From Deltaproteobacteria bacterium (GTDB taxonomy: Bacteria; Desulfobacterota; Syntrophobacteria; Syntrophobacterales; Syntrophobacteraceae): a stretch of 64,000 nt of DNA. The translations under genes and the position numbers were made by a program. Location: NCBI GenBank assembly GCA_012517315.1, contig JAAYVE010000046.1, positions 62,001 through 126,000 of the forward strand, given 5' to 3'. The first letter of the stretch is position 1, and every line of letters starts with the position of its first letter. The notes under the pieces were generated by a model, which was not told the origin of the DNA, ran no database searches, and worked only from the letters and a program-made list of their open reading frames with translations. Below, piece by piece: positions 1-64,000 of this stretch.

Positions 1-2
1 CC

Positions 3-401
3 GACAGCTTGCAGACCTACAACGTGTGCTGGGAGAACGGGAGGGTCGTCTCGCTGGAGTTCTACGGCGCCAAGCCGCGCGTGCACCAGGAGATCATCCC
101 CGAGATGCGAGAATGCATGCGAGCCCACGGGTCGCCGGCCGAATATGAGGCCGTCCTGAAGAAGTATTGCGATCCAGACATTATCCGCCAGGCCATGGGG
201 CTCTTGGTGGTTAAAGAGCCCTATGTCGTCAAGACCGAGCGGAAAGGGCCGCTGACCATCTACACGGTCGAGGGACGGACCGTCGGCACATCCAGTGAAA
301 TTCCGAGCGATGTGGTTCAGCGTTACCGCGTGAGTTGGCGCAACGCTAAAGTCGTTTCTTTGGAGTTCTTGGGGCCGAAGACAGCCGCGGGCAAGCCTTG
401 A
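3..401 (+). CDS. Hypothetical protein, 5' end outside the window
   Basis: An open frame enters from the left edge and ends at a TGA at 399-401. The first start-like codon inside is a TTG at 9, but the frame is open upstream of it, so the true start is probably outside. I do not recognise the family. The protein has an internal repeat: a segment near its beginning (YNVCWENGRVVSLEFYGAK) is echoed near its end (YRVSWRNAKVVSLEFLGPK), about 90 residues apart, which suggests two copies of a small beta-rich unit with helical sequence between them. There is no signal peptide or membrane segment in the visible part. It is followed by transposase debris, so its 3' context may be rearranged. Confidence 0.5.
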   Translation, partial: DSLQTYNVCWENGRVVSLEFYGAKPRVHQEIIPEMRECMRAHGSPAEYEAVLKKYCDPDIIRQAMGLLVVKEPYVVKTERKGPLTIYTVEGRTVGTSSEIPSDVVQRYRVSWRNAKVVSLEFLGPKTAAGKP

Positions 402-710
402 TCCCATCCCCGCCTTGAGGGGGGAAGGCCTTCAAATACAGAGATTGCCCGCAAGGTCATGGTGTGCCCAAATGGAAATCGGGGGATCCGCTGCAAAGTC
501 CTGCGAACGACCGATCCGGTCGACGCAACCGCCATCTGCGCCTTACGACCGGCAGCAGAGATGGAAAGTGTCACCATGCACCGCTTCAAAGGTAAGGGCA
601 AGACCTTCGAGCTGGATAGGCAGGGCAAACGCACGTCATAGCTCTGGACATTGTGGACGAAGTGTGCCAAGCTACCTTGGTAAATTTCAAACCAAGGAGG
701 ATGGCAGAGG
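402..710. other. No gene seen; upstream flank of an IS relic
   Basis: About 300 bases between the partial hypothetical gene and the ISAs1-type transposase relic. A short open frame at 459-641 has no recognisable product and no good ribosome binding site. No terminal inverted repeat for the ISAs1 element could be picked out by eye. Confidence 0.4.
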
Positions 711-1613
711 GAAGAAGTTATTGCCATTTCAGTCAAGGACCACTTCGGTCAACTCGGCGACCCGCGGATCTCGCGCAAGACACATCACAAACTGGTCGAT
801 ATCATCGTCATCACGCTGTGCGCGGTGACAGCGGGCGCAGACGATTGGGTTGAAATTGCTGCCTTCGGCAAAGAAAGAGAGCACTGGTTCAAGACCTTCC
901 TGGAGTTGCCGGGGGGGATCCCCTCTCACGATACTTTTGGCCGAGTGTTCTCGCGGATCAATCCGGAGGAATTTGGCATGTGCTTTGTCAGTTGGATTCG
1001 TAGCGCTTTTCCCGTTGGGGAGTCCGACAGTGATCCTGGGACAGGTGAAGACCGACGACAAATCCAATGAAATCACCGTAATCCCTGAACTGCTCAAGAC
1101 TCTCCACATCAAGGGATGCGTTGTGACCACTGACGCCCTGGGGTGCCAAAAGGAGATCGTCAGGCAGATAGTCGATCAAGGCGCCGACTACGTTCTTTCC
1201 CTCAAGGGCAATCAAGGCAGTCTCCATAAAGAGGTGGAACTGTTCTTTCAAGATGCCCAAAAAGAGGGCTACAGAGATGTGGTCCGAGAGACCCACACCA
1301 CCGTGGATGTTGGGCATGGGCGGGTTGAGACCCGCACCTATCGAGTCTGCCCTGTGACGCCAAGCGGTTTGCAGAGGCGGCACGGGACCACTGGGGTGTA
1401 GAGAAGAGTCTGCACTGGTGTCTCAACATCTCCTTTGGTGAGGACGACAGCAGGGTTCGCAGTGGACATGCCCCTGCGAATCTAGCCATCATGGGACGCT
1501 TTGCCCTTAGCCTCATCAAGCAAGATCCACAGAGGAAGATCGGCGTCAAGGCCAGCCGAAAGCGAGCCGGTTGGGGCAACCACTACCTTCTGCACCTGCT
1601 GAGACTGGCCTAA
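711..1613 (+). pseudogene. ISAs1-family transposase relic (two internal deletions)
   Basis: Three pieces in different frames together read as an ISAs1-family (DDE, H-repeat-like) transposase. About 711-1020 gives the N-terminal part (HKLVDIIVITLCAV, then ADDWVEIAAFGK and IPSHDTFGRVFSR). About 1030-1350 gives the middle (ILGQVKTDDKSNEI, then CVVTTDALGCQKEI and YVLSLKGNQG). About 1356-1613 gives the C-terminus (FAEAARDHWGVEKSLHW, then EDDSRVRSGHAP). The segment around the usual conserved 'IDGKTLR' motif is missing between pieces one and two, and more is lost between two and three, so the roughly 370-residue enzyme cannot be made. The stop at 1611-1613 lies only five bases before the next gene's ATG, so the right end of the element has also been lost, probably in a deletion that joined it to the DsrC-like gene. 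Confidence 0.85.
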
Positions 1614-1618
1614 ATTTC

Positions 1619-2260
1619 ATGCAATTGCCCCGGCTGGATGGGGACGGGTTCCTGCTGAATCCCAAGAAATGTGAGCGGGACCTGGCCAAAGGCCTGGCCA
1701 AGGAGCTCAGGATGCAAGGCGTGCTAACGCGGGAGCACTACGGTCTCATCCATCATTACATCAGGCACCAGCTCGAAAAGACCGGAAAATGTCCCAACAT
1801 CATCGAAACCTTCCGAGCGAACAACCTATGCCGCGCCGAACTGAAGCGGCTGTTCCCCACAGGCTACATGCGGGGCGCCTGCAAGCTGGCCGAGATGAGC
1901 TGCAAGGGGGTCTACCTCGGCGCGGACTACATGGAGCACAGCGCCAAGGACCTGAACGCCGTTGTCCAGCGGCAGGAATACCGGCTCGACGTACGGGGCT
2001 TCCTGGTGGACTCTGACGAGTGGGACGGGCATTTCGCCGTGCATCGCGCCTGCGAGATGAAAATTCCGGGCGGCAAGCTTAGCCCTATGCACTGGGCGGT
2101 CATCCGCTACCTGCGCACGACCTTTTACAAAACCGGCAAGATCCCGACGGTCAGTGAGACTTGCGAGGCGAAAAACGTCGGCCTCGCCGAGCTCGAGCAG
2201 CTCTTCCCCGACGCCTACCATCGCGGGGCCGTCAAGATCGCCGGGCTCCGGCTGCGCTGA
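1619..2260 (+). CDS. Tandem DsrC/TusE-like protein (two fused domains)
   Basis: A 213-residue protein made of two DsrC/TusE/DsvC-like domains, roughly residues 1-100 and 121-213. Each has the family pattern: 'DGFLLNP' or 'RGFLVDSDEW' near the start, an LT(S)-x-x-H(W) helix, a G-K-x-P loop, and a C-terminal L-F-P-x-x-Y-x-R-G-A motif. DsrC proteins carry sulfur on two C-terminal cysteines. Domain 1 keeps the inner one (Cys88 in RGACKLAE) and has another Cys at 95, not at the canonical distance. Domain 2 has Val205 at that place and ends before the outer cysteine, so it is probably structural or regulatory. The ATG at 1619 is the first methionine that fits the domain, but it has no clear ribosome binding site and starts five bases after transposase debris, so the N-terminus may be clipped. 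The GC-rich codons match the next gene, not the rest of the window. Confidence 0.75.
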   Translation: MQLPRLDGDGFLLNPKKCERDLAKGLAKELRMQGVLTREHYGLIHHYIRHQLEKTGKCPNIIETFRANNLCRAELKRLFPTGYMRGACKLAEMSCKGVYLGADYMEHSAKDLNAVVQRQEYRLDVRGFLVDSDEWDGHFAVHRACEMKIPGGKLSPMHWAVIRYLRTTFYKTGKIPTVSETCEAKNVGLAELEQLFPDAYHRGAVKIAGLRLR

Positions 2261-2289
2261 CCCGAGCCAGCCTTGAGGTGAGCTCGAAA

Positions 2290-4209
2290 ATGGACGTGGG
2301 CCGCTTTTTCCGGGGCGACCTCGAGCGTGATCCCGCGGCAGGGCTCCAAGCCCTCATGCGGGCCGTTCTGATTCGGACCCAGTTTCTGCCGACGGTCCGC
2401 CACCGCATCGGCTGGCGCGGTTTGAAGCAGGCATCCTTCGGAGTCGAGGCCTGGACGGCAAAAATTCGGGATGCAGCCGGCGTTTTCGGGCTGTTTTTCA
2501 TGGGGCTTGAGCCCAGCCCGGGCTGGGCCGTTGGACGCTTCGGGCTCTGCTATTTCCCTGATCCCGAGGAGCCGCTAGTCGAACGCTGCTCGCTCGCTGC
2601 GGCCGCCGCTACCCAGGCCGAGGGCTACCGGGTGCGCCTCCGCGATTTCCCCAACTACCCGGGGACGGCCGGGCTATTCGGCATCGGCAGTCTTCTGCTT
2701 TCTGTCCGGCGGGATCAGCGTGCCCTGGCGCTGGCGCTTGAGGCCGTTTCCGTCCAGCGGACGGTGGCCGCGGACGGGGTCCGTGTGGAGCGCGAAGGGC
2801 AAGCGGCCACCCTGGTCGCGCCCGGCGGCGCCGACCAAGACTTCCCGGCCTTCGAGACGGCGCTGGGTTTTTTCGACGTTCTCGCCGCCTCGGTGACGTT
2901 CAATCTTGAGCAGCCGCCCGTCCGTCTCATCGAGCGCCGACACCCGGCGACGCAGCTCGTGTACGACCGCTCGGGCCGAGCTGAGGCGCAGGAGGCACCG
3001 GACCTCTGGCACGGGATCCTGCTCGTGGTATGGGGAGAGGGCGCGGCAGAGACCCTCCTCGGGGCCTCGGGCGAGGCGGGGGCGGAGAGGCGCTCCTCCC
3101 TCGCGGCGGCCGACGGCCCAGAGACGGCCCCGCCCGACTACCGGGAGCGGCTCTGGTGGAGGGCCCATCGGCTGGCGGATTCCCGGAGTATCGATAAGAA
3201 GCTTTTGGGCGTCGACGGGAGACCGCCGTTTATCCTTCTCACAGGGTTTTTGGGTGCCGGGAAAACCAGCTTCCTTCAGCATTACCTCGAATACCAGACG
3301 CAGCGCAGCCGTTTCGTCGCGGTGATCCAGAACGAGATCGGCGCCCAGGGGCTCGACGGCAAGCTTCTCGGCTACACGGTCGCCGAATTGGACGAGGGGT
3401 GCGTCTGCTGCAGCCTCGCGGGCAATCTGGGCCGGGCCGTCTCCGGCATCCTCGAACGCTTCACCCCCGACAGCGTGATCCTGGAGACCTCCGGCCTCGC
3501 CAACCCTTTCAATCTTTACGAGGAGCTGGAGGCACTTTCTGAGAGGCTGCGCTTGGATGCGACCGTCACCGTGGTGGACGCCGTCAATCTCGAGGAGGCG
3601 CTCGCGCAGGGGCCGATCGCAGCCGACCAGATCCGGGCGGCGGACATCCTCGTCATCAACAAGTGCGATCTGGTGGACGAGGAGCGCGCGTCGGCGGTGG
3701 AACATCGGCTGTTCGAGCTCAACCCTGCGGCGCTGCGCTTTCGGACGGTCGGGGGCGAGCTCAACCCGGCGCTCTTGTTCGACGTGGAGGTGGCGCCGCC
3801 GGGGAACGCCCGAAGGAAGGGTGCGGTACCCACCGTGCCCGCCGGGCAACCGCGGCACCGCCCCTCGTTTGCCGCTGCGGGTCTATGGTCGCGCAGCCTC
3901 TCCCTCAGTCGGCCGCTCGACCGCGACCGGTTTTTCCAGGCGGTCGCCCGCCTGTCGCCCGCGGTCTTCCGCGCCAAAGGGATCCTCGATTTCGCGGGCG
4001 AGGAAGGCGCGATGGTTTTCCAGTATGTGAACGGACGCTTCGAGTTGAGCCGGTTCGGCCGTGCGGAGATCGCCGAACGCTTCCTGACCCTGATCGGCGG
4101 CGCGGGGGCGACGGATCCCGAGGCGGCGCTCGCGGCCGTGGCAGCCACGCTCTTCCCCGAAGACGTATTCCCGCCCGGCGGTGCCGCCGGGGCCAAAGCG
4201 GCTCGATAG
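2290..4209 (+). CDS. CobW/P47K-family GTPase with a long N-terminal extension
   Basis: A 639-residue protein. The C-terminal half (from about residue 315) is a COG0523 (CobW/YjiA/ZNG-type) G3E GTPase: Walker A GFLGAGKTS near 319, the metal-binding GCVCC motif near 370, ETSGLANP switch, NKCD base-recognition motif, and a CobW C-terminal domain. Family members hydrolyse GTP to deliver or insert metal ions. The N-terminal 300 residues are not a domain I recognise; they contain a DERC-free, beta-rich region with FGLFFMGLEP and FPNYPGTAGLFG segments. ATG 2290 was chosen because GAGGTGAG lies about 8 bases upstream; an in-frame GTG at 2278 sits inside that site. The gene begins 29 bases after the DsrC-like gene and is probably co-transcribed with it. 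Both are much richer in GC than the flanking DNA, suggesting transfer. The metal and client protein cannot be named from sequence. Confidence 0.8.
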   Translation: MDVGRFFRGDLERDPAAGLQALMRAVLIRTQFLPTVRHRIGWRGLKQASFGVEAWTAKIRDAAGVFGLFFMGLEPSPGWAVGRFGLCYFPDPEEPLVERCSLAAAAATQAEGYRVRLRDFPNYPGTAGLFGIGSLLLSVRRDQRALALALEAVSVQRTVAADGVRVEREGQAATLVAPGGADQDFPAFETALGFFDVLAASVTFNLEQPPVRLIERRHPATQLVYDRSGRAEAQEAPDLWHGILLVVWGEGAAETLLGASGEAGAERRSSLAAADGPETAPPDYRERLWWRAHRLADSRSIDKKLLGVDGRPPFILLTGFLGAGKTSFLQHYLEYQTQRSRFVAVIQNEIGAQGLDGKLLGYTVAELDEGCVCCSLAGNLGRAVSGILERFTPDSVILETSGLANPFNLYEELEALSERLRLDATVTVVDAVNLEEALAQGPIAADQIRAADILVINKCDLVDEERASAVEHRLFELNPAALRFRTVGGELNPALLFDVEVAPPGNARRKGAVPTVPAGQPRHRPSFAAAGLWSRSLSLSRPLDRDRFFQAVARLSPAVFRAKGILDFAGEEGAMVFQYVNGRFELSRFGRAEIAERFLTLIGGAGATDPEAALAAVAATLFPEDVFPPGGAAGAKAAR

Positions 4210-4224
4210 AACGCGGCGGGCGGT

Positions 4225-4641
4225 CTACGCCTGTCCCGGTATCCGGCTCCGGCGCCCGTCGGCCGGATAATGGATCGGGGTGAGGATCTCCGCGAGACCC
4301 CGGATCTTCTGAATCGTTTCGTAGGCCGCGATGAGATCGATGTGCACCCCTAGGGCTACGGCCGGCCTCTTGGCGGGGAAATTCTTGTCGTTGCAACAGA
4401 AGCCGGTGGTCACCGCCCGCCCGCCCGCAGTCTCGACCGCGAACGACTGTCCGCCAACGGTGTGACCGGGGGAGAAAATTACCCGCACGCCGGGCGCGAT
4501 CTCCACATCCCCTTCCATTAGGACGACCTTCAGCCCCTGGAGAAGCTCCGTCTCGTGGCGGTGATCGACGTGATGCGGGTTTTGCCGTGATAAGAAGTCG
4601 TTTTCAAAGGAGCGGAGTATAGGGGAATCTGCCGTTGTGTG
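4225..4641 (-). pseudogene. Metallo-beta-lactamase-fold hydrolase, N-terminus missing
   Basis: On the minus strand the frame reads as the C-terminal part of an MBL-fold hydrolase of the lactonase-like kind. The segment VRVIFSPGHTVGGQ contains the metal-binding histidine of the PGHT motif, followed by a GFCCNDKNFP segment and a final H near LTPIHYPADG. The diagnostic HxHxDH motif and everything before it are absent. Reading upstream, recognisable sequence (SFENDFLSRQNPHHVD) runs to about 4600 and the frame closes at a stop at 4642-4644. The missing part would lie towards the IS3-family element that begins near 4925, so deletion at the IS edge is a likely cause. It converges on the CobW-type gene, with only 15 bases between their stops. 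Without the metal-site motif it should be inactive. Confidence 0.7.
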
Positions 4642-4927
4642 TCAGGGAAAAACCTGGCAAAGCATGTCGAGGACCGGAGGATTGCGGTGGACGGGGAGCG
4701 GCAGGGTAGGATGCAGTCCGCTACAAACGAGAGGGGTTGCAGCCTGATCTTTGCTAAGAGAGGGCATTTCGAGCCGGAAGAGCGCGAGGATCACCCTCCA
4801 TGCCGCATGTCGGTCTCGATCTCTGATTCAGATGGAGAGGTCCGCGGGGTATTCGGAGTCCCCACATAATGAGCATTATCGAATGGAAGGACCTGCGAAT
4901 CCAAATAATCGATATGGGGCACGGTGA

Positions 4928-4953
4928 GGTGGTCCCCAAAATTCGGACAATGG
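4928..4953 (+). repeat. Left terminal inverted repeat of the IS3 element
   Basis: The left end (GGTGGTCCCC, then TTCGGACAATGG) pairs imperfectly with the right end at 6158-6183: the TTGTCC/GGACAA core and the GG(T/A)CCACC outer part match, with mismatches between. Confidence 0.7.
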
Positions 4954-4988
4954 TGTAAGCTCTGAATCACTGAAGAATGGAGGTGACC

Positions 4989-5297
4989 TTGAGCAAGAAA
5001 AGGATCCGGTACAGCGCTGAGTTCAAGGCAAGGGTGGCTTTGGCGGCTCTCCGGGAGGAATCCAGCGTTGCGGAGCTGGCAAGCCGTCACAGGGTTCACC
5101 CTACCATGATTCATTCGTGGAAGAAGGCACTGATCGAAGAAGCCTCGCAGGTTTTTGAAAAGAGCAAAAGAGCCGAGAAGGGAAGAGAGACCAAGATCGA
5201 CGAGTTGTACCGCCGGATTGGCAAACTGAAAAGGGAACGGGATTTTTGTACAGAAAGCTCAGTCTCTGAATATCGCGTAACGAAAAGAGATGGTTGA
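4989..5297 (+). CDS. IS3-family OrfA (transposase helix-turn-helix subunit)
   Basis: A roughly 102-residue protein with the InsE/OrfA pattern: a lysine-rich start (KKRIRYSAEFKARVAL), a helix-turn-helix (VAELASRHRVHPTMIHSWKK) and a C-terminal coiled coil that normally pairs with OrfB (KIDELYRRIGKLKRERDF). OrfA binds the element's ends. A TTG at 4989 follows GGAGGTGA at suitable spacing and begins MSKKRIRYSAEF, the usual start. The in-frame ATG at 4977 overlaps that ribosome binding site and is less likely. The end overlaps orfB (5290), the usual arrangement for a -1 frameshift fusion. Confidence 0.75.
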   Translation: MSKKRIRYSAEFKARVALAALREESSVAELASRHRVHPTMIHSWKKALIEEASQVFEKSKRAEKGRETKIDELYRRIGKLKRERDFCTESSVSEYRVTKRDG

Positions 5298-6114
5298 GCA
5301 CAAGCCTGGTCGGCTGAGCGTGAAGCGGCAATGCCGCCTGCTCGGGATCTGTCGCTCGTCGATCTACTATGAAAAGCGTGCCGAAAAGGATGAAGACCTT
5401 TTGCTCATGCGCAGAATCGATGAGCAGTACCTCAAGACCCCCGCTTGGGGCAGCCGTTCCATGAGCGACCATCTCGGGAGATTGGGCTTCAAGGTGAAGC
5501 GCAAGCGGGTTCGGCGGCTGATGCGATGCACGGGCATTGAGGCGATCTATCCGAGGCCCGAAACCAGCAAACCGCACCCTGGACACAAGGTCTACCCACA
5601 CCTGCTGAGAGGGATAGTCATCGTTCGTCCGAATCAAGTCCGGTGCGCTGATATCACTTATATGCCCATGCGACATGGCTTCATGTACTTGGGTGGCGGC
5701 GCTCGACTGGTATAGCCGCAAGGTGCTCTCTTGGAGCCTCTCGAACACTCTGGACTCGGAGTTCTGCGTGGCGGCGCTCGAAGCGGCGTTGCATCGTTAT
5801 GGCACCCCGCTGATCTTCAACACGGATCAGGGCAGCCAGTTCACCAGCGAAAAGTTCACAAGGACCCTGGAACGCAACGGTGTTCGGATCAGCATGGACG
5901 GTCGGGGTTGTTTCCAGGACAACATCTTCATCGAGCGGCTTTGGTGGAGCGTGAAGTACCAGTACCTCTACCTGCAGGAGTTCGAAAACGGAGTGGATCT
6001 CAGAAAGGGCCTCCAGGGATGGTTCCGGCTGTACAATGAAGAAAGCCCCCCCCCAAAGCCCTCAAAGGCGAAACCTCCGATGAGGTCAACAAACAAGTCC
6101 GGGAGGATGCCTGA
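5290..6114 (+). pseudogene. IS3-family OrfB (DDE integrase subunit), frameshifted
   Basis: OrfB begins at ATG 5290 and shows the HTH-like segment (RQCRLLGICRSSIYYEK) and the start of the rve integrase core (VRCADITYMPM). The frame then breaks at about 5691: the sequence has one extra G in TTGGGTGGC, where TTGGTGGC would read YLVAALDWYSRKV. The downstream frame continues with NTDQGSQFTSEKF, GCFQDNIFIERLWW and VKYQYLYLQEF, covering the second Asp and the Glu of the DDE triad. A second shift is likely at a run of nine C near 6046, where a normal protein would read YNEERPHQAL; past it the expected C-terminus is found in another frame and ends at TGA 6112-6114. As written the transposase is inactive. 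Confidence 0.8.
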
Positions 6115-6157
6115 TGCTTCCCATTCAGAACGTGACCCGTAGCTTATTCACCCCATC

Positions 6158-6183
6158 GGGTTGTCCAAACAAATGGGTCCACC
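6158..6183 (+). repeat. Right terminal inverted repeat of the IS3 element
   Basis: GGGTTGTCCAAAC, then AAATGGGTCCACC: the imperfect inverse of 4928-4953. It lies about 45 bases beyond the probable orfB end, as expected for an IS3-family right end. Confidence 0.65.
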
Positions 6184-6187
6184 GCCT

Positions 6188-6514
6188 GGGCGGAGCTTGA
6201 TTCTTGTCTTGTAACTTCTGAAGGATTTGTTGCTAACACGGAAGCTGGTCACAGGCTCTGCCGCCTATTGCCCTTTGCGTCGGAATGATTCCTTTCTGTA
6301 AGAAGCCCTTTTTTCCAATGAGCAAAAAGAGAGAAGAAAGATCACAACGTCTGGGCTTCCAGGATGGCACCGGCCTGTTGCCTGCTGTCTACCGTTTTTT
6401 CTGGAGCCGTCCGTAGTTCATCGTTTGCACGAGGCTCTTGCGAACCTTGCGCACTTCATGCTTTGATGTTCCTGAAGCCTGGGAACTTGCGAACGGGTGC
6501 GAGAGAGGAGCGAT
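6188..6514. other. No gene seen
   Basis: About 330 bases between the IS3 element and the HNH nuclease gene. A short open frame at 6364-6546 has no plausible ribosome binding site or family resemblance. The region presumably holds the promoter for the nuclease/chelatase genes, but no convincing -35/-10 pair stands out. Confidence 0.4.
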
Positions 6515-6895
6515 ATGGCGAGAAAGAGCCCCCCCATGGATTCTAAGAAAGCGGACCGCATCATTGCCGATGCGCGCGCGGAAAAGGCACGCAGGGAGAA
6601 GACCTACCGGGAGCGGGCCCTGAAATTGTTCCCGTGGATCTGCGCTCGGTGCGGTCGTGAGTTTTCTGGAAAACGTCTTCGGGAATTGACGGTGCATCAC
6701 AAGGACCACAATCACGACAACAATCCTCCTGACGGCAGCAACTGGGAATTGCTCTGCCTTTTTTGCCACGACAATGAGCATGCGCGCTATGTGGAGCAGG
6801 ATTCCCTGGAACCTTTGCCCAGGGAGGAAACGAAACCGTCCACGTCTTACAAGGCGTTTGCATCTCTCGAATCCCTTCTGAAAGGCAAGAAGTGA
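6515..6895 (+). CDS. yajD: YajD-family HNH nuclease
   Basis: A 126-residue protein closely matching the YajD pattern: YRERALKLFPWICARCGR with the first zinc CxxC, then LRELTVHHKDHNHDNNP containing the HH of the HNH motif, and DGSNWELLCLFCHDNEH carrying the second CxxC and the final metal histidine. HNH proteins of this type are predicted metal-dependent DNA endonucleases; the role of YajD itself is poorly known. ATG 6515 follows GAGAGGAG and gives MARKSPPMDSKK; an ATG at 6536 is an alternative. The stop is 11 bases before the chelatase ATG, so the two are probably one operon, although no functional link is obvious. The length is close to the E. coli protein (about 115 residues). Confidence 0.85.
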   Translation: MARKSPPMDSKKADRIIADARAEKARREKTYRERALKLFPWICARCGREFSGKRLRELTVHHKDHNHDNNPPDGSNWELLCLFCHDNEHARYVEQDSLEPLPREETKPSTSYKAFASLESLLKGKK

Positions 6896-6906
6896 AGGGT
6901 CCCAGG

Positions 6907-8832
6907 ATGATGAACAGGCATTTTCCATTTTCCGCCATTGTAGGTCAGGAAATGATGAAGCGGGCCCTGCTTCTCAATGTGGTGGACCCGGCCATCGGAG
7001 GAGTGCTTATCAGGGGGGAGAGGGGTACAGCCAAGTCCACCGGGGTTCGAGCCTTGGTTCATCTTCTGCCGAGCATCCGCGTGGTGGAAGGGTGCCCGTT
7101 CCAGTGCGACCCGGATGAACCCGACGGCCTCTGTTCCGACTGTTCTAAGAGGATGGAAGGCGGCGAGTCTCTTCAGGCCAGGGAACGCAGAATCCGGCTG
7201 GTGGATTTGCCTATCGGGATCACGGAGGACCGCCTCCTGGGAACCATCGATTTCGAACGCGCTCTCAAGAGCGGTCGGAAGGCCTTCGAACCGGGTCTCC
7301 TCGCCGAGGTGCACAGGGGGATCCTTTACGTGGACGAAGTCAATCTGCTCAATGATCAGATCGTGGACCTCTTTCTGGATGCAGCCGCTTCGGGCATCAA
7401 CGTGGTGGAGCGCGAGGGGATCAGCGTCTCTCACGGGAGTCGTTTCGTTCTGGTGGGCACCATGAATCCGGAGGAGGGAGACTTGAGGCCTCAATTACTG
7501 GACCGTTTCGGCCTTTGCGTGGGGATCGAGGGCATACAGACCCTTCCCGAGCGGGTGGAAATCATCAAGAGGCGGTTGACTTACGAACGGGATCCGGCTT
7601 CTTTCTGCAGGGGCTGGGAGGAAATGGATGCCCGGCTGGCGCAGAGAATTGTTGCGGCCAAATCCTCCCTAGAGGCCGTCCTGTTCACGGAGGACCTCTT
7701 GGAGACAGCCGCCCGGCTTGCGGTGGCCATGGAAATTGACGGGCATCGGGCGGACATCGTCATGATGAAAGCCGCGCGGGCCAACGCCGCTCTTGAAGGA
7801 CGGCAACGGGTGACCATGGAGGACCTGCAGTTGGCCGCACGTTTGTCGTTGCCTCACCGGACACGCAAGTCTCCATTCAAAAAGCCCGAGTTGGACTCCG
7901 ATGTCATGAACCAGGTCTTTCACGAAAGCGAACCGTCGGGAGGCCGGGGGAGAGAGTGGTCCCCCGTTCATGAAAACCCTTCCAGGGTGCCTGTAAGGCG
8001 GAAGGACTACCGGTCACCACTCGAGTCCATCACGCATCTTTGTCCCACTTTCAGAACGCAGGTGCAGCCGGTGCCCTTTCACCGCATCAGGCTGGGAGGA
8101 CGTCCTGGAAGGCGCTTTGCCGTTTGCAATGCGTCCCGCAAGGGCAAGATATGCGGAAGTCGGATGCCCCTTTGGAGTGAGCCTCTCGGGGACATTTCCA
8201 TTGTGGGAACGCTGCGGGCCGCCGCTGAGCATCAACAAGTCCGACGCAGCGCTCCGCCCCTTGAAGTGAGGGGCGAGGATGTGAGGCTCCGAAAGCACTC
8301 GGCAAAGACGGGCCTCTCCCTCATGCTGCTGGTGGATTCCAGCGCCTCCATGCGTACCAACGACCGCATGTCGGCCACAAAAGGCGTTCTGGAGGCGCTC
8401 CTTAAGGATGTCTACCTGAAGCGGGACAAAGTGGGGATCATCACCTTCAGGGAGATGTCCGCCCAGCTCGTTGTGCCCTTCACGCAAAACATCCGTGAGG
8501 CCCGAAAGGGGATCGACTCTCTCCCTGTGGGAGGCCGCACGCCCCTGGCTTCCGGACTCCATCTGGGAATTCAGCTCATTGGCCAGGAGCGGCGAAAGAA
8601 CCCGGAAAGCCTGCCTGTGTTGCTCATCTTCTCCGACGGGCGACCCAACGTGAGCAGTTTCGGAGGGGACCCCCTCCAGGAGACCTTTTTCTTCGCCGGG
8701 GAAGTGAGACGCCAGGGGATCCGGGCGATTCTGGTGGATACGGAGTTCAATCCCATGTCCGTTGGATACGGCTATGAAATCACGCAGCGAATGGAGGGCA
8801 TTTACCTGACCATGGATCGACTCCTGCGTTGA
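6907..8832 (+). CDS. Fused magnesium-chelatase-type AAA+/VWA protein (ChlI-ChlD-like)
   Basis: A 641-residue fusion of the two small chelatase subunits. The N-terminal half is the AAA+ I-type ATPase: VGQEMMKRALLL, Walker A GERGTAKST, the insert VDLPIGITEDRLLGTIDF, Walker B GILYVDEVNLL, then GTMNPEEG and LLDRFG (arginine finger region). A variable basic linker follows. The C-terminal part is a von Willebrand A domain with the MIDAS sequence LLVDSSASM, then GGRTPLASGL and LLIFSDGRPN. Such proteins power insertion of Mg or Co into tetrapyrroles together with a large BchH/CobN-like subunit, which is not in this window. Cobalt chelation would suit the B12 mutase encoded nearby, but that is inference. 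ATGATG at 6907 follows AAGGG; a GTG at 6892 overlapping the previous stop is less likely. Confidence 0.85.
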   Translation: MMNRHFPFSAIVGQEMMKRALLLNVVDPAIGGVLIRGERGTAKSTGVRALVHLLPSIRVVEGCPFQCDPDEPDGLCSDCSKRMEGGESLQARERRIRLVDLPIGITEDRLLGTIDFERALKSGRKAFEPGLLAEVHRGILYVDEVNLLNDQIVDLFLDAAASGINVVEREGISVSHGSRFVLVGTMNPEEGDLRPQLLDRFGLCVGIEGIQTLPERVEIIKRRLTYERDPASFCRGWEEMDARLAQRIVAAKSSLEAVLFTEDLLETAARLAVAMEIDGHRADIVMMKAARANAALEGRQRVTMEDLQLAARLSLPHRTRKSPFKKPELDSDVMNQVFHESEPSGGRGREWSPVHENPSRVPVRRKDYRSPLESITHLCPTFRTQVQPVPFHRIRLGGRPGRRFAVCNASRKGKICGSRMPLWSEPLGDISIVGTLRAAAEHQQVRRSAPPLEVRGEDVRLRKHSAKTGLSLMLLVDSSASMRTNDRMSATKGVLEALLKDVYLKRDKVGIITFREMSAQLVVPFTQNIREARKGIDSLPVGGRTPLASGLHLGIQLIGQERRKNPESLPVLLIFSDGRPNVSSFGGDPLQETFFFAGEVRRQGIRAILVDTEFNPMSVGYGYEITQRMEGIYLTMDRLLR

Positions 8833-8949
8833 AATCTCCGGTGGCTCAGCCATTCCCGAATTGTTTCCCGGAATAGGGGGAGGCGGGGTGTGCCGATTGG
8901 GCGGGAAGGCCCCGAGCTTCGTTGCTGTAACGCATGGAAGGAAGTGCAC

Positions 8950-9312
8950 ATGTGGGGACTGGACGAACTGAAAACTCACAAGGAAATCCTGGATGAAATC
9001 GACCTGGACATGACCCCGGAAAAAGCGGTGGAAACCTACCTCGAATGGGGCACCGGGTGGTCGAGAAAAGAGGATTGCAAGCGTTGGCCTGGACAGGAAT
9101 CCCTTTATTTCGTGGTTTATGCATGGGAGGATCCCCCGTGCGTCACGCTCATCAGGCAGGGTTCCCAGGGTTCTATGGAAGTGGCCAAGATCCATGCGCC
9201 GCCCAAGATGGTGCAGGACTGTATCGACGCCGGGGGGAAGAAACCGGGGGTAGGCGTCTATGCCATCAATGAGCCTCTCAAGATGTGGCTGCGCCGTCTG
9301 CTCGGAATCTGA
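8950..9312 (+). CDS. Small conserved protein, resembles DVU0772-type proteins of sulfate reducers
   Basis: A 120-residue soluble protein without signal peptide or membrane segment. It starts MWGLDELKTHKEILDEIDLD, has an aromatic central part (ESLYFVVYAWEDPPCVTL), and ends in a short helix (INEPLKMWLRRLLG). The overall pattern ('L..HK....ID.D.TPE.A...Y', then a charged beta section and a final 'MW.R..LG') reminds me of small DVU0772-like proteins annotated in sulfate reducers, whose function is unknown. That resemblance is from memory and is tentative. ATG 8950 is preceded by GGAAGGAAG at good spacing; the frame is open upstream to 8890 but without a better start. It follows the chelatase gene by 117 bases and may be a separate unit. 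Confidence 0.6.
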   Translation: MWGLDELKTHKEILDEIDLDMTPEKAVETYLEWGTGWSRKEDCKRWPGQESLYFVVYAWEDPPCVTLIRQGSQGSMEVAKIHAPPKMVQDCIDAGGKKPGVGVYAINEPLKMWLRRLLGI

Positions 9313-9499
9313 AGGGCCCACCGTCATGCCCCATTTAGAACTCCCGCCTGGGGGCCGCTGTTTAAAGGATGTCTCGCATTAGGAGGCGGAGGGGGGATGT
9401 CCGTCTTCACGGCAAGAGAGAGGAGAGGTTTCATGGAACCCCGGGACGACTCCATGGGGAGAAGGCATCCCGGGAAGAGTCACTCTTTTTGCGGGTCCA

Positions 9500-10399
9500 T
9501 CAGCCATCGATGAGAGACTGAATGGCGGGAGGATAGTCCATTTTGGTCGGCAGGAAAATGAGTTCCGGATCGACGAATTCACGCAGGACAAAAAGTTCCC
9601 GGTAAGTGGGATGAGGGGTTTCCCCGGTCACCCTTGAAACGTTCAGGTCGAATCCGCAGTTTTCCTGGATCTGGGTCACCGTGACACCTGGGTGGTAGGA
9701 ATCCAGATAGATGATGCCCTGCTCGTCGAAGCGGTAGACGCCCATGTTGGTCACTACCGCACAGGGTCCGCAATGGGCGAAGGGGGTACCCTTCCATACC
9801 TCCTTTTTCGGCTTCCACTCCCGGGTTTTGAAATCCCAGCACCACCATCCCGGTGTCGTCGTGTACTCGTTGCGTTCCACGAAGCGCCGCTTTTCCTGCA
9901 GGATGATGAAGGCCGTTCTGCGCGCCATGGTGCCGATGTCCGAATTGCCGCCCGAACCGGTGAACCGGTGGGAAGGGTGGAAGTAGTCTCCAATGGAGGT
10001 GACGTTCACACCGCCGTACTTGTCGATGGCCGCACCGCCCAGGAACCCGAGGGTGACGAATCCCTGCTGCAGGTAAAAGCCGAAGGTGTCCACGAGCCCC
10101 CCCAGGGTCGAGCTCATATTGGCGGCCCTCTGGTCGCACACGGACATGGGCACGTGCATGGTCTTGCCATCGCATATGCCCGATTCGTAAATCAGAAGAG
10201 CGTGGGGCGCGTTGAGCATGTTTGCCGTCATGATCCCCACCATGGGTAAGCCGGTTCCCGCAAAGACGATATCGTCGTCCCGGACTTCATGGGCCACGGC
10301 GATTGCCATGAGTTCCGGCAGGATGAATTCGCCGGGTTTCGCGGCTTCGTCCGGAATCCTGTCGATGAGTTCCATCATTTCTTCCACAGACTTTGGCAT
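9500..10399 (-). CDS. CoA-transferase beta subunit (glutaconate CoA-transferase/IpdB family)
   Basis: A 299-residue protein of the family I CoA-transferase beta type. It shows the ALLIYESGICDG segment that corresponds to the catalytic-glutamate region, the glycine-rich TLGFLGGAAIDKYGGVNV stretch and the GSGGNSDIGTMARR loop typical of GctB and IpdB. The family either moves CoA between a donor thioester and a carboxylic acid (GctAB) or acts as a ring-opening hydrolase (IpdAB). Retention of a Glu at the ESG site favours true CoA transfer, though this needs alignment. The start ATG (complement of 10397-10399) has AGGAGAAGGGGAG upstream. It lies 20 bases after the alpha subunit and is surely co-translated with it. 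Substrate is unknown; the nearby mutase suggests a short or branched acyl group. Confidence 0.85.
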   Translation of the reverse strand: MPKSVEEMMELIDRIPDEAAKPGEFILPELMAIAVAHEVRDDDIVFAGTGLPMVGIMTANMLNAPHALLIYESGICDGKTMHVPMSVCDQRAANMSSTLGGLVDTFGFYLQQGFVTLGFLGGAAIDKYGGVNVTSIGDYFHPSHRFTGSGGNSDIGTMARRTAFIILQEKRRFVERNEYTTTPGWWCWDFKTREWKPKKEVWKGTPFAHCGPCAVVTNMGVYRFDEQGIIYLDSYHPGVTVTQIQENCGFDLNVSRVTGETPHPTYRELFVLREFVDPELIFLPTKMDYPPAIQSLIDG

Positions 10400-10419
10400 G
10401 GCTTGATCTCCCCTTCTCC

Positions 10420-11475
10420 TTAGTACCCGCTTCTCGCAACCGACAAGGGCATCTTCATCCTCGGCGCCGGCTTCTTGCCTCTCAGAATCCTTGTGCTGTA
10501 GCCGGTCACACTGTCCGCCCTGAGGTCGAGCAGTCTCTTGACACCCAGCTTGTCGATCATATCCTCCCAGGTCTTGGGGCTGAAAACCCATTCGTCCAGC
10601 CACTTCTTCAATTCTTCCTCGTTCCTGGAGGCTGCGTCCATGATCCGCATGAACGGGGCGTCGTAGTCGTAGTAGAACGGGACCGAGCTGGGATAAGCGC
10701 CCCACGGTTGCTCGACGACACAGTCCACCACAAAGTAGGGGATCTGGTTGGATTCGGGGTGCTTTCGAAGATCCGCCTCGGGAACGATCTCCTCGGCGAT
10801 GATCACGACCTTGTCGCACGCAAAGGCGATTTCCTTGTCGATGGTTCCCACGCCGCGCCACCTTGCCGTTCCCTTTTCCCCTGCCTGGGCCACGTGGATG
10901 ACGGCTAGCTCGGGCCGGGCGGCAGGGAGCAGGACCACTTCGCCGTCTCCGTAAAAAGGTTCCTCCATCTGGATGAACTTCTTCCTCGCGATACGCGGGT
11001 TGTCGCCATTGCGCATGCCGGCGCGTCCCAGGGCGTCGTAGTCCGGATTGTAGAGATCGGAGCCTAAGGGGGCATAATAAGGAATAAAGGGAGAACCGAT
11101 GGCCCCGGCGAGAAAACGCAGAGCCATGGCTCCGTGGGAGTAGTCCTCAAGGATCATCTGACCCCGCTTGTAGTTCCTTTCAAGATTCACGTCCAGCTTA
11201 CCCGCCATCTCGCCCCAGCCCATCCAGTCCGTCTCTTGGATCCTGATGGCGTTCACCGCGTTGAGAAGCCAGGTACAGACACTGCCGTGGCGATCCAGGA
11301 TGTGCAGATCCTTGAACCCCTGGCGTACCGTCTCCCAGGCAAAGGCGACGGGATTCCGGTTGAAGCCGGTGAACCCACTGAACGCACACACGATCCCATC
11401 GTGCATGTACTTCTTGACAGCCTCCTCCAGTGACAGAATCTCCGCTTTTTTCGCTTTGTCACGAATTCGTGGCAT
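10420..11475 (-). CDS. CoA-transferase alpha subunit (glutaconate CoA-transferase/IpdA family)
   Basis: A 351-residue alpha subunit. The N-terminus has the alpha fold signature (SLEEAVKKYMHDGIVCAF, then SGFTGFNRNPVAFAWE). The middle carries YYAPLGSDLYNPDYD, and the second half has PARPELAVIHVAQAGEKG, the characteristic ADLRKHPESNQIP loop and PWGAYPSSVPFYYDYD. These are the marks of the GctA/IpdA group rather than the shorter SCOT/AtoD group. It would pair with the beta subunit encoded 20 bases downstream. The ATG at the complement of 11473-11475 has GAGGAGG seven bases upstream; the frame is open further up but begins no homologous sequence. It lies 173 bases downstream of the membrane protein gene in the same direction. 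Confidence 0.85.
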   Translation of the reverse strand: MPRIRDKAKKAEILSLEEAVKKYMHDGIVCAFSGFTGFNRNPVAFAWETVRQGFKDLHILDRHGSVCTWLLNAVNAIRIQETDWMGWGEMAGKLDVNLERNYKRGQMILEDYSHGAMALRFLAGAIGSPFIPYYAPLGSDLYNPDYDALGRAGMRNGDNPRIARKKFIQMEEPFYGDGEVVLLPAARPELAVIHVAQAGEKGTARWRGVGTIDKEIAFACDKVVIIAEEIVPEADLRKHPESNQIPYFVVDCVVEQPWGAYPSSVPFYYDYDAPFMRIMDAASRNEEELKKWLDEWVFSPKTWEDMIDKLGVKRLLDLRADSVTGYSTRILRGKKPAPRMKMPLSVARSGY

Positions 11476-11648
11476 GTTCAGCCTCCTCGATGTTGTTGAT
11501 CTAGTCCTCCTCCAGGGGACTCCTGGATCGCCCAGGGAAAACATCTTGCAGCAGTCATAAGGCCGGGAAGCCCGAAAGGCAGAGGCAACCCCCGCAGGGA
11601 ATATCGCCGCAGGCGTTCCAGAGCACGCTGCCGCTATTCCTTTTTCGT

Positions 11649-12944
11649 TCAATGTCTTTCATGCACGTAAAAGGGCCACTTGTGGAAAAACCACTCGTTC
11701 CACAGAAGAGGAATGATCCACCAGAAATTCCAGATGAGAGATTCCCCGTGGATGAACCGTTCGGCGACGCCGTGTTCCATGTGATGGTTGCCCAGTCCCC
11801 AGTGGCCGAAATTCAAATAGTAAAAGAAATAGTAATTGATGACCATGAGGATCAACACCCCGATGGTCCTGTACCAGAATGCCCCCCAGGAATCCTTGTC
11901 GGCCATGGGGGCCATGTCGTCGAAGTAATGGTGCCAGGCCAGAAAGGGAATGAGGGTAAAGCCTGCGATTTCCGCAGCGTGGTACCACAAAAACCGGGCC
12001 GGCATGCCCTTGTCTGCGGCCGGAAGGTGCTTGATCACTTCCTCCATGTTCATCCATAGGGGCGCCAGCTTGACACACAGGAGGGCCAGGATGTAGCCGA
12101 GAACGACGTTGATGACGAAGGAAATGAGGCCTTTCCATGGCTGGGGCAGTTTGATGAGGGTCCAGGGCTTCATCCGCCAGACGTTGGGAGTCATGAAAAG
12201 AACGATGATCATCCATTCCCACCAGCCGAAGACCCAATGGACGTGTGTCGTGCCGGCGATGTCCCCCCACCAGGGCATGCCGAAGCCGTAAGACTTGCCG
12301 AAAACCCCACCCCAGATGAGGCCCCAGAAAGGCACGATGAGAACCGTGTAGAAGAAAAGGGTGAGCATGCTGCACCAGCCGATGTCGCAAAGACCCGCCT
12401 GAGGTTGTTTGAGATCGCTGGGGCGAACGGGCCATTTGCCGAAAAGAATGGTCACGAAGGGATAGGAATAAAAACCGATGAGGACAAAGGTGACCACGGC
12501 CCTTTCAGCATAACGGGCGGAAGGGTTTGTCAACGCTTCCAGTGTCAGAGACCTCCCGCAGGCTTCCGGTATCGCCGTTTTTCCTGCAGCCGCAAGAGCT
12601 TCCAGGCCGGACTGGCTGAGGAAGGTGAACCCCAGCCCCAGCACCCGGTAGAAGATCACGTGAATCACGAACCAGACCACCACCAGATTCACAATGGTCT
12701 GGACAATCCCCCTGGCGGGCTGAGGCATGTCCGCGAAAGGCCAGTCACCCATGAACATGTGCTGCCACAGCCCCACCAGGATCATCATGGCAAGGTAGAG
12801 AACGAAGGGATAGGGAAACGAGCCCACTGGGCCGCGTGGATCGCTGAAAATGTACCAGAGGATCAGTGCAACGCCAAAAAAAACGATGTTGGAGATGATG
12901 CCTGTCAGGGGTTGCCCCCAGCGTGGTCGGAGTGGTCCTGCCAT
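11649..12944 (-). CDS. Polytopic membrane protein of unknown function (first gene of CoA-transferase operon)
   Basis: A 431-residue integral membrane protein with roughly nine or ten hydrophobic helices; the first (IISNIVFFGVALILWYIF) begins near residue 16. It is unusually rich in Trp, Tyr and His. Conserved-looking polar clusters lie between helices: HMFMGDWPF, THVHWVFGWWEWM, WHHYFDDMAPMADKD and HHMEHGVAERFIHGE. The last two could form a metal or substrate site, but I do not recognise the family. The ATG (complement of 12942-12944) has GAGGAGCG upstream. It lies upstream of both CoA-transferase subunits in the same direction, so a role in transport or membrane-linked handling of the same acid is plausible inference only. 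Histidine pairs resemble those in membrane di-iron proteins, but the spacing does not match a family I can name. Confidence 0.7.
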   Translation of the reverse strand: MAGPLRPRWGQPLTGIISNIVFFGVALILWYIFSDPRGPVGSFPYPFVLYLAMMILVGLWQHMFMGDWPFADMPQPARGIVQTIVNLVVVWFVIHVIFYRVLGLGFTFLSQSGLEALAAAGKTAIPEACGRSLTLEALTNPSARYAERAVVTFVLIGFYSYPFVTILFGKWPVRPSDLKQPQAGLCDIGWCSMLTLFFYTVLIVPFWGLIWGGVFGKSYGFGMPWWGDIAGTTHVHWVFGWWEWMIIVLFMTPNVWRMKPWTLIKLPQPWKGLISFVINVVLGYILALLCVKLAPLWMNMEEVIKHLPAADKGMPARFLWYHAAEIAGFTLIPFLAWHHYFDDMAPMADKDSWGAFWYRTIGVLILMVINYYFFYYLNFGHWGLGNHHMEHGVAERFIHGESLIWNFWWIIPLLWNEWFFHKWPFYVHERH

Positions 12945-14009
12945 ATTCCGCTCCTCCTGTGTTTCAGTTTAGCGGGTTTGAGATCAAAGCAATCAGCTGA
13001 GCGTCAACGGGAACTGCCTTTGGCCTTCACCTCCTTTCTCTCTTCTCTCTTTTCTCTCTTTGCGACTGCCCTCTCCCCAGCATTGAAAACCGCACCGGTT
13101 CAAAGAGTCACCAGATGGCGACAGGGCAGACTCCATGGAAACCTCTCTCTGCTAGGGAGCCACAATGGTCAAGGTGGTCGAAACCCAGGGGATTTGTCCC
13201 ATCCGGTGGAAGTCTTTCGGGGTAACAAGCCTCTGTGGCTTCAGACAAGGCGAGGACCTCTTCGGTTGGAGATGTGCCGCGGTGACAGGAATTCATGAGC
13301 TCCAGCGTGAATTGGGATTATCGGAGGTCCTTCCACGGGAACCTGAAAGGCCATCAGGGAAAAGACCGGAAAAGCCATGACTGACCAGTGGGATCCACCG
13401 GCAGAGGAGGAGGGGAGAGGTGGCGAGGGGTGCGTGCGAACAGGAATCCGGCCGGCCACGGGGCGCTCTTGACCTTTCATTACAGCGACACTCCTAGTAC
13501 CCTGAGGGGGTGGTTTTGGTCAAGAAAAATTAGTTTGACAAGGGCAGACTGTCCGATTTAACTGATTCCGCTTTGCCGGCCTTCCACTTCACGTGCTCTG
13601 CGGCCAGAAAGACAGGGCTGGTCCGGGAGATCCTTCCCCGTTCTGTTTTGGAATCGCTTCCTGTCCTCGGCTTCATGCTTTAGGATCTACACGCTGACTG
13701 GGTCCCCCACAGGGAAACCCGTGGCTGAAGCCCATTTTCTCTGTAAGACTGCGGGTGGCGTTCCGCCCGTTTTTCCAGGGATGCATCCCCGATGGGGGCA
13801 TTCCGGGTTCACAGCAAGGGCGGCATTGCGCGGATTTTGGGAAGCCGTTGTCCTCGGGTCTTCTCCAGGCGGATGGCAGAAATCGAGCATCGATTCGAAG
13901 GAGTCTTCACCGGTGGCGGATGCGATGCGCCACGGGTTGAGTTGTCACCTGCCTGCAGCCGGTTTTTCGGTCTGACTTTCATGGGCATACCATTGGGGAG
14001 GTTGTTGCG
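12945..14009. other. Long divergent intergenic region, no gene seen
   Basis: 1065 bases between the leftward CoA-transferase operon and the rightward mutase operon. Several open frames on both strands (for example 13165-13380, 13721-13975) look like chance: no ribosome binding sites and no family resemblance. Control elements for both operons should lie here. The only promoter-like pair I see is described separately at 13535-13563. No cobalamin riboswitch box was found by eye. Confidence 0.5.
13535..13563 (+). promoter_or_regulatory. Possible sigma-70-type promoter
   Basis: A perfect TTGACA (13535-13540), a 17-base spacer and TTAACT as a weak -10. It points towards the mutase operon but is about 450 bases upstream of its ATG, so either a long leader exists or the match is chance. 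Confidence 0.25.
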
Positions 14010-15710
14010 ATGGGAGGCAAATTGTTTTCTGAATCGGCTCTCGAGCGAATGGAAAAGGAGTACGGCCAGTGGCATCAGGAATATCTGAAGGCGTTGAGCA
14101 AGATGCCTGAACGACTGGATCGGTTTTCTACCGTGTCCGATCTTGAAGTGAGGCCCCTCTATACCCCGCTGGACGTGAAAGATCAGGATTTTTTCGAGGA
14201 CATCGGTTTTCCGGGCATGTTCCCTTATACGCGTGGTGTGCAGAGCACCATGTACCGGGCCCGCCTGTGGACGATGCGCATGTTTGCGGGTCTCGGGACG
14301 GCGGAGGATACCAACAAGCGATTCCACTATCTCATTGATCACGGAGAAACGGGACTCAGCACGGCCTTCGATTTCCCCACTCTCATGGGCTACGACACCG
14401 ACTCCCCCCTGGCCCGTGGAGAATGCGGCAAGTGTGGGGTGGCCATCGACACACTGGAGGACATGCAGCGGCTCTTTGAAAACATCAACCTGGAGCGGGT
14501 CACAACCTCCATGACCATCAATCCCCCTGCATCCATCATCTGGGCCATGTATCTGGCCAACGGGGAAAATCAGGGATACGATCGAAAGATGATGGGGGGG
14601 ACCATTCAAAACGACTGTCTTAAGGAGTTCATCGCCCAGAAGACCCTCATGCTCCCACCGGAACCAAGCCTGCGCCTGGTGACGGATACGGTGGAGTTCG
14701 GCACCCGGGAGGTTCCCCGTTGGAATACGATCAGCATCAGCGGTTATCATATCCGCGAGGCCGGCTCCACGGCGGTGCAGGAACTGGCCTTCACAATCTA
14801 CGACGGGATCACTTACGTCGAAGAGGGAATCAAGCGGGGATTGAAAGTGGACGAATTCGCCGGGCGGCTCTCCTTTTTCTGGAATTCCCACGTGGATTTT
14901 TTTGAAGAAATCGCCAAGATGCGAGCAGGGCGCCGTATGTGGGCCAGGATCATGCGAGACCGTTTCCAAGCGAAGCATCCCCGGTCCATGCTCATGCGTT
15001 TTCATACCCAGACCGCCGGCTGTTCCCTCACTGCACAGGAACCGTACAACAACATCATTCGCACCACCACGGAAGCACTGGCGGCGATCCTCGGGGGAAC
15101 CCAGTCCCTCCACACCAACTCACTGGACGAGGTGTACATGATTCCCAGCGAGGAGGCTGTTCTCATCGCGTTGCGGACCCAGCAGATCCTGGCGGAGGAA
15201 TGCGGGGTCGCCAACGTGATGGATCCCCTGGCCGGATCTTATTTCGTTGAGGCCCTCACCAATAAAATGGAAGAGGAGGCCCTGGCCTACATCCGCAAAC
15301 TGGACGAACTGGGAGGCATGGTGGCGGCCATCGAGCGCGACTACCCCCAGATGGAGATCGCGGATGCCGCCTATCATTTCCAGCAGCAGGTGGAAAAGGG
15401 GGAGAAGATCATCATTGGAGTCAACAAGTACCCGTCGGAGCGGCCGGATTTGGAGTTTGTCCTGAAGATCGACGATTCCCTGGAAAATGGGCAGATCGAG
15501 AGGCTCAACCGTTTCAAGGAAAAGCGTGACAAGGTGAAGCTGCAAAAGGCGATGGACGAACTGCGCCGCCGTTGCGAAGGACCTCCCTGCTGGGAGAACA
15601 ACGTGATGCCAGCTCTCATCGACGCGGTCCGTGCCGGCGCCACCGAGCAGGAGTGTTGTGATCTCTACCGGGAGGTATTCGGAACCTATTCCGATCGAGG
15701 CTCTTTTTGA
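14010..15710 (+). CDS. B12-dependent acyl-CoA mutase, large (catalytic) subunit; isobutyryl-CoA-mutase-like site
   Basis: A 566-residue TIM-barrel subunit of the methylmalonyl-CoA mutase family, lacking the B12 domain, which is encoded separately downstream. Family motifs: TRGVQSTMYRARLWTMR, GLSTAFDFPTLMGYDTDSP, GGTIQNDCLKEF, NTISISGYHIREAG with the conserved active-site His247, and GGTQSLHTNSLDE. Two substrate-specifying positions differ from methylmalonyl-CoA mutase. The Tyr of 'RQYAG' (Tyr89 in the Propionibacterium enzyme) is Phe92 here, and the carboxylate-binding Arg of 'MVRNT' (Arg207) is Gln210 (FIAQKT). Phe/Gln is the pair of isobutyryl-CoA mutase, so a substrate without the free carboxylate, such as isobutyryl-/n-butyryl-CoA or a longer branched acyl-CoA, is more likely. 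ATG 14010 follows GGGGAGG. It heads an operon with the small subunit and MeaB. Confidence 0.85.
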   Translation: MGGKLFSESALERMEKEYGQWHQEYLKALSKMPERLDRFSTVSDLEVRPLYTPLDVKDQDFFEDIGFPGMFPYTRGVQSTMYRARLWTMRMFAGLGTAEDTNKRFHYLIDHGETGLSTAFDFPTLMGYDTDSPLARGECGKCGVAIDTLEDMQRLFENINLERVTTSMTINPPASIIWAMYLANGENQGYDRKMMGGTIQNDCLKEFIAQKTLMLPPEPSLRLVTDTVEFGTREVPRWNTISISGYHIREAGSTAVQELAFTIYDGITYVEEGIKRGLKVDEFAGRLSFFWNSHVDFFEEIAKMRAGRRMWARIMRDRFQAKHPRSMLMRFHTQTAGCSLTAQEPYNNIIRTTTEALAAILGGTQSLHTNSLDEVYMIPSEEAVLIALRTQQILAEECGVANVMDPLAGSYFVEALTNKMEEEALAYIRKLDELGGMVAAIERDYPQMEIADAAYHFQQQVEKGEKIIIGVNKYPSERPDLEFVLKIDDSLENGQIERLNRFKEKRDKVKLQKAMDELRRRCEGPPCWENNVMPALIDAVRAGATEQECCDLYREVFGTYSDRGSF

Positions 15711-15798
15711 CCGGTTTCACCTGGAAGCGACCCCGTAAGGGCTGCCCGGGCATATTCCACTTGTGGGCGCGGCCCCAGGGTGAGGAGGGATTGTTTAC

Positions 15799-16218
15799 AT
15801 GAAGCAAGAGAGAAGACTGCGCATTCTCATCGCCAAACCGGGACTGGACGGACACGACCGGGGCGCACGCGTCATCGCGCGGGCTTTCCGGGATGCAGGT
15901 TTTGAGGTGGTTTACACGGGTTGTCATCAGACACCGGAACAGATCGTGAGCACGGCCATCCAGGAGGACGTGGACATGGTCGGGCTCAGCATCCTTTCCG
16001 GAGCACACACCTATTCCTTTCCGAGGATCATGGAGCTCCTGAGGGAGAACCAGGCTCAAGACATCACGGTCATCGGGGGGGGCATCTTTCCCTTGGAGGA
16101 CATTCCCAAGCTGAAGAGCATCGGCATCAAGGAAATCTTCGAGCCGGGGGCCAAGCTGCAGGAGATCATCGGTTGGGTGAGGGCGAACGTCAAACCCAGG
16201 CGGGCTTTGACCGCCTGA
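15799..16218 (+). CDS. B12-dependent acyl-CoA mutase, small (cobalamin-binding) subunit
   Basis: A 139-residue Rossmann-like cobalamin-binding subunit. The base-off B12 motif D-x-H-x-x-G is at residues 17-22 ([11 protein letters not shown]), with His19 the cobalt ligand. The further motifs GLSILSGAH and VIGGGIFP wrap the nucleotide tail. It supplies adenosylcobalamin to the catalytic subunit encoded 88 bases upstream. Split large and small subunits are seen in archaeal-type mutases and in isobutyryl-CoA mutase (IcmA/IcmB). ATG 15799 has GAGGAGGG at good spacing. The length is typical for this subunit. Confidence 0.9.
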
Positions 16219-16239
16219 AGAGGTTTCGGTTTCGGGCGC

Positions 16240-16277
16240 GCCCTGTCACCCGTCGTCGCCAGATTGAGGGACAGGGC
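16240..16277 (+). other. Hairpin between mutase small subunit and MeaB genes
   Basis: GCCCTGTC (16240-16247) and GACAGGGC (16270-16277) are perfectly complementary around a 22-base loop. There is no T-run, so it is not a classical terminator. It may adjust RNA stability or coupling between the two genes. Confidence 0.3.
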
Positions 16278-16348
16278 CCGTCTGGGTCGCGGGGCCCGTC
16301 ACGAGAAGGAGACAGACGGGACGGAAACAAGGGAGACGCTCATTGGCC

Positions 16349-17308
16349 ATGAACATCATCGATCAGGTTCTCGCGGGAGAGGTTCGGGCAACGGCTCGGC
16401 TGCTGAGGGACATCGACGACCAGGTTGAATCGGTTCAGAGCATTCTGAAAGCACTCTATCCACACACGGGGAGAGCCTACGTCGTGGGTTTCACCGGTTC
16501 GCCGGGAGTCGGGAAGAGCACCCTGGTGGATCAGCTCGCCCTCAAATATCGCAGGGAAGACAAGACGGTGGGAATCCTGGCCGTGGACCCTACGAGCCCT
16601 TTCAGCGGCGGGGCGATCCTGGGGGATCGAATTCGCATGCAACGCCACTTCTTGGACAGCGGCGTCTTCATCAGGAGCCTCGCTACACGCGGTCATTTTG
16701 GGGGGCTCACCCGTTCCACTAACGACATGATCAATGTTCTGGACGCCATGGGCAAGGATGTCATCCTGGTGGAAACGGTGGGGGTCGGACAGGACGAGGT
16801 GGAAATTGCCCACAGCGCCCACACCACCATCGTGGTTACTATCCCGGGCATGGGGGACGAAATCCAGGCCATCAAGGCAGGAATCATGGAAATCGGGAGC
16901 ATTTTCGTGGTGAACAAGGCGGACCGGGAAGGCTCCAGGAAGACCGTCCGGGAAATCAGAAATCTCATCGACTTGGGAATGCGCCGAAGAGAAGAGAACG
17001 GCGGCTGGGAACCCCTCATCGTGGAAACCGAGGCTGTGAAGGGAAGGGGTATCGAGGAACTCCACCAGGCAATCGAGAAACACAAAACCTACCTTTTTTC
17101 CAACGACAAAGGCCAACTGGACGACGTGCTCCGCAAGAGGGCCACCAATCAGCTCGTGGAAACCTTAAAGGACGAAGCTTTCAAGACCATCATGGCCAGG
17201 CTTCAGGTGAGGGGGGTGACCATCGAAACCCTGGTTCAAAAAGTGCTGGAAAAAGAGACGGACCCCAGTTCACTCGTGCAGCGGATCCTAGGGGAGGAAC
17301 TGCGCTGA
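16349..17308 (+). CDS. meaB: MeaB/ArgK-type G3E GTPase, mutase chaperone
   Basis: A 319-residue P-loop GTPase of the MeaB family. Walker A is GSPGVGKST, followed by VDPTSPFSGGAILGDRIRM (the Mg/switch region), ETVGVGQDEVEIA (switch II) and NKAD for guanine recognition; the C-terminus is the dimerisation helix region. MeaB proteins gate cofactor loading and protect B12-dependent mutases from inactivation, which fits its place downstream of both mutase subunits. The start is uncertain. ATG 16349 gives MNIIDQVLAG, the usual family start, while an in-frame TTG at 16343 is better spaced from AGGGAG at 16330-16335. A terminator-like hairpin follows the gene. Confidence 0.9.
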   Translation: MNIIDQVLAGEVRATARLLRDIDDQVESVQSILKALYPHTGRAYVVGFTGSPGVGKSTLVDQLALKYRREDKTVGILAVDPTSPFSGGAILGDRIRMQRHFLDSGVFIRSLATRGHFGGLTRSTNDMINVLDAMGKDVILVETVGVGQDEVEIAHSAHTTIVVTIPGMGDEIQAIKAGIMEIGSIFVVNKADREGSRKTVREIRNLIDLGMRRREENGGWEPLIVETEAVKGRGIEELHQAIEKHKTYLFSNDKGQLDDVLRKRATNQLVETLKDEAFKTIMARLQVRGVTIETLVQKVLEKETDPSSLVQRILGEELR

Positions 17309-17346
17309 GGCGTTGTCTCTCCGGCCCAAAACCGAGACCATCCAAG

Positions 17347-17392
17347 CAAAGGGACAGGGACAGACGATATTCGTTCCTGTCCCTTTGTTTGT
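17347..17392 (+). terminator. Rho-independent-type terminator after the mutase operon
   Basis: A perfect 12-base inverted repeat (CAAAGGGACAGG at 17347-17358 and CCTGTCCCTTTG at 17376-17387) is followed by TTTG. The U-run is short but the stem is strong, and it begins about 40 bases after the MeaB stop. Confidence 0.65.
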
Positions 17393-18230
17393 TCAAGAAA
17401 TCTCATAATTGAAGATGGGACAGGAACAGGACGTCTGTCTCTAGTAGGACGGACGTGCGTCTCTTTGTGGGGAAGAGACGGGTGTCCATATCGCCATGTC
17501 CATGACGACTGCGGCCGATGCTGTTTTGGCTTGAATTGACCCCCTTCGGCACGTTGGACACTTCCAGAAGGTTGTCCGCGACGTGTCGTGGGGGTTTCCT
17601 TTGCAAGAGAGGGAGACCTTGAGAGAAACTCAGTTGGGGTAGTTGGGAGGAGTTGGGCACAGGTTCTCGCGTGGGCGGCCACTCACCTCTTCGCACCCGA
17701 CCCTCATCATTGGTCATTGATTTGGATGCAATGTCATGGTATGTCGACAACATTCGATTTAAGGGATTCCCATTTCGATGCACATTGTCACGTGCAAACA
17801 CCGTTCAGATCGACCTGCAGCAACTGATACTCCAGGTCTCAGGGGATCGTCGGGCGGTGGAAGCTGTGCCCTACGCCCATCAAGTCCTGCTCAATGAGCC
17901 ACACATCACACTGACCTCATATTCTTCCTGGCCGAACCGAGTCGCCCGCCCGCGGTCGTGCCACCTTGAATAGCGACGGGGCGCCGCAATGCGCCTCATG
18001 AGCAGTGCCGCCCCCGCATCACTATAGGTGGATAGGCGATGCGCATGATGTGCACGATTTACAGAGTGCTGTTAAACATCTTCTCGGTTTTTGCAGTGTT
18101 CAACACTGACCTTGCGATGCCCCCTTGCAAAGTCGCTGAAGTGGGTAGAGAGAAGACAGGCGACCGAAAATATCCGGGCGATGGGGCTCGCGCGATCAGG
18201 CGGTCAACACAAACATATCGAGGGGAGGCC
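17393..18230. other. No convincing gene
   Basis: About 840 bases. Open frames at 17588-17827 and 17653-17973 lack family resemblance and ribosome binding sites. The stretch before 18231 is open in the next gene's frame but lacks a plausible start, so it is treated as its leader. Confidence 0.4.
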
Positions 18231-19613
18231 ATGGACACAAAAAGGATTCATGTCCCGGATATCCTCACTCTCCTGTTATGGGTCTTTGCTGTTCCCATTC
18301 TCGCTGATTCAGCCAAGCCGGTCTCTGATGGCGGCGATATCTCGATCCGAGCACACAGGAGCGACACAGACCCGCTAAGAGCGTCGGCAAGCAAATGCGC
18401 CGAGCCGCCAATCATCCGGAAAGAGACACCCACAAAAGAAGAAACGCAAAGGCTCTTGATGCGGGTCATCAGCGAACCGGATTCGGTTAAAGGGGAGCTC
18501 TTTCTTCCCATGTATTTGGAAGAACACGATGTACCCGGCAAGGTCAAAATGACCCAGGACACTCGTTCCTACCTGCCGCTCAAGCCCGAAGACAACGCGT
18601 TGTTTGTAAAACACTGCGGCTATCATCGCGGGCTGGCACTTTGGGTGGGAGGCTTCGATCAGACCGTGTGGCGTCTTGTGGACATCCGCTGGGTCCTGCC
18701 CACTGAAAACGAAGCCAAGGCTTACCACAAAGCGACAATCCAGGGGAATTCGGAGGGACAGCCCAGGGTCTCTGGTGCTCCGGTAGTGGGCAACGATTGT
18801 CAGGTGTTTGGTGGAACCTTCAATGTCAAAGGAAAACCGCTGACCCACTATTACTATATCTTTCGTGTTCAAAACGTTGTCGTGAAGCTGTATGTCGCCC
18901 AGGGACCAGATGTGGTCAACCCGGACAGAAGGCTGACGCCTGCCAAAGTCGCTGACATCGCCAGAATCTGTGTCCATCGGATTGAGAAATACAACCGGGC
19001 CGCGACCGCGAAATCACACAGTCAGGCTCGGAACAGTTCTCCCAAGGAGAACGGGCCCTTGTCCCACCAGGATGATGGGAGAAAGATGACATCCTACAAG
19101 ACAGCATCAGAAATAGTCGGTATTGCAATAGGAGCTTCTGGAATATCGACGGGTGATGCACACACGTTGCCTGTTCCTTCCAAGGAGAACTCTAAACTGG
19201 AGATCATTATGCTTCTATACAGAGAGCCGACAAGAAGAGGCGATGAAAGGATATTTCCACCTCATCAAATGCTGGCAATTGATCCGATGAGTGGAACGGT
19301 TTTAAGAAATCTGCCGTGTAATCCAAAGATGTTTGGAATAGATCAAACTGCACACATCCCCTATGTAGGTTTTGGGCTTGATCCCAGCATGAGTGCGGAG
19401 GTCTTCTGGAATAAATATGATCGATTTATGGAAATATCTTCTGAGGTCTGGAAGGCATATGCATCAGGAGCGTCGAATCTCTCGCCCCAGAGTACCGAAC
19501 TGGTTAGGGAATACCAAGAGATTTTCAATATGATTGGGAAGAAGCCATTGCTCCCCTACTACCGGGCAGTTGCACCTGATTTCTTCAAGTGGCTCGAACA
19601 TGTAACTCGGTAG
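18231..19613 (+). CDS. Exported protein of unknown function
   Basis: A 460-residue protein. ATG 18231 follows GAGGGGAGG and begins with a plausible signal peptide (ILTLLLWVFAVPILADSA, cleavage near residue 28). The frame is open back to 18039 but without a good start. I do not recognise a family. The N-terminal half (to about residue 265) has a repeated aromatic/beta pattern including LFVKHCGYHRGLALWVGG and HYYYIFRVQNVVVKLYVA. A Ser/Lys-rich linker follows. The C-terminal half, from about 19087, is less GC-rich, begins MTSYKTASEIVGIAIGASG and includes YVGFGLDPSMSAEVFWNKYD. The change of composition and the linker suggest that two once-separate genes may be joined. The surroundings are gene-poor and IS-rich, consistent with acquired DNA. 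Confidence 0.55.
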   Translation: MDTKRIHVPDILTLLLWVFAVPILADSAKPVSDGGDISIRAHRSDTDPLRASASKCAEPPIIRKETPTKEETQRLLMRVISEPDSVKGELFLPMYLEEHDVPGKVKMTQDTRSYLPLKPEDNALFVKHCGYHRGLALWVGGFDQTVWRLVDIRWVLPTENEAKAYHKATIQGNSEGQPRVSGAPVVGNDCQVFGGTFNVKGKPLTHYYYIFRVQNVVVKLYVAQGPDVVNPDRRLTPAKVADIARICVHRIEKYNRAATAKSHSQARNSSPKENGPLSHQDDGRKMTSYKTASEIVGIAIGASGISTGDAHTLPVPSKENSKLEIIMLLYREPTRRGDERIFPPHQMLAIDPMSGTVLRNLPCNPKMFGIDQTAHIPYVGFGLDPSMSAEVFWNKYDRFMEISSEVWKAYASGASNLSPQSTELVREYQEIFNMIGKKPLLPYYRAVAPDFFKWLEHVTR

Positions 19614-20030
19614 CCCCAGTGATTGAGGCAGCGGAGAGTCCTTAGATTGCTGGTTGCCGGGTTCTTGGATACGCGTGTCTTGACAGCAGCACGCGCAGGA
19701 GGGAAGGAGTTTCACGCCCGGGCGGCCATCCGTTCATAGCGGGGAACAATCGCTTGTGACTCGTGATCCGCGCATTTCTATATGGTGCCGACGCTCACGG
19801 CAATGCCGAGCAGAGATTGGCAAAAGTCTTGGACTGCCCGGCGGGAACTGCGCTCAGCGCCGCTCAACCCCCCCACAAGAACAGTGGGGCGTGCTCACTA
19901 TCGGGTCGTGAAGCCCTCGGGCACCGCGTCTTTTGCGGTGGCACCGCAAGCGGCACATTCTCCTTTTTGAAGAAGGAAATGGATGATCCCCCCAGGGGTT
20001 TCGGGCAACTCAATATGTTGATGCTGTATA
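19614..20030. other. No gene seen
   Basis: About 420 bases between the exported protein and the second IS3-family relic. Open frames here (19763-20134, 19782-19970) run into the IS end and show no family features. Confidence 0.4.
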
Positions 20031-20050
20031 GGTCCACAGTTTTCTGGACA
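20031..20050 (-). repeat. Inverted repeat, orfB-side end of the IS relic
   Basis: GGTCCACAGTTT-TCTGGACA matches the inverted sequence of 21113-21133 (GGTCCACAGTTTCTTTGGACA) with one gap and one mismatch. Confidence 0.75.
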
Positions 20051-20064
20051 TTTGCGAGGACAAA

Positions 20065-20697
20065 TCATGTCACCTCATCGAGCGGCATTTGCCGGGGTCT
20101 AACCTGGGCTGGAGTCTTGTATCCATGCCTTTGAAGGATCCAGCATTGGTTGTACTGATCTCTGAAGGCCAGGAGGGTCGGCTCAAGAGCCTCAAAGCGA
20201 GTTGCACTTTTAGCAGCGTGCATCCCCATGCAATCCATGGAGCAGTGATCGACCGCAAAGAAGATGGCCACTTGGCCTTGCTCGGTCGTCCGGCAAGATG
20301 TCTGATCACAGACCCACATCCGGTTGACGCGCTCGGTGGTGACGGTCCCGTCGTGAGCCTTTCGTCCGGAGCGCTGTCGGATGCGGGGAGGGGCCAAAAG
20401 ATCGTGTCTTTACATGAGTCGCAGGACTCGTCTCCTGGAGGTGCGGATCCCCTTGAATCTCCATCTCACCCAGACGTTCCGGTAGCCCTCACCGTGAAAG
20501 GGCGATTCGCCGAGAACGGTGTGGATCTGTTCGACCATCTCCCCATCGGTGAGCGGGCCAACCGGTCCCCTCGGCCCGGACATCGGCTCAGGCCGGCACC
20601 GTTGAAAGTACAGAGCCGATCTCGGGATCTCCCACACTCGACAGACTCTGGCCAGGCTGTAACGTTTCCCGTTGGAGGGCGAGACGGCCTGGCTCAT
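20065..20697 (-). pseudogene. IS3-family OrfB: nonsense codon and internal deletion
   Basis: Reading leftward from 20697, the frame gives an HTH_21-like N-terminus (YSLARVCRVWEIPRSALYF, then GEGYRNVWVRWRFKGI and SRRRVLRLM), then an in-frame TAA at 20410-20412. The same frame continues with GRKAHDGTVTTERVNRMW, QGQVAIFFAVDHCSMDCMG and KSATRFEALEP. It then jumps to TLLAFRDQYNQCWILQRHGY and KTPAQVR. A complete OrfB has well over 100 residues between those last two parts, including the second Asp and the Glu of the DDE triad, so the catalytic core is gone. Both a point mutation and a deletion disable it. Confidence 0.8.
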
Positions 20698-21071
20698 TTC
20701 CTCGGTCTCTTGAGGGATAAAGGGCGATTCTGCTCGAGCCTCCTGATTTTCTCCCGAAGAAGCTCCGATTCCATGGTCGCCTTCCCGAGTTTTTCCCGAA
20801 GCCGCTTGATCTCATCCCTTTCAGGACCCTTCCTCTTCTTCAGGGCAGCTTGTCCCGCGGAGAGGAACTCGTCTCGCCACCGGGAGATCAGAGGGGCTGT
20901 AGTGCCCCACTCTCTTGAGAGCAGTTCAAGGTCTTCTCCCCGAAGCAATCTAAGGACGATTTGGCTCTTCAATCTGGCGGAAAACCTTTGGGGCTTCCGT
21001 GCCGTACTATCTCCGGCAAATCCGGCTGTTACCTCCGATGGCCCTCTGCTACCGGCATTGCCTTCATCCAT
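20694..21071 (-). CDS. IS3-family OrfA
   Basis: A 125-residue OrfA-like protein with an N-terminal helix-turn-helix (RFSARLKSQIVLRLLRGEDL, then LSREWGTTAPLISRWRDEFL) and a C-terminal leucine-zipper-like coil (IKRLREKLGKATMESELLRE). It appears intact. The ATG at the complement of 21069-21071 has AGGAGGT seven bases upstream; a GTG three codons earlier is less well placed. The end overlaps orfB by four bases, typical of IS3 elements. With orfB destroyed it can only bind ends or act as a repressor of related copies. Confidence 0.75.
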   Translation of the reverse strand: MDEGNAGSRGPSEVTAGFAGDSTARKPQRFSARLKSQIVLRLLRGEDLELLSREWGTTAPLISRWRDEFLSAGQAALKKRKGPERDEIKRLREKLGKATMESELLREKIRRLEQNRPLSLKRPRK

Positions 21072-21112
21072 TGTGGACACCTCCTGTGTGGTGTCTTTTA
21101 CCCCTTATCCAG

Positions 21113-21133
21113 TGTCCAAAGAAACTGTGGACC
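21113..21133 (-). repeat. Inverted repeat, orfA-side end of the IS relic
   Basis: Partner of 20031-20050. It lies about 42 bases upstream of the OrfA start, the normal position for the left end of an IS3-family element. Confidence 0.75.
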
Positions 21134-21316
21134 AAACCACCCTGCGAATACCGTTGCGATGAGGAGGAACACGCTGGGCCAAGGAGGTGGTGTGATCCGT
21201 ATGCGGGTGGTCTGTTGAAGGGAAGGTGCTCACGGGTGTCTTGCACCCGACTCCGGTTTCGTCCTAATATGCACTGAAAGATGATTGATCGTGTCAACCC
21301 TGCAAGGCTCTGACCC

Positions 21317-22576
21317 GTGGAGGTTCCTCGATTGCTGAAGCGTGTGAAATTTGACGAGAGTTCGATGGTTGTGGCCGGCGACGGCGGAAGTGAGGAAGGC
21401 GGGATTTCCCATCACCGCCGCATTCTCGGGATGCTGCGAGAGAATCCCAACATGATCCGGACGTTTGGGAGAGAACTGTTCCGGCACAAGGTGGGAGCGC
21501 ATCTCGACGCAAGGTGGCGCGACGGATTTGCGGCCCCTCCCGTGAGGATCAAGATCAACCTGACGCGCCTGTGCAACCTTCGCTGCCAGATGTGCATCCA
21601 GGACAGAAGAGACGCGGAAAAAGAGAAATTCTCCTGGAACGATCCAAGGAATCAGCTCCCGCTGGAACCATGGGTGAAGCTTCTGGATGAGACGATGCCC
21701 TTCATGCCTCTGATCGCTCTCACGGGGGGCGAGCCACTCATGTATCCCCACTTCAGAGGCTTCATCCGGGCGGCCAAAGAGAGGCGCTTTGTGGTGGAAC
21801 TCATCACCAACGGGACCCTACTTGACCGGGAAGCCGAGTTTCTCGTGAGGGAAGGCGTTGAGTTCGTCATCGTTTCCATCGATGGCCCTGAGGAATTCCA
21901 TGACCGCATCAGGGGTCAGAAGGGAGCGTACAGGGCGGCGGTTGCGGGAGTTCAGTCCCTCCTGGATGCCCGCAGGCAGCGCAACGCCGCTCGTCCTCTC
22001 GTGAGCCTCAACTGCACCATTTCCAAAACCAACCTGGCGGTGGTGGATCAGATGATGCCCATCGCTTCCCGGCTGGGGGTGGATGTCCTCAATTATCTTC
22101 ACACCATTTTCGATTCTCCCGAAAACGCAGCCAGGCACAACCGGATCTTTTCGGAGGAATGGGTGCGTTCCAAGGGGTTGGAGGTGGTGTTTCCCTCGCT
22201 GCCTGACGGAGAGTACTACGAGAGCGAAATCGGACCGGAGGACGTGCCGCTCCTGGAGGAACTGGCGGCGAAGGTCCAACGCCACGGGCAATCCCCCCTG
22301 ATGGTGAGTTTTTCACCCAACCTCAGCGCCCGGAAGATCAGGCCTTATTATCTTGACCTCCACCACCCGTTCTCGGAAACGTGCAAGTGCCTCTGGACCG
22401 ACTGCCGCATCCTTCCCGACGGCAGTATCATCCCGTGCCTTCACGTAAGGGGTGGGAACATCAACGACGGTCCTTTCCTGGAAGTGTGGAACTGTCCGCA
22501 AATCCGCAATTTCCGAAAACTCGTTGCCAAGAGGCTTTTCCCGGGGTGCGCCCGCTGCTGCTGCCGCGTCTACTGA
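21317..22576 (+). CDS. Radical SAM protein with C-terminal SPASM-like Cys cluster
   Basis: A 419-residue protein. The radical SAM motif is INLTRLCNLRCQMCIQD (CX3CX2C) at about residues 83-90, followed by the TGGEPLMYP motif and the SIDGPEEFHDRIRG segment of the PqqE/MoaA-like group. Near the C-terminus CKCLWTDCRILPDGSIIPC and GCARCCCRVY form a second cysteine set, fitting a SPASM or twitch domain with auxiliary [4Fe-4S] clusters. Such enzymes use S-adenosylmethionine to start radical chemistry, often on peptides, but no precursor peptide gene was seen beside it. A GTG at 21317 is the first usable start, with AAGG upstream; ATG 21365 is an alternative. It converges on prmA with one base between the stops. 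Confidence 0.8.
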   Translation: MEVPRLLKRVKFDESSMVVAGDGGSEEGGISHHRRILGMLRENPNMIRTFGRELFRHKVGAHLDARWRDGFAAPPVRIKINLTRLCNLRCQMCIQDRRDAEKEKFSWNDPRNQLPLEPWVKLLDETMPFMPLIALTGGEPLMYPHFRGFIRAAKERRFVVELITNGTLLDREAEFLVREGVEFVIVSIDGPEEFHDRIRGQKGAYRAAVAGVQSLLDARRQRNAARPLVSLNCTISKTNLAVVDQMMPIASRLGVDVLNYLHTIFDSPENAARHNRIFSEEWVRSKGLEVVFPSLPDGEYYESEIGPEDVPLLEELAAKVQRHGQSPLMVSFSPNLSARKIRPYYLDLHHPFSETCKCLWTDCRILPDGSIIPCLHVRGGNINDGPFLEVWNCPQIRNFRKLVAKRLFPGCARCCCRVY

Positions 22577-22577
22577 G

Positions 22578-23471
22578 TCATTTTCCGGGGGACGGGGGGA
22601 GGGTGTGTGGCATCATGTTCTGCACCATGAGGGTGTACCATGTGTCCTCGTGGTTCCATTGGGACAGGAGGTGCAGACCGAGGCCTTGCAGGTGTGCTTT
22701 GAAAAGGCGGGCCTGACTGCGCAGGAGGCCTGAAAAGATGAACCATGGAGTGCCGCGGAGGAATTCCCCCTTCACCAGGCCCTTCAGAACCTCGTAGTGG
22801 AGATTGCCGATAACGCAGTCGGCTTTCTGTCCCGCCCAGTCTTCCGCCGCTCCCTCAACCACCTGCACCCGGTCTTCGAGATGATTGAGCCGCACGTTCC
22901 TTCGGGCCGTTTTCACACAGAGGGGGTTGAGGTCCACGGCGAGCACCCGCTTCGCTCCTAGCAACGCCGATGCCACCGCCAGGACGCCGGTGCCTGTGCC
23001 CAGGTCCACGACGGTCTCGAAAGGGGAACGTGCCCACAGGGCAAGGAGGGCTCTTAGGCAATCCCTTGTGGTGGGATGCAGTCCCGTTCCAAACACAACG
23101 CCCGGGTCCATGATGATGGATACGGTGTCCTCCTCCGTGATGGGTTTCTCCCAAGCGGGCGTGATGAGAAACCGTTCCACCCGGGTGGGTTCCAGACGCC
23201 CTCCGTGCCATTCCTCGAAGCTGAACCGGTGTTCTTCCATGAGCTCCAGGTGGGGCCTCCGACGGAGGAGCTCCCCGAGCGCAGTCCGGCTCTGTTCTGA
23301 AAAGAAGAGGAAGGTCGTGTCGTCTTCCGGCCACCTTCCCATGAAAGCCGATCCGAGGAGTTCCTCATCCTTTTCCTGGACAACCCCTTTCAAGACGGCG
23401 ATGTGAAGGTCCCGGTACGGGATCCCTTCGTATTTCTCCGAACTGTCTTCTCCGCCAGGCTGCGGATCCAT
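22578..23471 (-). CDS. prmA: Ribosomal protein L11 methyltransferase-like (PrmA)
   Basis: A 297-residue SAM-dependent methyltransferase of the PrmA family. The substrate-loop motif DPGVVFGTGLHPTTRDCL is followed by the SAM-binding motif I VVDLGTGTGVLAVASALLG, the acidic VLAVDLNPLCVKTA and the GNLHYEV motif, where PrmA enzymes usually have N-[IL]-x-x. PrmA trimethylates ribosomal protein L11. The N-terminal domain (residues 1-100) corresponds to the L11-recognition domain, though it is divergent. The ATG is the complement of 23469-23471. It stands alone on the minus strand, divergent from the PhnD-like gene with 131 bases between. Confidence 0.85.
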   Translation of the reverse strand: MDPQPGGEDSSEKYEGIPYRDLHIAVLKGVVQEKDEELLGSAFMGRWPEDDTTFLFFSEQSRTALGELLRRRPHLELMEEHRFSFEEWHGGRLEPTRVERFLITPAWEKPITEEDTVSIIMDPGVVFGTGLHPTTRDCLRALLALWARSPFETVVDLGTGTGVLAVASALLGAKRVLAVDLNPLCVKTARRNVRLNHLEDRVQVVEGAAEDWAGQKADCVIGNLHYEVLKGLVKGEFLRGTPWFIFSGLLRSQARLFKAHLQGLGLHLLSQWNHEDTWYTLMVQNMMPHTLPPSPGK

Positions 23472-23602
23472 GGTTCGTTTTCCTCGCCGGTACCGATGAA
23501 AACCATCCCTTTTCCCATGACCTGCGATCTATTGTGAGTTATGCTCCTTGGTGGTTTCCCTGAGCACCATACAGCAATTCGGAGATCATAAGCGAGTCAG
23601 AA

Positions 23603-24586
23603 ATGCAATGGCAAATGGCGTCGAGGGAGCAGTCCTGCCGCTGGAATAGTAAGGTGTCCTTTTTCCTGGTGCTCGTCATTGTTTTCCTGTGGGTGGGGGG
23701 GTGTGGTGAAAAGGAGGCCCCCGTCGAGGTGGATCTCACCCAGCGGGAGGACATCGGCTTCGAACAGGACCCCAACACGATCACTTACGCTTATCTTCCA
23801 CAGTACTTCCATCGCGTTGCTTTCGAGCGACACAATCCCATCATCGAGCACCTAAGAGGAGAGACGGGCCTTCCCATCCGGCAGGTTTTTCCCGACAGTT
23901 TCGACGATTTCATGAAGATGGTGGGGCAGGGGAAGATCGATGTCTTCTATTGCAACCCTTTCGTTTACGTTCGTGTCGCCGAGCGCTTCGGCAGCCAGGC
24001 CATCGCGCGCATCATCGAACTGGACGGCAGGGAGAGCTTTCGTGGCCAGGTGATCTGTCGTTCCGACAACAGGCAGATCCAGACCATCGAGGACTGCAGG
24101 GGAAAGCGTTGGGTCGCCGTGGATCCCTCTTCGGCCGGGGGGTATCTATACGCCCTGGGTCTTTTCTGGGATCACGGGATCCGCAAGGGAGACTTTGCGG
24201 AGATCGCTTTTGTGCCCGGGCCAGGCGGTCAGCAGGAGAAGGTGGTCTTTGCGGTGCTGTCGGGGCGCTATGACATCGGGTCCGTTCGTGAGGGAGCCTT
24301 GCAGCTTGTGGCGGACAAAGTGAACCTGAACGAGATCCGGATCATCGCCCACACTCCCTGGTATCCTGGGTGGATGTACGGGACCCGCCAAGGCCTCGAT
24401 GCCCGTATTGTCGGCTCCATCAGGGACGCGTTGCTCAAGCTGGACCAAGGGGATCCCCGATACAAGTCGATCTGCGATACGGCCCATTTCCTCCGGGTGA
24501 TTCCGGCCCGGGACAGCGATTTCGACCCCATCCGCGCGCTGGCCGTCAAAGTGGGAATCGACCTTAAGGGTGACAAGAGCCCATGA
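23603..24586 (+). CDS. PhnD-like periplasmic binding lipoprotein (sensor partner)
   Basis: A 327-residue protein of the phosphate/phosphite/phosphonate-binding PhnD family. A hydrophobic N-terminal segment ends in the lipobox-like LWVGGC, so the mature protein is probably an anchored lipoprotein with the Cys about 34 residues in. Family features: ITYAYLPQYFHRVAFERHNP, IDVFYCNPFVYVRVAERFG, a GKRWVAVDPSSAGGYLY segment and the RYDIGSVREGAL motif. No ABC permease or ATPase gene follows. Instead the stop overlaps the ATG of a histidine kinase (ATGA at 24583-24586). The protein therefore more likely feeds ligand information to that kinase than serves uptake. ATG 23603 and 23615 are both possible. 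The ligand is unknown. Confidence 0.8.
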   Translation: MQWQMASREQSCRWNSKVSFFLVLVIVFLWVGGCGEKEAPVEVDLTQREDIGFEQDPNTITYAYLPQYFHRVAFERHNPIIEHLRGETGLPIRQVFPDSFDDFMKMVGQGKIDVFYCNPFVYVRVAERFGSQAIARIIELDGRESFRGQVICRSDNRQIQTIEDCRGKRWVAVDPSSAGGYLYALGLFWDHGIRKGDFAEIAFVPGPGGQQEKVVFAVLSGRYDIGSVREGALQLVADKVNLNEIRIIAHTPWYPGWMYGTRQGLDARIVGSIRDALLKLDQGDPRYKSICDTAHFLRVIPARDSDFDPIRALAVKVGIDLKGDKSP

Positions 24587-26607
24587 GCATCAAGGTCAGC
24601 TTTCGAGCCAAGATTTCCCTGGCCATGATCGCCATTCTTCTCTTCCTAGGCGCATTGCTGGCTCTTATCGCCCAGGAGGTGGCTTCAGGTGCCCTCTATG
24701 ATGAGCACCGCAAACGGGGCGTCTCCATCGGTCTCAATGCGGCGGGGCGTGTGGCAGAACCTCTGCTGGCCATGGATTTCATCCGGATGAAGGACCTGGT
24801 GGATGAGATCCTGCGGACGAACGAGGACATCCAGTTCGCTTTCGTCCTGGGGCAAAATAACAAGCCCCTGGTCCACACCTTTTCTGGCGGCTTCCCGGTG
24901 AATCTCATCGGAGTCAACGACGTGTCGGGAGGCACAAGCCATAAGGTGCGTCTCCTGCGTATCCAGCAGGAACTGGTGTACGACTTCGCCGTGCCGGTCC
25001 TGGTGGGTAAGAACCGTCTGGGGACCGTCCGCATCGGGTTCTCACCCAAGCGAATCCAAAAGTCAGTAGAGCGTCTCATTTGGACGACCCTGCTCAGCAT
25101 CGGTGCGGCCATCGGTCTGGCGGCTCTCGTGGGGACCCTGCTGGCCCGCACGATTACCCGAAGGATCCAGCTTCTGCGGAAGTCCGCCGAAGAAATCGTC
25201 CGGGGGAACCTCAACATTCAGACCCTGCCGACTCCCCACCGTCAGTGCTGGGAGGTCATGGACTGTCGGAAAACCGGGTGCCCGGCATACGGGAACCTTG
25301 AACAACGCTGCTGGTACCTTGCGGGGACCCTTTGTCCCACTTGTGTAGCAGGGGAGTATGCGCAAAAAGTCAAAGCATGTCAGCGCTGCCAGGTATATCG
25401 CATGAATTCCGGAGATGAAATCCAGGACCTGGCTGAGTATTTTGACGTGATGGCCATGACCCTGCGCAGGCGGATGGAAGACCTGGAAAGGACCCAGCGT
25501 GACCTGCAGGACCAGCAGCAGATCCTGAGGAACATTTTTGATGTGACTCCCGACATGCTCTCCTTACAAGATCCCATGCTCCGCTACAGGGCCGTCAATC
25601 GGGCTTTCACCCAATTCTTCGATATCGAGGAGGGGGGAGTACCGGGGAAGACCGAGCTGGACATCCTCCCCAGGGAAATGGCTGCGGCCGAACACGAGGA
25701 GAATCTCATGGTTCTTGAAAAGGGGCGTCCCCTGGATGTGGAGCGGAAGTTCAGGGGAGTGCCGGGGGAACGCTGGTTTCACCTTTTGAAACGGCCGGTG
25801 ACGAATCCAGGCGGTGACGTGATCGGGCTTCTTTGCAGTGCGCGGGACATCACAGAATTCAAGACCCTTCAGGAACGCATGGTGCAATCCCAGAAAATGG
25901 AGTCCCTGGGCCAGTTGGCAGCCGGCGTTGCCCATGAACTCAACACCCCGCTGGGCATCATTCTTGGTTACACTCAGCTTCTCCTTCGCGATTTCGAACC
26001 CGGCTCCGACGAACACGATACCCTTCAGATCATGGAGAAGCACTGCCGCATTTGCAAGCGCATCGTTACGGACCTCCTGCGGTTTTCCAGAAACACGGAA
26101 ACCGACAAGCGCCCCCTGGACTTGAACGATCTGCTGGACCAGGTGCTCAAGGTGGTGGAGCATACCTTCAAGATGGAGCGCATCGTCCTTGAACGCTCCC
26201 TGGAGGAGGGGCTTCCGCCCATCTGCGCCGACGGGGAGAAACTGCAGCAGGTTTTCCTCAACCTCCTGAACAACGCCTACGACGCCATTGGTTCCGAAGG
26301 GAAGATCACGCTCACCACCCGCTATGAGCCCTCCTCAGGCGAAGTGGTGCTGTCCGTCAAGGATACCGGTTCGGGCATTCCCGAGGGTATTCGGCACCGG
26401 ATCTTCGACCCATTTTTCACGACCAAGGGGGTAGGCAAGGGCACGGGCCTGGGCTTGGCGGTCACTTTTGGCATTGTGAAGGATCACGGGGGTTCCATCG
26501 AAATGGAGAGCAAGACCTCGGAAGAAGCGGCCGGCGATCCCGAAAACCCTGAGGGCAGCCGGGGGACGACGTTCACTTTGCGTTTTCCCGCCTATCGTTC
26601 CCAGTGA
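24583..26607 (+). CDS. Membrane histidine kinase with HAMP, two-CW Cys domain and PAS
   Basis: A 674-residue sensor kinase. The order is: transmembrane helix at about 11-30; periplasmic domain 31-165; second transmembrane helix at about 168-188; HAMP from about 190; a cysteine-rich 'two-CW' domain at about 222-270 ([17 protein letters not shown], then [13 protein letters not shown] and CQRCQVY); PAS 312-425; HisKA with the phospho-accepting His451 ([11 protein letters not shown]); HATPase from about 545 ([24 protein letters not shown]). It should autophosphorylate and pass phosphate to the adjacent receiver. The Cys domain could bind a metal or sense redox state. It overlaps the PhnD-like gene by four bases and leads into the receiver gene, so sensor, kinase and regulator form one unit. 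Confidence 0.88.
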
Positions 26608-26649
26608 TGGGATTTGGGCAGCGATTTCACAGAAGGGGAGGAGTTTTCC

Positions 26650-27015
26650 ATGGCCAATATTCTTGTGCTTGACGACGAAGTGGATGCAGTGGTTCTCATC
26701 CGCAAGGTCCTGAGGAAGAAAGGGCATGAAGTGCATGCGTTCTCGGAAGAGGAGGAGGCGCTCAAGTTTGCCCGATCAAACCCGCTGGATCTCGCCATAC
26801 TGGATATGAAACTGAAAAAAATGAGCGGCATCCAGGTCCTGGAGGAGCTTCGCAGGGTCAATCCAGGGATATCGGCCATGATGTTGACGGGATATCCCAC
26901 CGTCGAGACGGCAAAGGAGGCGGTGAGACTCGGGGCTGCCCAGTATTGTGTCAAACCCATCGAAATCGATGAACTGGAGGAAAAGGTGGCCGAAGTCCTT
27001 GCTTCCAGGGGATGA
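26650..27015 (+). CDS. Single-domain response regulator
   Basis: A 121-residue CheY-like receiver with no output domain. The acidic pair DDE is near residues 8-10, the phospho-acceptor Asp is in LDLAILDMKLKKMSG, the conserved Thr in MMLTGYP and the Lys in YCVKPIE. ATG 26650 is chosen because GGGGAGGAG precedes it; the frame is open 36 bases further up. Its stop overlaps the ATG of the 1259-residue fusion protein (27012-27015), so translation is probably coupled. The regulator presumably acts by protein contact, most simply with that fusion protein. Confidence 0.88.
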   Translation: MANILVLDDEVDAVVLIRKVLRKKGHEVHAFSEEEEALKFARSNPLDLAILDMKLKKMSGIQVLEELRRVNPGISAMMLTGYPTVETAKEAVRLGAAQYCVKPIEIDELEEKVAEVLASRG

Positions 27016-30000
27016 GAGGATCCCTTATGGCTTTCTTTTCATTTCTCAAGTCACTTGCCTATCGGGTTTTCGCCCCTGCCTCGGGAGTCCGAAGGCGATA
27101 CGCGGCATTCAAGGAGTTGCTGGAACACGACCAGGTTTGCCATGCCCGCATGACACGGCTGGAGATGATTCATCACGACCGGCGGCCCGTGGACTTCTCC
27201 GCAGTGAAACGCAACTGTGAGGAGATGCTGCGGGCCCTGGGAAGGATGGTGGCTTTGCTGGAACTCATGGCCCCCGGTCGCTACCCCGGCCTCAGGGATT
27301 CCGTCAGGGCCATCGAAGATCGGATCGCCGAGCTTCTCCGCTTGAGAGAAGTCGAGACCGCGCCACCCTTTGTCCTCACGCTGGAGGAGGTGTTCTCATC
27401 CACGGACATGCTGGTGGGGGGAAAAGCGAGAAATCTGGGAGTGGTCCGGCGTGAACTGGGCCTGCCGGTGCCGAAGGGTTTCGTCATCACGACCAGGGCC
27501 TTTGAGCGCTTTGTTCAAGCCAACGGTCTGCGGCAAAAGATTGATGACGCCCTTTCCAATATGGATGGTCGTTCCGTCGTTTCCGTTGAGACTGCCTCCA
27601 AGGAAATCACCTCCTTGATCCTTCAGTCCCCCATGCCTTCCGACGTGGAAACAGCCATTGTGGAAGCCTATGACCGGCTCTTGGAGGGTGTGCCTTGCGC
27701 AGTGCGCAGCAGTGCCGCCGCGGAGGATTCCTCCATATCGTTCGCGGGCATTTACAAGTCCGTCCTGGGTGCCCGGAAGGATAGTATTTGCAGCGCATAC
27801 AAAGAGGTCGTCGCCAGCAAGTATTCGGCTTCCGCGCTTTCTTACCGGATCCACCACGGTCTTCTGGATGAGGAAACCCCCATGGCGGCACTGGTTCTCG
27901 GGATGGTGGACGCCCGGGCAAGCGGGATCATCTATACCGCCGACCCTCTGGAGGGGGCGGAGGACCGCATCGTTGTTTACGCGGTGAAAGGTCTTGGCGA
28001 GTCTTTGGTGGGGGGGGTCGCAGCCCCCGATGTCTTTGAGGTTTCCAAGGGGGACCCTGAAAACGTTGCTTCCGTATGCCGGCTGAGGAGTTCTGACAAC
28101 GTGTGTCACCCGAGGAAGGGGACTGCCGGGGATAATACACCACTCTTGTCCCAGGAAGAACCGCTTCCCGTGGGCGAGGAGGTGGCCATTCAACTGGCCA
28201 GGTGGGGCCTGGACCTCGAGTCCTTCTTCGGGTATCCCCTGGATGTGGAATGGTGCCAGGACCGGGGCGGGTCTCTATTTCTTCTCCAGGCCCGTCCCCT
28301 CGGGATCCAGAAGCCCCCGGAAGGGCTCTCCCGTGGCGATGAAGTCGATGTGGCGAATTCCGTCCTCTTCTCCGCAGGTGAGCGGGCATCGTCAGGGGTC
28401 GGCTGCGGGACCGTGTTTAAGGTTCTCAACCCCTCCCAACTGGATAAGGTTCCGCCGGGAAGCGTGCTCGTTGCTCCCACGACTTCACCCACCCTGGTCC
28501 AGGTCCTGGAACGGGTGAAAGCGGTGGTGACCGACACGGGCTCGGTTGCAGGTCACCTGGCATCAGTGGCCCGGGAATGGGGAATTCCCGCCCTTGTCAA
28601 CACGCACATCGCAACAGAGGTCTTGAACACTGGGGCAGTGGTCACCGTCGACGCCGACGGGCAGCGGGTCCTGGAAGGGGTTGCCGAGGCTCTTCTGAAG
28701 GCCCGGGAGAGTTCAGGACCAGCCGGGGAGAGGGAAGAAAGCCCTTTCCGCATGCGCCTGCGCCGAATCCTTGAGCACGTGTCGCGCCTCAGTCTCACCG
28801 ATCCCAAGGCACCGAATTTCGTTCCCGAGGCATGCAGAACCGTGCACGACGTGCTCCGCTTTGTTCATGAAAAGGCGGTTGCGGAGATGTTTTCCCTGGG
28901 GGAGGCCCCGGGGAGGCGTATGCGCGAGGCGAAGAGGCTTTCCTGCAACATCCCCCTGGTCCTTTACGCCGTGGATCTTGGAGACGGGTTTGCCTCCAGC
29001 GCGATCTTCCACAGGGAAATCGGCCCGGAGCAAATCACCAGCATACCTTTCCAGTTCCTATGGCAAGGCATGACCGAATGGCCCGAAGAATGGGACACGG
29101 GGCGGGTTCATGTGGACTGGGCCAACCTGGAACGCATGACGAGCGGAGAAGGGATCGTCAGTCTGGATTCCAAGCTTTTGGCGAGTTTCGCCCTGGTTTC
29201 CCGGGACTACCTGAACCTCAACGTGCGTTTCGGTTTCCATTTTACCGTGCTGGATACCCTGTGTTCGCGTGTGGACGCGGAGAACTACATCAGCATGCGT
29301 TTTGAAGGGGGAGGGGGGACCGAAGAAGGGCGTTCCCTGAGGGCCCATTTCATCCAAAAGATCCTGGAAAAACAAGGTTTTCAGGTTTTGGTGGAGGGGG
29401 ATTCCATCACGGCCTCCGTTGCGCGGATTCCCCTAAGGGATTGCCAGGATAAGCTGGAACTCATGGGGCGGCTCCTCTCCGTGACGCGGCTATTGGACAT
29501 GAGGCTCACCCGTGAAGAGCAGGTGGACGGGATGGTGGCCGATTTCGAGGCGCGGAGTTCCCAGTCCCGCTCCCATAGGAAGCGGTCCACAAGAGGTCCC
29601 GGAGGTGTGGACGATTCTACCGCAGTTGAGGAGGAACCCACCGGCTATGCCCTCACGTGGATCACACAACGCCTGGCCGTAGGGCATGCACCCACCTCTT
29701 ACGAGGATTTGGAGAGCATCAGGGAGCAGGGAATCGATGCCGTCGTCAACCTCTGCGGGGAGTACTGCGATCTCCACCAGATCGAAAAGGACTATGGTTT
29801 CGAGGTCCTCTACCTTCCCATACCCGACGACGAAGCGCCGGACATGGAAAAGGTTGAAAGGGCTCTGGCGTGGCTTGATGAGGCCGTTTACCTCGGAAAG
29901 CGGGTACTCATCCACTGCAGGCTGGGCATTGGCAGAACAGGCACGTTCATCCGTTCGTACCTGTTGCGGAGGGGGTTCGGGCCCAAGCTCACGGAAGAAA

Positions 30001-30791
30001 AGCTCCAGAAGATCCGCTCCCACCCGACAAGTTTTAACCAATGGAGATTCCTTAGAAAATATGGAAAGAAAGAGGGCCGCCTAACCATTCGGGAACCCTC
30101 CCTGGAAGGGGAGAATCCTGTGGATCTGGATCCCTTCTTTGCTGAATACGAAAATTTGTGCCGTGCTGCGGACCAGGCGTTTCAATCCATGGAAAATTCG
30201 GGACTCGTGATGGAAAGCTGTGGCAGAGACCATGATCTGTGTTGCATGGAGCCGTTCACCGTTCAATTGGTGGAGGCGGTCTATCTTTACCATCACATGA
30301 ACAGGGAGCTTCCGCGGGAGATGCGTCTTCGGGCCATCGAGCAGGCCAGGGCAATGGACAGGATCCTGCGTGCGCGAAAAGGGGTGGGGGAAGAAGTGGT
30401 GGTTGCCCCGAGCATCGCCCCTGGGGGGCAGTCGAGGTCGGTGGGAACAGGGGAGGCACCTTCAGAGGGATTCAAGTGTCCACTTAGTTTCGACGGCAAA
30501 TGCATTCTCTATGATCAACGGCCGATCCGCTGCAGAGCATTCGACCTGGCGCGTACACCCGTAGGAGGAAAGGAGGGGGAGGAAAAGGGCGAAGGGGGTC
30601 CGGAAGCGGTTTTTCCCATGGATCAGGCCAGAAAGGAACTCTACGAAATTTCCCGCAGGCTCTTTCTGGGCCTGAACGGCATGTTCCTCGAAGGTCGCAG
30701 CCTCCTCTTTTCCGTGCCTCACGTCGTTTCGGGGAGGTTCATCCAGGACTATTTCACGGTACTCGCCGGAATGGGCAGAGAGCAAGCCTGA
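27012..30791 (+). CDS. PEP-synthase-like phosphotransferase / Cys-phosphatase / YkgJ-like triple fusion
   Basis: A 1259-residue soluble protein with at least three recognisable parts. Residues 1-110 are helical. About 118-430 is a PPDK/PEP-synthase ATP-grasp domain (VGGKARNLG, VPCAVRSSAAAEDS, FLLQARPL). About 480-560 is the swivelling phosphohistidine domain, with His515 in TDTGSVAGHLASVAREWGIP. Residues 600-840 are not the expected PEP/pyruvate barrel and are unassigned. After a Ser/Arg linker, about 877-1020 is a dual-specificity-type phosphatase with the loop HCRLGIGRTG (Cys969, Arg975). About 1066-1180 resembles the YkgJ zinc/iron-chelating family (CGRDHDLCC, CPLSFDGKCILYDQRP, RCRAF). It could phosphorylate a target by way of His515 and remove phosphate with the phosphatase domain; the target is unknown. 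Its ATG overlaps the receiver stop; ATG 27027 is an alternative start. Confidence 0.8.
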   Translation: MRGSLMAFFSFLKSLAYRVFAPASGVRRRYAAFKELLEHDQVCHARMTRLEMIHHDRRPVDFSAVKRNCEEMLRALGRMVALLELMAPGRYPGLRDSVRAIEDRIAELLRLREVETAPPFVLTLEEVFSSTDMLVGGKARNLGVVRRELGLPVPKGFVITTRAFERFVQANGLRQKIDDALSNMDGRSVVSVETASKEITSLILQSPMPSDVETAIVEAYDRLLEGVPCAVRSSAAAEDSSISFAGIYKSVLGARKDSICSAYKEVVASKYSASALSYRIHHGLLDEETPMAALVLGMVDARASGIIYTADPLEGAEDRIVVYAVKGLGESLVGGVAAPDVFEVSKGDPENVASVCRLRSSDNVCHPRKGTAGDNTPLLSQEEPLPVGEEVAIQLARWGLDLESFFGYPLDVEWCQDRGGSLFLLQARPLGIQKPPEGLSRGDEVDVANSVLFSAGERASSGVGCGTVFKVLNPSQLDKVPPGSVLVAPTTSPTLVQVLERVKAVVTDTGSVAGHLASVAREWGIPALVNTHIATEVLNTGAVVTVDADGQRVLEGVAEALLKARESSGPAGEREESPFRMRLRRILEHVSRLSLTDPKAPNFVPEACRTVHDVLRFVHEKAVAEMFSLGEAPGRRMREAKRLSCNIPLVLYAVDLGDGFASSAIFHREIGPEQITSIPFQFLWQGMTEWPEEWDTGRVHVDWANLERMTSGEGIVSLDSKLLASFALVSRDYLNLNVRFGFHFTVLDTLCSRVDAENYISMRFEGGGGTEEGRSLRAHFIQKILEKQGFQVLVEGDSITASVARIPLRDCQDKLELMGRLLSVTRLLDMRLTREEQVDGMVADFEARSSQSRSHRKRSTRGPGGVDDSTAVEEEPTGYALTWITQRLAVGHAPTSYEDLESIREQGIDAVVNLCGEYCDLHQIEKDYGFEVLYLPIPDDEAPDMEKVERALAWLDEAVYLGKRVLIHCRLGIGRTGTFIRSYLLRRGFGPKLTEEKLQKIRSHPTSFNQWRFLRKYGKKEGRLTIREPSLEGENPVDLDPFFAEYENLCRAADQAFQSMENSGLVMESCGRDHDLCCMEPFTVQLVEAVYLYHHMNRELPREMRLRAIEQARAMDRILRARKGVGEEVVVAPSIAPGGQSRSVGTGEAPSEGFKCPLSFDGKCILYDQRPIRCRAFDLARTPVGGKEGEEKGEGGPEAVFPMDQARKELYEISRRLFLGLNGMFLEGRSLLFSVPHVVSGRFIQDYFTVLAGMGREQA

Positions 30792-30812
30792 GGGAGACAC
30801 CCTCCACTCAGG
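30787..30812. terminator. Possible bidirectional terminator hairpin
   Basis: CCTGAG and CTCAGG flank a GGAG/CTCC inner stem, right at the stop of the fusion gene and just before the converging cheX-like gene. There is no T-run, so factor-independent termination would be weak. Confidence 0.35.
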
Positions 30813-30820
30813 ATTCATGC

Positions 30821-31288
30821 CTACTCGCGGAAAGTGATCTCTACGGTGAAACGCCCCGAGGCGGTGGTGAACGGGATGGCGAGGCGGGGGCCGCTGTGGG
30901 GGTGGTTGATGCGATGGTTATTGCCGGCAACAATGGTGGGGATGCCCGCCTGGAGCACGATGGACTTTTCAGCAATCCGCCTGCGGGCGTCGCCGCAGAT
31001 GACATTGGTCAGTTCGCCGACGGCATCCTTCACATCGGTGTTGATTTCCGTTACCGGCTCCCCAAACAGATTGGAGACAATCGCCTTAATACAGGACTCT
31101 TCAAAAGAGAGGGCCATGCTTCCTTCCTCTGCCCCAGAAATGTCGATCACCGCAGAAATGTCTCCAAGGGCCCGATCGTCCGCTTTCAAGAAAGGTTTTC
31201 CCGGCTCAGAATCCACTCTCGCCATGGTCTTGATGACGTGTACGGCAGCGGCGAGGAAAGAATTGATGATCCTGACGTCAAAGGCCAT
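30821..31288 (-). CDS. cheX: CheX-like CheY-P phosphatase
   Basis: A 155-residue CheX/CheC-type protein. It begins FDVRIINSFLAAAVHVIKTM, carries the acidic ISAVIDISGAEEGSMALSFE region, and the catalytic E-x-x-N motif appears in VGELTNVICGDARRRI. The C-terminal strand has a conserved-looking PFTTASGRFTVEI. CheX removes phosphate from CheY-like receivers. The ATG is the complement of 31286-31288; the frame is open upstream for 26 codons without homology. It stands alone and converges on the phosphotransferase fusion. A target among the many receivers in this window is possible, but no chemotaxis genes are nearby. Confidence 0.85.
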   Translation of the reverse strand: MAFDVRIINSFLAAAVHVIKTMARVDSEPGKPFLKADDRALGDISAVIDISGAEEGSMALSFEESCIKAIVSNLFGEPVTEINTDVKDAVGELTNVICGDARRRIAEKSIVLQAGIPTIVAGNNHRINHPHSGPRLAIPFTTASGRFTVEITFRE

Positions 31289-31472
31289 GGGACATGGATC
31301 CTCTTGATTTCGATGAAAAAGTGGAGCCAAAACCATCTCGGGTGGCACGGTGAGTAAATACGCCACTTATCGATTCAAAGCAAGTCGTAACAAAAGCGTG
31401 GAAGCATTTCCCCGCGCCGTGGTGCGTCGCTCTCCCGGTCGATGGGCTTCTGATCAAAGAAAGATCCCGTTC

Positions 31473-32402
31473 ATGCTTTCCTTTCTTCCCGGTCCTGTCC
31501 GCGGTGCTCTCACGTTGCTGATCATTGGGCTGAGCACCCTGGTTTGCATCCTGGTCCTCTACACGATTGCCGCCCTGAAGTTGCTCCTGCCCTTCAACGG
31601 CGCCAGGCGGATCTTCAACCCGATCCTCACCCGAACCGCCGGTGTTTGGGTCTCTTTGAACAATTGCCTATTTCCCCTGATGCACAGAATGCGATGGGAT
31701 ATCAACGGAGTGGAGAATCTACGCCGAGATCGGTGGTATCTCGTCTGTTGCAACCACCAGTCGGGAGCGGATATCCCGGTGCTCCAGAAGGTCTTTCACC
31801 GCCGTATTCCCTTCATTCGTTTCTTCATCAAGAGGCAGCTCCTTTGGATGCCCTTCCTGGGGCTTGCATGGAAGATTCTGGATTATCCGTTTGTGAATCG
31901 TCATTCCCAGGAGTATCTGCAGAGGCATCCACACCGTAGGGAAGAGGACCTGGCAACGATCCGGAAAGCATGCGCCCGGTTCAAGGACGCACCCACCAGT
32001 ATACTGAACTTTGCGGAAGGGACCCGGCTCACGCGTGTAAAACAGATTGAGCAGGGTTCTCCGTACCTGCACCTGCTGAGGCCTAAGGCAGGGGGCATGG
32101 CCCTAGCCCTGGCCTCCATGGGAGAGATGTTCTCCGCCATTCTGGACGTGACCATCCTCTATCCCCATCGTGTCCCCCGATTGTGGGATCTGCTTTGCGG
32201 CCGTGTTGAGCGGGTGGTGGTTCACGTTCGCCATCGGCCTGTTCCTGGCGAGTTCCTCTCCGGTGACTACGCAGGCGACCCGCAGTTCAGAGAGCGTTTC
32301 AAGAAGTGGTTGAATGAGTTGTGGCGCCAAAAGGACGATCTCATGGGCGTGATCCTGGACGATGAAAAAAAGCGGACGAGAGGCGGTGAAAACCATGCAT
32401 AA
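31473..32402 (+). CDS. YihG-type 1-acylglycerol-3-phosphate acyltransferase-like membrane protein
   Basis: A 309-residue PlsC-superfamily acyltransferase resembling E. coli YihG. An N-terminal membrane helix (LTLLIIGLSTLVCILVLY) is followed by the catalytic motif NHQSGADI (H-x4-D), RQLLWMPFLGLAWKILDYPF, the NFAEGTRLT phosphate-binding motif and a C-terminal KKWLNELWRQKDDL segment typical of the family. These enzymes acylate lysophosphatidic acid or other lysolipids at the inner membrane. ATG 31473 matches the YihG start; the frame is open to 31350 but without homology. The end overlaps the start of a small Cys protein gene by eight bases. Confidence 0.85.
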   Translation: MLSFLPGPVRGALTLLIIGLSTLVCILVLYTIAALKLLLPFNGARRIFNPILTRTAGVWVSLNNCLFPLMHRMRWDINGVENLRRDRWYLVCCNHQSGADIPVLQKVFHRRIPFIRFFIKRQLLWMPFLGLAWKILDYPFVNRHSQEYLQRHPHRREEDLATIRKACARFKDAPTSILNFAEGTRLTRVKQIEQGSPYLHLLRPKAGGMALALASMGEMFSAILDVTILYPHRVPRLWDLLCGRVERVVVHVRHRPVPGEFLSGDYAGDPQFRERFKKWLNELWRQKDDLMGVILDDEKKRTRGGENHA

Positions 32403-32589
32403 GAAATATCATCTTTGCGGTTATCCGGTGGAATGCGCCGAAAGCGGTGGAGAGAACGCAGAGCCGGCGGCGTTTTTTGACGGGCTCAGATCCGGCGAGC
32501 CGCTGAGTCTTTGCCCCGCATGCGGAGTGCCCCTGAGGATGGAAGATCTCCAGGACTACTGGGACGACCTTGAAATGGAACTCCACTGA
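32395..32589 (+). CDS. Small cysteine-containing protein (possible zinc ribbon)
   Basis: A 64-residue acidic protein beginning MHKKYHLCGYPVECAE and containing SLCPACGVPL, so CxxxxxC and CPxC pairs could bind zinc. It ends in an acidic helix (LQDYWDDLEMEL). It overlaps the acyltransferase gene by eight bases with GAGGCGG upstream of ATG 32395, suggesting coupled translation. No family recognised. Confidence 0.55.
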   Translation: MHKKYHLCGYPVECAESGGENAEPAAFFDGLRSGEPLSLCPACGVPLRMEDLQDYWDDLEMELH

Positions 32590-33072
32590 TGGGACGGCCG
32601 AAGTGAAGAACGAATCTGTCGGAACTAATGTGGGATCCCACGGTTCGTCCCTCGATTCCATCATTCTTGGGGGCAATCGCTTCTTCATTGCTTGCTGCAG
32701 GGCTCATGACCCGGTCCGTCAAGCCTCCCGTGGTTCGTCCCCGCCCGGAAATCCTTTTTTGCCCTACGTCCACTGCGGGGTCCACGGCGGTGGGACAAAA
32801 GGAAACAGGGGAGGCCGATCCATTCACGTGAAAGAAAGATGGAAAGTCCGCTCCTTGTGTCCCCGGTGAAACTCCTCGCCATTGTCTTACCCGGATGTTG
32901 CCAACACATCGATCCGCTGGAAAAAGGTCTCATAATCTGAATCCCTTGTGCCGTTATTAGAGGGGAGAAGGGGGCGGTTGATTCCCAGTCGTCCGCTTGT
33001 GTTTCTGGCGGATTCATCTCCCGTTGCCGCATCTGCGGCGCAGCGGTCAATGTGATTCACTGAAAAAAAAGA
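32590..33072. other. No gene seen
   Basis: About 480 bases upstream of the HEAT-repeat gene. Short open frames (for example 32628-32831) show no coding signs. No clear promoter pair or riboswitch-like fold was recognised. Confidence 0.4.
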
Positions 33073-35472
33073 ATGAGCAAATCAAGTCAAACATTCTATG
33101 GGTTCGGTCCTCCATCCCGGGGATGGCACCAGGACACGCCACTGGATACAAGGCTGCTCGGGCAGGCGGTCATCGAGCTCAATATCGCCAGGAAGAACTG
33201 TTCTATATATCCAAGCGGCCATGTTCAGCTGTCCAGAAGCATCGATCGCGCCTACCAGGCACTGATAAAGGTTCTTGAAACGGTCCCCCGGGTGACCTTG
33301 GGGTCTGCAAAGGATTGCCTGTTTGTTGGAGACCATTCCCTGGATCAGAAAAACCCGGTCTTCAAGGATTTCGCACTGGCACTCTACAGTAGAGACATGG
33401 CGGCAATCGGCTTCAGCGCCGGACTGGAGAGGGAGGAGATATTGAGTCTTTGCCGGGTTCTCACCCTGGAGACCGAAGCCATCCGTGAGGCCGGAGGAAT
33501 TGGTCCATTGATGGAGAGGACCCCGCTCCAGCATATCCACGTGCAGCCATTGGACTATACGGGGCTGCATCTCACGGAAGAAAAGGAGATCCCCGCCGCA
33601 GGGGACAAGGAAAAGAACCGGGTTTCAGTGGAGATCTGGCGTTCCTTCGTGTCGCGACTCATTTCCCATGAACTGGACGCGCACGGTCAACCGGATTACC
33701 TGGCAAAGAGGCGGAAGGTGGACCCCTCACAGGTCGCCGAACTCCTCAACAGCGGCGCACTGGATGTCAGGTCTGCCCTCGAAAGCTATGAGCACACCAT
33801 CGCGAGATACCTCCGGGAGACGACCGGTGAACAACCCATGGAGAACCTCATCTCGCTGCTTCGCGATCTCAAACCCGCCCTGAGGAGCCAGTTCCTTTCC
33901 CTGACCTTCGATCATACGGCGGGCAATGGGGACGAAAGGTTGCTGGATGCCTTCCCGTGCGATGTGGTGGTGGACATTCTCCAACAGGCGAATGAGGAGG
34001 GTAAGGAAATCTCCCCGACCCTCATTTCCCTCCTTGAAAAGCTCTCCCGTTACGAAGCGGCCCAACCGGTCAAGGCCGAAGATCAAGGTTTCCCCAAGAG
34101 GCGGGAAAACACGACCGAGCCAATGAGCCGCGAGGGAATGCACCAACTCTTTCACCGGGAATCCTATGAAACTTACGTTGACGAGGACTACAAGGCTCTC
34201 CTCAGGACGTTCATCACCTCCGGCAACACTGGAGGCGCTAAAGGGGCTGCTCCCGATCCCCCTGACCTGAATGAAGCGCCTGCACACGGCCTGCAGCGCC
34301 CGGCCCGGTTTCAGGAAGTATCCCGCAACGTTTTTGCAAGTTCGGTTGAGGATGATGAACTCAACCTGCGCCTTGCCAAGATGATCCTCGCCCTTATGGA
34401 CAGGCCTATGGATCTGGAGGATTATCGCGGCTTTTCAGGCAGGCTGATCCCGCTGGTTCCCGATCTCCTCGCCGCCGGCGAGGTGGGCGTTTGCATGGAA
34501 ACCGTCGAGATGTTCAGACGCCATGCTGGGGAAATGGCGCAAGCATTCCGAGAGGTTGCCGGCGAATGCCTTCTTGCATTCAATTCGTCTCGCATTGCGG
34601 AAGCTGCGGTGGCGGCCCTTGAGAGATGCCCTAGGGAATCCCTGGACACTGCGGTGTCTTTCGTCGCTCAGCTGGGTTCTCAATGTATTTCGAAAATCGT
34701 GCGATTGTATGCCCAGGAGGAGTATCCGAGCAAACAGGAGTCTCTTCTTCACGTCCTGGCGGGTTTCGGTGAGGAGGTTCTCGGTGAGGCGAGCAAGCTC
34801 CTGGAAAGGGAACCGGAGCATGTGGTGCGCAATGTCCTGCTGTTGATTCAAAGGACTGGTTCCACAAAGACCCACGAGGAGGCGCTTGTCCGCATCCGGG
34901 CACTCACGTCTCACGTGAGCCGGAATGTACGGCAGGACGCTCTGGTCACCATGCTGCAACTCAAAGATCCGCAGGCTGCCTTCTATCTGCGAAGGGCTTT
35001 GAAATCCATTGATTTCCGGGAGAGTCGCCAAGCGATTCTCCTGGCGGGGAACTACCGGGTTTCAGCGGTTGTGGAGGACCTGCTTCAATTGATCGTCCGG
35101 TTTCCTCTCAAGAAAAAAGCTTTCAGAAGGAACGAGGCAATCATCCAGTCGTTGGGGAGCATCGGCGATGCGCGGGCCATACCTTCTCTCAAGAACCTTG
35201 TGAGAAGGTCATGGAGCCTGCGTCCCGGTTTGTTCCGTCACATGCGGTTCATTCTCTTTTTATCCCTCTCGGGGTATCCGGGAGAGCACATCTTCCCGCT
35301 CCTGGAGACGGGGAGGGGTTGTGAGGATCCCAGGATCCGCAGGATTTGCGAGAATCTTGCCAGGAGTCCGGAAGTTCGTGTAGAGACGCAGGACGGCACT
35401 CAAGGGGAATCAGCTTTCAGGGGAGCAACCCTCTGGATTGATGGAGCCCCGGCAGAGGAGCCGATGGATTGA
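33073..35472 (+). CDS. HEAT-repeat protein with an N-terminal domain shared with the next gene
   Basis: A 799-residue soluble protein. The first 130 residues form a domain with the pattern IYPSGHVQLSRSIDRAYQAL, CLFVGDHSL and LEREEILSLCRVL, which is clearly repeated at the start of the following HD-GYP gene. A charged, low-complexity middle follows (about 330-430). From about residue 440 a series of helical pairs resembles HEAT repeats (for example RNVRQDALVTMLQLKDPQAA, SLGSIGDARAIPSLKNLV). Such repeats are protein-interaction scaffolds. No enzyme motif is visible. ATG 33073 is assigned because it begins the shared domain, although no good ribosome binding site precedes it (only a purine run). 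The HD-GYP gene begins 70 bases downstream on the same strand, so the two probably work together in second-messenger signalling. Confidence 0.7.
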   Translation: MSKSSQTFYGFGPPSRGWHQDTPLDTRLLGQAVIELNIARKNCSIYPSGHVQLSRSIDRAYQALIKVLETVPRVTLGSAKDCLFVGDHSLDQKNPVFKDFALALYSRDMAAIGFSAGLEREEILSLCRVLTLETEAIREAGGIGPLMERTPLQHIHVQPLDYTGLHLTEEKEIPAAGDKEKNRVSVEIWRSFVSRLISHELDAHGQPDYLAKRRKVDPSQVAELLNSGALDVRSALESYEHTIARYLRETTGEQPMENLISLLRDLKPALRSQFLSLTFDHTAGNGDERLLDAFPCDVVVDILQQANEEGKEISPTLISLLEKLSRYEAAQPVKAEDQGFPKRRENTTEPMSREGMHQLFHRESYETYVDEDYKALLRTFITSGNTGGAKGAAPDPPDLNEAPAHGLQRPARFQEVSRNVFASSVEDDELNLRLAKMILALMDRPMDLEDYRGFSGRLIPLVPDLLAAGEVGVCMETVEMFRRHAGEMAQAFREVAGECLLAFNSSRIAEAAVAALERCPRESLDTAVSFVAQLGSQCISKIVRLYAQEEYPSKQESLLHVLAGFGEEVLGEASKLLEREPEHVVRNVLLLIQRTGSTKTHEEALVRIRALTSHVSRNVRQDALVTMLQLKDPQAAFYLRRALKSIDFRESRQAILLAGNYRVSAVVEDLLQLIVRFPLKKKAFRRNEAIIQSLGSIGDARAIPSLKNLVRRSWSLRPGLFRHMRFILFLSLSGYPGEHIFPLLETGRGCEDPRIRRICENLARSPEVRVETQDGTQGESAFRGATLWIDGAPAEEPMD

Positions 35473-35541
35473 CCCTTTGGAGGACGGCGTGGGCCGACCC
35501 CTTCGCCGCCGAACCGACCGTCAGGGCATTTGTTTGTGGTC

Positions 35542-36790
35542 ATGAATGAAATGGTTTTTCACAAAAGTGTGGTTCAAATCCTCTCCCATTTGAACGCAGC
35601 CATCACGAATCTGCGCCTGTACCTTCAGGTTCACCCCCTGGTGTCCAGGCATCTGGAAAAGGCGTACCAGGAACTGAGGGGGGCTTCTCCGATTCAGGGG
35701 AGTATTGACTCTCTTTCTGGTGGGTGACGAATTGGTTGTGGAAAACCGATCAATCCTGGGATCAGGCCAGTCTGTTGAAAAGTTCGTCAAAATACTCCGG
35801 GAAAAAGGAGTGGAAAGGATCACGTTCTCGCAGGAAGTGACCCCAGAGGAGTTGCAGGCGCTGGTTGGCGATCTTGCGTCCAGGGAAGGGGAGTCTGTCC
35901 GGGGCTGGCCCGGCATCACGCTGGGCCGGGTGCAGGTGAGGGTCGCCGTGGAAGGGGCTGGGGAGGGAATGAACTGCGAGTCAAAGGAATGCGAGGAGAT
36001 CCTGGACACATTGTCAGGTATGGATGAGAAGGAGATCGAACGCATTAAGGAACTTTACCTTCTGGCGGAAGGACGCAAGCAAATCAGTATTCATGGTGTG
36101 GACGATTCCGTCCGAAAACTCATCTCCGAAATCCGCCGAAATCTTAATCCCCTGAGCCTGCTGGCAACGGTGAAGTGCACCGATGAGTATACCTTCACAC
36201 ATGTGGTCAACGTTTGCATCCTGACGCTCATCCAGGCGGAGAAGCTCGGCTTCGGAGGCAGGCAACTCTATGACATTGGCATGGCGTCTCTCCTCCACGA
36301 CGTGGGCAAGACGTTCATACCCGAGGAAATCCTGAGCAAACCCGGAGCCCTCACATCCGATGAGCGTGCCCTCATCGAGACGCATCCCGTTAAAGGAGGT
36401 CGCTACCTCCTGGAAGTGGGTGGAATGCCGAAAGTCGCGGTTTTGGCGGCCATGGAACACCACCTGCGATTCGACGGGTCGGGATATCCCAAGCTCTCGC
36501 CCGGATGGAAGCCGCACATCGTTGCCCAGATGATCACCATAGCCGACGTTTTCGATGCCCTGAGGAGCAGGCGTCCATACAGCGCTCCCAAGCCCATGGA
36601 AGAAATCGTGAAGATTCTCAACAAGGAGAAGGGAACGACTTTCAACCCTTATCTCGTCCGGAATTTCCTGGAAATCATTGCTCCCACAACCGTCGATTCC
36701 CATGCCGTAGCAGAGGGAGACGTCAGGAGACCCGGCCTCGCCGGGACATGCGACGCAAACGTCGCTCCGACAGAAGAAGGCTCTCTCTGA
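35542..36790 (+). pseudogene. HD-GYP-domain protein split by a single-base frameshift
   Basis: Two frames join into one protein of about 415 residues. The N-terminal piece (from ATG 35542: VVQILSHLNAAITNLRLYL, VSRHLEKAYQEL) runs out of frame at a run of six G (35681-35686). Removing one G restores RGVLTLFLVGDELVVENRSI and the frame that ends at 36790. The C-terminal part is an HD-GYP domain: CTDEYTFTHVVNVC, LLHDVGKTFIPEEIL with the HD pair, and HHLRFDGSGYPKL with the GYP motif. HD-GYP proteins hydrolyse cyclic di-GMP (or cGAMP). If the frameshift is real, translation could start inside the second frame and give a truncated HD-GYP protein without its regulatory N-terminus. If it is an assembly error, the gene is intact. 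It follows the HEAT-repeat gene and shares its N-terminal domain. Confidence 0.75.
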
Positions 36791-37136
36791 GAGGATCTGC
36801 AATAAATCCACCTTTCTTCCCAACCTCGGAATCCCAGCTGCTTTTCAACGAATATAGGCCGCACCGGTTTGGCGCAAAGTGTCACGCCTCTTCCGCGTAC
36901 CGGCGACCCGCCGTCCTCCGCCTGAATCTCAAAGGACGTTGCACGGTAAAATACCCTTCCATGCTCTAGGTTGCGGTCTCTCTCGGGATGGGGCGGCAGC
37001 AGAAAAGCCCTTTTAGGTTCTAAGAAAAATTGACAATAGTGTGTGACTTGGTTAATGCCTGCGGAAATGTTGCCTCCTGTCCTCGGCGGATCGAGTGGGG
37101 CGCTGCGGCATCAACACGCACAGAAAGGACCGCGGT
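36791..37136. other. Intergenic, promoter region of the terC-like gene
   Basis: About 345 bases with no coding signs. A TTGACA-containing promoter candidate is listed separately. Confidence 0.45.
37030..37058 (+). promoter_or_regulatory. Candidate sigma-70-type promoter for the terC-like gene
   Basis: TTGACA at 37030-37035, then a 17-base spacer and TAATGC at 37053-37058 (weak -10; TTAATG overlaps). It lies about 80 bases before the ATG at 37137 in a region otherwise rich in A+T for this window. Confidence 0.35.
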
Positions 37137-37880
37137 ATGGAGTGGATGCTGAATCCAGAATCGTGGATCGCACTGGTGACGCTCACCGGACTGGAGATCG
37201 TTTTGGGCATCGACAACATCGTCTTCATTTCCATTTTGGTGGGGAAACTCCCCGTGCCCAAACAGACCAGGGCTCGGACGGTCGGCCTGGGGCTGGCCAT
37301 GATCAGCCGCATCTTGCTGCTTTTCTCCCTCACATGGATCATGCGATTGACTCAACCGCTTTTCACGATGCTCGGCAATGAGATCTCCGGAAGGGACCTG
37401 ATCCTCATCGCTGGGGGGCTTTTTCTCCTGGTGAAGGGCACCCTGGAAATCCACGAAAGGCTGGAAGGGGGTGAGGGGCACGCCCGGGAACCTGTCGCCG
37501 CGTCCTACGCCGGTGTCCTGATCCAGATCATGATCATCGATATTGTCTTTTCCCTCGATTCTGTCATCACCGCCATCGGGATGGCCAATCAGCTCGCCAT
37601 CATGGTGGCGGCCGTCGTGATCGCGGTCGTCTTCATGATGATTGCATCGGGGAGCATCAGTCATTTTGTGGAGAGACATCCCACGGTGAAAATATTGGCT
37701 CTCAGCTTTCTTCTGCTCATCGGGTTCGCCCTGATCGTAGACGGACTGGGCCGCCACATTCCCAAGGGTTATATCTATTTCGCCATGGGATTTTCCGTGT
37801 TCGTGGAAATGCTCAATCTCCGCATGCGACGTAAAGAGGCGTCACCGGTGAAGCTACACGGACCTCACCTGGAAGAGTAA
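37137..37880 (+). CDS. TerC-family integral membrane protein
   Basis: A 247-residue protein with about seven membrane helices and the TerC signature: GLEIVLGIDNIVFISIL near the N-terminus and a matching acidic motif IDIVFSLDSVITAIGMA in the second half. These acidic intramembrane residues are thought to bind divalent metal; TerC/Alx-family proteins export manganese and aid metal loading of secreted proteins. The C-terminus is short and cytosolic. ATG 37137 (MEWMLNPESWIALV) has AAAGGA upstream and is the usual family start. It is a single-gene unit. Confidence 0.88.
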   Translation: MEWMLNPESWIALVTLTGLEIVLGIDNIVFISILVGKLPVPKQTRARTVGLGLAMISRILLLFSLTWIMRLTQPLFTMLGNEISGRDLILIAGGLFLLVKGTLEIHERLEGGEGHAREPVAASYAGVLIQIMIIDIVFSLDSVITAIGMANQLAIMVAAVVIAVVFMMIASGSISHFVERHPTVKILALSFLLLIGFALIVDGLGRHIPKGYIYFAMGFSVFVEMLNLRMRRKEASPVKLHGPHLEE

Positions 37881-38021
37881 ACGCTACCGCGTTCGCCTGA
37901 GGGAACACCCGAAATGCGGCGGTATGGACCGCTGCAGCGCTCTCTTTCTTCAATCGCGAGGGGAAACGGAGGCGGCCTGAGGCGACCGAGGGCGTGATTC
38001 AACGGTGGGCAGTGCCGAATC

Positions 38022-38492
38022 TCAGGATCGCAGGGTTGCCGTCAATCGCAGGGGAAAAAGCAAAAGATCCAGGGCATCCAAGATGTCGCGGCACACCACG
38101 TCCCCGCTGAAAAGGGCTTCCGGCGATACGCCCTCACCCAGCACGACCGCAATGCCCAGGGCGGCTTCCTTGAGCATCAGTCGATCGTTCCTGCCGTTTC
38201 CCACGGCGACACAGTGCTCGGGCCCGAGGTTGCGCAGGTATTCCCCCTTGGCTTCGGCCTGGTTTTCCAGGGGGATGACGGTGACCTGGCAGGGGACTTG
38301 GGAAAGGGAGCGGCCCACCGTCCCAAACGTGTCGGCGGTGAGCACATGGATCTTCATCTGCTGGGAGAGGGTCTTGAGGCGTTGCTCCACACCCTTTACG
38401 AGTCGCCCGTCGAGGGCGATGGTTCCGTTGTAGTCCAGCACCAGGTGTTGAAAACTCAACTGCTTGAAACCGGGAATCGTGATCTCGATCAT
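38022..38492 (-). CDS. Small HAD-superfamily protein (soluble P-type-ATPase-like)
   Basis: A 156-residue protein with the HAD core. Motif I is VLDYNGTIALDG, where the second acidic residue of the usual DxDGT is Asn. Motif II appears near VLTADTFG, and motif III/IV as CVAVGNGRNDRLMLKEAALG. The set resembles the COG4087 group, whose sequences match the P domain of P-type ATPases. Phosphatase activity is uncertain given the Asn in motif I. The ATG is the complement of 38490-38492. It is isolated on the minus strand; no partner gene is adjacent. Confidence 0.75.
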   Translation of the reverse strand: MIEITIPGFKQLSFQHLVLDYNGTIALDGRLVKGVEQRLKTLSQQMKIHVLTADTFGTVGRSLSQVPCQVTVIPLENQAEAKGEYLRNLGPEHCVAVGNGRNDRLMLKEAALGIAVVLGEGVSPEALFSGDVVCRDILDALDLLLFPLRLTATLRS

Positions 38493-38817
38493 TTGAATAC
38501 CGGGTTGATTTATCAGCCTTTTTCCCGGAGGGAATCTTTTCGATTGGGAGTGCGTCTTCCTCGATCCCCAAATTACATTGAACCCTCGATGGGAAGCAAC
38601 CCCTTAACCGACCTTTCAATCAGTCGTCTGGCTTCTTTTCTCACAGAGTCGGAGAAACGGCGAGTTTTCTCCGGCACGGCAGATCCGGGTGAGGCTGACT
38701 CACTGAGGCGAAGGGGGGATAGAGGCGCTCGAATGTAGCGCCCGAAACATTTCTATGCCGAATGATCCAGGGAGAAATCCGTCAGGTGGAAGACCGGCTT
38801 GATCTCGGCCAGCGAAG
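38493..38817. other. No gene seen
   Basis: About 325 bases between the HAD gene and the ATPase activase gene, both on the minus strand. No hairpin with a T-run was found on either strand. Confidence 0.4.
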
Positions 38818-39603
38818 TCAATCCGTGCCCGTTGCGGTCCTGGAACCGTAAACGGCTGCGCCCAAAGCCCCCAGCATGTCAGGCTCTTGGGGAACGAGAA
38901 CAGGAGTGTTCAATTGTTCCTCCAGCAACTGTTTCACGCAAGCGTTGTGGGCGACTCCCCCTGCAAAAAGGACGGGCTGCTCCACTCCAACCCGGCGGAG
39001 CATGGAGAGAGTCCTTTGGACAATGGCCATGTGCAGTCCCATGGCGATGTTTTCCGGTCTCTCCCCCCTTGCCATGAGTGAGGTAGCCTCGCTTTCGGCA
39101 AACACCGTGCACATGCTGCTGATCTGGATGCGACGGTCAGCTTGCAGGGCGAACACGCCGAAGGATTCGATGGGCACCTGGAGCGCCGTTGCCATGAATT
39201 CGAGGAACTTGCCGGTTCCGGCAGCACAGCGGTCATTCATTTCGAACCGGGAGACCTTGCCGTGAGGATCCAAGGCGATGGCTTTGGTATCCTGGCCTCC
39301 AATATCCAACACCGTGCGAACGCCTGGGAAAAGGCGGGTCGCGCCCAGGGCGTAGCCCTGGATTTCGGTGATGGTGAGAATGTTGAGATTGCTGAAAGCC
39401 TCGGCAAAAAGCTTGCGTCCATAGCCTGTCGCCACGATCTGATCCGCCCGGACGCCCTCCATGATCTTTCTGCACTGCCCGACGGGGTCGAAAGTGGTGG
39501 CTGTTTTCACCTGATGGACTCTGCTCCCGTTTTCCATCACCACCAATTCGATGGATCTCGATCCGATGTCAATGCCCGCTGTGCACATCGCACTGGAACC
39601 CAT
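38818..39603 (-). CDS. ATPase activase of the HgdC/BadG family (reductase of the double-cubane protein)
   Basis: A 261-residue ASKHA-fold ATPase of the 2-hydroxyacyl-CoA dehydratase activator family. It has TAGIDIGSRSIELV (phosphate 1), TVLDIGGQDTKAIAL (phosphate 2), the cluster-binding Cys in NDRCAAGTGKFLE and a second in ISSMCTVFAESEA, and ALFAGG-like VLFAGGVAHN (adenosine). A homodimer holds one [4Fe-4S] cluster and uses ATP hydrolysis to push a low-potential electron to its partner. The partner is encoded just upstream (39757-41031, same strand). The start is uncertain between ATG at 39603 and ATG at 39588 (MCTAGIDIG). Confidence 0.88.
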   Translation of the reverse strand: MGSSAMCTAGIDIGSRSIELVVMENGSRVHQVKTATTFDPVGQCRKIMEGVRADQIVATGYGRKLFAEAFSNLNILTITEIQGYALGATRLFPGVRTVLDIGGQDTKAIALDPHGKVSRFEMNDRCAAGTGKFLEFMATALQVPIESFGVFALQADRRIQISSMCTVFAESEATSLMARGERPENIAMGLHMAIVQRTLSMLRRVGVEQPVLFAGGVAHNACVKQLLEEQLNTPVLVPQEPDMLGALGAAVYGSRTATGTD

Positions 39604-39756
39604 AAAAGGGTGCTCCGATGTCGGGAGGCTCCCGCAACCTTGCGCAGGAGCCTCAAACGAAGGATTTGCCCCCTGCTCCCGCAAACCCGTGATCTTCCGC
39701 CGCACCAGACATCCCTTGGGGGAAGAGGGGAGAAGTGGTGGGGGAAGAGCCCAATC

Positions 39757-41031
39757 CTAGCGAATCATTTCCACGAAGGCCTCTACTCGCGTCTTCAGTT
39801 GCTCCACGTCCTCCATGCTGTAATCCGTTTCAATGGAAAGCATGGGGACTCCCGCTTCCTTTAATGCCTTGTCCACTTTGAAGGCCTCGATGGCATAGGG
39901 ATGGCAGAAGGAAAGGCCGTAGTGGATCACACCGTTCACCTGGAGCTCTTTTGCCATGGAGACGACATTGTCCAGCCGTTCCGCGTTGGGGGTGAAGCAG
40001 GCGCAGTCGATGCGCATGTAGCGATCGGCAAGGGCGTCGATCATGGCTTCAAAGGATGGGCCGTTCTCATCCACCAAGTCCCTCGTATTCCTCGTTCCGA
40101 TGCACGACTCCTCGCCCACGATGACCGCTCCCGATGATTCCACCACGAAGGGCAGCTTCCAGTTGGGCACCGCCATGGGGCACCCCGACAGCATGAGACG
40201 GGGGGTCCCCTCCGGTGCGATGCCCTGTTTCGCGTTCACGCGCTCCTCGATTTCGTCGCACAATTTGTGGATGTTTTCCGTGAAGCGGACAGGGTCGTCG
40301 TAAAAACTGATCTGGTTGACCAGGAGGACATCCCGGCCCGATATGGGTGCGGGAACTGCAGCCCGCAGCCGGTTGAGCCTCTGGAGTGCGCGCCGCCTGT
40401 CGTTGACGACCCGGATGGACTGGGAGAGCTTGGCTGCAGCGATGGTGTTCCCGGTCAACTCCTCGATCTTCTCCTTGAAACGAATGACCTCACCGCGCCA
40501 GAGATCCCTGTCACAGGCGTTCTTCATCTGAGGAATTTCCATGACATAGAGGGGAGCGTAATCAACGAAGATTTCATAAGCCTTCTTCTTTCCATCGCAG
40601 GTGGTTTCCCCCACCACCAGATCGCAGGATTCCAAGTAAGGGCACAGCCTCGACAGCTTGAAACCCACGAATGACTTGATGAGAGCACACGTGTTCCGCG
40701 GCAGGATCTTTTCCGCAGCGTCCTTGCCGATTTCCGCCCCCGCGCAAAGGCCCACCTGGATGGCATCGGCTGCCAGGACGATCTCTTCGGGGACAAACAC
40801 ACAGAACGTCCCGATGACTTTTCGCCCCTGGGCTTTGGCATCCTGCAACTCCTTGATGCGCAGCCCGTGGACTTCCGAGAGGACGAAATCGAGGTATTCC
40901 ATTCCCCGAAGCCTTCCCGTCTGACTCAAGTAAATGTCCCCGTAGAATTTTCCCAACACCTGGAGCAGTCCTGCATGGGCATCCAAATCCAAGTTCAGTT
41001 TTTCCCACATGGCCTCATAGGTGTGTGACAT
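39757..41031 (-). CDS. Double-cubane-cluster-type protein (2-hydroxyacyl-CoA dehydratase family)
   Basis: A 424-residue protein of the HgdB/FldB/BcrC superfamily. Visible features: GTFCVFVPEEIVLAADAI, GLCAGAEIG, LCPYLESCDLVVGETTCDGK, LSGCPMAVPNWKLP, GEESCIGTRN and GLSFCHPYAIEAF. The cysteines fit an iron-sulfur cluster site formed by two similar domains. True dehydratases have two different subunits, but only one is encoded here, next to one activase. That arrangement matches the double-cubane cluster proteins, which carry an [8Fe-9S] cluster and reduce small molecules such as acetylene in vitro; their natural substrate is unknown. ATG at the complement of 41029-41031 has GGAGG upstream. Confidence 0.82.
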   Translation of the reverse strand: MSHTYEAMWEKLNLDLDAHAGLLQVLGKFYGDIYLSQTGRLRGMEYLDFVLSEVHGLRIKELQDAKAQGRKVIGTFCVFVPEEIVLAADAIQVGLCAGAEIGKDAAEKILPRNTCALIKSFVGFKLSRLCPYLESCDLVVGETTCDGKKKAYEIFVDYAPLYVMEIPQMKNACDRDLWRGEVIRFKEKIEELTGNTIAAAKLSQSIRVVNDRRRALQRLNRLRAAVPAPISGRDVLLVNQISFYDDPVRFTENIHKLCDEIEERVNAKQGIAPEGTPRLMLSGCPMAVPNWKLPFVVESSGAVIVGEESCIGTRNTRDLVDENGPSFEAMIDALADRYMRIDCACFTPNAERLDNVVSMAKELQVNGVIHYGLSFCHPYAIEAFKVDKALKEAGVPMLSIETDYSMEDVEQLKTRVEAFVEMIR

Positions 41032-41883
41032 GGAACCACCTCCGAATCGTACGGGTTGGGGTAGCGATGGCTTCAAAGAAAGGAAGGACCCTGATTTCCG
41101 CCGTAGGAAGCGTTTGTGGACAGACATTCCCTTCCGACAGTATTGGAGCAGATAACTTGAGAAACATCATTGTACAAATCGATATTCTTGATTTGAGCGT
41201 TGTCTGCACATCGACAGGAGCGATGATGCTGCCGCATCCGAGGCATCGGACGCGCCGGTACAATTGGGCGGCCTTCGGAGTGGTAGCTCTCATCAATGCC
41301 TTGATCTTGCGATCGTTGATTTAAAGCCTGGCTCCTTGCATTTCTTCTTCTGGATTCCCAGGTTTCCCAAGGTTTCCAATGAAGTTCCAGGGCAAATCCT
41401 GAGAGAAACCACAATGGCAAAGGGAGGCATGCTCTGGAAGTCGCAAGATTGTAACCCGGTTTGCAGAGAGGGCGTCTTCGCGGTTCTCGGGAGTCTGCCT
41501 CTACCACACGAGTGCGAGGGATTGCTCATCCGGCTCAATACGGATCGTTTCCTCAGAGTGGAGGCGTCGCCGGAGCGTCGTGTCACTCCGTGGGGGAATC
41601 CCCAGGCTGGCTCATGATGCATCAGGGCTTGAGTCCCCTATTCAAGCTGGATGTAACGGGTCGCCTTCTGTTCGGGAATGGCTCGGCGAAAAGGGGGGGG
41701 GAGAGAGTTGCGGCTGAGATTGAGGCGGTTCTCCGGGAAACCCATGAATGCGTCCGTGATTTTGCGTGACATTTCGTCGGATATGTTTCGGTGGTTTTCT
41801 GCGCCTTGCTCTGTGGGGATGGCCCACCGTCCCTTTTAAGGAGAGGCTTTGCTGTGGGTTCGCTAAAGCATGGGTCCGCTGCG
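41032..41883. other. Long intergenic region, no firm gene
   Basis: About 850 bases between two minus-strand genes. A minus-strand frame at 41015-41296 contains a CLGC pair and could be a remnant zinc ribbon, but it has no convincing start and overlaps the double-cubane gene start. Other frames (41264-41617 plus strand) look like chance. Confidence 0.35.
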
Positions 41884-43227
41884 TCAGATGTCCAGCAGGC
41901 CGCTGGAGAACTGGTCCCAGTAGGTGACGTGGCCAGCCTTCCAGCGGATCATCCGGGCTTCCCCGTCCTGGGACACGGTGACGGCCAATGCATCTCTCAC
42001 GGCTTGGCAGAGCCGGTAAGCGGCCCGGTGTCTCGTGCCCACTTCGCTCGTCGATTCCAGGGCGACCATCTCCCCGTCCGCGTCCAGTGCCCGCGCCACG
42101 GTCTCCACCGGTTTCAAATTCCCGGAGATGATCCCCCCGAAGCCCACCACTTCCATGGGGCGTGTCACCACGACACATCCGTCCACCTCTGCGAGGTCTG
42201 CAATGAAACGAGCGTATTCGGAGATGGCTTCCTTGGCTCGGGACACTTGCAGGGTTTCGTTGATGAGGTAATCGCGCCATCCCACGGTGCGATCCAAGCA
42301 TTTTTCATCGCCGCAGGCTTCCGCCAGGGCGTTCATGGCGTGGATCAGAAGCTGCTGGAATTGCTGCCGTGGTTCACGGTCCTTGAAAACGTATTTCATG
42401 TTCACGTAACGGCTCAATGCTTCAGGGTTTTCCGTGATTCTGCGAGGGATGGAGACGAAGAGCCCCCCGTGGAGGGAGTTGCGCATGGCATTGACGATAA
42501 GACGTGCGTTCTGCTGCATCATCGCCAGAAGAAAACCGGGCTGGATCGTCGCCCAGGGCTTGGAAGCAGAACGGCGACTGCGTTCGTGCATGAGGTGGAG
42601 CCTGGCCCGATCATTGGCGCTGATGCCCGTCAGCCAGCTCTCGTGGGACAGGGTCCAGGAGGGCATGGAAATCTGCCCGGATGTGAGTCTCGCCAAAACA
42701 AAATGGCCTTTGGCCACGGTGAGGAGGCCGGGACCGTGAACGCCCACCACGAGGACGGCTGGGAGGGGATCGAAGCTGTGGTGCAGTCCCTGTATGGCCT
42801 TGAGCCAATGGGAGCCGGAATGAACCAGCCCCCACACCTGCGTGTCCCTATCTGATCCTGCCGTCAGGCCGATGATGGACCGTTCATAAGAGGCTGCCGG
42901 GGCAAGGCGCCGGAGGGTCCGTTCGTTGAACGGCAGGGGAGATGCGAATTCCATGGGCCTGAGACCCAGAGGGGGCGGCAGTTCCGTCTCCACCACCCCC
43001 GGATCGATGGCGATCACCCTGAACCGGAGAATCCGCCCTTCTTCCTGGACCATGCTGGTTTGGTAACAGACGGAGAGGACTCTTTCCAGGAAGACGCGGT
43101 CCGGTGGGGGAACATTCTGACGAATTTGAGGGAGCGCCAGGGGGTTGCCGGCCCCAGTGCACTCATCCCAGTGCTTCAGAACGAAGTCGGCGAAATCTTT
43201 TGGATAGGAGTGTTGCGTCGGACTCAT
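41884..43227 (-). CDS. Diadenylate-cyclase-like (DisA_N/DACNV-type) protein
   Basis: A 447-residue soluble protein whose C-terminal third resembles the DisA/CdaA nucleotide-binding domain. AEVDGCVVVTRPMEVVGFG corresponds to the DGA motif region (DGC here), and SEVGTRHRAAYRLCQAV contains the RHR motif, followed by AVTVSQDGEARMIRW. The N-terminal two thirds have no catalytic motif I recognise and may be the sensor domain described for DACNV-type proteins. Active diadenylate cyclases make cyclic di-AMP with the DGA and RHR motifs; here RHR is intact and the first motif is altered, so activity is uncertain. The ATG is the complement of 43225-43227. It has no close partner gene. Confidence 0.7.
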   Translation of the reverse strand: MSPTQHSYPKDFADFVLKHWDECTGAGNPLALPQIRQNVPPPDRVFLERVLSVCYQTSMVQEEGRILRFRVIAIDPGVVETELPPPLGLRPMEFASPLPFNERTLRRLAPAASYERSIIGLTAGSDRDTQVWGLVHSGSHWLKAIQGLHHSFDPLPAVLVVGVHGPGLLTVAKGHFVLARLTSGQISMPSWTLSHESWLTGISANDRARLHLMHERSRRSASKPWATIQPGFLLAMMQQNARLIVNAMRNSLHGGLFVSIPRRITENPEALSRYVNMKYVFKDREPRQQFQQLLIHAMNALAEACGDEKCLDRTVGWRDYLINETLQVSRAKEAISEYARFIADLAEVDGCVVVTRPMEVVGFGGIISGNLKPVETVARALDADGEMVALESTSEVGTRHRAAYRLCQAVRDALAVTVSQDGEARMIRWKAGHVTYWDQFSSGLLDI

Positions 43228-43612
43228 GGGTGTTTTTTGGGAGTGTGCGTTCGTGAATAGGGGTCCAGGAAAAAGTCCTTCAAGGCGTTTTCGGCTGAAG
43301 GCGAAGCCCTTGGCCCTCCGTTGTCCGATGGTTTCGTGTGTTTTCCGGCCTTGCTTTCATGATTCAAACGCCTGCAGGGAAATCCGTGGCGTGTGGAAGC
43401 GGAAAATGACATCGAGTCAACCAGGAAATCATCGCCCCTGGTGAACCATTCTTATGTATCGCATTTTCCCGAGAGGTACGCAATGTTGGAACTCGAGAAA
43501 AGCCTGACAAAATGAGCGGGATCGTGGCCGATTAATTCATTGGAGGTTTGATCATGTGATAAAATAGAAAAAATTAGACATCCTGCATGATTTCGAGGGG
43601 GGAAGCGTGCCC
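43228..43612. other. Divergent intergenic region
   Basis: About 385 bases between the DAC-like gene (leftward) and the cytochrome operon (rightward). The part nearest the cytochrome gene (43530-43590) is A+T-rich and contains TAAAAT at about 43559, a possible -10 element, without a strong -35. Confidence 0.4.
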
Positions 43613-44113
43613 ATGGGGTATCACACCACGCACACCGGTTTGCGACGCATGAGAGTTCTCATGGCAGCCATGTGTGGGCTCCTGCTTTGCGAGGGTATGC
43701 CGCAGGCGTTGGAAGAGGTCGAAAGACCTCCTGCTTACTTGGGTTCAAAGGCCTGCAGGAACTGCCATGAGCGCCAATATGAGTCGTTCAGCACCCATGC
43801 AAAGAAAAGCTCATCGTTTCAGAGCATCACTCGGCTGAAGAAGGAACTGACGGAAAAGGAACTACAAGGGTGCTATTTCTGTCACACCACGGGTTACGGC
43901 GAACCCGGCGGTTTTGTGAACGAGGAGGCCACACCGCACTTGAAGAACGCGGGTTGCGAGGTTTGCCATGGTCCCGGGGAGCGGCACGCGGCGACCCGGA
44001 GAGCCGAGGATATCAAGGGGCGCCTGACTCCGGAAGACTGTGAGAAATGCCACACTTCCGATAGGGTCAAGGCGTTCCGGTACAAGCCCCTCATTCATGG
44101 TGGCGCCCACTGA
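43613..44113 (+). CDS. Tetrahaem c-type cytochrome (c554-like), exported
   Basis: A 166-residue protein with an N-terminal signal segment (MRVLMAAMCGLLLCEGMPQA) and four CxxCH haem-binding motifs: CRNCH, CYFCH, CEVCH and CEKCH. The spacing and the TPEDCEKCHTSD ending resemble cytochrome c554-type domains. It should be periplasmic or membrane-attached and carry electrons. The start is uncertain: GAGGGGGG precedes both a GTG at 43607 and ATG 43613, and ATG 43649 would begin directly at the signal segment. It ends 28 bases before the haem-motif kinase gene, so it may be the redox partner or a companion sensor for that kinase. Confidence 0.85.
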   Translation: MGYHTTHTGLRRMRVLMAAMCGLLLCEGMPQALEEVERPPAYLGSKACRNCHERQYESFSTHAKKSSSFQSITRLKKELTEKELQGCYFCHTTGYGEPGGFVNEEATPHLKNAGCEVCHGPGERHAATRRAEDIKGRLTPEDCEKCHTSDRVKAFRYKPLIHGGAH

Positions 44114-44141
44114 CGGGCGATCGGCACCGGGATGAAATCAC

Positions 44142-46847
44142 ATGTTCCGATTCATCAAGAAGAGCCTGGCCAACAAGATCCTGGTGGCGATGGCCACCTC
44201 GATTCTCCTCATCATGGGGACGGAAGTCCTCGTGCGCATCTATTTCGGCACCCGGGACAGAGTGGAACTCATCAGTGTCGCTGCAAAGGAATTGGCCAGT
44301 TCCACCTACGCGGGCATCAAGCATCCCATGGCAATGGGGGATGCGCAGGCGATCATGGAGCAGATGAAGGACATCAGGCACACGGCGGAAGACATCGAGG
44401 TATTCATCTGCGACTTCGAACAGGAGGTGATTTACTCCACTCACGAAGAGAAGCTCAGAACGCGACTGTCGGACATCATCCGCAACCGGAACGCTCTCAA
44501 CGCCCTGGAAGAGATCCTGGTGAGCGGAAAGCCTTCTCAGAGCCGGTTCGTAGACGATACGTCGGGCAGGAAGCATTTCGTCTACTTCTTCCCCATTCTC
44601 AATCAGCCCGACTGTCATCACTGCCACGGCGCATCGAGAGAGGTGCTTGGAACCATGGCTATCCGCATGAACATCGAGAGGGCCTATGAGACGGTGGCGG
44701 ATCAGCGGAACCGAACCATTTTCCTGACCCTCTTGGGGATCAGCCTCGTGTCCATGGTCACATGGTTCGTGGTGAACCGTTTCGTGAAGCGTCCCGTTCG
44801 GGACCTTGCAGAAAAGGCCAGGCGTTTCGCGGAAGGCGACATGACAGTGGCTTATCGCGGCAGGACCGAGGACGAGATCGGAGTTCTGGGGGAGACTTTC
44901 AATCACATGGTGGGGGCGGTCTCTTCCGCCAGGAGAAGCCTAGAGGAGGAAATCGCTAGAAAGACGGGTTTGCTCAACGAGAGGACCCGCCTCATCACCT
45001 TGCTGGAGAAGGCAAACCGGGAGTTGCGCCAGCTGGACGAGCTCAAGTCCACCTTTCTCGCCAACATGTCCCACGAACTGCGAACACCGATGAATTCCAT
45101 TATCGGCTATACGGACCTGCTCATTGACGGGGTGGACGGTCCCGTGAACTCGGAGCAGGCCAAAAGCCTCGAGAAAATCGCCTCCAATTCCCGTTATCTC
45201 TTGCAGCTCATCAACGACATCCTGGACATTTCCAAAATCGAATCGGGAAAAATGAAATTGAGCCCCAGGGAAATCGACTTGAACTGGGTGATCCAATCGG
45301 CGGTTACCGCCTTCGAACCGGCCCTGAGGAAAAAGGATTTGCAGGTGTCGTACGAAGTGGAGCCGGAGGTTTCCAGGGTTTTCGGGGATGAGGACGCCAT
45401 TCGGCAGATTCTCATGAATTTGATCTCCAACGCGGTGAAATTCACGGAGAAAGGAACCATCAGGATCACCGCCGGTGTGTCGGAGCGGGGCGTGGAACCC
45501 GGGCGATCTCCCGTTTTTGCCGAGGTCCGCGTAGAGGATACGGGGGTGGGGATCAGGGAGGAGGATCTGGACGTGATTTTCGACAAGTTTGTCCAGGTGG
45601 ATCTCACCACGGTGCGCCAGCAAGAGGGCACCGGGCTCGGCCTCAGTATCGCCAGGGGGCTCGTGGCCCTCCATAAGGGGATGATCTGGGCGACAAGCGA
45701 ATACGGGAAGGGAAGCTGCTTCCGTTTCACCATCCCTCTCTCCCGGGAGGTACTGGAAGGGTCCGCGGAGCCCGTTATTGAGCTGAGGATGGCTGATGCT
45801 CTAGCCGACTACTTCGGTACCCCGGTGGAAACGTTCCTCAAGCCCCCCCATTTTGCCGGGAGGCAGATCCGGTGCTGGCACTATGCGCGATGCGGGCATC
45901 CCAGCTGCCCGGCATACGGCAGTGAAGAAGGACGCTGCTGGCTGATTCTGGGGACCCACTGCGCGGGACTGAAGATCGCCAGCTACCCCGAAAAGGTGGA
46001 ATTCTGCAAAGGCTGTGAACTCATCGAGAATGTCGTCCTCAAGGAGGCGGCGGAGGCACTGCCTGGAGACAGGGAACCCGGAGGTTCACGCGGCGGATCG
46101 GAAAAGGTCGTCCTGGCCGTGGATGACAACCCGGACAATATCGACATCCTCAAAAAATTCGTCGGCGACGAGTATGTCGTGGTGGGTCTGCTCTCGGGTG
46201 AGAGTGCCGCATTGAAAGCGAAGGCCATCCGGCCTGCAGCCATCACCCTGGACATCCTCATGCCCGGCAAGGACGGCTGGCAGGTGCTCCGCGAACTCAA
46301 AGAAGACCCGGAAACACTGGACATCCCGGTCATCATCATCTCCATTCTGGATGACAGGCGCATGGCCTTCAGCTTGGGGGCGGCCGAGTACATCACGAAA
46401 CCTTTGGCCAAGGATGTGCTGTTGAAGAAGCTCCGTAATCTGGAAGGACCAACGCCGGTAAGCCGGATCCTGATCGTGGACAGCGACGCCGAAATCGTGC
46501 GCCTCATCGGCCGCGTTCTCGAAGAGGCCGGGTATGAGGTCACGCTCTGCTACAACAGCACGGATGCCATCAGGCACATGGAGGATTTCAGACCCCACAT
46601 GGTGATCCTGAGCCTCGGACTGCCCAGGGAAGAGGGACTCGATGTCATCGAGTTCATCAAGACCCGTGAGGAGGTCAGAAACCTTCCCTTGATCATCCTC
46701 ACCACCCGGGAATTCACCGCCCCGGAGATTAACGCCCTGAACGGACGCATCAAGGCGATTCTCAACAAGGGATTTCTCGGGGAGCAGGAATTGGCAAGGG
46801 AACTCAAGAATTGCCTGCGCAAGGTGAGTGAGGGGCGAAAGGATTGA
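44142..46847 (+). CDS. Hybrid histidine kinase with periplasmic CxxCH haem motif, two-CW domain and two receivers
   Basis: A 901-residue membrane kinase. The order is: transmembrane helix at about 12-32; periplasmic domain with CHHCH at 158-162, a c-type haem attachment motif; second transmembrane helix at about 193-212; HAMP to about 265; coiled coil; HisKA with His311 (ANMSHELRTPMN); HATPase to about 535; a two-CW Cys domain at about 578-625 (RCWHYARCGHPSCPAYG, RCWLILGTHC, FCKGC); receiver 1 with Asp704 (ITLDILMPGKDGW); receiver 2, in which the acceptor Asp is Ser824 (MVILSLGLP). It probably senses redox state or a haem ligand outside the membrane and, by way of the Cys domain, inside. It lies between the cytochrome gene and two regulator genes, all same strand. 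Confidence 0.88.
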   Translation: MFRFIKKSLANKILVAMATSILLIMGTEVLVRIYFGTRDRVELISVAAKELASSTYAGIKHPMAMGDAQAIMEQMKDIRHTAEDIEVFICDFEQEVIYSTHEEKLRTRLSDIIRNRNALNALEEILVSGKPSQSRFVDDTSGRKHFVYFFPILNQPDCHHCHGASREVLGTMAIRMNIERAYETVADQRNRTIFLTLLGISLVSMVTWFVVNRFVKRPVRDLAEKARRFAEGDMTVAYRGRTEDEIGVLGETFNHMVGAVSSARRSLEEEIARKTGLLNERTRLITLLEKANRELRQLDELKSTFLANMSHELRTPMNSIIGYTDLLIDGVDGPVNSEQAKSLEKIASNSRYLLQLINDILDISKIESGKMKLSPREIDLNWVIQSAVTAFEPALRKKDLQVSYEVEPEVSRVFGDEDAIRQILMNLISNAVKFTEKGTIRITAGVSERGVEPGRSPVFAEVRVEDTGVGIREEDLDVIFDKFVQVDLTTVRQQEGTGLGLSIARGLVALHKGMIWATSEYGKGSCFRFTIPLSREVLEGSAEPVIELRMADALADYFGTPVETFLKPPHFAGRQIRCWHYARCGHPSCPAYGSEEGRCWLILGTHCAGLKIASYPEKVEFCKGCELIENVVLKEAAEALPGDREPGGSRGGSEKVVLAVDDNPDNIDILKKFVGDEYVVVGLLSGESAALKAKAIRPAAITLDILMPGKDGWQVLRELKEDPETLDIPVIIISILDDRRMAFSLGAAEYITKPLAKDVLLKKLRNLEGPTPVSRILIVDSDAEIVRLIGRVLEEAGYEVTLCYNSTDAIRHMEDFRPHMVILSLGLPREEGLDVIEFIKTREEVRNLPLIILTTREFTAPEINALNGRIKAILNKGFLGEQELARELKNCLRKVSEGRKD

Positions 46848-46860
46848 GGAGGGAGAGCCG

Positions 46861-47298
46861 GTGGAGGTGGGAAAAAAAGGTTTGAGAAAGATTCTGGTGG
46901 TCGACGACAACACGGACAGCCGTGAATTGGTGAAAAAGGTGCTAAAACGGCACGACTTCGAAATCCTCGAAGCAGTGGATGGAGAAGAAGCCCTGGCCAT
47001 GGCGGTGAGCGAAAAGCCTGATCTCATCCTCATGGATCGGTCCCTGCCCAAGCTGGATGGACTTGAAGTCACAAGGAGGCTAAAGCGCAGCAAAGAGTTC
47101 GAAAAGACTCCCATCGTCGCCCTCACGGCGCATGCCATGCGAGGGGACAAAGAGACCGCCCTGGCCGCCGGTTGTGCGGGGTACATCGCAAAACCCATCG
47201 ACGTACGCACCCTTGCGGCGGAGGTCCTGTTGTACCTCGAAAAACAAGGTGGAGAATCCCGTAATGGAGGGAAAGTACAAGATTCTCATCGCCGATGA
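46861..47298 (+). CDS. Single-domain response regulator
   Basis: A 145-residue CheY-like receiver (ILVVDDNTDSREL, acceptor Asp in LILMDRSLPKLDG, VALTAHAM, YIAKPID). The pattern resembles receivers that accept phosphate from hybrid kinases. A GTG at 46861 is the start, with GAGGAGGGAG at good spacing. It begins 13 bases after the hybrid kinase and overlaps the next gene by 35 bases, so the three are one operon. There is no output domain. Confidence 0.85.
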   Translation: MEVGKKGLRKILVVDDNTDSRELVKKVLKRHDFEILEAVDGEEALAMAVSEKPDLILMDRSLPKLDGLEVTRRLKRSKEFEKTPIVALTAHAMRGDKETALAAGCAGYIAKPIDVRTLAAEVLLYLEKQGGESRNGGKVQDSHRR

Positions 47299-48334
47299 CG
47301 CAACAGATGTGGTTGAACTCCTGCGAAAAAGACTTCGCTTCGAAGGGTACGAAACCATCGAGGCCTTCGACGGGGAAGAGTGCCTGGAGCGGGTGAGGGA
47401 GACCAATCCTGATCTCATCATCCTCGACATCATGATGCCCAAGATCGACGGCTATGAAGTGTGCCGAACCCTCAAGTCCCAGCAACGAACGGCGTACATC
47501 CCCATCCTGATGCTCACGGCCAAGGGGGAGGTGGAGGACAAGGTGAAGGGGCTGGATGCGGGCGCCCAGGATTACCTTGCCAAGCCTTTCAACTACGCCG
47601 AACTGTCCGCCCGCGTCAAATCCCTGCTTTCTGTCAAGAGCGCAAGAGAAAAACTGGTGCAGGAGGAAAAAAGCGACGCGTTGGATCACATGATGGAGGG
47701 GGTGGTCCACGAATTGCGCAATCCCCTCACCTCCATCGGCGGTTTTGCCCGGAGGTTGCTGGACAGCCTGGAAACGGGCGACCCCAATCGCAAGTACGTG
47801 GAGATCATCACCGCGGAAGTGTCCCGCCTCGAGAAGATGGTCAAGCACCTGGTGGAACTCAAAACGGCGGCATTGTCCTACAAGGAACCGGAGGACATCA
47901 ATGTGCTCATCACGGAGGTTCTCGACGGATTCCGAAAATGGTGCGAGGCGGAAGGAGTGGAACTGAAGGTGGACCTGATGGAAAATTTGCCGTGTCTTCC
48001 CTTGGATCGGGAGAACATGAAACTGGCCCTGTCTCACATGGTGGAGAATTCTATCGAGGCGATGCAGGGCCGTTCTCCAAAACTCCTGACCATTGCCAGC
48101 AGCCTCGAGGGAGGCAGGATTGAAGTCTCCATAAGAGACACGGGAAGAGGTGTTCCCAAGGACAAGGTGAAGTATCTGTTCGACCCGTTTTTCACGTCCA
48201 AGACGTCGGGCCCCGGCTTGGGACTGACGCTGGCCCTGAGGATCATCCAAGAACACCGGGGAACCATTTCTGTCGAGAGTGAGGCGGGGAAAGGAACGGT
48301 CTTTACCGTTCGCCTCCCCGTCAGTCGTCCCTGA
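47264..48334 (+). CDS. Receiver-first histidine kinase
   Basis: A 356-residue soluble protein: an N-terminal receiver (ILIADDATDVVELL, acceptor Asp in LIILDIMMPKIDGYE, MLTAKGE, LAKPFNY), then HisKA with EGVVHELRNPLTSIGG and HATPase (MVENSIEAM, DTGRGVP, GPGLGLTLAL). Receiver-kinase proteins of this order usually pass signals on within a relay. ATG 47264 lies inside the previous gene (35-base overlap) with GGTGGAG upstream. It is the last gene of the cytochrome/kinase operon. No DNA-binding regulator is encoded in the cluster. Confidence 0.88.
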   Translation: MEGKYKILIADDATDVVELLRKRLRFEGYETIEAFDGEECLERVRETNPDLIILDIMMPKIDGYEVCRTLKSQQRTAYIPILMLTAKGEVEDKVKGLDAGAQDYLAKPFNYAELSARVKSLLSVKSAREKLVQEEKSDALDHMMEGVVHELRNPLTSIGGFARRLLDSLETGDPNRKYVEIITAEVSRLEKMVKHLVELKTAALSYKEPEDINVLITEVLDGFRKWCEAEGVELKVDLMENLPCLPLDRENMKLALSHMVENSIEAMQGRSPKLLTIASSLEGGRIEVSIRDTGRGVPKDKVKYLFDPFFTSKTSGPGLGLTLALRIIQEHRGTISVESEAGKGTVFTVRLPVSRP

Positions 48335-48854
48335 AGACTGCTCTGTTCTCAAGCACTGAGTAAGTCGCGTCCCATTTCGAAGACCGAGATGTTCTGTTTC
48401 CCTCCATCGTTTTCCTGACCCTTCTGCAATAGCGGCAAAGTGCTTTGCGGCCAGCTTCTTTTTTTGGTAGCCGCCTCACGGCGCCCAATGGTAAGAATGG
48501 CTTCAAGGGGGGGTCCAATCGAAGCCCGGGGAGCGTTCAATCGATGCACCGCTGCAGAGGGAGCGGGGGTCTTCGATGGGGGGCCTTCCCCTCGACGCTT
48601 CCCGGGTGCAATCCTAGCGGAACACATCCCGGGTTCGTGGGAGGCACGCTGAGTGGGGCTTGTGAAGACGGCGGCTCCATGGTGGCAGTGGGCGGCGGGT
48701 CCCCCGCTCACGCAGGACGTGTTCCTCATGTTTTGGGCAATGGTGTTTCTCGGGGGCTTCTTTGGGGGGCGGGAAGCAGGAGATGGGAAACCGGTGGGCG
48801 GGGAATGCGTCACCCACCGGGACGGATTCAGAAAGATGGCTTATCGGGTGGCAC
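48335..48854. other. No gene seen
   Basis: About 520 bases between converging genes. A plus-strand frame (48445-49080) runs antisense into the SlyD-like gene and has the Gly/Arg/Ser-rich look of a shadow. Confidence 0.45.
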
Positions 48855-49277
48855 TCAGGTGACGGAAATGATTTTCACTTTGAAATGGAGCGTCTTGCCG
48901 GCCAGTGGGTGGTTCAAATCCAGAGTGATCTTGTCTGTATCCACCGCCGTCACGTGCACCGGCATTGCCTGGCCATGGGGCCCGCGCACCGCGAGAGTCA
49001 TGCCCACTTCCGGCTGGAGGTCAGGCGGGAGCGCCGAACGGGGAATGTCCCGCATTGCCTCGGGGTCGATTTCCCCGTAACCATCCTTGGCGGATACGGT
49101 CACCGACTTTTCGTCCCCTGCCATGAGTCCTGTGAGTTCTCTCTCGAGCCCGGGAATGATCTGTTGCTCGCCATGAGTGTAAATGAGGGGTTCGTGGTCC
49201 TCTGAACTGTCAACCACTCCCCCATCCACAGTGAGGGTATAGTCCAAGGATACTTTGCTGCCGTTTTCGATTTTCAT
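48855..49277 (-). CDS. FKBP-type peptidyl-prolyl isomerase, SlyD-like
   Basis: A 140-residue SlyD-type isomerase/chaperone: KVSLDYTLTVDGGVVDSS, the PLIYTHGEQQIIPGLE active-site region, the inserted IF domain (KDGYGEIDPEAM to DITLDLNHPLAGKTL), and a final strand. It lacks the His/Cys-rich metal-binding tail of E. coli SlyD. It should catalyse proline isomerisation and hold unfolded chains. The ATG is the complement of 49275-49277. It is monocistronic as far as can be seen. Confidence 0.9.
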   Translation of the reverse strand: MKIENGSKVSLDYTLTVDGGVVDSSEDHEPLIYTHGEQQIIPGLERELTGLMAGDEKSVTVSAKDGYGEIDPEAMRDIPRSALPPDLQPEVGMTLAVRGPHGQAMPVHVTAVDTDKITLDLNHPLAGKTLHFKVKIISVT

Positions 49278-49788
49278 GATGCCTCCCAGGGTTTTGCCGG
49301 TATTCTCTGGAACCGGTGGTTGAAATGGAATCCTTTGCCAGTGCGGCAGAACTCCCCGGCGCTTTTCCCGACGAACCGCAGGAAGGAATCCGCAGGAAAA
49401 AGAAGCGCCGCGAAGTTCCCAGTCGTTTTGAATCTTCGCGGCGTTCGGAGTACTCGGAGCGCTCCGCAGCTGCTCAGTTCTGCAGCAGCGTAAGCTGGGG
49501 CGTACTCGACGTCAATATATTTCTGGGAAAACGAAATAGAGGGAGCTTCTCGACGGAGAGCGTTTTCCATGACTGTTGAGTGGTGCAGATCTCCCGGGAG
49601 GGACTCTGCACGACGTACCCTTTGCATGAAGGGGATTTCAAGGCTTCCCGAGAACCGTTTTCATGCTCTCTTTCATGCTTTGTGGCGTCCCCAGGGACAA
49701 CGGAGCTGTCGAGAAGAATTGGATCGCGAAGGGGAAGGAAGAAGAGGAGGAACTCCTCAGCGGTCTTTACCGCTAGGAGGATCGTCTT
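49278..49788. other. Divergent intergenic region with a strong hairpin
   Basis: About 510 bases between the slyD-like gene and the GAF/PAS kinase, which are transcribed away from each other. No coding frame is convincing. The hairpin is listed separately. Confidence 0.4.
49406..49443. repeat. Perfect 10-base inverted repeat
   Basis: CGCCGCGAAG (49406-49415) and CTTCGCGGCG (49434-49443) around an 18-base loop, with no T-run on either side. It may be a protein-binding palindrome or an RNA fold in the leader of the kinase gene. Confidence 0.5.
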
Positions 49789-52700
49789 TTGAAACTTGGA
49801 GAGGTATCGAGGGTGGAAGAGAGAATAGTGGCATCAGGGTCCGCTGCGAGTGGGGGGCGGGGAAACCGCGTCACGGAGGTGCTCCGGGGAATCCGCAAGA
49901 TCTATGAACTGGCGGCGAGAGAGACTGATCCCGGAAGCTTCATAGAGGTCGCCTGCGCACACCTCACCGGAGACCTGGGATATTTCGCTGCCTGGATCGC
50001 ACTGTTGGATTGGGAACACTCGACGGTAACCGCTGCGGCATCGTCCGGCTTGGGATCAGCCAACCCTTTCTGCAATGACCTCCAGGAAGGGGGCATTCCC
50101 GTTTGTCTCGGAGGCGCAATGCAGAGCGATGATACCGTCGTCATCAAACATCCTCTGCCGAATTGCCCCCGTTGCCCTCTCACCGACATGCATGCGGGCA
50201 GTGCGGGTGTGGCGGGGATCATTTCGTTTGAGTCGAAACGCTACGGTGTCCTGGCCGCATCCGTTCCGGCCCGTTTTGTTCAACATGAGGAGGAACTGAT
50301 CTTCTTTCGGGAGATTGTGAGAAGCCTCGGGTTCTCTCTCAATAACATTGAGGCTTCGCAAGTTCTTGCAGATCAGGACAGTCGTCTGCACACCATTGTC
50401 CAGACCTCGCAGGACGGCTTCTGGGTGGTGGGAAGCGACGCGCGCATCCTGGACGTCAATGAAGCCGCATGCCACATGCTCGGCTATTCCATGGAGGAAA
50501 TGCTCGGATTGCAGGTCCGGGACGTGGATGCCCAGGATACCCCCCCCGAAATTGAATCCAGGATCCGGCGAATCAAGGAGAAGGGGGCCTCCACGTTCGA
50601 GACCATTCACCGAAGAAAAGACGGGAGCACCTTGCATGTGGAGGTGGCGGTGACATACCTGAGGTGTCCCCAGGACCGTTTTGTATGCTTTGTCCGCGAC
50701 ATCACGGACCGGAAGGAGGGGGAGGAAGCGCTGCGCAAGAGCGAAGAGCGCCTGAGCCTTGCCCTTCGTGGGGCGGAGTTGGGCATGTGGGACTGGAATG
50801 TCCCCACTGGCGCCGTCACCTTCAATGAGCACTGGGCGCAGATGCTGGGATACAGATTGGAGGAAATGGAACCCCATGTGCGCACCTGGGAATCTCTCGT
50901 GCATCCTGAAGATCTGCCGAAAACACTCGAGGTGTTGAAAGCCCACCTGGAGGGCAATACGGAATTTTACGAGTCGGAATTCCGCATGCGCCACGCTTCT
51001 GGTTCCTGGCTCTGGATCCTGGACAAGGGCCAGGTCATCGAAAGGGATGACGAGGGCCGCCCCATTCGCGTTTGCGGAACTCACCTGGACATCAGTGCGC
51101 GCAAACGTGCCGAAGCGGAACTCGTGGAGAGCAAGAGGCGCTTTGAGAAAATGCTCGACGTCGTTCCGGACATGATTTCCATCCACGACCCGCAGATGAA
51201 CATCATCTACAGCAATTGGAACGCATTTGCTGCGGTGCCCCGGGAAAAGCGACAGGTAGGCACCAAGTGCTACAAGACCTATCGGGGCATGGACGAAATC
51301 TGTCCGGACTGCCGCGCCAAGTTCGTGCTCGAAACCAAGAAACCTTTCCAAACGGAAGCCGAGCTTCCTGACGGAACATGGGTGGATTTGCGGGTCATCC
51401 CTCTGCTGGACGATGAGGGGCAGGTGGAATACTTCATGGAATGGGTCCGGGATATCACGGAGAGCAAGTGGGCGGAGGAAGCGCTCCGGGCCGCTCTGGA
51501 ACAGTTGGAGGCCATTTTCGAAAGCAGCATGGTGGGAATCGCATTCCTGGAAAACCGGATCATCACAAGGATCAACAGGCGCCTTTGTGAGATGCTGGGC
51601 TACGAGCCGCGGGAGTTGCTGGGAAAGGCGCCGGACTTACTGCATCTTTCACCCGAAGGCTTCGAGGAATTCAGTGTGCGTTACTACAGGCTCCTTTCAG
51701 AGAAAGAGGTGAGTCAGGTGGAATATCCCCTGCGCCACAAGGACGGTCGCACCATATGGTGCATTTTCAGCGGCAGGGCTGTCGATCCTTCCGACGTGGA
51801 CAAGGGTTCCGTGTGGATCATCGACGACATCACGGACCGCAAGCGCGCGGAGGAGGAACGGGCGAGGCTGCAGGAACAACTGGCGGAGGCCCACCGCATC
51901 GAAGCCATCGGACGTTTGGCTGGCGGTGTCGCCCACGATTTCAACAACATGCTCGGGGTCATTCTCGGACACACGGAACTGGCCATGGGCCGGATCGACC
52001 CCTCACAGCCCATCTGCGGAGACCTGCGGCAGATCCAGAGGGCTGCCCAAAGGTCCGCCGAACTCACGCGACAGCTTCTTGCCTTTGCCCGCAAGCAGAC
52101 CGTTTCACCCAAGGTGCTCCAGTTGAACAAGACAGTGACAGGATCCTTGAAGATGCTGCGCCGGTTGATGGGCGAGGACATTGAACTCGCCTGGATTCCG
52201 GCAAGAGACTTGTGGACGGTGAGGATGGACCCCGCGCAGGTGGATCAGTTGCTGGCCAATCTCTGCGTGAATGCCCGGGACGCCATCACGGAGGGGGGCA
52301 GGGTGACCATCGAAACGGGCAACGTGACGTTCGATGAAACCTACTGCAAGGAACATGCGGGGTTCTTCCCCGGCGATTACGTGCTCCTGGCCGTAAGCGA
52401 CAACGGTTGCGGCATGAGCAGGGAGGTTCTCGAACGGCTCTTTGAGCCCTTCTTCACCACGAAAGAAATTGGAAAAGGCACTGGCCTCGGCCTTTCTACC
52501 ATTTACGGGATTGTGAAGCAGAACAACGGTTTCATCAACGTCTACAGCGAACCCGGCCGAGGATCCACGTTCCGGATCTACCTGCCCCGACACATGGGCG
52601 AACCGGTTCACGGGGGGGAAGGATTGCCGGAGGAGCCGCCCCGGAGCGGCCAGGAAACCGTACTGCTGGTGGAAGACGAGCAGTCCATCCTGAACCTTGC

Positions 52701-53016
52701 CAAGTTGATGCTCGAAAAACTGGGATACCGTGTTCTGGCTGCCGGAACTCCAAGCGAAGCCATGCGGCTGGCTTCAGCCTATTCCGGCGAGATCCACCTT
52801 CTCATGACCGATGTGGTCATGCCGGAAATGAACGGAAAAGAACTGGCCGAGAGGGTTCTGTCCTTTCACCCGGGTCTCAAGTGTCTTTTTATGTCGGGAT
52901 ATACGACCAACGTCATCGCCCATCACGGGGTGCTGGATGAGGGAGTTCATTTCGTCCAGAAGCCGTTTTCCATGAAAGAGCTTGCGGGGGCGGTTCGATC
53001 TGCATTGGAAAGGTGA
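49789..53016 (+). CDS. Hybrid histidine kinase: GAF-like, four PAS, kinase, receiver
   Basis: A 1075-residue cytosolic sensor kinase. The N-terminal region to about 190 is GAF-like and contains a Cys cluster (NCPRCPL). PAS domains lie at about 200-310, 320-440, 450-565 (with CYKTYRGMDEICPDC, a possible metal or redox site) and 570-690. HisKA follows with His716 (GGVAHDFNNMLG), then HATPase (NLCVNARDAI, DNGCGMS, GTGLGLSTIYG) and a C-terminal receiver (LLVEDEQSILNL, acceptor Asp in LLMTDVVMPEMNG, VQKPFSM). The TTG start at 49789 is well supported: AGGAGG lies eight bases upstream. No membrane segments are present. It ends 34 bases before the molybdopterin enzyme gene, so it may control or sense the product of that enzyme. 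Confidence 0.88.
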   Translation: MKLGEVSRVEERIVASGSAASGGRGNRVTEVLRGIRKIYELAARETDPGSFIEVACAHLTGDLGYFAAWIALLDWEHSTVTAAASSGLGSANPFCNDLQEGGIPVCLGGAMQSDDTVVIKHPLPNCPRCPLTDMHAGSAGVAGIISFESKRYGVLAASVPARFVQHEEELIFFREIVRSLGFSLNNIEASQVLADQDSRLHTIVQTSQDGFWVVGSDARILDVNEAACHMLGYSMEEMLGLQVRDVDAQDTPPEIESRIRRIKEKGASTFETIHRRKDGSTLHVEVAVTYLRCPQDRFVCFVRDITDRKEGEEALRKSEERLSLALRGAELGMWDWNVPTGAVTFNEHWAQMLGYRLEEMEPHVRTWESLVHPEDLPKTLEVLKAHLEGNTEFYESEFRMRHASGSWLWILDKGQVIERDDEGRPIRVCGTHLDISARKRAEAELVESKRRFEKMLDVVPDMISIHDPQMNIIYSNWNAFAAVPREKRQVGTKCYKTYRGMDEICPDCRAKFVLETKKPFQTEAELPDGTWVDLRVIPLLDDEGQVEYFMEWVRDITESKWAEEALRAALEQLEAIFESSMVGIAFLENRIITRINRRLCEMLGYEPRELLGKAPDLLHLSPEGFEEFSVRYYRLLSEKEVSQVEYPLRHKDGRTIWCIFSGRAVDPSDVDKGSVWIIDDITDRKRAEEERARLQEQLAEAHRIEAIGRLAGGVAHDFNNMLGVILGHTELAMGRIDPSQPICGDLRQIQRAAQRSAELTRQLLAFARKQTVSPKVLQLNKTVTGSLKMLRRLMGEDIELAWIPARDLWTVRMDPAQVDQLLANLCVNARDAITEGGRVTIETGNVTFDETYCKEHAGFFPGDYVLLAVSDNGCGMSREVLERLFEPFFTTKEIGKGTGLGLSTIYGIVKQNNGFINVYSEPGRGSTFRIYLPRHMGEPVHGGEGLPEEPPRSGQETVLLVEDEQSILNLAKLMLEKLGYRVLAAGTPSEAMRLASAYSGEIHLLMTDVVMPEMNGKELAERVLSFHPGLKCLFMSGYTTNVIAHHGVLDEGVHFVQKPFSMKELAGAVRSALER

Positions 53017-53050
53017 GATTCACGGGGGGAGCCAGGGAGGTTTGACACAG

Positions 53051-55141
53051 ATGGATGAGACGGTTCGCTGGGTGAGGACGCATTGTGGCCGACTGGATCA
53101 TGGGGGATGTGCCCTTCAGGTAGGTGTGCGCGGCAACGCCATCGTCGAGGTCAGGGGTGATCCGCAAGGCTATCTGAATCGGGGAAGCACCTGTTACAAG
53201 GGAAGGGTGTCCGCCGATCGGCTCACCCACCCGGAGCGTCTGCGGCATCCACTGAAGCGTGCAGGGAAGCGAGGCGAAGGAAAATGGCGGCGAATTTCGT
53301 GGGAGGAAGCACTCCAGGTAACGGCGGAGAATCTCCTCAAAATCAAGGGAGAGCATGGGGCGAGAGCGGTGGGATTCGGCGCGGGAATGCCCAAGGGACT
53401 TGAGCATTTCGTTCTGATCCGCCTCGCCAACTGCTTCGGTTCCCCCAATGTCGTCGCCCCGCAGGACGTATGCCATGCCCCCCGGGAAATTTCGGGAGTT
53501 CACACTTGCGGCTTTTATCCTGTGGCCGATCTGCACCACCCGACCCGTCTCATCCTGGCATGGGGGAGCAACCTGCTCTCCACGAATGAGGAAGGCCAGA
53601 TCGGCCGCCTTGCTCTGGAACAGATCAGAAACGGCGCCCGTCTCCTCGTCGTGGACCCGCGCAGGACGGAACTGGCCGAAAGGGCCCACCTTTGGCTGCA
53701 GCTCCGGCCCGGGACTTCCCATGCCCTGGCATTGTCCATGCTGCAGGTGATCATTGAGGAATCCCTCTACGATAAAGATTTCGTGGAACAGCACACTTAC
53801 GGATTTGAGGATCTTGCGGAACATGTGAAGCAGTATAGCCCCGAATGCGTTTCCCCCGTCACCTGGGTTGCGCCGGATTTGATCCGGCGAGCCGCAAGAA
53901 TGTATGCTGAAGCCAAGCCCGCCTCAATCCTGTGGGGCAACGCCATCGAACACAATGTACACGTGTTCGACGCCGCCCGCTCCCTGGTCTGCCTCATGGC
54001 CTTCTGCGGAAACCTGGAAGTGGCGGGAGGCAACATCCACGCCCATGACCCTCCGATCATGAAACCCGGCGAATTCGTCAGGGCGGACCGCATGCCCAAC
54101 AAAAGCCGGGAAATGATCAGTGCTTACCATGGAGTCATCCCACGCCTGATGACGGTCGCCCCCGCGTATTTCCGGAGAGCGGTGCTGGAAGGAGTTCCTT
54201 ACCCGGTGAAGGGCTATTTGGGGATGTGCACGAATCCGATGGTCACCTGGGCGGAAAGTCCCCTCACGCACAAGGCGTTCATGCACTTGGATTTCATCGC
54301 CGTGGCGGACTTGTTCATGACCCCCACCGCGTCCCTGGCCGACATCGTCTTTCCCGCTGCACACCAGTTCGAAATGAACGACATCGGACATTATGGGCTG
54401 GGACACGGGATCATTGCGGCCCGCCCGAAAGTGGTGGACCCGCCCCCGGAATGTTGGCCGGACATGAAGATTCTCAATGAGCTTGGAAAGAGGGTCTCTC
54501 CCGCCGAGGAGTGGCACGACGATGCCGACATGTTTCTCGAAGACATTTTGAGACCTTCGGGCATGACCTTCCAGGAATTCGCCGAGCTGGGGATCCTGAA
54601 GGGGCCGGATCGCTTCCTGTATTGGCGGGAAAAGGGGTTTCGCACCCCCACGGGAAAGGTGGAGCTGCGCTTGAGCACGGCGGAGAAGTTTCATTTGAAG
54701 GCCCTCCCCGAATTCAAGTCGCTGCCGGAAGAAGACGACGAGGAATTCCCGCTGGTCCTCATCAGCGCTAAGAGTCGCCATTATCTGCATTCCTCCTACA
54801 GGTGGGTGGAGACCCTGCGCCGGAAGGAACCCGAGCCCACAGTGGAAATCCATCCCAGAACCGCTGCGGACCTGGGCATCGCCGAGAACGACCCAGTCAT
54901 CATTGAAACAAAGCACGGCGCCATCACACAGAGAGCCCGTGTCACGGATTCGGTGCACCCTCGAGTGATCTGTGCGGCCATCGGATGGTGGTTTCCCGAG
55001 GGAGATGCGTCTCGGCAGGTCGATTGGCGGACATCCAACATCAACATGCTCACTTGTGCCGGGAATGTGGGCAAGGAATTCGGTACTCCGAACCTAAAGA
55101 GCCTCCCTTGTAGAATCAGGCGGGGGCATGTTCCGGGGTGA
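53051..55141 (+). CDS. Stand-alone molybdopterin oxidoreductase (DMSO-reductase superfamily)
   Basis: A 696-residue molybdo- or tungsto-bisPGD enzyme. The N-terminal [4Fe-4S] motif is altered: HCGRLDHGGC gives Cys12, Asp16/His17 and Cys20, with Cys48 in RGSTCYKG, where most relatives have four cysteines. The likely metal ligand is Cys141 (DVCHAPREISG). Other family features: LILAWGSNLLST, LVVDPRRTELAERA, MTPTASLADIVFPAAHQFE and, near the end, GWWFPEGDASRQ. There is no Tat signal, so it is probably cytoplasmic. No electron-transfer subunit gene adjoins it, as in single-subunit members such as acetylene hydratase; the substrate is unknown. ATG 53051 has AGGGAGG upstream. It directly follows the multi-PAS kinase gene. 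Confidence 0.85.
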   Translation: MDETVRWVRTHCGRLDHGGCALQVGVRGNAIVEVRGDPQGYLNRGSTCYKGRVSADRLTHPERLRHPLKRAGKRGEGKWRRISWEEALQVTAENLLKIKGEHGARAVGFGAGMPKGLEHFVLIRLANCFGSPNVVAPQDVCHAPREISGVHTCGFYPVADLHHPTRLILAWGSNLLSTNEEGQIGRLALEQIRNGARLLVVDPRRTELAERAHLWLQLRPGTSHALALSMLQVIIEESLYDKDFVEQHTYGFEDLAEHVKQYSPECVSPVTWVAPDLIRRAARMYAEAKPASILWGNAIEHNVHVFDAARSLVCLMAFCGNLEVAGGNIHAHDPPIMKPGEFVRADRMPNKSREMISAYHGVIPRLMTVAPAYFRRAVLEGVPYPVKGYLGMCTNPMVTWAESPLTHKAFMHLDFIAVADLFMTPTASLADIVFPAAHQFEMNDIGHYGLGHGIIAARPKVVDPPPECWPDMKILNELGKRVSPAEEWHDDADMFLEDILRPSGMTFQEFAELGILKGPDRFLYWREKGFRTPTGKVELRLSTAEKFHLKALPEFKSLPEEDDEEFPLVLISAKSRHYLHSSYRWVETLRRKEPEPTVEIHPRTAADLGIAENDPVIIETKHGAITQRARVTDSVHPRVICAAIGWWFPEGDASRQVDWRTSNINMLTCAGNVGKEFGTPNLKSLPCRIRRGHVPG

Positions 55142-55659
55142 CCGGGGGGGGTGCCACGCAACAGGCAAAGGTGTTCCCAGCCATGTTGATCGAGACCCCG
55201 CACAGGCAGTGGCGGGAATGGAAAAAGGCAGTCACAATGAATACCTATTAACTGGGCTTCGTCACCTTATACCATGATGAGAGACCTGTAGGATGTTTTT
55301 TGAGAGTGGTTTTGTTTCAGATGACGTTGGTGCTTTGAGAGGCCGAATGATCGTTTACTCGGGAGATTCCAATGGGGCAGCGCCGCTTTTGGAGAAGTCC
55401 TTTTTCCTCAGGGCAGTCAAATTCCGAGGGGAAGGAGGGAATCAGCGGGGAACAACGCTGCCCGATGGATGAACCCACGGTCAGGGGCTCCCATGGGCTT
55501 CATGACCCTCCAAGACTCACGGTGTTTGATTGTCGTCACAACCTTGCCGGGTGCCATGAGGTACCCGGCTTTTTTGTTTCTGCGGGACAAGTTGCTGACG
55601 TGTACGCATCGAGTGCGGTGCGTGCTCGATTGCGACGAGAATAAGAAGGGGAAACGCTC
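55142..55659. other. Intergenic; contains a terminator-like fold but no gene
   Basis: About 520 bases between the molybdopterin enzyme and the surface-protein gene. No coding frame is convincing. A clear intrinsic-terminator fold lies near its end and is listed separately. Confidence 0.45.
55546..55575 (+). terminator. Strong Rho-independent terminator fold
   Basis: GCCGGGT (55546-55552) pairs with ACCCGGC (55563-55569), extended by inner pairs, and is followed by six T (55570-55575). It lies about 405 bases after the molybdopterin gene and 85 bases before the surface-protein gene. It might end an untranslated transcript or act as an attenuator. Confidence 0.7.
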
Positions 55660-57938
55660 ATGGAAGCGCGTAAACTGGGTGTTCTCATTATGGTGGTGGG
55701 CCTTTTGGCGGCTGTCTCCGCACAGGCCGCCCTCTTTCGAGTGGGGCCCTCGGATCTCCCCTCACCTCCCGGCCAGGCTTTCCATTGTGGTACCAAGATA
55801 CGGCCGGACTTGCCCTGGATCTCTGTCTTCTCGAGAACCAGGCTGAACTCGAAGCCGGTGTCTGTCTCATCCTCCCGCCGGCCCAGGACCCTGTGGCAGG
55901 GATCAACCTCCCCTTTGTCTTTCCAGGCAATTTCCCCGACGAGGCCTTCTGGTGGAATGCCACCGCGGTGATGGACATGCCCGGCGGGGGACGAGCGATC
56001 CTTGTGTTGGCGCTGGAAGCTGCGTTCGGCATTGGCCCCCCAACCATCGGCGGCCAGATTTCCTTTGCCAGAGTGCGCATCCGGATCGACACTCCCGCGA
56101 CAGGTGATTACACCGTGACCCATCCCTATGGGGTGGAGGTGTTCCAGAACGTACCGGCGGGGACGAGGGGAATCAACTACACCGCTGACATCGGCATCGG
56201 TGCACCGGGAGACTATACAGGGGAGCTCCAGGGTCCCGTCGGTCCCTTCCTGGTGGCCTCCGATGCCCCGGGAGGGGCTCCTCTTCCGCCTGTTTCCATT
56301 CCCGGCAGCGCCAACCTTTTTCTTTCGGATGCGGCAGTGCCTGTTTTTGTCACAGGCAGCCCGTTCGGCACCAACTATTTTGAGATCTGCGGACCGGGCC
56401 TGGGAACTCCCTGTGTCCGCCTGGATCAATTCACGCTCATGGGAAAGATTCACACGGAGCCCATCGGCAGTCCCATGACGGTCAACCGGGCGAGTTATTC
56501 CCGTGACGGAACATCTGTAAGGGTGGATGTGTTTGCAACAGCGAGCCCCGGACCCGGTGCTCCCACTCCCGTTTTGTCCGTGGGAGGCGCCGGCTCGGGG
56601 GCAGCGGCAATACCCAATGTCCTCATGAATGGTCCCGCGCTTCCTCTCGGCTCTTATTTCGGTCAGAGCATCCCCTTTGCGACGGATACGCTTCCCGCCG
56701 AGGTGATCGTGACGAACCTTGCCGATATCCCCCCATCTTCGCAAACGGCCAAATTGGTTGACATCGTCACGGTGACCGAGGCTGTCTATGATCCCGCCAC
56801 CAGCCTCCTGAGCATCACCGCAACCTCCAGCGACAAGCTCGTTCCGCCGGTACTCACAGCCATCGGGTTGCCCGGAAGTATCTCAGGAGGGGACATTCTG
56901 ACTGAGCCGGGAACGCCCGGAGATCCAGCATCAAAGCGCTTGCTCAATTACCAGGTGGGCATCCCTGCAACTTCACCGGCGGGTCCCGTTCCGCCTCCCA
57001 CCGTGACCGTCAGGTCGTCCGCAGGGGGGGTGCACACGGCTCCGGTCATGACAGTGGCAGGAGGAGTCTTCACAGCCGGGGGTCCCATTGCAGTTGACGA
57101 CTTCGTCAGCACCGAGGCAGGATCCGCTCCGCAGTTCGTCATAGCGGTGCTGGACAATGACGGGCCTTCCGCAGCCATCGATGCGACCACCGTACAGATC
57201 GTGACAGCACCCTCACGGGGACTGGCGGCTGTCGATCCCGGAACGGGGGTGATCACGTTCACCCCGGGCAACTCCGCATTCGTCTGGGACGTTACTTTCA
57301 CCTACCGCTTCAGTTCGTTAGCGCCCGTCCTGCCGTCCAATGTGGCGACGGTAACCGTGACCACGACGGCTCCCACCGCCGGAGCAGCCCCTATCGCCAT
57401 GGCGGACGGGCCCTTTGAGGTGGGGGTGGCTCAGGCGTTGCAAATCCCGGTGGCGACACTCCTTTCTAATGACCTGCCCAATTCGGGCACGATCGACGGG
57501 GCGAGTTTCGCCATCGTAGCGGGTTCGGCCGTCGGCGGAGGCGCATCCCTGGCGAACGAGACGGTCACGTTCACTGCAGACAACACGCCGGGGGCCGGGA
57601 GTTTTAACTATACGGAAGCCAATACCAACGGGCAGGTTTCCGCCGCTGCCACCGTCTCCGTCACCAAGCTTGACGCCGGAGAGGTGCTGGTCATCAACAG
57701 GGCGGTTTTTCGGCGAGGCACATGGCGCATAGAGGGAACCTCGACCCGTCCTGGTTCAGTGGTGACCCTCCACCTGGGAAATGCCACAGGACCCGTCATC
57801 GGGCAGGCCACCGCCGATGCTGTTGGTGCGTGGAGAGTCAGAGGCACTTCGACGGTGACCCCGGTGGGCAACGCCACGGTGACTGCGGTTTCCATCGGTG
57901 GAGCGACTGCATCGGCTGCCGTCAATATCCAGCCCTGA
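55660..57938 (+). pseudogene. Ig-like-repeat surface protein split by a frameshift
   Basis: A signal peptide (VLIMVVGLLAAVSAQAALF) begins at ATG 55660. The frame fails near 55778-55784: with one more base it would pass into the second frame at LWYQDTAGLALDLCLLENQ, which is open to 57938. The joined protein would be about 759 residues, rich in Gly, Pro, Thr, Ala and Val. It has two or three Ig-like or cadherin-like beta domains near the C-terminus (VDDFVSTEAGSAPQFVIAVL, VLDNDGP, TVTFTADNTPGAGSFNYTEA) and a final repeat-like beta segment. It lacks an LPxTG or obvious membrane anchor. It is probably an exported surface or matrix protein. The break lies just after the signal region, so the downstream frame alone would not be exported. 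An assembly error is possible. Confidence 0.65.
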
Positions 57939-58780
57939 TGTTCCGCATCATTTTTTTCACGGTTGGGCGCCCGATCTTTCACCATGGACGGTGTTGCGTT
58001 CGGGATGATCGTCCGGGGTGAATCTCTCATTCCGCAGGGTGCGGGAGATTCACCTGTTTTCTTTCAGTGTTTTTTTCCGAAAAGACTCCGGGTCTCATTG
58101 GTGGGCACCTGGGCAGAAATGTGGTCATCGCCCTGTTGCAATCAGCCGCACGAAAAAGCTTTCCCCGAAAACCCGCAAATTCCTGAGAGCAACATTCTGA
58201 TCCCAGAGGGATTGATTCTTGCCGTGAAGCGCGGCTGAGGCTGGAAAGCCTTCGGTCCGATCATCGGCCGGTGCGCGGCTGAGAAGCGGTTCCCTGCGAC
58301 GTGGTCCCCGTGGATGTCGTCCCTGAACCGGTCGTACCGCGGTTTTTCCCCCCTTCAGCAAGGACCGCCGTCGAACTGAGCAAAAGGACTAGAAAAATGA
58401 ACATCAGTGTTTTCACTCTTTCACCCCTTTCTTTTTAATGGTTTTAGTGGAAGGGACCCATGAGCCGGCGTGACGCGCTGCTCTCTCTTTTGACCGATCG
58501 TCCTTCTGAGGGAAGCATGATCCGGGCCCTGGGATCGGCCCCCGGCCATACCGACCTTGTTGCCCCCCTTTCCAAGACCGGCCATGGTATTGGAAAGAGT
58601 TGCCCCTTTTGCATTTTGAGTTATACTAAATACATTGATATGGCAAGGATTTTCGAGCGTTCCCGTCCCATGATCCACACGACCACACCAACAGTCCGAA
58701 AGCTGCCGGATGATGCGAGGAATGGCTGAGGAGTGGGGATTTGTGCGGCCGACGTGAGGGACTATCGATAGGTGGGATCC
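57939..58780. other. Gene-free stretch with a terminator near its start
   Basis: About 840 bases. Apart from the hairpin at 58018-58053, no feature is convincing. Open frames at 57963-58238, 58460-58729 and 58421-58795 (minus) lack ribosome binding sites and family resemblance. Confidence 0.4.
58018..58063 (+). terminator. Rho-independent-type terminator after the surface-protein gene
   Basis: GTGAATCTCTC (58018-58028) pairs with GGGAGATTCAC (58043-58053) with one G-T pair, then the T-rich CTGTTTTCTTT. It lies 80 bases after the surface-protein stop. Confidence 0.65.
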
Positions 58781-59116
58781 ATGAATGAAGCTCAACTCGG
58801 ATTATCAAGGAGCTACGCCGACAAGATCCAGTCGAGCAACGCAGAAGCAGCGGGCGTTTTGCTCCTGGTTTTGGACTGCGGATGCATCAAAGCCGCTCCT
58901 TTCAATCGCCACGGAGATCCCGTCGGGCGCTCGGCCCTTTTGAGAGTCATTGCCGGGGAAAAACGGCGTGTCTGCCTCAGGTGCCGCAAGGACCAGGGGG
59001 AAGATGGCGCCCGAGTCTTAGAGAGCACCGTTCTCTGGCTGCAGCCTTGTTTGTTGTCCAAAAGAGAGAGAGACAAGATACTCAGGAAAGTCCTCGCCGG
59101 CAGTGCAAAGCGGTAA
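58781..59116 (+). CDS. Small Cys-containing protein of unknown function
   Basis: A 111-residue protein with no recognised family. It has a hydrophobic strand followed by LDCGCIKAAPF, then VCLRCRKDQGED, so four cysteines in two pairs could bind zinc or a cluster. The C-terminus is a basic helix (SKRERDKILRKVL). ATG 58781 is preceded by an AGGTGG site; a GTG at 58772 overlaps that site. Confidence 0.5.
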   Translation: MNEAQLGLSRSYADKIQSSNAEAAGVLLLVLDCGCIKAAPFNRHGDPVGRSALLRVIAGEKRRVCLRCRKDQGEDGARVLESTVLWLQPCLLSKRERDKILRKVLAGSAKR

Positions 59117-59285
59117 AATATATTGCCCGTGGGGAAACCGTGGCTTCAACGCCCCGGCCAGAACCGAGGGCAGGCTCCGCAAACACACACGTGGAGAGGG
59201 GGAATCTCAGCTGAGAATTTTCGATGCAGAGACGGCAGGAAGAGGGTGCGTCCCTGCTGTCGTGACATATCCTTTCGACTGGATA

Positions 59286-60143
59286 TCAGTCTGTCCAAAG
59301 GTAATCTGCGTCCTTTACCGTCGCGGAGTCCCTGTTTAATCTCCCCTGTATTTCCGGAAGAATGACGCGGTAAGAAAGAGGGGACATGCTTTCCAGATGC
59401 CTGGGGATACCGGGTTTCCAGGCATGGCCGCTTCCCGCCAGCAACACCATGGTCCGTTGGGGGTTCTGTCGGAGGTATTGGACGGCGTGCCAAGCCATCG
59501 CCGTGTCCCAAAGCAGTTGTGCCTCGCAGAAGTTGTTGAATTCGATGCCTTGGTGGCCGTGCATGTCCAGAGAGCGCTGAATGAAGCGCTTGTACTCTTC
59601 GTCGATGGCACAGGTAACGGGGGGCAGTTCCCTCCTCTGCGCCTCACTGAGGGAGGCGAATCCGCTGCGAGCCACCTGCCCGGTGATTTCCCTCGAAACA
59701 TTGAGTCCGACGACTGGAATTCCATGTTCACGGGCGAAAAGAAGAATGTCCGCATAAAGGGGCCAAGGGGTGCTCCAGTTGTCGTAGTACCCCTTGATGA
59801 ACTCCGAATCCGCCATTCTGCCCGATACCCACTTGTCCAGTGTTTCCTGGCTGTCCCTTCGAAACATCTCCATGCCGACTGCGAGAGGGAGTCCCGATTG
59901 GAGCAGGCTGCTGATGACTTCCAATTGGAATGCGTGGTGGTTTTTTTCGTTGTGCAGTTCTCCCACTAGGATAACCTTAGCAGATTTGATATCGGGAAGG
60001 GCTTCCCGCAGCGACAAGGATTTGCCGTCGGAGAGCCTGAGAAGATCCTGGTTACCGCGAGGCGGCGGTGTGGAATGAGAAGATAGTGCCAATGCAGCAG
60101 TCAACAGAATCGAAAAGATCAAAACGCCCACGATTCTTTTCAT
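59286..60143 (-). CDS. ChaN-like exported protein (DUF399)
   Basis: A 285-residue protein with a signal peptide (VGVLIFSILLTAALALSS) but no lipobox Cys, unlike ChaN lipoproteins. The core matches the ChaN/DUF399 fold: VILVGELHNEKNHHAFQLEV, VGMEMFRRDSQETLDKW, ADILLFAREHGIPVVGLN and VLLAGSGHAWKPGIP. ChaN of Campylobacter binds haem as a cofacial pair, and some relatives are linked to iron uptake; activity here is unknown. The ATG is the complement of 60141-60143, only seven bases after the M1 peptidase stop, so the two form an operon on the minus strand. Confidence 0.8.
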   Translation of the reverse strand: MKRIVGVLIFSILLTAALALSSHSTPPPRGNQDLLRLSDGKSLSLREALPDIKSAKVILVGELHNEKNHHAFQLEVISSLLQSGLPLAVGMEMFRRDSQETLDKWVSGRMADSEFIKGYYDNWSTPWPLYADILLFAREHGIPVVGLNVSREITGQVARSGFASLSEAQRRELPPVTCAIDEEYKRFIQRSLDMHGHQGIEFNNFCEAQLLWDTAMAWHAVQYLRQNPQRTMVLLAGSGHAWKPGIPRHLESMSPLSYRVILPEIQGRLNRDSATVKDADYLWTD

Positions 60144-60150
60144 GACCCTT

Positions 60151-62241
60151 TCACTCCTTGTTTGAAAATCGATGGATCAAGGGGGAATCTTCTGCAGACC
60201 AGGTTTTTTTCATGGTCACTTTCCCCTCCTGGACAACGAGTGCGCTGTATGAGCCGTAATGGGGTACCTTTCCGGCAAGAGCGACGGCTGCATCGCGGGA
60301 GAAGGCGAGCATCAGTCCAACCTTTTTGTCTGCGTCGATGCCCGATTTCAAGGTGAAGAAGGCTCCCTCGGCGGCCCGGCTGAACACGCCGCCATCAAGG
60401 ATGAAACGGTCTCTATCCAGACTCAGGACATCTGGAAGGACAGGCATCAGATTCCTTGAACGAGGTAATCCGAAAAGGAGCAGATCTTTTCCCTTCAGTT
60501 GGGCGGGTTCGATTTGCCTCTCGTTCAGCAGGGGCAATTCCCGGTGACCGAGGCCCGAGAGGAGGATCCTTGCGGCGTCTCCGTACGTTTCAAAGGAGTC
60601 ATCCGCCACGATGGCAACGAGATCATCGGATCCCTTGATGCTGTTCACGTCGGGGGGAATCTCCCGGGAATCCAGACGCCGGAAGAGGTGTGCATCGGGG
60701 TCCACCAGGAGCTGTTTCGGCTCAAAGTGCGTCTCCCAGGCAAAGGGAGTCGTACTGCCAATGGCTCGGATTTCCGTCTCCATCGTGCCCCCAGCGACTT
60801 CGAGTTTCATCGGCACCAGAAGCTCGAAAACGGGCTCTTCCTGCAGCAGAAGCCCCGTTACCCGCCAACGCCCGCCCACTCTGGTGAGCCGTAGATCCTC
60901 CAGCCTGAGTGTGGGGGCACCGGGACGGTTCACCCACTGGCGGAAGAAGGCCTGGAAATCTTCCCTGGAATCGGCGGAGAGGGCTGTTGCGAAATCACTC
61001 CACGTGGCTTCCTGGAACAATCGCGTCCGATACACCTCCCCCAGACCCCTCCAGAACCTCTCCTCCCCGGCAAGTCTTCTCGCCATGTGGAAGATCATGG
61101 CCGATTTCCCGTATCCTACCGCCCTCGAAGCCGCATTGTGGCCCCCGATGAACCGGCTGAGGGGGAAGTCCTCGTTGGGGGCGACGAGGTTGGAATACTT
61201 CCTAAGAATGCCCATGCGGTAGACTTTGGCCTCCTCGGGGGAGGATTGCTCCTTGTAAAGGTAGTCAGCCACATACGTGGTGAGACCCTCGGACCAGTTT
61301 CCTTTGGCATAGTCCACGAACACACCGTTTCCCCACCACGAGTGGGCCACCTCATGTCCCAGGCTCGTGTCCACTATGAAGGGCAACCGGATGACATCAC
61401 TGCCCAGAAGGGTGTAGGAGGGGAATCCGTAACCTGTGGGAAGGAAATTCTCCACCACCGCGAACTTGGAGAAGGGGTAAGGTCCGAATAACTTTTCATA
61501 CATGGGAATGTAACGGGAGAGTGCTGCCAGGTAGGGGCCGGAAAACCTCTCCGTTTGGGGAAAGTGGTAAAAATAGGTGGGCACGTTTCCCACTTGGCCG
61601 GTCTTCACTTGGTAGAGCCCCCCCGACAGGGAGAGACCCCGAACTGGGTGATCGATTTTCCAGACGAAAACCGCTTTTTCCCCGACTTGTTTTCGCTCCA
61701 GGAGCCTTCCGGCCGTCACCACCTCCATGGCCTTGGGTACCTCGATTTCCAGGCGGTAAGTTGAGTAAGTGTCAGGGATATCAGGGTACCACCCGGCCCC
61801 GTCCATCAGAATGAACTTGTCCTCGGTTATGATGCCCACAGCTCCGAAATTGCGACTTTCGTGGTATTCGGCTCGCGTTGGCATTGCATCGCGGAAACGG
61901 GCCTCGTATTTGACGGCGATGGACCCCTTTCCGACGGGACCAGGGTCCTTGGGATGGATGCGAAGGGTTCCCTTTTCAAAACGGTAGGATTGGCCCACTC
62001 CATTCACGGCTACCGAGAGGATGTGCACATCCGGGCGAAGGGCCAGGCGGATTTCCATGTCCCGCCCTTCCATGTCCAACGTGATGGTGTCCGCCGCCTT
62101 GATGGTCGACGAAGTGGTCTCCAGGCTCACGCGGATGTCATGATGAACAACGCGATCGAGGGCATTCGCATTTTGTACTGGACCGACCAGGAACAGTCCA
62201 AGCAAATAAGGCAAGCACGCGCGTCTAAGCCTCGTTTCCAT
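60151..62241 (-). CDS. Exported M1-family metallopeptidase with C-terminal extension
   Basis: A 696-residue zinc peptidase. A signal peptide (RRACLPYLLGLFLVGP) is followed by an N-terminal beta domain and the gluzincin catalytic site HEVAHSWWGN, with the third zinc ligand Glu 18 residues on in NWSEGLTTYVADYL. The usual GxMEN exopeptidase motif is not obvious; the equivalent region reads VVENFLPTGYGFPSYT, so substrate preference may differ from classical aminopeptidases. The last 200 residues form an additional beta-rich part with no catalytic motif. ATG at the complement of 62239-62241 was chosen because the signal peptide begins there; the frame is open 24 codons upstream. It is the first gene of an operon with the ChaN-like gene. 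Confidence 0.85.
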   Translation of the reverse strand: METRLRRACLPYLLGLFLVGPVQNANALDRVVHHDIRVSLETTSSTIKAADTITLDMEGRDMEIRLALRPDVHILSVAVNGVGQSYRFEKGTLRIHPKDPGPVGKGSIAVKYEARFRDAMPTRAEYHESRNFGAVGIITEDKFILMDGAGWYPDIPDTYSTYRLEIEVPKAMEVVTAGRLLERKQVGEKAVFVWKIDHPVRGLSLSGGLYQVKTGQVGNVPTYFYHFPQTERFSGPYLAALSRYIPMYEKLFGPYPFSKFAVVENFLPTGYGFPSYTLLGSDVIRLPFIVDTSLGHEVAHSWWGNGVFVDYAKGNWSEGLTTYVADYLYKEQSSPEEAKVYRMGILRKYSNLVAPNEDFPLSRFIGGHNAASRAVGYGKSAMIFHMARRLAGEERFWRGLGEVYRTRLFQEATWSDFATALSADSREDFQAFFRQWVNRPGAPTLRLEDLRLTRVGGRWRVTGLLLQEEPVFELLVPMKLEVAGGTMETEIRAIGSTTPFAWETHFEPKQLLVDPDAHLFRRLDSREIPPDVNSIKGSDDLVAIVADDSFETYGDAARILLSGLGHRELPLLNERQIEPAQLKGKDLLLFGLPRSRNLMPVLPDVLSLDRDRFILDGGVFSRAAEGAFFTLKSGIDADKKVGLMLAFSRDAAVALAGKVPHYGSYSALVVQEGKVTMKKTWSAEDSPLIHRFSNKE

Positions 62242-62544
62242 CCTCAATTCATCTCTCTCTCGGTTGAAACCACGAACGATGGCCCATCGAATCGAAAAGA
62301 TCCATACTCCCATTCACATTGTTCCGGCAGCTTCTTATGCGGTGAGGGCCAAAAAGCTCTGGGAAAATATAATCATCAGAGTTGTTCCTGCACATCCCAC
62401 CCTCACATCGGGCCATGGCCCCATGGGGAATTTCGGGGATCTCGCCGTTGATCTTGTTGAAGAGGGCCTTTAATTTGTTGGGACAGGGTCTTAGAAGGGA
62501 TGTGGGGAATCGACGAAAAGAGGGAAAATATGGAGGTATCTCTC
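62242..62544. other. Divergent intergenic region
   Basis: About 300 bases between the M1 peptidase operon (leftward) and the flavoprotein gene (rightward). No coding frame or clear promoter pair was recognised. Confidence 0.4.
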
Positions 62545-62943
62545 ATGGATATGAAACAGTTGAAGGATTATTTCAGCACCACCAAAGGACATGGTGTCCT
62601 GGCCACTTCCAGCGGTGAAGGGCTCCTCAACCAGGCAGTGTTTGCCCGGCCTCACTTCATGGACGATGAAACGGTGGCGTTCATCATGCCTCACAAACTG
62701 ACGCACAGGAATCTACAGGAAAACCCCCATGCAGCTTACCTCTTTATGGAGACGGGCCCTGGTTACCGGGGCAAGAGACTCTATCTCACGAAAGTGAGGG
62801 AGGAGCAGGACACGGAGTTGTTGTACTCCCTTCGCAGGCGCACTTATCCCGATGAAGACGAGAAGAGGGAAGGACCGCGTTTTTTGGTGTTCTTTCGGGT
62901 GGACATGAGTCTCCCACTCATCGGAACGGGAGGCGGTTCCTGA
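62545..62943 (+). CDS. Pyridoxamine-5'-phosphate-oxidase-like FMN-binding split-barrel protein
   Basis: A 132-residue split-barrel protein: MKQLKDYFSTTKGHGVLAT, NQAVFARPHFMDDETVAF, LQENPHAAYLFME and GYRGKRLYLTKV. These are the features of small PNPOx-like proteins that bind FMN, F420 or haem; the particular cofactor cannot be told from sequence. ATG 62545 is chosen because GGAGG lies eight bases upstream; ATG 62530 and 62551 are alternatives. It stands alone. Confidence 0.8.
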   Translation: MDMKQLKDYFSTTKGHGVLATSSGEGLLNQAVFARPHFMDDETVAFIMPHKLTHRNLQENPHAAYLFMETGPGYRGKRLYLTKVREEQDTELLYSLRRRTYPDEDEKREGPRFLVFFRVDMSLPLIGTGGGS

Positions 62944-63282
62944 TCGTTTGCCTCCTCCGGAATTGCGAAGTGGATCGCACTGCCGGTATCTCGCGCCCTG
63001 TGCCGTGGAGATTTTTTCGGGAAAGCATTCAGGAAGGACGCAAGAAAGCGCGACTCTTACGGGCTGTCCCGGACTGCCCTCCGAAACTTTTCCACCGGGA
63101 TTCGAGGGGGGTCCGAGACAGCATTGTGATGGTTGCGTAATGGATTGAACGGTGAAGTCAGGGGCGATGGGAAAGTAAGGCTTCTGGAACCCCAGGAGCG
63201 TCTATTCACAACCTCAGGGGCGACGGGCAGCGAAGAGACAGGCAGGTGAGTGCAGTTCTCTTTATATTGCGCCCAACAGGAT
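62944..63282. other. No gene seen
   Basis: About 340 bases between converging genes. No terminator with a clear T-run and no convincing coding frame was found. Confidence 0.4.
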
Positions 63283-64000
63283 TCATCGCATTATTTCCAT
63301 CTGTCCGAGGTCCATGATGAGCACCCTAGAAGGATTTACACTCTTTTTTTCCATGGTTCGCCTGAGATCTAGAGCGGGATATCCCGCAGGTTCGTTCCCA
63401 AGGCGAAACGTTCCCCACTGAGTCGGGACGAGGAAGTGGGCACCGAGATCCTCGAAGGCTTCCAGCACTTCCTGGGCGTTCATGTGTGCGTAGTGCATGA
63501 ACCATCTGGGATGATATGCCGTGAGAGGAAGGAGGGCATAGTCGATGCCCGGATACTTTGTGCCTATTTCCTTGTAGCCGATGAAATAGCCGCTGTCCCC
63601 CCCGATGTACACTGTCCTGCCCGGTGCCATGAGAAGGAAACTGGCCCACAAAGTACGGTTGCGCCACTGGCCGATACGGATGGACCAGTGCTGAGCCGGA
63701 AGGCAAACCAACCGCATGTTTTCTGGCAGTTCCAATGTTTGCCACCAATCCATCTCCGTCACCCTCCTCATTCCCAGGTTTTCCAAGGTTCCCTTGAGCC
63801 CGAGGGGAACGAACACCCGCTCCGTGTGCGCGAGGCCGCGGACGGTGGGGGCGTCCAGGTGGTCGTAATGGTTGTGCGTGACGATCAGATTCAACTTCAG
63901 GCCAAGTGCGTTCAGTTCCTGGAGACTTAAGGCCGGAGGTGTCTTTCGCTTGGGTACGAGAGCCCGGTCCGTGAGGATGGGATCGATGATCCAATAGCTC
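63283..64000 (-). CDS. UlaG/NAPE-PLD-like metallo-beta-lactamase-fold hydrolase, 5' end outside the window
   Basis: On the minus strand the frame is open from the right edge of the window (SYWIIDPILTDR) to the stop at 63283, about 238 residues. The metal-binding motif THNHYDHLD (HxHxDH variant) is followed by PAQHWSIRIGQWRNRTLWAS, the glycine/Asp motif VYIGGDSGYFIGY and a final histidine in MHYAHMNAQEVLEAFEDL. These match the UlaG/NAPE-phospholipase-D-like group of MBL-fold hydrolases, which includes lactonases and phosphodiesterases; the substrate is unknown. The start lies beyond 64000. Confidence 0.8.
   Translation of the reverse strand, partial: SYWIIDPILTDRALVPKRKTPPALSLQELNALGLKLNLIVTHNHYDHLDAPTVRGLAHTERVFVPLGLKGTLENLGMRRVTEMDWWQTLELPENMRLVCLPAQHWSIRIGQWRNRTLWASFLLMAPGRTVYIGGDSGYFIGYKEIGTKYPGIDYALLPLTAYHPRWFMHYAHMNAQEVLEAFEDLGAHFLVPTQWGTFRLGNEPAGYPALDLRRTMEKKSVNPSRVLIMDLGQMEIMR

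Follow-up and report, generated by a model that had tools for sequence, protein, structure and literature searches.

Results and Discussion

Four adjacent genes in a 64,000-nucleotide stretch of a Syntrophobacteraceae genome (the window) almost certainly form an orthologue of the "nitrate cluster" of Desulfovibrio, with its PPDK-like protein (half A) and its phosphatase (half B) fused into one giant protein. Comparison across genomes separates a core, consisting of the receiver, half A, and half B, from an optional front end made up of a lipoprotein and a histidine kinase. As a plausible though tentative reading, we propose that two opposed activities govern a TauE-type anion permease: an ATP-driven phosphohistidine kinase under the control of the receiver, and a phosphatase that counteracts it. 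We infer this mechanism from families, catalytic residues, orthology, co-occurrence, and permease neighbourhood, all computed here, and from mutant effects published for Desulfovibrio. The cluster type has already been described, and what is new here is the gene fusion and the unlinked permease.

Gene layout in the window

The features of the cassette are given in Table 1. All four open reading frames were found where the initial annotation had placed them, on one strand and with the domain types it had assigned. Its description of a receiver without an output domain agrees with Pfam, which gives Response_reg only, as does its reading of the giant as a combination of ATP-grasp, phosphohistidine, and Cys-phosphatase parts; His515 and Cys969 also lie at the positions it gave. 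That list of parts was nevertheless incomplete, as it missed two further domains, which we call MID and the Cys-rich tail.

Table 1. Coordinates of the cassette genes and of the parts of the giant protein (window positions)
Feature	Coordinates	Strand	Size and basis
PhnD/PtxB-family periplasmic lipoprotein, candidate oxyanion sensor	23603..24586	+	327 aa; PF12974 (Phosphonate-bd) 6e-52; pocket motifs kept
Membrane histidine kinase: HAMP, 8-Cys insert, PAS, HisKA, HATPase	24583..26607	+	674 aa; Pfam
Single-domain receiver, without output domain	26650..27015	+	121 aa; PF00072 only
Giant, fusion of half A (PPDK-like) and half B (phosphatase)	27012..30791, start probably 27027	+	1259 aa; Pfam, homologues
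Half A catalytic part: ATP-grasp 134-432 and phosphohistidine domain 481-549 (His515)	27411..28658	+	Pfam, structure comparison
MID domain, conserved, likely acceptor-binding	28773..29597	+	no Pfam or PDB sequence match
DSP-type Cys phosphatase, HCRLGIGRTG loop (Cys969)	29640..30068	+	Pfam, homologue alignment, structure match
Cys-rich tail, CxxCxxCC/YkgJ-like	30219..30560	+	homologue comparison

Of the two four-base overlaps claimed initially, the ATGA at 24583-24586 is present in the sequence, and the gap ahead of the receiver ATG is indeed 42 bases. The other overlap, at 27012-27015, depends on the choice of start codon and is doubtful, because the closest homologue of the giant (L008, 68% identical) has CTG at the 27012 start and its first ATG corresponds to window position 27027. 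The junction between receiver and giant is probably an 11-base gap, a spacing that is still tight. Promoter and terminator scans returned no more than chance expectation. Chance grouping of the four genes is excluded, because the same genes recur jointly in other genera.

Two features flank the cassette. A gene for a CheX-type receiver phosphatase (30821-31366, reverse strand) faces the giant and is also found by the cassette in the genus-mate G001 (L061); we rejected it as a part of the system, since it adjoins the cassette only in these two genomes. Upstream, two short open reading frames (20410-21080, reverse strand) resemble, by eye, the remnants of an IS3-type transposase pair.

Domains and conserved residues

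Half A matches the Pfam families PPDK_N (2e-75) and PEP-utilizers (9e-19), and in structure comparison its best entries are PEP synthase, PPDK, and rifampin phosphotransferase, with Z scores of 24-36 over residues 117-583. A PDB profile search likewise supports the ATP-grasp and phosphohistidine assignments. R232, E238, H515, and R521 are intact in 29 of 29 cassette half A proteins. MID, a domain of about 270 residues (approximately 588-860), separates the phosphohistidine domain from the phosphatase, and no significant sequence match to it was found in Pfam or PDB. It sits at the place that the substrate barrel takes in PEP synthase. Across the 74 A-type proteins, nine of its residues (H612, D613, R616, H619, E620, H743, R777, D797, and D829) are each kept in every protein or in all but one, and the same holds within the 29 cassette proteins. 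The structure comparison of the giant was dominated by residues 118-575 and barely covered MID, so we make no claim of a new fold.

In half B, Pfam places a DSP-type phosphatase at about residues 883-1018. The phosphatase loop HCX5R[ST] is present at residues 968-977, and its Cys and Arg are invariant in seven homologues. Structure comparison matched the phosphatase fold in a predicted model of half B, which is of modest quality (mean pLDDT 64, seven sequences) and in which we leave the Cys-rich tail uninterpreted. When the tail was compared with the CxxCxxCC family PF03692, one of the seven homologues gave a weak match (E = 0.0022) and the window protein none; the tail is absent from the short half B genes of three genomes. 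Searching the literature for the phosphatase name "Swiss Army Knife" brought up nothing relevant.

Some paralogues of half A depart from this pattern. In two of them (L025:8683-11664 and L026:3157-6030), Gln replaces the catalytic His, and the L026 copy adjoins an intact A copy, so that a pseudoenzyme pair is possible. A subgroup of about 1050 aa (L082:6377-9589 and L083:5371-8520) is extended at the C terminus by a region whose Pfam matches are weak and lectin-like.

On the sensory side, the pocket-side motif of the lipoprotein has Cys in the window protein and Ser, Ala, or Thr in the other cassette proteins. The lipoprotein also matches the TtrS model NF040750 weakly (4e-6), far under the family cut-off. 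Our best guess for its ligand is a periplasmic oxyanion, perhaps thiosulfate or another sulfur oxyanion, because of its PhnD-family relatives and this weak TtrS match. The kinase carries eight Cys, including two CW pairs, in residues 222-269 between HAMP and PAS, and these Cys are invariant in 17 homologues; the insert is possibly metal- or redox-sensing. The receiver adjoins half A or half B in nearly all loci that contain it.

A conserved core with an optional front end

Most genomes encode half A (ATP-grasp, His domain, and MID; about 860 aa) and half B (phosphatase and Cys tail; about 390 aa) in two genes, which as a rule adjoin each other. The full-length fusion was found in the window genome, in G001 (the same locus as L008), and in G003. 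The single giant of the initial annotation is therefore a local variant rather than the norm, and it demonstrates that the kinase and phosphatase can form one polypeptide, which suggests that they share a substrate. In the tree of half A, the cassette proteins form one clade of 29 rows with support 100, which includes those of Nitratidesulfovibrio (L131) and Pseudodesulfovibrio (L132). Outside this clade are 45 A-type paralogues, all without half B; the window genome has two A-type paralogues (G000:C14:26579-29068 and 36751-39216).

We quantified co-occurrence in 60 genomes, namely the window genome and its relatives. Half B was present in 21 of them. Of those 21 genomes, 20 also carried half A and 16 an orthologue of the receiver, and no receiver orthologue occurred elsewhere. 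Orthologues of the lipoprotein and the kinase were found in exactly the same 10 genomes, again all within the 21; the other 11 have neither anywhere in the genome. Counted as both, first only, second only, and neither, the genome totals were 20/0/1/39 for A and B, 16/0/5/39 for receiver and B, and 10/0/0/50 for lipoprotein and kinase, and the genus totals were 13/0/0/16, 12/0/1/16, and 7/0/0/22, respectively. It is on these counts that the division into core and front end rests.

The genes thus behave as a functional unit, as initially supposed, with half A accompanying half B in 13 of 13 genera and all 12 receiver-bearing genera falling inside the half B set. The unit is not the fixed four-gene cassette that had been described, since the sensor pair is optional. 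The initial annotation had held that a giant found without the sensors and with stable partners of its own would speak against its model, and this is partly what we observe: the core keeps company with the receiver and in many cases with a TauE/SafE permease. Gene order also varies, from half A - lipoprotein - kinase - receiver - half B (L069 and L075) to lipoprotein - kinase - receiver - half B with half A elsewhere (L090).

Orthology to the Desulfovibrio nitrate cluster

In Nitratidesulfovibrio (L131), Pseudodesulfovibrio (L132), and a Desulfovibrionales MAG (L134), the genes lie on one strand in the order TauE - lipoprotein - kinase - receiver - PPDK/MID - phosphatase. This is the order of the nitrate cluster, DVU0251-0245 / Dde_0597-0605, in Table 3 of Korte et al. 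2014 (PMC4001038). The assignment of the window cassette to this cluster is drawn from the single half A clade and the matching gene order. Half A of the cassette type is present in eight of eight examined genomes of the D. vulgaris genus, and the link to D. vulgaris Hildenborough rests on its genus, gene order, and published annotations.

The published genetics bear directly on function. Addition of 100 mM nitrate made no difference to growth when DVU0251 (permease), 0250, 0247 (receiver), or 0246 (PPDK-like) carried an insertion, whereas insertion in or deletion of DVU0245 (phosphatase) left nitrate sensitivity in place (PMC4001038). Since the genes from permease to phosphatase are co-directional (L131) and loss of 0245 gives no resistance, the 0246 effect is not explained by polarity: it could hit only 0245, whose loss leaves D. 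vulgaris sensitive. This argues that half A is needed for nitrate entry via the permease. The nitrate fitness of phosphatase mutants differs between species, at +2.08 in D. alaskensis versus −6.04 in D. vulgaris (PMC4001038). In D. vulgaris the kinase gene DVU0248 is a pseudogene, yet binding-protein and receiver mutants still show the phenotype (PMC4001038), so a simple linear chain is incomplete there. The authors invoked a leaky thiosulfate transporter (PMC4001038), and a later paper again reads "putative thiosulfate transporters" (PMC9723548).

A TauE/SafE permease as the candidate target

We identified recurrent neighbours by unbiased clustering of the open reading frames that flank cassette and paralogue loci. 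One membrane protein recurs by the cassette loci and another by the paralogue loci, and both are TauE/SafE permeases, of different subfamilies. The permease is present in about 14 cassette neighbourhoods, and in the independent paralogue clade the receiver, half A, and the other TauE subfamily are paired in 16 of 30 loci. The same clustering recovered no other enzyme gene recurring beside the cassette and no constant DNA-binding partner. The target that the initial annotation had left as unknown can thereby be narrowed, through the Desulfovibrio orthologue genetics (PMC4001038) and the gene neighbourhood, to a candidate TauE/SafE permease.

No TauE gene lies in the cassette neighbourhood of the window, and several other cassette loci also have no adjacent permease. 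The window genome encodes eight TauE proteins, of which one (G000:C31:42500-43381) scores 148 bits against the cassette-TauE profile and the next 55. This protein carries the charged loop common to cassette-linked TauE proteins, a loop that is predicted to be cytoplasmic because of the family topology. A clear cassette-type permease was not found in two half B genomes, G001 and G016, both fragmented assemblies; conversely, of the 39 genomes without the cassette, 15 had a cassette-type permease at the threshold used.

The contig that carries the cassette also has a second receiver-kinase-permease system, outside the window at G000:C14:17000-48000 (L080 and L081) and approximately 46-59 kb upstream. 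It comprises two A-type paralogues, receivers, kinases, and two TauE/SafE permeases.

Proposed mechanism and alternatives

We propose that a periplasmic oxyanion would be bound by the lipoprotein and that the 8-Cys kinase would relay the signal onward. Through protein contact, the receiver may then act on the giant, a step suggested by their adjacency and by the receiver's missing output domain. Half A would move phosphate from ATP to His515 and, via MID, to the target, and half B would remove it again. The target may be the cassette-linked type of TauE/SafE permease, perhaps at its conserved loop, or a partner of that permease. Half A would turn anion entry on and half B off, so that loss of half A would leave the permease closed and the cell nitrate-resistant, as in Desulfovibrio. 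Several observations count against this proposal: the missing permease beside the window cassette, the two half B genomes in which no clear cassette-type permease was found, the cassette-type permeases in genomes that lack the cassette, the differing phosphatase mutants of the two Desulfovibrio species, and the DVU0248 pseudogene. The fullest form of this proposal is possible but less secure: the receiver's output would be a fusion of an ATP-driven phosphohistidine kinase with a PTP-type phosphatase, phosphorylation of the permease by this protein would be reversible, MID would be the acceptor domain, and this would be the mechanism that makes sulfate reducers sensitive to nitrate.

In the leading alternative, half A phosphorylates the imported anion itself. 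Here half A would act on a small molecule, activating or trapping an anion or organosulfonate imported by TauE, half B would hydrolyse the product, and the receiver would set the balance. Apart from Enzyme I of the PTS, every functionally characterised close relative of half A acts on small molecules, and MID occupies the substrate-barrel position with an invariant polar cluster; the permease neighbourhood would fit as well. However, loss of DVU0246 alone gives nitrate resistance like that of permease loss (PMC4001038), which a step after import would explain only if import were coupled to phosphorylation. As no other enzyme genes recur by the cassette either, we regard this reading as somewhat unlikely.

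That halves A and B act in signalling, on another regulator or on the receiver and kinase themselves, with the permease affected through gene expression, appears doubtful. The best match of the receiver is of the NtrC/ZraR kind, and kinases and receivers abound at the paralogue loci, some of which have large multi-domain receivers, but the absence of a constant DNA-binding partner, of an output domain in the cassette receiver, and of linkage between the permease and a conserved regulator gene all count against it. The original chain of four fixed genes, running from ligand to giant with a target unrelated to transport, has the tight spacing of four genes on one strand in its favour and is improbable in view of the 11 of 21 sensor-free core genomes, the permease neighbourhood, and the nitrate phenotype.

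If phosphorylation of the permease is correct, reversible TauE/SafE phosphorylation would give bacteria a hitherto undescribed means of gating the entry of anions, and MID would be an undescribed acceptor domain. Oil-field operators use nitrate to stop the production of sulfide, and sulfate reducers become nitrate-resistant when the nitrate cluster is mutated. Our comparison splits the conserved core from the optional sensor, singles out a permease family with a common, putatively cytoplasmic loop as the candidate target, and provides residues for mutation. The second, larger family of paralogues has the same receiver-kinase-permease layout, which suggests a general control principle.

Comparison with known systems

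The front end resembles AioXSR and ArrXSR (PMC5908839), in which a transporter-less PhnD-family periplasmic protein works with a histidine kinase and a receiver to sense an oxyanion. The receivers there have DNA-binding output domains, whereas the cassette receiver is a single domain, and the cassette lipoproteins do not share a conserved Cys at the pocket-side motif. Half A shares ATP-grasp and a swivelling phosphohistidine domain with a conserved His with PEP synthase, PPDK, and rifampin phosphotransferase. Identity as PEP synthase or PPDK was rejected because the C-terminal PEP/pyruvate-binding barrel is missing from the giant (no Pfam match), with MID following the His domain instead. Identity as rifampin phosphotransferase was rejected because the His domain comes directly after ATP-grasp, and the NCBIfam score is 211 against a cut-off of 999. 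The tetrathionate and thiosulfate kinases TtrS and ThsS use a PhnD-like sensor for sulfur oxyanions, which is fused to the kinase there and is a separate lipoprotein here.

The closest counterpart is the nitrate cluster, which matches in its five protein types and their order and has a PPDK-like protein of the same clade and orthologous kinase, receiver, binding protein, and phosphatase. The window cassette differs from it in that the PPDK-like protein and phosphatase are fused, the nearest TauE homologue lies on another contig rather than adjacent, and the host belongs outside Desulfovibrionales.
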